Assembly (NCBI GenBank): GCA_903944555.1
Contig: CAJASG010000151.1
Span: forward strand, 1 to 13,843
Source of the DNA: an uncultured beta proteobacterium
GTDB lineage: Bacteria; Pseudomonadota; Gammaproteobacteria; Burkholderiales; Burkholderiaceae_C
Reading direction: 5' to 3'
DNA length: 13,843 nt
Shown here: one piece after another, positions 1-13,843 of the stretch
How the letters are laid out: the number at the start of each line of letters is the position of its first letter
Position numbering within the stretch: position 1 is the stretch's first letter
Translations under genes and position numbers: made by a program
Notes under the pieces: model-generated
Told to the model about the DNA's origin: nothing
Seen by the model: only the letters and a program-made list of their open reading frames with translations
The model's database searches: none

Positions 1-250
1 GCTCCGGGCTCAGACCGACGGTCTGGGTGGGTAAAAACAGCGCGGGCACGTCAGCACCCAGATGCGCCAAGCTGGCGGCCACCACACCATCAATCAATGC
101 ACTGTCAACTTTAAGCGGAAGGTGTGGGCCGTGCTGCTCGGTGGCAGCAACAGGTAACACGGCAATGGTGTGGCTGAGGGTGCCGTTGGTTTGGAGCAAT
201 GCAAAGTCGCTGGTACTCCAATCGGCCCAGTATCTGGAGGGGGTGGTCAT
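1..250 (-). CDS. Creatininase-family amidohydrolase, N-terminal part
   Basis: This is the first 83 residues of a protein whose 3' end lies beyond the left edge. The sequence VAATEQHGPHLPL followed by KVD (residues 34-49) is the family's metal-binding signature, with E38, H40 and D49 as the expected ligands. The remaining ligands would lie outside the window. Creatininase-family enzymes are cytoplasmic, metal-dependent cyclic-amide hydrolases. Members act in creatinine breakdown, in riboflavin/F420-type pathways and in mycofactocin maturation (MftE), so the substrate cannot be named here. The ATG at 250 is supported by an in-frame stop just upstream. Only 9 bp separate it from the stop of the histidine kinase gene, so the two are probably co-transcribed. 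I see no strong ribosome-binding site. The family call is fairly firm; the reaction is unknown. Confidence 0.82.
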   Translation of the reverse strand, partial: MTTPSRYWADWSTSDFALLQTNGTLSHTIAVLPVAATEQHGPHLPLKVDSALIDGVVAASLAHLGADVPALFLPTQTVGLSPE

Positions 251-259
251 AGCCCGATC

Positions 260-2245
260 TTAGACGCTGGGATTGAGCAGCGGAGCCATCGTCGGCAGAA
301 CCATAGAAAAACACGCGCCCTGCCCTTGCGTACTGGTCACAGAGATGTTGCCACCCAACGCGTCATGCACCAGGTTAAATACAATATTGAGGCCCAGCCC
401 ACTCCCCCCTTTTCCCAACTTGGTGGTGAAAAACGGATCAAAGACGCGTGCCAAATTCCCCTCGGGTATTCCAACACCGTCATCACGCACCGAGAACAAA
501 ACCTGATCAGGGCCCTTCAGTTCAGCAGCAATGGTGACGACTCCTTGCTCACGGCCTTCAAACGCATGTACCAGGGCATTGTTGATGAGGTTGGTGATGA
601 CCTGACCCAAGGGCCCTGGATAGCTATCCAGGGTGATGCCCGACGGAATCTCGCATTCCACGCGGTGCGCCGTCTTGCGGATAGTAGGTCCCAGCGTAAG
701 CAAGATCTCGTTCACCATTTCATTGAGGTTGAATTGGCGGCGATTGACACTGGTCTGGTCGACTGCCACCTGCTTGAAGCTGGAGACCAAGTCCGCCGCA
801 TGGCGCAACCCGCGCATCAAGATATCTGACCCATCCTGGGTGCTTGCAACGAACTCCTCCAAGCGACTTCGGGTCAGACCATTCGCCATTTCGGCAGCAA
901 ACGCCCTGGATTGATCCTGCAGCGTACTGGCCACCGTCAGGCTGTTACCAATGGGGGTATTCAACTCGTGTGCAACGCCCGCCACCAGCGAGCCCAAGGC
1001 CGCCATTTTTTCGGTCCGCACCAACTCGGTCTGGGCGGCAGTCAAACGGGCCAGTGCATTGGACAGCTCTTGCGTGCGTTCGCCAACACGTTGCTCCAAC
1101 GTGACGTTGAGCCCCAATATGCTTTCTTCGTACCGGTGCTTTGCTGTGATGTCTTCAAAAACCAGAATCAACAAAGACTCCGTGCCCAGCACAATGACCT
1201 TGGCCGATATCTCACACAAAATATCGGACAAACCTTCGCCACGCCCGCACCAGGCGGCATAGCCTGACAGCTCTCCGGTACGCTCCAAAATGTCCAGCGC
1301 TTTTTGCCGGACCTGCATATCTTTCCAAATTCCGATGGTTGCACCGCTCGCACCTAGCGCCGTCGCACGGGTCCGCGCGAACACACGCACCCAGGAGCGA
1401 TTGACATCCAAAATGGTGAACCCCTCCCCCACCCGGGAAACCGACATGGCCACAGGCGAGGCATCAAAAATAGCCGAAAATTTGGCTTGACTGAACCCAA
1501 GCGCTTGCTCGGTGCGCTGGCGCTCCACCAGTTCATGTTGCAGCGCTGTATTTTTCTGATCCCGCTCAGACAACAGTGCACGCAAGTCCATCCGCATATG
1601 GTCCAGGCCGTCTGCCAGGTTCCCAATTTCATCTTTGCGCTGCCACCGCAGTGGCTGGTCCAACTCCCCTCGGGCCAGACGCGAGGCCCCCTCTTGCAGC
1701 AGTTTCAGCGGTCGCATCAGGCGGCGGTCAAACAACAACCAGATGAACAAAAAAGAAATTCCCACTTGCGCCGCCAACGCGACGCCCAATTTGAACAAAT
1801 CGCTGCGCAACTCCCGCTCAATGCGGGCCGACGTCAACTCCACAGCGATACGCCCGACGCGTGTCCCGTTGAAATAAATATCCCGCTCCTCCCTCAGCAC
1901 ATCCCTATCACTTGCAACCACACTTTGCTTGCGGAAAAAAACCTCTTTGTACTCATCGGTCACGGTCACGCTCACCACATCAGGGTTGCGCATGACCGCG
2001 TCCACCAATTCACCGGCCACACCCCGGTCCACGTTCCAAATGGCGACGGCCACCCCACGCGACAACACTTCGGCGTACTGTTGCATAGGAACGCGCACGC
2101 GCAGATTGACTTCGCTCTCAAAGCGACTGGCGATCTGAAAATAGGCCAACACCAAGGCTGGCAAGAGGATGCCGACCCCGGCACCCAGAAACAAGGTTTG
2201 CCGCAACGACAAGAGCGACCAGGGCAAAGACCAAAACTTCTTCAT
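260..2245 (-). CDS. Membrane sensor histidine kinase (HAMP-PAS-HisKA-HATPase)
   Basis: A 661-residue sensor kinase. From the ATG at 2245 the order is: a membrane helix (about 18-36), a periplasmic sensor loop of about 115 residues, a second helix (about 152-172), a HAMP linker (about 173-225), a PAS domain (about 251-370) and a coiled coil. Then come the HisKA domain with phospho-acceptor H426 in VAGVAHELNTPIG, and a HATPase domain. The HATPase shows an N box (NLINNALVHAF), G1 (DDGVGIP), F box (FDPFFTTK) and G2 (GGSGLGLNIV). There is no receiver domain, so it should phosphorylate a separate response regulator, and none is encoded in the window. The signal it senses is unknown. An in-frame TTG at 2290 would add 15 residues, but the ATG places a basic residue pair (MKKFW) before the first helix and is preferred. 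It follows the radical SAM gene by 60 bp and precedes the creatininase gene by 9 bp. Confidence 0.93.
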   Translation of the reverse strand: MKKFWSLPWSLLSLRQTLFLGAGVGILLPALVLAYFQIASRFESEVNLRVRVPMQQYAEVLSRGVAVAIWNVDRGVAGELVDAVMRNPDVVSVTVTDEYKEVFFRKQSVVASDRDVLREERDIYFNGTRVGRIAVELTSARIERELRSDLFKLGVALAAQVGISFLFIWLLFDRRLMRPLKLLQEGASRLARGELDQPLRWQRKDEIGNLADGLDHMRMDLRALLSERDQKNTALQHELVERQRTEQALGFSQAKFSAIFDASPVAMSVSRVGEGFTILDVNRSWVRVFARTRATALGASGATIGIWKDMQVRQKALDILERTGELSGYAAWCGRGEGLSDILCEISAKVIVLGTESLLILVFEDITAKHRYEESILGLNVTLEQRVGERTQELSNALARLTAAQTELVRTEKMAALGSLVAGVAHELNTPIGNSLTVASTLQDQSRAFAAEMANGLTRSRLEEFVASTQDGSDILMRGLRHAADLVSSFKQVAVDQTSVNRRQFNLNEMVNEILLTLGPTIRKTAHRVECEIPSGITLDSYPGPLGQVITNLINNALVHAFEGREQGVVTIAAELKGPDQVLFSVRDDGVGIPEGNLARVFDPFFTTKLGKGGSGLGLNIVFNLVHDALGGNISVTSTQGQGACFSMVLPTMAPLLNPSV

Positions 2246-2305
2246 GCGACAAACTCTAAAAGGTATTGGAGCGAAAGTCCATTGGGACAAAACCTCAAAC
2301 CACGG

Positions 2306-3916
2306 CTACGCCGAGCCTAGCTGATGCCGCTGCTGGCGCTGCCCCTGCACAGACGCACCGCCATCGACTGCGCCGCCCCGTCGGATCAGCAACCCCTGCA
2401 AGGCTCGCGGGTTTGCACGCGCACCGCTAGCGACATAGTCGGCGAGCAAGGCGGCCCGAACCGCATCCACCGTCACCCCACCAGCGGCACCAAGGTAGGA
2501 AAATAAAGCATCGACCAACGCCTCAGGGGTCAAGCCACTGGTTTGACCCGTGGTGAGCCAGAGCCAATCGGCAAAGCCGAGGAATGCGTAGAAAGGCGAC
2601 ATCCCCTCACCCATCAATAAGGACAAGGTCTGTTTGAAACGTCCCGAGTTCGCGACCAGGTCCCAATACCGGGCGAACCGGGTAAAGCGCTGTACTGCGG
2701 CCGCATCAAGCACCCCGGTTTGCTGCACCGTGTAGGGCGGACTAGCGTCATACACCATGCCGTATTCCGAAGTGTGCCGGGCGATGGGTGTGCCACGCAG
2801 GCGCTTCAAAATACCCAACTGGATTTCATGCGGCTGCAGTGCGTACAAACGGTCAAAGCCGGCTGCAAAGCTCTCCCATGTTTCGCCTGGCAGTCCAAAA
2901 ATGAGATCGGTGTGCAAGTGGGCGTGCGACTCCTGCACCAGCCAGCGCAGGTTGGCAGCCGTCTTGTCGTTGTCTTGGCGGCGCGAAAGGCGCTGCTGCA
3001 CCTCCACATTGAAGCTCTGGATGCCCACTTCCAGCTGCAACACACCCGGCGGAAACTGCGCAATCATCTCCTTGAGTCGATCAGGTAACTGGTCAGGAAT
3101 GACTTCAAAATGCAGAAACAACTCCGCGGCCACGCCCGCCACGGGAACATGGGGCGGCAGACGATCCAGAAAGAACTGCAGAATGCGCACCGACGTGTCA
3201 ATCTTCAGGTTAAACGTGCGGTCCACAAACTTGAAATTGCGGGCACCGCGTTCGTACAGAACCTGCATGGCGCTAAGGAAGGGCTCCAGGTCAAACGCCC
3301 AAGCAGTTTTGTCCAGCGAACTCAAACAAAACTCGCACTTAAAGGGGCAACCCCGCGAGGCCTCCACATACAAGACCCTGTGCGCCAAGTCGGTATCAAA
3401 GTACTCCGTATAGGGCAGCACCAGTTGGTCCAGCGGCGGCTGCTCGCCTGCGATCACTTTCATTAGCGGCTGCGGGCCATGCACCAGGGCGCGGCACAAC
3501 TTGGGGAAACTCACATCCCCCCAGCCGGTAATCACATGGTCGGCCAGGCGCACGATTTCCTGCTGATCCAGCTCATGGCTGACCTCGGGGCCACCCAGCA
3601 CGACCCGGACGCTGGGCCGCGCGATTTTGAGCAGGCGCACGACTTCACAGGTTTGGGTTACGTTCCAGATGTACACGCCAAAACCAACCACCTGCACCGA
3701 CCGCTCGGCGGCGGCGAGAGGCTCAGGGCCCAATTCCAACAGCAATGCCGCGACCACATCCTGCGCCGGGCGGTTGATGGTGAACTCGCGCAATACGGTA
3801 AGCGCCCGCAGGTCCGGGCCGCCGTGGCGCTCCATATTTGCCAGCAGGCAGCGTAAACCGAGCGAGGCGTGGATGTATTTGGCGTTCAGCGTAGCCAGAA
3901 TGATGCGGTGTGCCAT
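2306..3916 (-). CDS. B12-binding-type radical SAM protein (DUF4080-like)
   Basis: A 536-residue cytoplasmic iron-sulfur protein. Residues about 4-145 form a Rossmann-like fold of the cobalamin-binding type (IILATLNAKYIHASLG at the start, VVLGGPE near 105-111). The radical SAM core follows, with the CxxxCxxC cluster motif CPFKCEFC (C190, C194, C197) that holds the 4Fe-4S centre used to cleave S-adenosylmethionine. LEVGIQSFN and HTDLIFGLPGET are later core motifs. The C-terminal third resembles the domain known as DUF4080, which is usually found with this arrangement. The classical DxHxxG cobalamin motif is not visible, so cobalamin binding, if any, would lack the usual histidine ligand. The substrate is not known for this family, and I do not guess one. 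The ATG at 3916 is 17 bp from the divergent DUF167 start codon, with no Shine-Dalgarno sequence. The histidine kinase gene follows after 60 bp on the same strand. Confidence 0.9.
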   Translation of the reverse strand: MAHRIILATLNAKYIHASLGLRCLLANMERHGGPDLRALTVLREFTINRPAQDVVAALLLELGPEPLAAAERSVQVVGFGVYIWNVTQTCEVVRLLKIARPSVRVVLGGPEVSHELDQQEIVRLADHVITGWGDVSFPKLCRALVHGPQPLMKVIAGEQPPLDQLVLPYTEYFDTDLAHRVLYVEASRGCPFKCEFCLSSLDKTAWAFDLEPFLSAMQVLYERGARNFKFVDRTFNLKIDTSVRILQFFLDRLPPHVPVAGVAAELFLHFEVIPDQLPDRLKEMIAQFPPGVLQLEVGIQSFNVEVQQRLSRRQDNDKTAANLRWLVQESHAHLHTDLIFGLPGETWESFAAGFDRLYALQPHEIQLGILKRLRGTPIARHTSEYGMVYDASPPYTVQQTGVLDAAAVQRFTRFARYWDLVANSGRFKQTLSLLMGEGMSPFYAFLGFADWLWLTTGQTSGLTPEALVDALFSYLGAAGGVTVDAVRAALLADYVASGARANPRALQGLLIRRGGAVDGGASVQGQRQQRHQLGSA

Positions 3917-3921
3917 GGTCG

Positions 3922-3928
3922 TATTATC
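3922..3928. promoter_or_regulatory. Overlapping divergent -10-like elements
   Basis: The 17-bp gap between two divergent start codons contains TATTAT on the plus strand (3922-3927) and GATAAT on the minus strand (3928-3923). Each is a good -10 match and each ends 6 nt before the start codon it faces. If used, transcription would begin at or within a base or two of both ATGs, giving leaderless mRNAs. Neither gene has a Shine-Dalgarno sequence, which fits. No convincing -35 element is visible on either side, so this is a proposal. Confidence 0.35.
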
Positions 3929-3933
3929 AAAGC

Positions 3934-4275
3934 ATGTCCACCCAACGCCCCCGCAACGCCACCGGCGACTCGTTTTTTGTTTGGGAAGGCGATGTGCTGG
4001 TCGTCAATATCCTGGGCAAACCCTCCGCCAGCAAAGACGCCATTGGCAAGCCCAAAGGCACCCAACTTAAGGTGAGCGTGACGGCCGCGCCCAAGGGAGG
4101 CAAGGCCACCGACTACATGGTGCGTTTTCTGGCACCGCACTTTGGCGTGACGGTGGCGGACATTGAAGTGGTGTTTGGCCAGGAAAACGTGAACAAGCAA
4201 CTGCGCATCACGCGGCCCAAAAAAATGCCTGCGGTATTTGCGCAGGCATCTTTGAATTTGGGCGACCCCGCATAA
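3934..4275 (+). CDS. DUF167 / YggU-family protein
   Basis: A 113-residue protein matching the DUF167 (YggU) family. It shows the typical order: a strand with KPSASKDAI, then TQLKVSVTAAPKGGKAT, then FLAPHFGVTVADIEVVFGQ, and a final KQLRI. Family members are small, soluble, conserved proteins of about 95-105 residues with no agreed biochemical role. The ATG at 3934 is preferred over an in-frame GTG at 3910, because the GTG lies inside the start of the divergent radical SAM gene and adds residues outside the domain. The last 18 or so residues (from KKMPAVF) extend past the conserved domain. Their DNA doubles as a hairpin that ends transcription coming from the opposite strand. The gene converges with the outer-membrane protein gene 25 bp away. 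Confidence 0.85.
   Translation: MSTQRPRNATGDSFFVWEGDVLVVNILGKPSASKDAIGKPKGTQLKVSVTAAPKGGKATDYMVRFLAPHFGVTVADIEVVFGQENVNKQLRITRPKKMPAVFAQASLNLGDPA
4219..4249 (-). terminator. Intrinsic terminator for the outer-membrane protein gene
   Basis: A perfect 9-bp inverted repeat, ATGCCTGCG / CGCAGGCAT (4225-4233 and 4241-4249), encloses a 7-nt loop. On the minus strand it is followed at once by a run of seven T (4225-4219), the classic Rho-independent form. It sits about 50 bp past the stop of the minus-strand barrel gene and inside the coding region of the convergent DUF167 gene. On the plus strand the hairpin is followed only by CTTTGAATTT, so termination that way would be weak. Confidence 0.8.
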
Positions 4276-4300
4276 CGGAGTCGCTGGGTCGGTGAATTGC

Positions 4301-4936
4301 TTAGAACGAGTAGCTGATGCCGAGACCCAGAACGGGCATGTTTTTCAACTTGTCCACTGAATCTTGCATCTTGACTTGCTGCGCATCGATGTCGGACTGA
4401 ACCACACCCGCACCGGTGGCACTTAAGGTGGCCTTGGGAGTCTGAACCATCACACCCAGATCAAAGACAAAACCGAAACCCTTGGCATCCTTGGGACGCG
4501 AGGAGTATCCCAAACCAATATACGGACTCACTGTGTCGCTCATCTTGATTTCGGCATTCACGGTGGCTGGCTTGTTATTCACTTGCCCGGTTCCGGCAAC
4601 CGTGATTTTGTTGTTATTGAACACAACACCGCCGGACAAACGGAAGCCGCCGTCGCTAGGATACCAGTCAGCCAAAATTGGCACGGATTCCATTTTGAGG
4701 TCCACCGTCAATACAGAACCAGCACCAAAGTCACCCACATCGCCAGAGAAAGAATATTTGTAGCTATTGAATTGACCACGCAAAGCCCAATCCTTGCTAA
4801 CCGATGCTGCGTAACCCAAGCCCAAACCATTGGTGCTGAGTTGGGTGTAAATCGTTCCCGCGTCACCGGCCAAGGCCGCAACAGGCAAAGTACCCAAGAC
4901 CAAAGCAAGGAGGGTGATTTTTTTTGATAGTTTCAT
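4301..4936 (-). CDS. Outer-membrane beta-barrel protein with signal peptide
   Basis: A 211-residue exported protein. Residues 1-23 are a clear signal peptide (MKLSKKITLLALVLG, ending AALA, with cleavage before GDAG). The mature part is rich in alternating polar and hydrophobic stretches such as WALRGQFNSYKYSF and FRLSGGVVFNNNKI. It ends LGLGISYSF, with the C-terminal phenylalanine that BAM-assembled barrels usually carry. The size suggests a small 8-strand barrel of the OmpW/OmpX kind, but I could not assign a subfamily or substrate. The ATG at 4936 has a good ribosome-binding site, GGAG at 4946-4943 with 6-nt spacing, so the longer frame beginning at 4978 is rejected. The gene has its own promoter region, shared divergently with dsbD, and its own terminator. 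Confidence 0.85.
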   Translation of the reverse strand: MKLSKKITLLALVLGTLPVAALAGDAGTIYTQLSTNGLGLGYAASVSKDWALRGQFNSYKYSFSGDVGDFGAGSVLTVDLKMESVPILADWYPSDGGFRLSGGVVFNNNKITVAGTGQVNNKPATVNAEIKMSDTVSPYIGLGYSSRPKDAKGFGFVFDLGVMVQTPKATLSATGAGVVQSDIDAQQVKMQDSVDKLKNMPVLGLGISYSF

Positions 4937-5004
4937 GCGAAGCTCCGCTAAATTCAAGTTGTTTGGAAGATGTGGCACACCACCAAAGCGACTGCCAGCC
5001 TCTT

Positions 5005-5010
5005 TTTATA
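5005..5010 (-). promoter_or_regulatory. Candidate -10 element of the barrel gene
   Basis: The minus strand reads TATAAA within GGTTATAAAAAG, which would start transcription near 4998 and give a leader of about 62 nt. The expected -35 position reads AGTTAG or GTTAGG, a poor match to TTGACA, which is what an activator-dependent promoter would look like. Confidence 0.45.
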
Positions 5011-5052
5011 ACCCAGCTCGCAGCGTCCTAACTGACACCCCGCCGCAGACGC

Positions 5053-5066
5053 GTGATTAAAGTCAC
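5053..5066. promoter_or_regulatory. CRP-like palindrome GTGA-N6-TCAC
   Basis: GTGATTAAAGTCAC is an exact GTGA-N6-TCAC inverted repeat, the half-site arrangement of Crp-type regulators. Its centre lies about 61.5 bp upstream of the inferred start of the barrel gene transcript, the classic class I activation distance. It could equally act on dsbD in the other direction. The flanking bases (C and C rather than T and A) are not ideal. Confidence 0.4.
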
Positions 5067-5091
5067 CACAGTGCCACAATGGGGATGCCGT

Positions 5092-5109
5092 CGTTGCCAT
5101 AAGGCAACG
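5092..5109 (+). other. Stem-loop in the dsbD leader
   Basis: CGTTGCC-ATAA-GGCAACG is a perfect 7-bp stem with a 4-nt loop. It lies upstream of both possible dsbD start codons (5125 and 5149). It is followed by CTTTGGAACTTTTCC, which is too broken a T-tract for a confident terminator. It may be a leader structure that affects mRNA stability or translation. Confidence 0.4.
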
Positions 5110-5148
5110 CTTTGGAACTTTTCCATGGCCGCCAAGCTCCCACATGCA

Positions 5149-7476
5149 ATGACTTCCATCTTCAAGCCCCTCGTCACCCTCGCCAGTCGCCTCACACGGC
5201 GCGTCAACAGGCAAATTCACCGCTCCCATGTTGCTATTTTTTTCATAGCTGCTTGCGCAATAGGGACGGGGGCCAATGCCCAATTTGACTTGAAAAAACT
5301 GGGTACCGCCAGCACGCAGGCTACCAGCAACAAGGTGCAAAACGACCAGGTCCGTGCGGAGCTTCTGGCCCACGCCCCGGATGGCGTGGACGCGGGCAAA
5401 ACCCTCTGGGTGGGTTTGCGCCTTGTGCACCAGCCCCATTGGCACACTTACTGGAAAAACCCCGGCGACTCCGGCTTGGCAACCCAACTGCAATGGACCT
5501 TGCCCAAAGGCATCACGGCGGGGGAGACGGCGTGGCCGACACCGCAAAAGATTGCCATTGGCACTCTGGCCAATTTTGGCTATGAGGGCACCGTGCTGCT
5601 GCCGGTACCTCTGACCATCACCCCCGCTTTCCAGCCCAGCGCTCTGTCGCAGGACCTGGAAATTCGGCTGTCCGCAAGCTGGCTGGTGTGCCGACAGGAA
5701 TGCATCCCCCAGGAAGGCAACTTTGTGGTCCACCTGCCCCTCAAGGGATCCACCGCTTCGCACACCGCCGATTTTGACGCTGCACGCGCCGCCAGCCCGC
5801 AACCGTTTACCGGCCCAGCGCGCGTTCAGCTGGCCGCTGATGGCCTGACCCTCAACGTCGGCGGCTTGCCTGCGGCATGGCACGGCAAAGCCATCAACGC
5901 ATTCCCGGAAACCCCGGAAATTGTGGAACCCGCCGCCGCACCATTCGAGAAAGACGCCACCGCAAGCGGTGTTGCGCAGCGGCACGGCACGCAAGCATGG
6001 AAAGACGGTGTGTGGTCCGCCCAGATCCCGTTTTCGCTGCAACGCAGCACTGAGCCGACCAGCTTGCCCGTGGTACTGGCTTTGGGCAAACAAAGCGTGC
6101 GCTTGGAGGTACCTATTCAGGGCAAGTGGCCCACGGCCGCCGAGGCCAGTGCGGCGGCGCAGGCAACGCAAAACACACCGAATGCCAACATTGCCCGTGC
6201 TAGCCAAGCCGGTGGCGAGTCGAGCGCAAACTGGGGCACGTTCGCTTGGGCCCTGGCGGCGGCCGTGCTGGGTGGACTGATTTTGAACCTGATGCCCTGC
6301 GTCTTTCCGGTGCTGGCGATCAAAGTGCTCGGCTTTGCCAGCCATGGCCGGCACAGCCGTGCGGCCCACCGCGCCCAAGGCCTGGCCTACACCGCCGGGG
6401 TGGTGCTGTCCTTCATGGCCCTGGGCGGTCTGATGCTGGCCTTGCGGGCGGGCGGCGAGCAGCTGGGATGGGGCTTTCAACTGCAGTCCCCCATCGTCAT
6501 CACCGGTCTGGCGGTGCTATTCACCTTGTTGGGGCTGAACCTGGCCGGTCTGTTTGAGATTGGCAATTTGCTGCCCCACCGACTGGCCAGTCTGCAACTG
6601 CGCCATCCGGTGGTGGACGCGTTTCTGTCGGGTGTTCTGGCGGTGGCCATTGCCTCGCCCTGCACCGCACCGTTCATGGGGGCCTCATTGGGGTACGCCA
6701 TCACCCTGCCTGGCGCACAAGCACTGGGCATTTTTGCGGCCCTAGGCCTGGGGCTGGCGCTGCCCTATCTGGTCGCCGCCTGGGTGCCCGCCGTGGGTCG
6801 CTGGCTGCCCCGACCCGGCGCCTGGATGGATTCCCTGCGCCACTTCATGGCTTTTTTGATGTGGGCCACCGTGGTCTGGCTGCTATGGGTGCTGGGGCAC
6901 CTGAGCGGCGTGGACGGCGCCGCCAGCCTGCTGGCTCTGCTGCTGGGCTTGGCACTGGTGGTCTGGTCCTTGGGCCTGAAGGGTCGCAGCCGCTTAGCTT
7001 TTGCTAGCATTTCAATAGCTGTCTGCGCGCTGTTGGCGGGTGTTTTAGGCCAAAATGTCTTGAAAATGGAGGATGCCCCCACGGCTCAGGCTGCACAGGC
7101 GTCCGCGTCCGGCGATGCGATGGCACCAGCCAGCTTGGGCCAATGGCAAGCCTGGGCACCAGGACGGGTCGATGCCGAACTGGCCGCCGGCAAGCCGGTG
7201 TTTGTGGATTTCACCGCCGCTTGGTGCATCACCTGCCAGTACAACAAAAAAACCACCCTGGCCAACGCTGAGGTGTTGGCGGATTTTGCCGCCCGCAAGG
7301 TGTCGCTGCTGCGCGCCGACTGGACGCGCCGCGACCCGGCCATCACCCAGGCGCTCGAAGCGCTGGGGCGCAGTGGCGTGCCGGTGTATGTGCTGTACCA
7401 AGCAGGGCGGGCCCCGGTGGTGATGTCCGAAATACTGGGGGCAAAGGAACTGCGCGCCGCGCTTGCGACCTTGTAG
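5149..7476 (+). CDS. dsbD: Thiol:disulfide interchange protein DsbD (ScsB-like long form)
   Basis: A 775-residue membrane protein that carries electrons from cytoplasmic thioredoxin to periplasmic thiol proteins. A basic start and hydrophobic segment ending GANA-Q form the signal peptide (to about residue 45). The periplasmic N-terminal region is long, about 315 residues, with a C-x3-C pair (C181, C185 in VCRQECIP), unlike the shorter E. coli domain, and resembles ScsB. A central membrane domain has the paired cysteines C384 (LMPCVFP) and C505 (ASPCTAP). A C-terminal thioredoxin-like domain has the active site WCITC (C693, C696). All three redox pairs are present, so it should be functional. 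The ATG at 5149 gives the shortest n-region. An ATG at 5125 has a GGAA 7 nt upstream and is a real alternative. The signal-peptide core and the last membrane helix fall within two copies of an interspersed repeat. The CoA-binding gene follows after 37 bp with no terminator. Confidence 0.93.
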   Translation: MTSIFKPLVTLASRLTRRVNRQIHRSHVAIFFIAACAIGTGANAQFDLKKLGTASTQATSNKVQNDQVRAELLAHAPDGVDAGKTLWVGLRLVHQPHWHTYWKNPGDSGLATQLQWTLPKGITAGETAWPTPQKIAIGTLANFGYEGTVLLPVPLTITPAFQPSALSQDLEIRLSASWLVCRQECIPQEGNFVVHLPLKGSTASHTADFDAARAASPQPFTGPARVQLAADGLTLNVGGLPAAWHGKAINAFPETPEIVEPAAAPFEKDATASGVAQRHGTQAWKDGVWSAQIPFSLQRSTEPTSLPVVLALGKQSVRLEVPIQGKWPTAAEASAAAQATQNTPNANIARASQAGGESSANWGTFAWALAAAVLGGLILNLMPCVFPVLAIKVLGFASHGRHSRAAHRAQGLAYTAGVVLSFMALGGLMLALRAGGEQLGWGFQLQSPIVITGLAVLFTLLGLNLAGLFEIGNLLPHRLASLQLRHPVVDAFLSGVLAVAIASPCTAPFMGASLGYAITLPGAQALGIFAALGLGLALPYLVAAWVPAVGRWLPRPGAWMDSLRHFMAFLMWATVVWLLWVLGHLSGVDGAASLLALLLGLALVVWSLGLKGRSRLAFASISIAVCALLAGVLGQNVLKMEDAPTAQAAQASASGDAMAPASLGQWQAWAPGRVDAELAAGKPVFVDFTAAWCITCQYNKKTTLANAEVLADFAARKVSLLRADWTRRDPAITQALEALGRSGVPVYVLYQAGRAPVVMSEILGAKELRAALATL
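5231..5278 (+). repeat. Interspersed repeat, copy A (coding, dsbD signal peptide)
   Basis: The copy begins TTGCTAT, has a 7-nt spacer, then ATAGCTGCTTGCGCA, and later ACGGGGGC. It shares TAGCTGCTTGCG and ACGGGGGC exactly with copy C at 11782-11839. GCTAT and ATAGC form a small stem. In dsbD it is read as AIFFIAACAIGTGA, the hydrophobic core of the signal peptide. It carries two ATA codons, which are uncommon in the rest of the gene. Confidence 0.7.
7001..7057 (+). repeat. Interspersed repeat, copy B (coding, last DsbD helix)
   Basis: The copy begins TTGCTAG, has a 7-nt spacer, then ATAGCTGTCTGCGCG (12 of 15 identical to copy A). It continues to GGCCAAAATG, the fuller 3' end also seen in degenerate form in copy C. 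It lies in the same codon phase as copy A and encodes ASISIAVCALLAGVLGQ, the final membrane helix before the thioredoxin-like domain. TTA and ATA codons cluster here. Confidence 0.62.
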
Positions 7477-7513
7477 ATTCTTGATCCCCATCACGTCCTG
7501 AAAGCACAGCACT

Positions 7514-7945
7514 ATGACCTCACTCAATCACAACAGCGAACCACAGACCATCGCCCACATCCTGGACCACTACCGCACGGTGGCCGTGGTGGGCCTGTCG
7601 CCCAAGGCCCACCGCGACAGCTTTGAAGTGTCCTGGTACATGCAGCAACAGGGCTGGCGCATCATCCCCATCAACCCGAACGCCAGTGAAATACTCGGTG
7701 AAAAAGCCTATCCCACCTTGGCCGAAGCGGCCCAACACGAGGCCATTGAGCTGGTCAACGTGTTTCGCAACAGCGCCGATGTGCCGCCGGTGGTCGATGA
7801 GGCGATTGCCATAGGTGCCAAAGCCGTGTGGCTGCAATTGGGCATTTCCCATGACGCCGCCACCGCCCAGGCCCGCGCAGCCGGTCTGCTGACGGTGCAA
7901 AACAAATGCCTGCTGGTGGAACACCGCCGACTAGCCACCCGTTAA
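7514..7945 (+). CDS. CoA-binding domain protein (YccU-like)
   Basis: A 143-residue soluble protein consisting of a single Rossmann-type CoA-binding domain. VAVVGLSPKAHRDS (about residues 23-36) is the nucleotide-binding turn. IIPINPNASEILGEKAYPTL matches the conserved second strand and loop, and VWLQLGI (about 109-115) the later strand. Members are related to the N-terminal domain of succinyl-CoA synthetase alpha. Stand-alone forms bind CoA but have no settled physiological role. The ATG at 7514 is 37 bp after the dsbD stop, with a weak GAAAG about 10 nt upstream, so co-transcription with dsbD is likely. hemE begins 66 bp downstream. Confidence 0.88.
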   Translation: MTSLNHNSEPQTIAHILDHYRTVAVVGLSPKAHRDSFEVSWYMQQQGWRIIPINPNASEILGEKAYPTLAEAAQHEAIELVNVFRNSADVPPVVDEAIAIGAKAVWLQLGISHDAATAQARAAGLLTVQNKCLLVEHRRLATR

Positions 7946-7962
7946 CCGCGACTCCACGCAGA

Positions 7963-7978
7963 CTTGTCCCAAGACAAG
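7963..7978. other. Short palindrome before hemE
   Basis: CTTGTC-CCAA-GACAAG is a perfect 6-bp inverted repeat with a 4-nt loop, in the 66-bp gap between the CoA-binding gene and hemE, 33 bp before the hemE ATG. There is no T-run, so it is not a standard terminator. An operator or a leader hairpin is possible. Confidence 0.3.
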
Positions 7979-8011
7979 CAGAACACGTTGGCGAACTGCG
8001 ACAATTGCAGC

Positions 8012-9166
8012 ATGACTTCTTCCACCATCACCCCCTCTTCAGATTCCACTTTTACCTCCCTGCAAAACCCCTCGTTTTTGCAGGCGTGCATGCGCCAAGC
8101 CACCGACCACACTCCGGTGTGGCTGATGCGCCAAGCGGGGCGCTATTTGCCGGAGTACCGCGCCAGCCGCGCCGTGGCCGGCAGCTTCATGGGTCTGGCG
8201 ACCAACCGCGACTACGCCACCGAAGTCACCCTGCAGCCCTTGGACCGCTACCCGCTGGACGCCGCGATTTTGTTCAGCGACATCCTCACCGTGCCCGATG
8301 CCATGGGCTTGGGCTTGTCATTTGCGCTAGGCGAAGGCCCCAAGTTTGCCCATCCGGTGCGCGACGAAGCCGCGGTTGCCAAGCTGGAAGTGCCCGACAT
8401 GGCCAAGCTGCAGTATGTGTTTGACGCGGTCAGCAGCATTCGCAAGGCGTTGCTGCAGCCTGATGGCCGCAGCCGCGTGCCACTGATTGGTTTCTCCGGC
8501 AGCCCCTGGACGCTGGCTTGCTACATGGTCGAGGGCGCAGGCTCAGACGACTACCGCCTGGTCAAGACCATGCTGTACAGCCGCCCTGACTTGATGCACC
8601 GCATGCTGGCCGTCAATGCCGACTCGGTAGCCGCCTACCTGAACGCCCAGATCGACGCGGGCGCCCAGGCTGTGATGATTTTTGACAGCTGGGGTGGCGT
8701 ACTGGCCGATGGTGCGTTCCAGGAATTCAGCTTGGCCTACACCGCCCGCGTGCTGGCGCAGCTCAACCGTCACGGAGCCGACGGCCAAGTGGTGCCGCGC
8801 CTGGTCTTCACCAAGGGCGGTGGCCTGTGGCTGAAAGACATGGGCGCGTTGGACTGCGAGGTGCTGGGTCTGGACTGGACCGTGAACCTGGGCGCCGCTC
8901 GCGCTTTGGTGGGTGGTGCTGAAAATGGCCCCGGCAAGGCGCTGCAGGGCAACATTGACCCCAACGTGTTGTTTGCCCAGCCACAGCAAATCGCCACTGA
9001 AGTGGCGCGGGTGCTGGATAGCTTTGGCAAACCATACCAAGGCACGGGCACGGGGCCGACCCATATCTTCAACCTGGGCCATGGCATCAGCCAGTACACA
9101 CCGCCGGAGCATGTTGCTGCCTTGGTCGAAGCGGTGCACAGCCACTCCCGGCAATTACGCCGTTAA
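8012..9166 (+). CDS. hemE: Uroporphyrinogen decarboxylase
   Basis: A 384-residue cytoplasmic enzyme that removes four carboxyl groups from uroporphyrinogen III to give coproporphyrinogen III in heme synthesis. The active-site motifs are all visible: [12 protein letters not shown] with R40 and R44, LFSDIL with D90, [13 protein letters not shown] with Y171, IFDSWGG with S226, and FNLGHGI with H357. These correspond to the substrate-binding and catalytic residues of the human enzyme (R37, R41, D86, Y164, S219, H339). The ATG at 8012 leaves about 20 extra residues (rich in S and T) before the conserved NPSFLQA start. A TTG at 7964 would extend it further and is unlikely. No clear Shine-Dalgarno sequence is seen. 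I recall that hemE next to priA is common in Burkholderiales. Confidence 0.97.
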
Positions 9167-9212
9167 ATTGCATACCATCTTTTGCGCATGAATTTAGCCC
9201 TGTCTGTCGCAC

Positions 9213-9221
9213 TTATGCACA
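9213..9221 (+). promoter_or_regulatory. DnaA box (TTATGCACA)
   Basis: TTATGCACA fits the consensus TTATNCACA exactly. It lies 47 bp after the hemE stop, flanked by CACTT and AAGTG, which could pair around it. Confidence 0.5.
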
Positions 9222-9343
9222 AAAAAGTGTGAGCGGGGGCTAACCCTTCCCCCATTCGGGTGAGACACGCTATAAAACCGATAGCGCATGTAAGTTGTTG
9301 ATTCATAAGGAATTTAAAGTTTGCTTTTTTTGTGGGCATTCCA

Positions 9344-9372
9344 GCCAAAGCCTTGATTTGCGCGGCTTTGGC
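9344..9372. other. Perfect 9-bp inverted repeat
   Basis: GCCAAAGCC (9344-9352) and GGCTTTGGC (9364-9372) pair perfectly around an 11-nt loop. Neither side is followed by a T-run, so it does not read as an intrinsic terminator. It lies 27 bp before the second DnaA box. Confidence 0.5.
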
Positions 9373-9399
9373 GGGCCTGGGGACCAGATATCAACAAAG

Positions 9400-9408
9400 T
9401 TATCCACA
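9400..9408 (+). promoter_or_regulatory. DnaA box (TTATCCACA)
   Basis: TTATCCACA is the strongest known DnaA-binding 9-mer, embedded in CAAAGTTATCCACAGAAA. It lies 130 bp upstream of the priA ATG, on the same strand as the box at 9213. Confidence 0.6.
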
Positions 9409-9538
9409 GAAATCTTGGACTTCACACAAAGTTCTTTCAAATCAAGTACTTAGCCTTTCTTTCGCAAGAAAACATCAACTCCCCGCCCCAAGTGACTTTT
9501 TGCAATATGCAACTCACGTCGACACCGGCACCCGGTCC

Positions 9539-11764
9539 ATGACCCACTGGCTCAGCATCCTGGTGCACACCCCAGCGCATGCCACGCTGGGGTCGGTACT
9601 GACTTACCAAAGTGAGCAAACACTCCCGGTTGGCACACTGGTACGCGTGCCGCTGGGCAAGCGCGAGACGCTGGGTGTGGTGTGGAACGGCGAGGCCCAA
9701 GAGACCACCGGCGAGATTGATCCCGGCAAAATCCGGGCGGTCGCCGGGGTCCTGGAAGGCATTCCCCCCCTAAGTGCCGCCTGGCAACAATTGCTTACAT
9801 TTACGGCCAACTATTACCAGCGTTCGGTCGGTGAAGTGGCGCTGGCCGCGCTACCGCCACAACTGCGCGAGTTGTCGCCCCAGCAAATGCAGCGCCGCCT
9901 GCAGCGCAAAACGCACGAGGTGGCCGCAGCAACCAGGGTTCCAGTCCCCCTCCCTGCGGCAAAGACGGGTCACGACCTTACGCCTGAGCAAACCCAGGTG
10001 GTGGCGCAGATCGACACGCACAGCGGCCCCTTCCTGCTGTTTGGCGCCACCGGCAGCGGAAAAACCGAGGTTTATCTGCACTGCGTGCAAACCCTGCTGG
10101 GGGCCGACCCCGAAGCCCAGGCCCTGGTCATGGTGCCCGAGATCAACCTCACCCCGCAATTGGAGGCGCGCTTCAAGGAGCGCTTTGCGCCGCTGTACGG
10201 CGAGCACGCGGTGGTGTCGCTGCACAGCGGCATGACCAACCCGCAGCGCCTGAAAGCCTGGCTGGCCGCGCACAACGGCGCGGCGCGCATCGTGCTGGGC
10301 ACCCGCATGGCGGTGTTTGCCTCCCTGCCCAAGCTGCGGCTCATCGTGGTGGACGAAGAACACGACCCCAGCTACAAAAGCAGCGAAGGTGCGCGGTATT
10401 CGGCCCGCGATCTGGCGGTGTACCGCGGCAAACTGGAGGGCGCCAAGGTGCTGCTGGGCTCGGCCACCCCCTCACTGGAAAGCTGGCAGCACAGCCGCCC
10501 GGCCGACCAGGGTGGACGCTACCTTCGCCTGCACATGCCCAGCCGCATTGGCGCAGGCAGGTTAGACACTACCGGGGCCGCCCCCAGCGCGCGGCAAACC
10601 ATGCGCGCCACCGCCAGCACGCCACCCGGCCTGCCGCTGGTACGCCGGGTGGACATGAACCTCCAGCCCCGCAAAGCTGTGTTTTCACTGCCGTTGCTGG
10701 ACGCCATCAAAGAGCGGGTGGGACGTGGCGAGCAGTGCATGGTGTTTTTGAACCGGCGTGGTTACGCGCCGGTGCTGCACTGCACCGACTGCGACTGGAA
10801 AAGCGAATGCCCGCACTGCAGCGCTTTCCGCGTGTTCCACAAGATCGACCGCACCCTGCGCTGCCACCACTGCGGCTTTACCGAGCGGGTGCCGCGTGCC
10901 TGCCCGGCCTGTGGCAACCCCGACATCACCCCGCTGGGGCGTGGCACCGAGCAACTGGAAGAACACTTGGCCGAATTGCTGGCCGATGTGCGCCGCCCCC
11001 ACTCCGTCAGTGCTGAATTCCCCGAAGGGGAGCCGCTGCGCATTGCGCGCATCGACGCAGACACCACGCGGCTCAAAGGCGAACTGGAGTCGCAACTGGC
11101 CGCCGTGCACGCCGGGGATGTGGATGTGCTGGTCGGCACCCAAATGATTGCCAAGGGCCACGACTTTCGCCGCATCACGCTGGTGGCCGCGGTCAACCCG
11201 GACGGCGCCCTGTTCTCCAGCGACTTTCGCGCACCCGAGCGCCTGTTCAGCCTGTTGATGCAGGCTGCCGGACGCTCCGGGCGGGACGCCGCGCTGGGGG
11301 AAAGCAGCGAGGTGTGGATTCAGACCTTCCAGCCCGCCCACCCGCTGTACGCCGCGCTCAAAGCCCATGACTACCCGGCCTTTGCCGAACAACAGCTCAA
11401 GGAACGGGAGCAGGCCAGCATGCCGCCCTTCAGCGCCCAGGCGCTGGTGCGTGCCGACGCCCGCACCCAGGAGGCGGCACAAGCCTTTTTGAACGCGGCC
11501 CGTGCCAACGCCCTGACCGATATGGCGCAATGGGAAGGCTGGGCCGAGGTGCTGGAGCAGGTGACGCTGTACCCGGCCGTGCCGATGACGATTCAGCGTG
11601 TGGCCAATGTGGAGCGCGCCCAGATGCTGGTGGAAAGCCCGTCGCGGGCCGCCCTGCAACGCTTTTTGAGCGGCTGGCACAACGTGCTGCACGCCACCCG
11701 CACCCAGCCCGAATGCAAGGGCCTGATCCGCTGGGCTGTGGATGTGGACCCGCTGGCGATTTAA
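9539..11764 (+). CDS. priA: Primosomal protein N' (replication restart helicase PriA)
   Basis: A 741-residue DNA helicase that recognises stalled forks and recombination intermediates and reloads the replication machinery. The N-terminal 3'-DNA-binding domain covers about residues 1-105. The helicase core shows Walker A GATGSGKT (169-176), the DEEH box (272-275), GSATPSLESW (about 308-317) and the late motifs VGTQMIAKGHDF and QAAGRSGR. Eight cysteines between the helicase lobes (C415, C418, C424, C427, C442, C445, C455, C458) bind two zinc ions. An insertion rich in A, T and G around 338-365 lies between the lobes. The ATG at 9539 gives MTHWLSILVHTPAHA, a normal PriA start, although no Shine-Dalgarno sequence is evident. 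It converges with the ABC permease gene 88 bp away. Confidence 0.97.
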   Translation: MTHWLSILVHTPAHATLGSVLTYQSEQTLPVGTLVRVPLGKRETLGVVWNGEAQETTGEIDPGKIRAVAGVLEGIPPLSAAWQQLLTFTANYYQRSVGEVALAALPPQLRELSPQQMQRRLQRKTHEVAAATRVPVPLPAAKTGHDLTPEQTQVVAQIDTHSGPFLLFGATGSGKTEVYLHCVQTLLGADPEAQALVMVPEINLTPQLEARFKERFAPLYGEHAVVSLHSGMTNPQRLKAWLAAHNGAARIVLGTRMAVFASLPKLRLIVVDEEHDPSYKSSEGARYSARDLAVYRGKLEGAKVLLGSATPSLESWQHSRPADQGGRYLRLHMPSRIGAGRLDTTGAAPSARQTMRATASTPPGLPLVRRVDMNLQPRKAVFSLPLLDAIKERVGRGEQCMVFLNRRGYAPVLHCTDCDWKSECPHCSAFRVFHKIDRTLRCHHCGFTERVPRACPACGNPDITPLGRGTEQLEEHLAELLADVRRPHSVSAEFPEGEPLRIARIDADTTRLKGELESQLAAVHAGDVDVLVGTQMIAKGHDFRRITLVAAVNPDGALFSSDFRAPERLFSLLMQAAGRSGRDAALGESSEVWIQTFQPAHPLYAALKAHDYPAFAEQQLKEREQASMPPFSAQALVRADARTQEAAQAFLNAARANALTDMAQWEGWAEVLEQVTLYPAVPMTIQRVANVERAQMLVESPSRAALQRFLSGWHNVLHATRTQPECKGLIRWAVDVDPLAI

Positions 11765-11781
11765 CCCCGTCAAATTAAGTG

Positions 11782-11839
11782 CAAAATATGGCTCAAGCCC
11801 CCGTGGAATATACGCAAGCAGCTACTTATTTGATAGCAA
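11782..11839 (-). repeat. Interspersed repeat, copy C (intergenic)
   Basis: Read on the minus strand the copy begins TTGCTAT, has a 7-nt spacer, then GTAGCTGCTTGCGTA (13 of 15 identical to copy A). It continues through ACGGGGGC to GAGCCATATTTTG. It fills most of the 88-bp gap between the convergent priA and permease genes. A TAA falls in the phase that is open in copies A and B, so it does not encode the hydrophobic segment. No conventional terminator is seen in this gap. Confidence 0.72.
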
Positions 11840-11852
11840 ACGAAGCATCAAC

Positions 11853-13004
11853 TCACACCCGCCGGCGGAACAGCAAGAAGGCGATCACCAACATCAGGGT
11901 GGAAAAACCCGCCAGCCGGCCGACCTGGGGCAGTACGCTGGCGACGTCGCCGTTGCGCAGCAGCACATTGATCAACCCTTCCAGGCCCCAGTTCATGGGG
12001 GAGTAGGTGGCGATTTTTTGCATAACCGGTGGCATCACAAACAGCGGCACCATCACGCCGCCCAAGGCGGCCATCAGCACGTTAAGAATGGGGCCAAAGG
12101 TGGCCGCCTGCGCGTGGGTGCTGACCAAGCAGGCCACGGCCAGGGCCAGACTGACGGCCGCCAGACTGATGGCCAACAGCATCAGCAACAAGGCGCTCCA
12201 ATCAATCCCCTGCAGCGACAGGCCTTCACCGCCGATCTGGGGCATGAGCCAGACGCCCACCGCCAGCATCAGTGCGGCCTGAACGCCGTTGACGGCCAGA
12301 TAAGGCATGATTTTGCTTACGATCAACTGCCACGGCCGGGCGCCCAGGCTGCGCAAGCGCGACAGGGCTCCACACGCGCGCTCTTCCACGAACAATCCCG
12401 CGATGGAGGCCACCACAAAGAACATGCCGAATACCAGCCAAGCAGGTACATTTTGCTGCACCGCGGTCGGGAGTGGCCCCACCGCCATACGCTCCGCGCT
12501 CACGGGCACGTCGCCCATGAGCGCGGAGGCATTCAGTTTGGGGGGCAGCTTGGTCAGCAGACCTTCCACACGCAGTTGTGCGACGATGGCGAGCAAGTGC
12601 ATGCTGTTGGTCGCGAACATACTGTTGTCAAGGCCAGGCTCGGTGATCAGGCGTACCTTGGCGTCACCTGTGCTGGACAGGTCATCCATGACCTTGGAAA
12701 ATCCCGCGTCCACCAGCAGCACGTATTTCAGGCGACCGGAACGCACTTCGTCTTGCCATTGCGCAGGTAAGGGCTGCGCAACACCGGCTTCTTCGGCCCA
12801 CCGCGCAATCAACTCCCCGGCCGTTTTGCCTTGATCCTGATTGACAACCGCATAGGCCACGCTCTTGGTGGAAGGCGTGTAGACGTCTTTCAGCGCCATC
12901 GACATGACAATGATGAATACCATTGGCATGATGAATAACGCTCCCATGCCATGGATATCGCGGGACAGCGCAAGCAGTTCTTTCTTCATCAAAGCCAGCA
13001 ACAT
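11853..13004 (-). CDS. ABC-2 type transporter permease
   Basis: A 383-residue inner-membrane protein of the ABC-2 family. One membrane helix (about residues 22-40) is followed by a periplasmic region of about 145 residues, then five more helices (starting near 187, 232, 270, 302 and 366) and a basic FRRRV tail. This is the topology of single-subunit exporters such as YhhJ, YbhR and NatB, which work as dimers with a cytoplasmic ATPase. VEERACGALSRLRSLG, just after the second helix, is the typical cytoplasmic coupling segment. The ATG at 13004 follows the ATPase stop by 2 bp, so translation is probably coupled. A TTG at 13010 would add two residues. Substrate unknown; drug or lipid-like export is only a family-level guess. 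Confidence 0.9.
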   Translation of the reverse strand: MLLALMKKELLALSRDIHGMGALFIMPMVFIIVMSMALKDVYTPSTKSVAYAVVNQDQGKTAGELIARWAEEAGVAQPLPAQWQDEVRSGRLKYVLLVDAGFSKVMDDLSSTGDAKVRLITEPGLDNSMFATNSMHLLAIVAQLRVEGLLTKLPPKLNASALMGDVPVSAERMAVGPLPTAVQQNVPAWLVFGMFFVVASIAGLFVEERACGALSRLRSLGARPWQLIVSKIMPYLAVNGVQAALMLAVGVWLMPQIGGEGLSLQGIDWSALLLMLLAISLAAVSLALAVACLVSTHAQAATFGPILNVLMAALGGVMVPLFVMPPVMQKIATYSPMNWGLEGLINVLLRNGDVASVLPQVGRLAGFSTLMLVIAFLLFRRRV

Positions 13005-13006
13005 GG

Positions 13007-13843
13007 TCAATCCCGCAGAGAGTGGTGAGTAAGCGACATGAACAACTGCTCCAGATCGGCGTGGCCAAAACGCGCATGACTGACCACCAGGCCAGCAGCG
13101 TCCACGGCGGCAATGGCAGAGACAAAACTCCTCCGGGAGGCCAGCGTGAGCTGCACGCCAGCCCCGTGGCGGGTGACGTCACCAAAGGGTGACAGCACGG
13201 TGTGCAAGCGCTCCAGCGCATCGCCCTCCACCGCCAGCTGCAGCAGTGTTCCGCTGGTGTTTAGCAGGTCAACCAAGGCGCCTTGAATCAACACGCGTCC
13301 CTGGTCCAGAATGACCACGCGATCGGCAATGGCCTCGACCTCCTCCATGTAGTGCGAGGTGTAAATCACGGCACAGCCGTCCAGCGCAAGCTGTTTGATG
13401 GCTTGCAACAGAAACGCACGAGATTGCGGGTCAACACCCACGGTAGGTTCGTCAAATAACAACAACTCGGGGCGGTGCAGCATGGCGATGGCCAAATTCA
13501 GGCGTCGCTTGAGGCCGCCCGACAGGCGATCGGCATGCACCGTGGCGTAGCGCTCCAATTGCGCAAAGGCCAGGCAGTCGGCAATCCGCGACTTTTTCTC
13601 GCTACCCGACAAGTGGCCCACGCCGGCGAAGCAAGCCAGGTTCTCGGCCACGCTCAGGCTGGGGTAAAAGGCGTACTCCTGGGGGGCGACGGCAATGCGT
13701 GTCGGCGCGCGGGCGCGGGCTGCCGCCAGGGGCTGCTGGTCGATGGTGACGTCGCCGCTCTGTATCGGCAGCAAGCCGGAGAGGTGCGCAATCAGCGTGG
13801 TTTTTCCCGCGCCGTTGGGGCCCAACAAGCCCAGCACCTCACC
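13007..13843 (-). CDS. ABC transporter ATP-binding protein, 5' end cut off
   Basis: The visible 278 residues form almost a whole ATPase. The frame is open to the right edge (GEVLGLLG), so the true start lies outside the window, probably 20-35 codons further. Counting from the first visible residue, Walker A GPNGAGKT is at 8-15, the Q-loop glutamine near 55 (APQE), the signature LSGGL at 107-111 (last residue L, not the usual Q), Walker B LLLFDEP at 127-133 and the switch histidine at 164 (YTSHYMEEVE). A C-terminal extension of about 90 residues follows, as in exporters of the NatA/YbhF type. It energises the permease encoded 2 bp downstream. Confidence 0.93.
   Translation of the reverse strand, partial: GEVLGLLGPNGAGKTTLIAHLSGLLPIQSGDVTIDQQPLAAARARAPTRIAVAPQEYAFYPSLSVAENLACFAGVGHLSGSEKKSRIADCLAFAQLERYATVHADRLSGGLKRRLNLAIAMLHRPELLLFDEPTVGVDPQSRAFLLQAIKQLALDGCAVIYTSHYMEEVEAIADRVVILDQGRVLIQGALVDLLNTSGTLLQLAVEGDALERLHTVLSPFGDVTRHGAGVQLTLASRRSFVSAIAAVDAAGLVVSHARFGHADLEQLFMSLTHHSLRD

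Follow-up and report, generated by a model that had tools for sequence, protein, structure and literature searches.

Two segments of a dsbD gene coincide with copies of an abundant 66-bp, dialect-forming DNA motif, possibly an uptake-like signal

The uptake sequences (DUS) of the Neisseriaceae are 10–12 bp long, occur 900–6000 times per genome, and form dialects (PMC3630211); transformation through a selective receptor probably favours the DNA that bears them, and the intragenic uptake sequences of the Neisseriaceae and Pasteurellaceae show biases of orientation and position (PMC2346458). Repeats that supply signal peptides or in-frame peptides within genes are also known, namely YPAL, ERIC, and the Rickettsia palindromic elements (RPE) (PMC2229807, PMC10969869). 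These papers, and that on the BRE repeat below, are cited for the passages that bear on the comparison, and what we say of each system holds for those passages. The motif described here resembles DUS in its copy number of at least hundreds, its presence in coding and non-coding DNA, its species spellings along the phylogeny, and the residues that it constrains (PMC3630211), but it has about 66 bp and 150–500 copies per genome. Like the USS of the Pasteurellaceae, it has many in-gene copies, lies on both strands, and has one orientation that is commoner in frames, whereas the USS has a core of 9–10 bp and belongs to another bacterial class (PMC2346458). RPEs too are DNA repeats that conserved genes read in one set frame, but they are described as insertions of about 150 bp that add a peptide, and no clean insertion was seen at the motif sites examined (PMC10969869, PMC2229807). 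As with YPAL/RU-2 and ERIC, a hydrophobic stretch encoded by the repeat falls in a predicted signal peptide or membrane segment; those are mobile elements of 127–168 bp with filled and empty sites and new fusions, whereas the segment pre-exists here (PMC2229807). BRE is likewise a repeat of Bordetella and Comamonadaceae with some copies in coding sequences, but it has about 75–91 bp, about 69% GC in Bordetella, often a tandem arrangement, and at most 29 copies per genome, whereas our motif has 66 bp and 46% GC and is dispersed (PMC3110155); BRE was set aside on length, GC content, and copy number, a distinction made by description and not by sequence. The open-licence literature yielded no prior description of the 66-bp motif, as a Comamonadaceae repeat or as an uptake sequence, and one may exist elsewhere; the core letters recur in three papers, one of which concerns an integron primer. 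An initial annotation of this DNA had proposed that a mobile or spreading short repeat was recruited, perhaps repeatedly, as membrane-spanning sequence. YPAL, ERIC, and RPE are known, so this idea has precedent, but the case of the 66-bp motif looks different in kind.

The stretch of DNA analyzed here (the window, 13,843 nucleotides from the draft genome of an uncultured beta proteobacterium) holds three copies of the motif. Copy A (5231–5295, plus strand) lies in the signal-peptide region of dsbD; its core ATAGCTGCTTGCGCA is at 5245–5259 (plus), and its translation is VAIFFIAACAIGTGANAQFDLK, DsbD residues 36–57. Copy B (7000–7065, plus strand) is degenerate and lies in the last membrane segment of dsbD, with the core region at 7015–7029 (plus) and the translation FASISIAVCALLAGVLGQNVLK. 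Copy C (11775–11840, minus strand) is non-coding and lies between two convergent genes, as defined by our own crude gene caller. The dsbD gene around copies A and B spans 5125–7476 (plus strand) from the ATG start given by the crude caller, in a frame open from 5053, and its product contained DsbD_N, DsbD_TM, and Thioredoxin_7, all above the Pfam cut-off. For scoring by nhmmer, we used a profile HMM made of 89 exact-core copies from other parts of the genome and none from the window. Copies A, B, and C reached 52.2 bits (E 8.7e-15), 21.2 bits (E 4.2e-5), and 47.8 bits (E 2e-13), with E values that refer to a search space of 270 kb, and all three were full length, starting at model column 2 or 3 and ending at column 67 of 68. 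The top match of the reversed-sequence control had 6.0 bits (E 2.3).

This analysis bore out much of what the initial annotation had noticed. A and B were identical at 21 of 29 positions without gaps (counted by hand), on the same strand and in the same codon phase, 1.77 kb apart; the third, non-coding copy, placed by the annotation at 11782–11839, was only slightly wider; and the outside-window profile showed that the shared features are those of one DNA element of about 66 bp. That A and B share a phase carries little weight on its own, because stop codons largely dictate which frame is usable. Copy B taken alone is also weak, yet it is a real site, because the same place scored at least 30 bits in 9 of 89 DsbD orthologues. 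A partial match at 4227–4256 (minus strand; 7.3 bits, E 0.92) is possibly a chance match or a decayed site. Elsewhere in the own genome, G000:C720:445-585 matched DsbD residues 24–70 with an internal stop and is probably another motif copy. The Rfam scan of the window gave no match at the gathering score.

The claim of a genome-wide interspersed repeat, which the annotation had made to depend on further copies in a genome scan, also held. At least 150 copies were present in the 4.07-Mb draft, since all 150 covariance-model candidates scored, part of 1375 first-look candidates, were matches at E ≤2.7e-7. Genome-wide, the core with at most one mismatch was found 102 + 98 times on the two strands versus 1 + 2 for the reversed-pattern control in one count, and at 148 + 127 places versus 2 + 4 in a second count that allowed one mismatch. 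In 141 stretches (440,939 bases) picked around near-exact-core copies, 183 copies were found at E ≤1e-3, and these gave the own-genome consensus TTGCTATtaATTTaATAGCTGCTTGCGCAcATTCCACGGGGGCTAGAGGCCTATTTGaCtcaaAA. An alignment was made from 112 of 114 copies at E ≤1e-4, the two that were not 68 bases long being excluded. Over the sampled copies, the motif had an information content of 73 bits and a GC content of 46%, in stretches of 60% GC. Among the 183 copies, 67 were intergenic, 27 lay in genes in the sense and 33 in the antisense orientation, and 56 overlapped gene ends; these counts describe the sample, not the genome, and the gene calls came from our crude codon-usage caller, whose starts are uncertain. 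Intergenic copies were commoner in convergent gaps (18/57 versus 26/158 of all gaps of at least 70 bp) and rarer in divergent ones (7/57 versus 48/158), with 10 more at stretch edges left unclassed. In one open frame, a pair of antisense copies (L087:1431-1495 and 1536-1600) was spaced by about 105 bp, and both were stop-free. A replication-strand polarity that had been suggested for comparison genome G007 was dropped (51 plus versus 38 minus, with regional unevenness).

All 27 sense in-gene copies were read in one phase, approximately A-I-x-x-I-A-A-C-A-x-S-T-G-A, and 28 of the 33 antisense copies shared another phase, approximately P-L-A-P-V-E-x-A-Q-A-A-I-K. In the 67 intergenic copies, the used sense frame was open in 34, another frame in 15, and the third in none. 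Translated in the sense frame, the motif resembles a signal-peptide or membrane segment that contains a lipobox-like IAAC and closes with something like A-x-A-Q. Hydropathy (KD) of at least 1.6 was found for 8 of the 27 sense copies versus 1 of the 33 antisense copies (Fisher p 0.008), and in 7.3% of 6419 background windows, an enrichment to which the motif's own reading contributes in part. Below this KD cut-off were 19 of the 27 sense copies; many occur in soluble enzymes, Cca, ThiL, LeuS, and GlcE among them. By family match, host genes included cca, lolD, dapE, leuS, thiL, glcE, hpnC, tilS, kefC, and lpxB; secreted or membrane hosts included a LolB-like protein (lipobox IAGC), a secretin, a lytic transglycosylase, an apolipoprotein N-acyltransferase, and a transglycosylase/penicillin-binding protein. 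Four gene-start copies (L147:1584-1648, L016:8786-8850, L053:1536-1600, and L045:1502-1566) read as lipoprotein or secretion signals; the IAGC lipobox of the LolB-like protein was among the gene-start copies, and the others were N-terminal hydrophobic stretches.

The motif appears to overlie gene sequence that was already there, and not to have been inserted into it. From at least 80 named DsbD loci plus relatives, 97 of 109 loci had a forward-strand frame of more than 400 residues, and removal of 8 duplicates left 89 orthologues. The B segment had the same length in 88 of the 89; where the motif scored below 15 bits, the length was kept in 69 of 70 and the segment was hydrophobic in 70 of 70. 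The A segment had the same length in 74 of the 89, and below 15 bits it kept the length in 41 of 56 and was hydrophobic in 50 of 56. Motif-free orthologues keep both segments, and the last helix and the signal peptide are therefore independent of the motif. The annotation had asked whether the segments are absent or replaced in relatives, and had named helices that are independent of the nucleotides as the finding that would speak against it; the latter is largely what the alignment showed. Its claim that a mobile repeat supplied the DsbD helices is thus not supported, and no insertion was found at the A or B site. Judged from these alignments, the motif probably did not bring the DsbD helices, and hydrophobic segments are more plausibly places that tolerate it.

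Other genes gave a similar picture, with exceptions. Across the motif, LolD aligned without gaps in 29 of 29 orthologues from the genus, with motif scores anywhere between 56 bits and none, and a solved PDB LolD did so too; LpxB was gapless against a solved homologue. Cca site 1 had 22 residues in 26 of 29 orthologues and 21 in three, with a variable stretch of 0–12 residues directly after it, and site 2 had 22 in 29 of 29. In GlcE, all 12 orthologues with a motif match at the site had 22 residues, whereas among 16 without a match 2 had 22 and 14 had 24–25 (one further sequence was a fragment). DapE had 9–13 of 22 columns filled without the motif and 21–22 with it, and length differences occurred at the sites in ThiL (+11), LeuS (+6), TilS (+6), and KefC (+3). 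Given these length-changing sites, an in-place origin is not uniform across sites, but a clean gain of 22 residues was seen at none of the sites examined.

We also compared two close genomes, G001 and G020, over ten pairs of syntenic stretches, in which aligned blocks longer than 1 kb were 91.6–96.6% identical (about 94%). Flanking alignment was available for 19 of 23 and 18 of 20 copies, and all of these were matched at the same place, with no empty site or 66-bp gap among the 19 and 18; the six others (4 + 2), beyond the aligned blocks or at their margins, were not judged. Mean identity, taken over the listed values on the G001 side, was about 0.92 in the motif versus 0.94 in the flanks, and single copies fell to 0.67, 0.83, and 0.85. 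The comparison of motif and flanks speaks against the idea that each copy is under strong purifying selection. Synonymous codons were kept better in the motif (0.72–0.87) than outside it (0.51–0.64) among motif-bearing orthologues, a comparison limited to orthologues of at least 30 bits and so conditioned on motif score.

At orthologous sites that are not linked to one another, the base tended to follow the genome and not the gene. The sites compared were those of dsbD (two), cca (two), lolD, the dapE locus (two, the second orthologous by position only), and glcE, in the eight comparison genomes with loci for these genes. Model column 43 was G in 84% of own copies, but C in 61% of 23 G001 copies and in 24 of 24 G007 copies, the latter from loci chosen by a core variant. 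At the orthologous sites, this column was C at 8/8 in G007, 7/8 in G034, 6/8 in G029, 4/8 in G001, and 0/8 in the own genome, and it was G throughout in G015, G026, and G031. In G009, CCGCA replaced GCGCA (index 24 C) at 6 of 6 orthologous sites. G026, whose spelling is known from these sites alone, had T in place of the own genome's C at index 25 at 7 of 7. Fisher values for the dialects were 0.0002, 0.002, and 0.0006, which are post hoc, the positions having been picked after looking. An independent exact search of whole genomes found the G009 spelling 98 + 97 times (195) in G009 versus at most 10 times on both strands in each of 36 others. The G009 core change puts proline or serine in place of the own cysteine or histidine at the matching places of DsbD copy A (FFIAACA in the own genome, FFIAAPA in G009), both Cca sites, and GlcE. 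A concerted change at core position 9 was not relied on, as two G007 loci had been pre-selected for C.

Since change is concerted at fixed, unlinked sites and no insertion was seen, we infer a reader that acts in trans and favours the DNA bearing the motif. Copies A and B would then be sites of a long, dialect-forming double-stranded DNA motif that is read in trans, most likely by an uptake receptor, a reading to which we give an even chance. The role in DNA uptake is suggested by analogy with DUS and USS, in which a receptor of natural transformation is the sequence-specific reader. Under this mechanism, mutation together with biased recombination would draw partial matches in genes to the current consensus; as the preference of the reader drifts, the sites would follow and dialects would form. 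The missing covariation of the arms, the better-kept synonymous codons of the motif, and its rarity in plasmid and phage records also fit this account. An in-gene motif would be tolerated where its open frames give acceptable residues, and signal-peptide and membrane segments, including both of those in DsbD, would be favoured places. Two properties of uptake sequences, strong over-representation in both orientations and species-specific dialects, were found here, the latter with G001 mixed at column 43; a third, a short motif of 9–12 bp, was not. Counting against an uptake role are the length and richness of the motif (about 66 bp and 73 bits), far beyond known uptake sequences, the lack of a positive link to ComEC, the length changes at some motif sites, a conservation between close genomes that does not exceed that of the flanks, and the mixed dialect of G001.

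The motif might instead be the site of a chromosome-organizing, replication, or other DNA-binding protein, kept by selection at each site, with dialects arising by co-evolution of protein and sites. A dyad-like 5′ part with half-sites that vary independently, occurrence in both orientations within and between genes, rarity on plasmids and phages, and the concerted dialects would all suit such a protein. However, selection at hundreds of 66-bp sites within enzymes is demanding, the motif is no better conserved than its flanks at about 94% identity, and motif-poor genomes of the same genus manage without it, so we regard this explanation as rather unlikely. Conversion among dispersed copies by ectopic recombination, spreading and homogenizing the motif with no bias of uptake, would produce concerted change at unlinked sites, and it could leave the clustered substitutions seen in the three least identical single copies of the close genome pair; but 66 imperfect base pairs offer short homology, and conversion by itself makes no new sites over unrelated gene sequence, which leaves it a doubtful explanation of clearly lower probability. 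A mobile short repeat of the MITE, REP, or RPE type, inserted and recruited as membrane segments with some copies since decayed, was rejected as the main account and is very improbable, for although the high copy number, the fixed phase in genes, the hydrophobic enrichment of sense copies, the length differences at DapE, ThiL, LeuS, and TilS, and the precedents of YPAL and RPE fit it, there was no clean 22-residue gain at the sites examined, the helices are present in motif-free orthologues, no empty site was seen among alignable copies of the two close genomes, the arms do not covary, and the lineage spelling sits at fixed positions. What stands of the annotation's reading is thus the interspersed element with its fixed phase and hydrophobic enrichment, and not the recruitment as helices. 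An RNA or REP hairpin was rejected as well, because the window has no Rfam match at the gathering score, the consensus folds no better than shuffles, and the arm pairs lack covariation: in 181 own copies, GCTAT occurred with ATAGC in 64, with GTAGC in 27, and with GGAGC in 20, GCTCC occurred with GGAGC in 2, and no compensatory change that preserves the terminal inverted repeats or a hairpin was found.

If the motif is an uptake-type signal, it would point to sequence-specific natural transformation in a large environmental family, for which the open-licence literature holds no such report. A DNA-level process would then be seen to set amino acids of enzymes and export signals, and changes of dialect would serve as natural experiments. 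If another reader is involved, the motif would mark hundreds of sites of a chromosome-wide DNA-binding system. For annotation, a resemblance between signal peptides, lipoboxes, or helices in this family may reflect the footprint of the motif and not homology.

The motif is not confined to the genome under study. Core matches in 37 genus genomes reached 405 in G034, 387 in G007, and 377 in G015, and many genomes were near background; among 349 family genomes, several genera were high (e.g., 283 + 243, 277 + 303, and 266 + 278) and many were at the control level. Somewhat more tentatively than for copies A and B, at slightly less than an even chance, we propose that many genera of the family carry a 66-bp dialect-forming recognition sequence. 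It would be an uptake-like signal of a new class, far longer than DUS and USS, that overlies existing genes on both strands, including those of conserved enzymes, and may drag protein sequences in parallel across unlinked loci. ComEC was tried as a marker of motif bearers and showed no positive association in the 37 genus genomes, being present in 10 of 14 with at least 90 core matches and in 21 of 23 with fewer, and no ComEC match was found in G026 (99% complete, 104 core matches) or in the own draft. The copies of G026 scored low at orthologous sites and may have decayed once the reader was lost. The motif was found in none of 50,697 phage records and in 2 of 72,556 plasmid records, both from Comamonadaceae (NZ_CP019241.1:28594-28643 of Rhodoferax antarcticus, and AP026971.1:211440-211485). 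The strict motif pattern also occurred in four contigs of the IMG/VR viral collection (L399–L402), which may be viral or host DNA.
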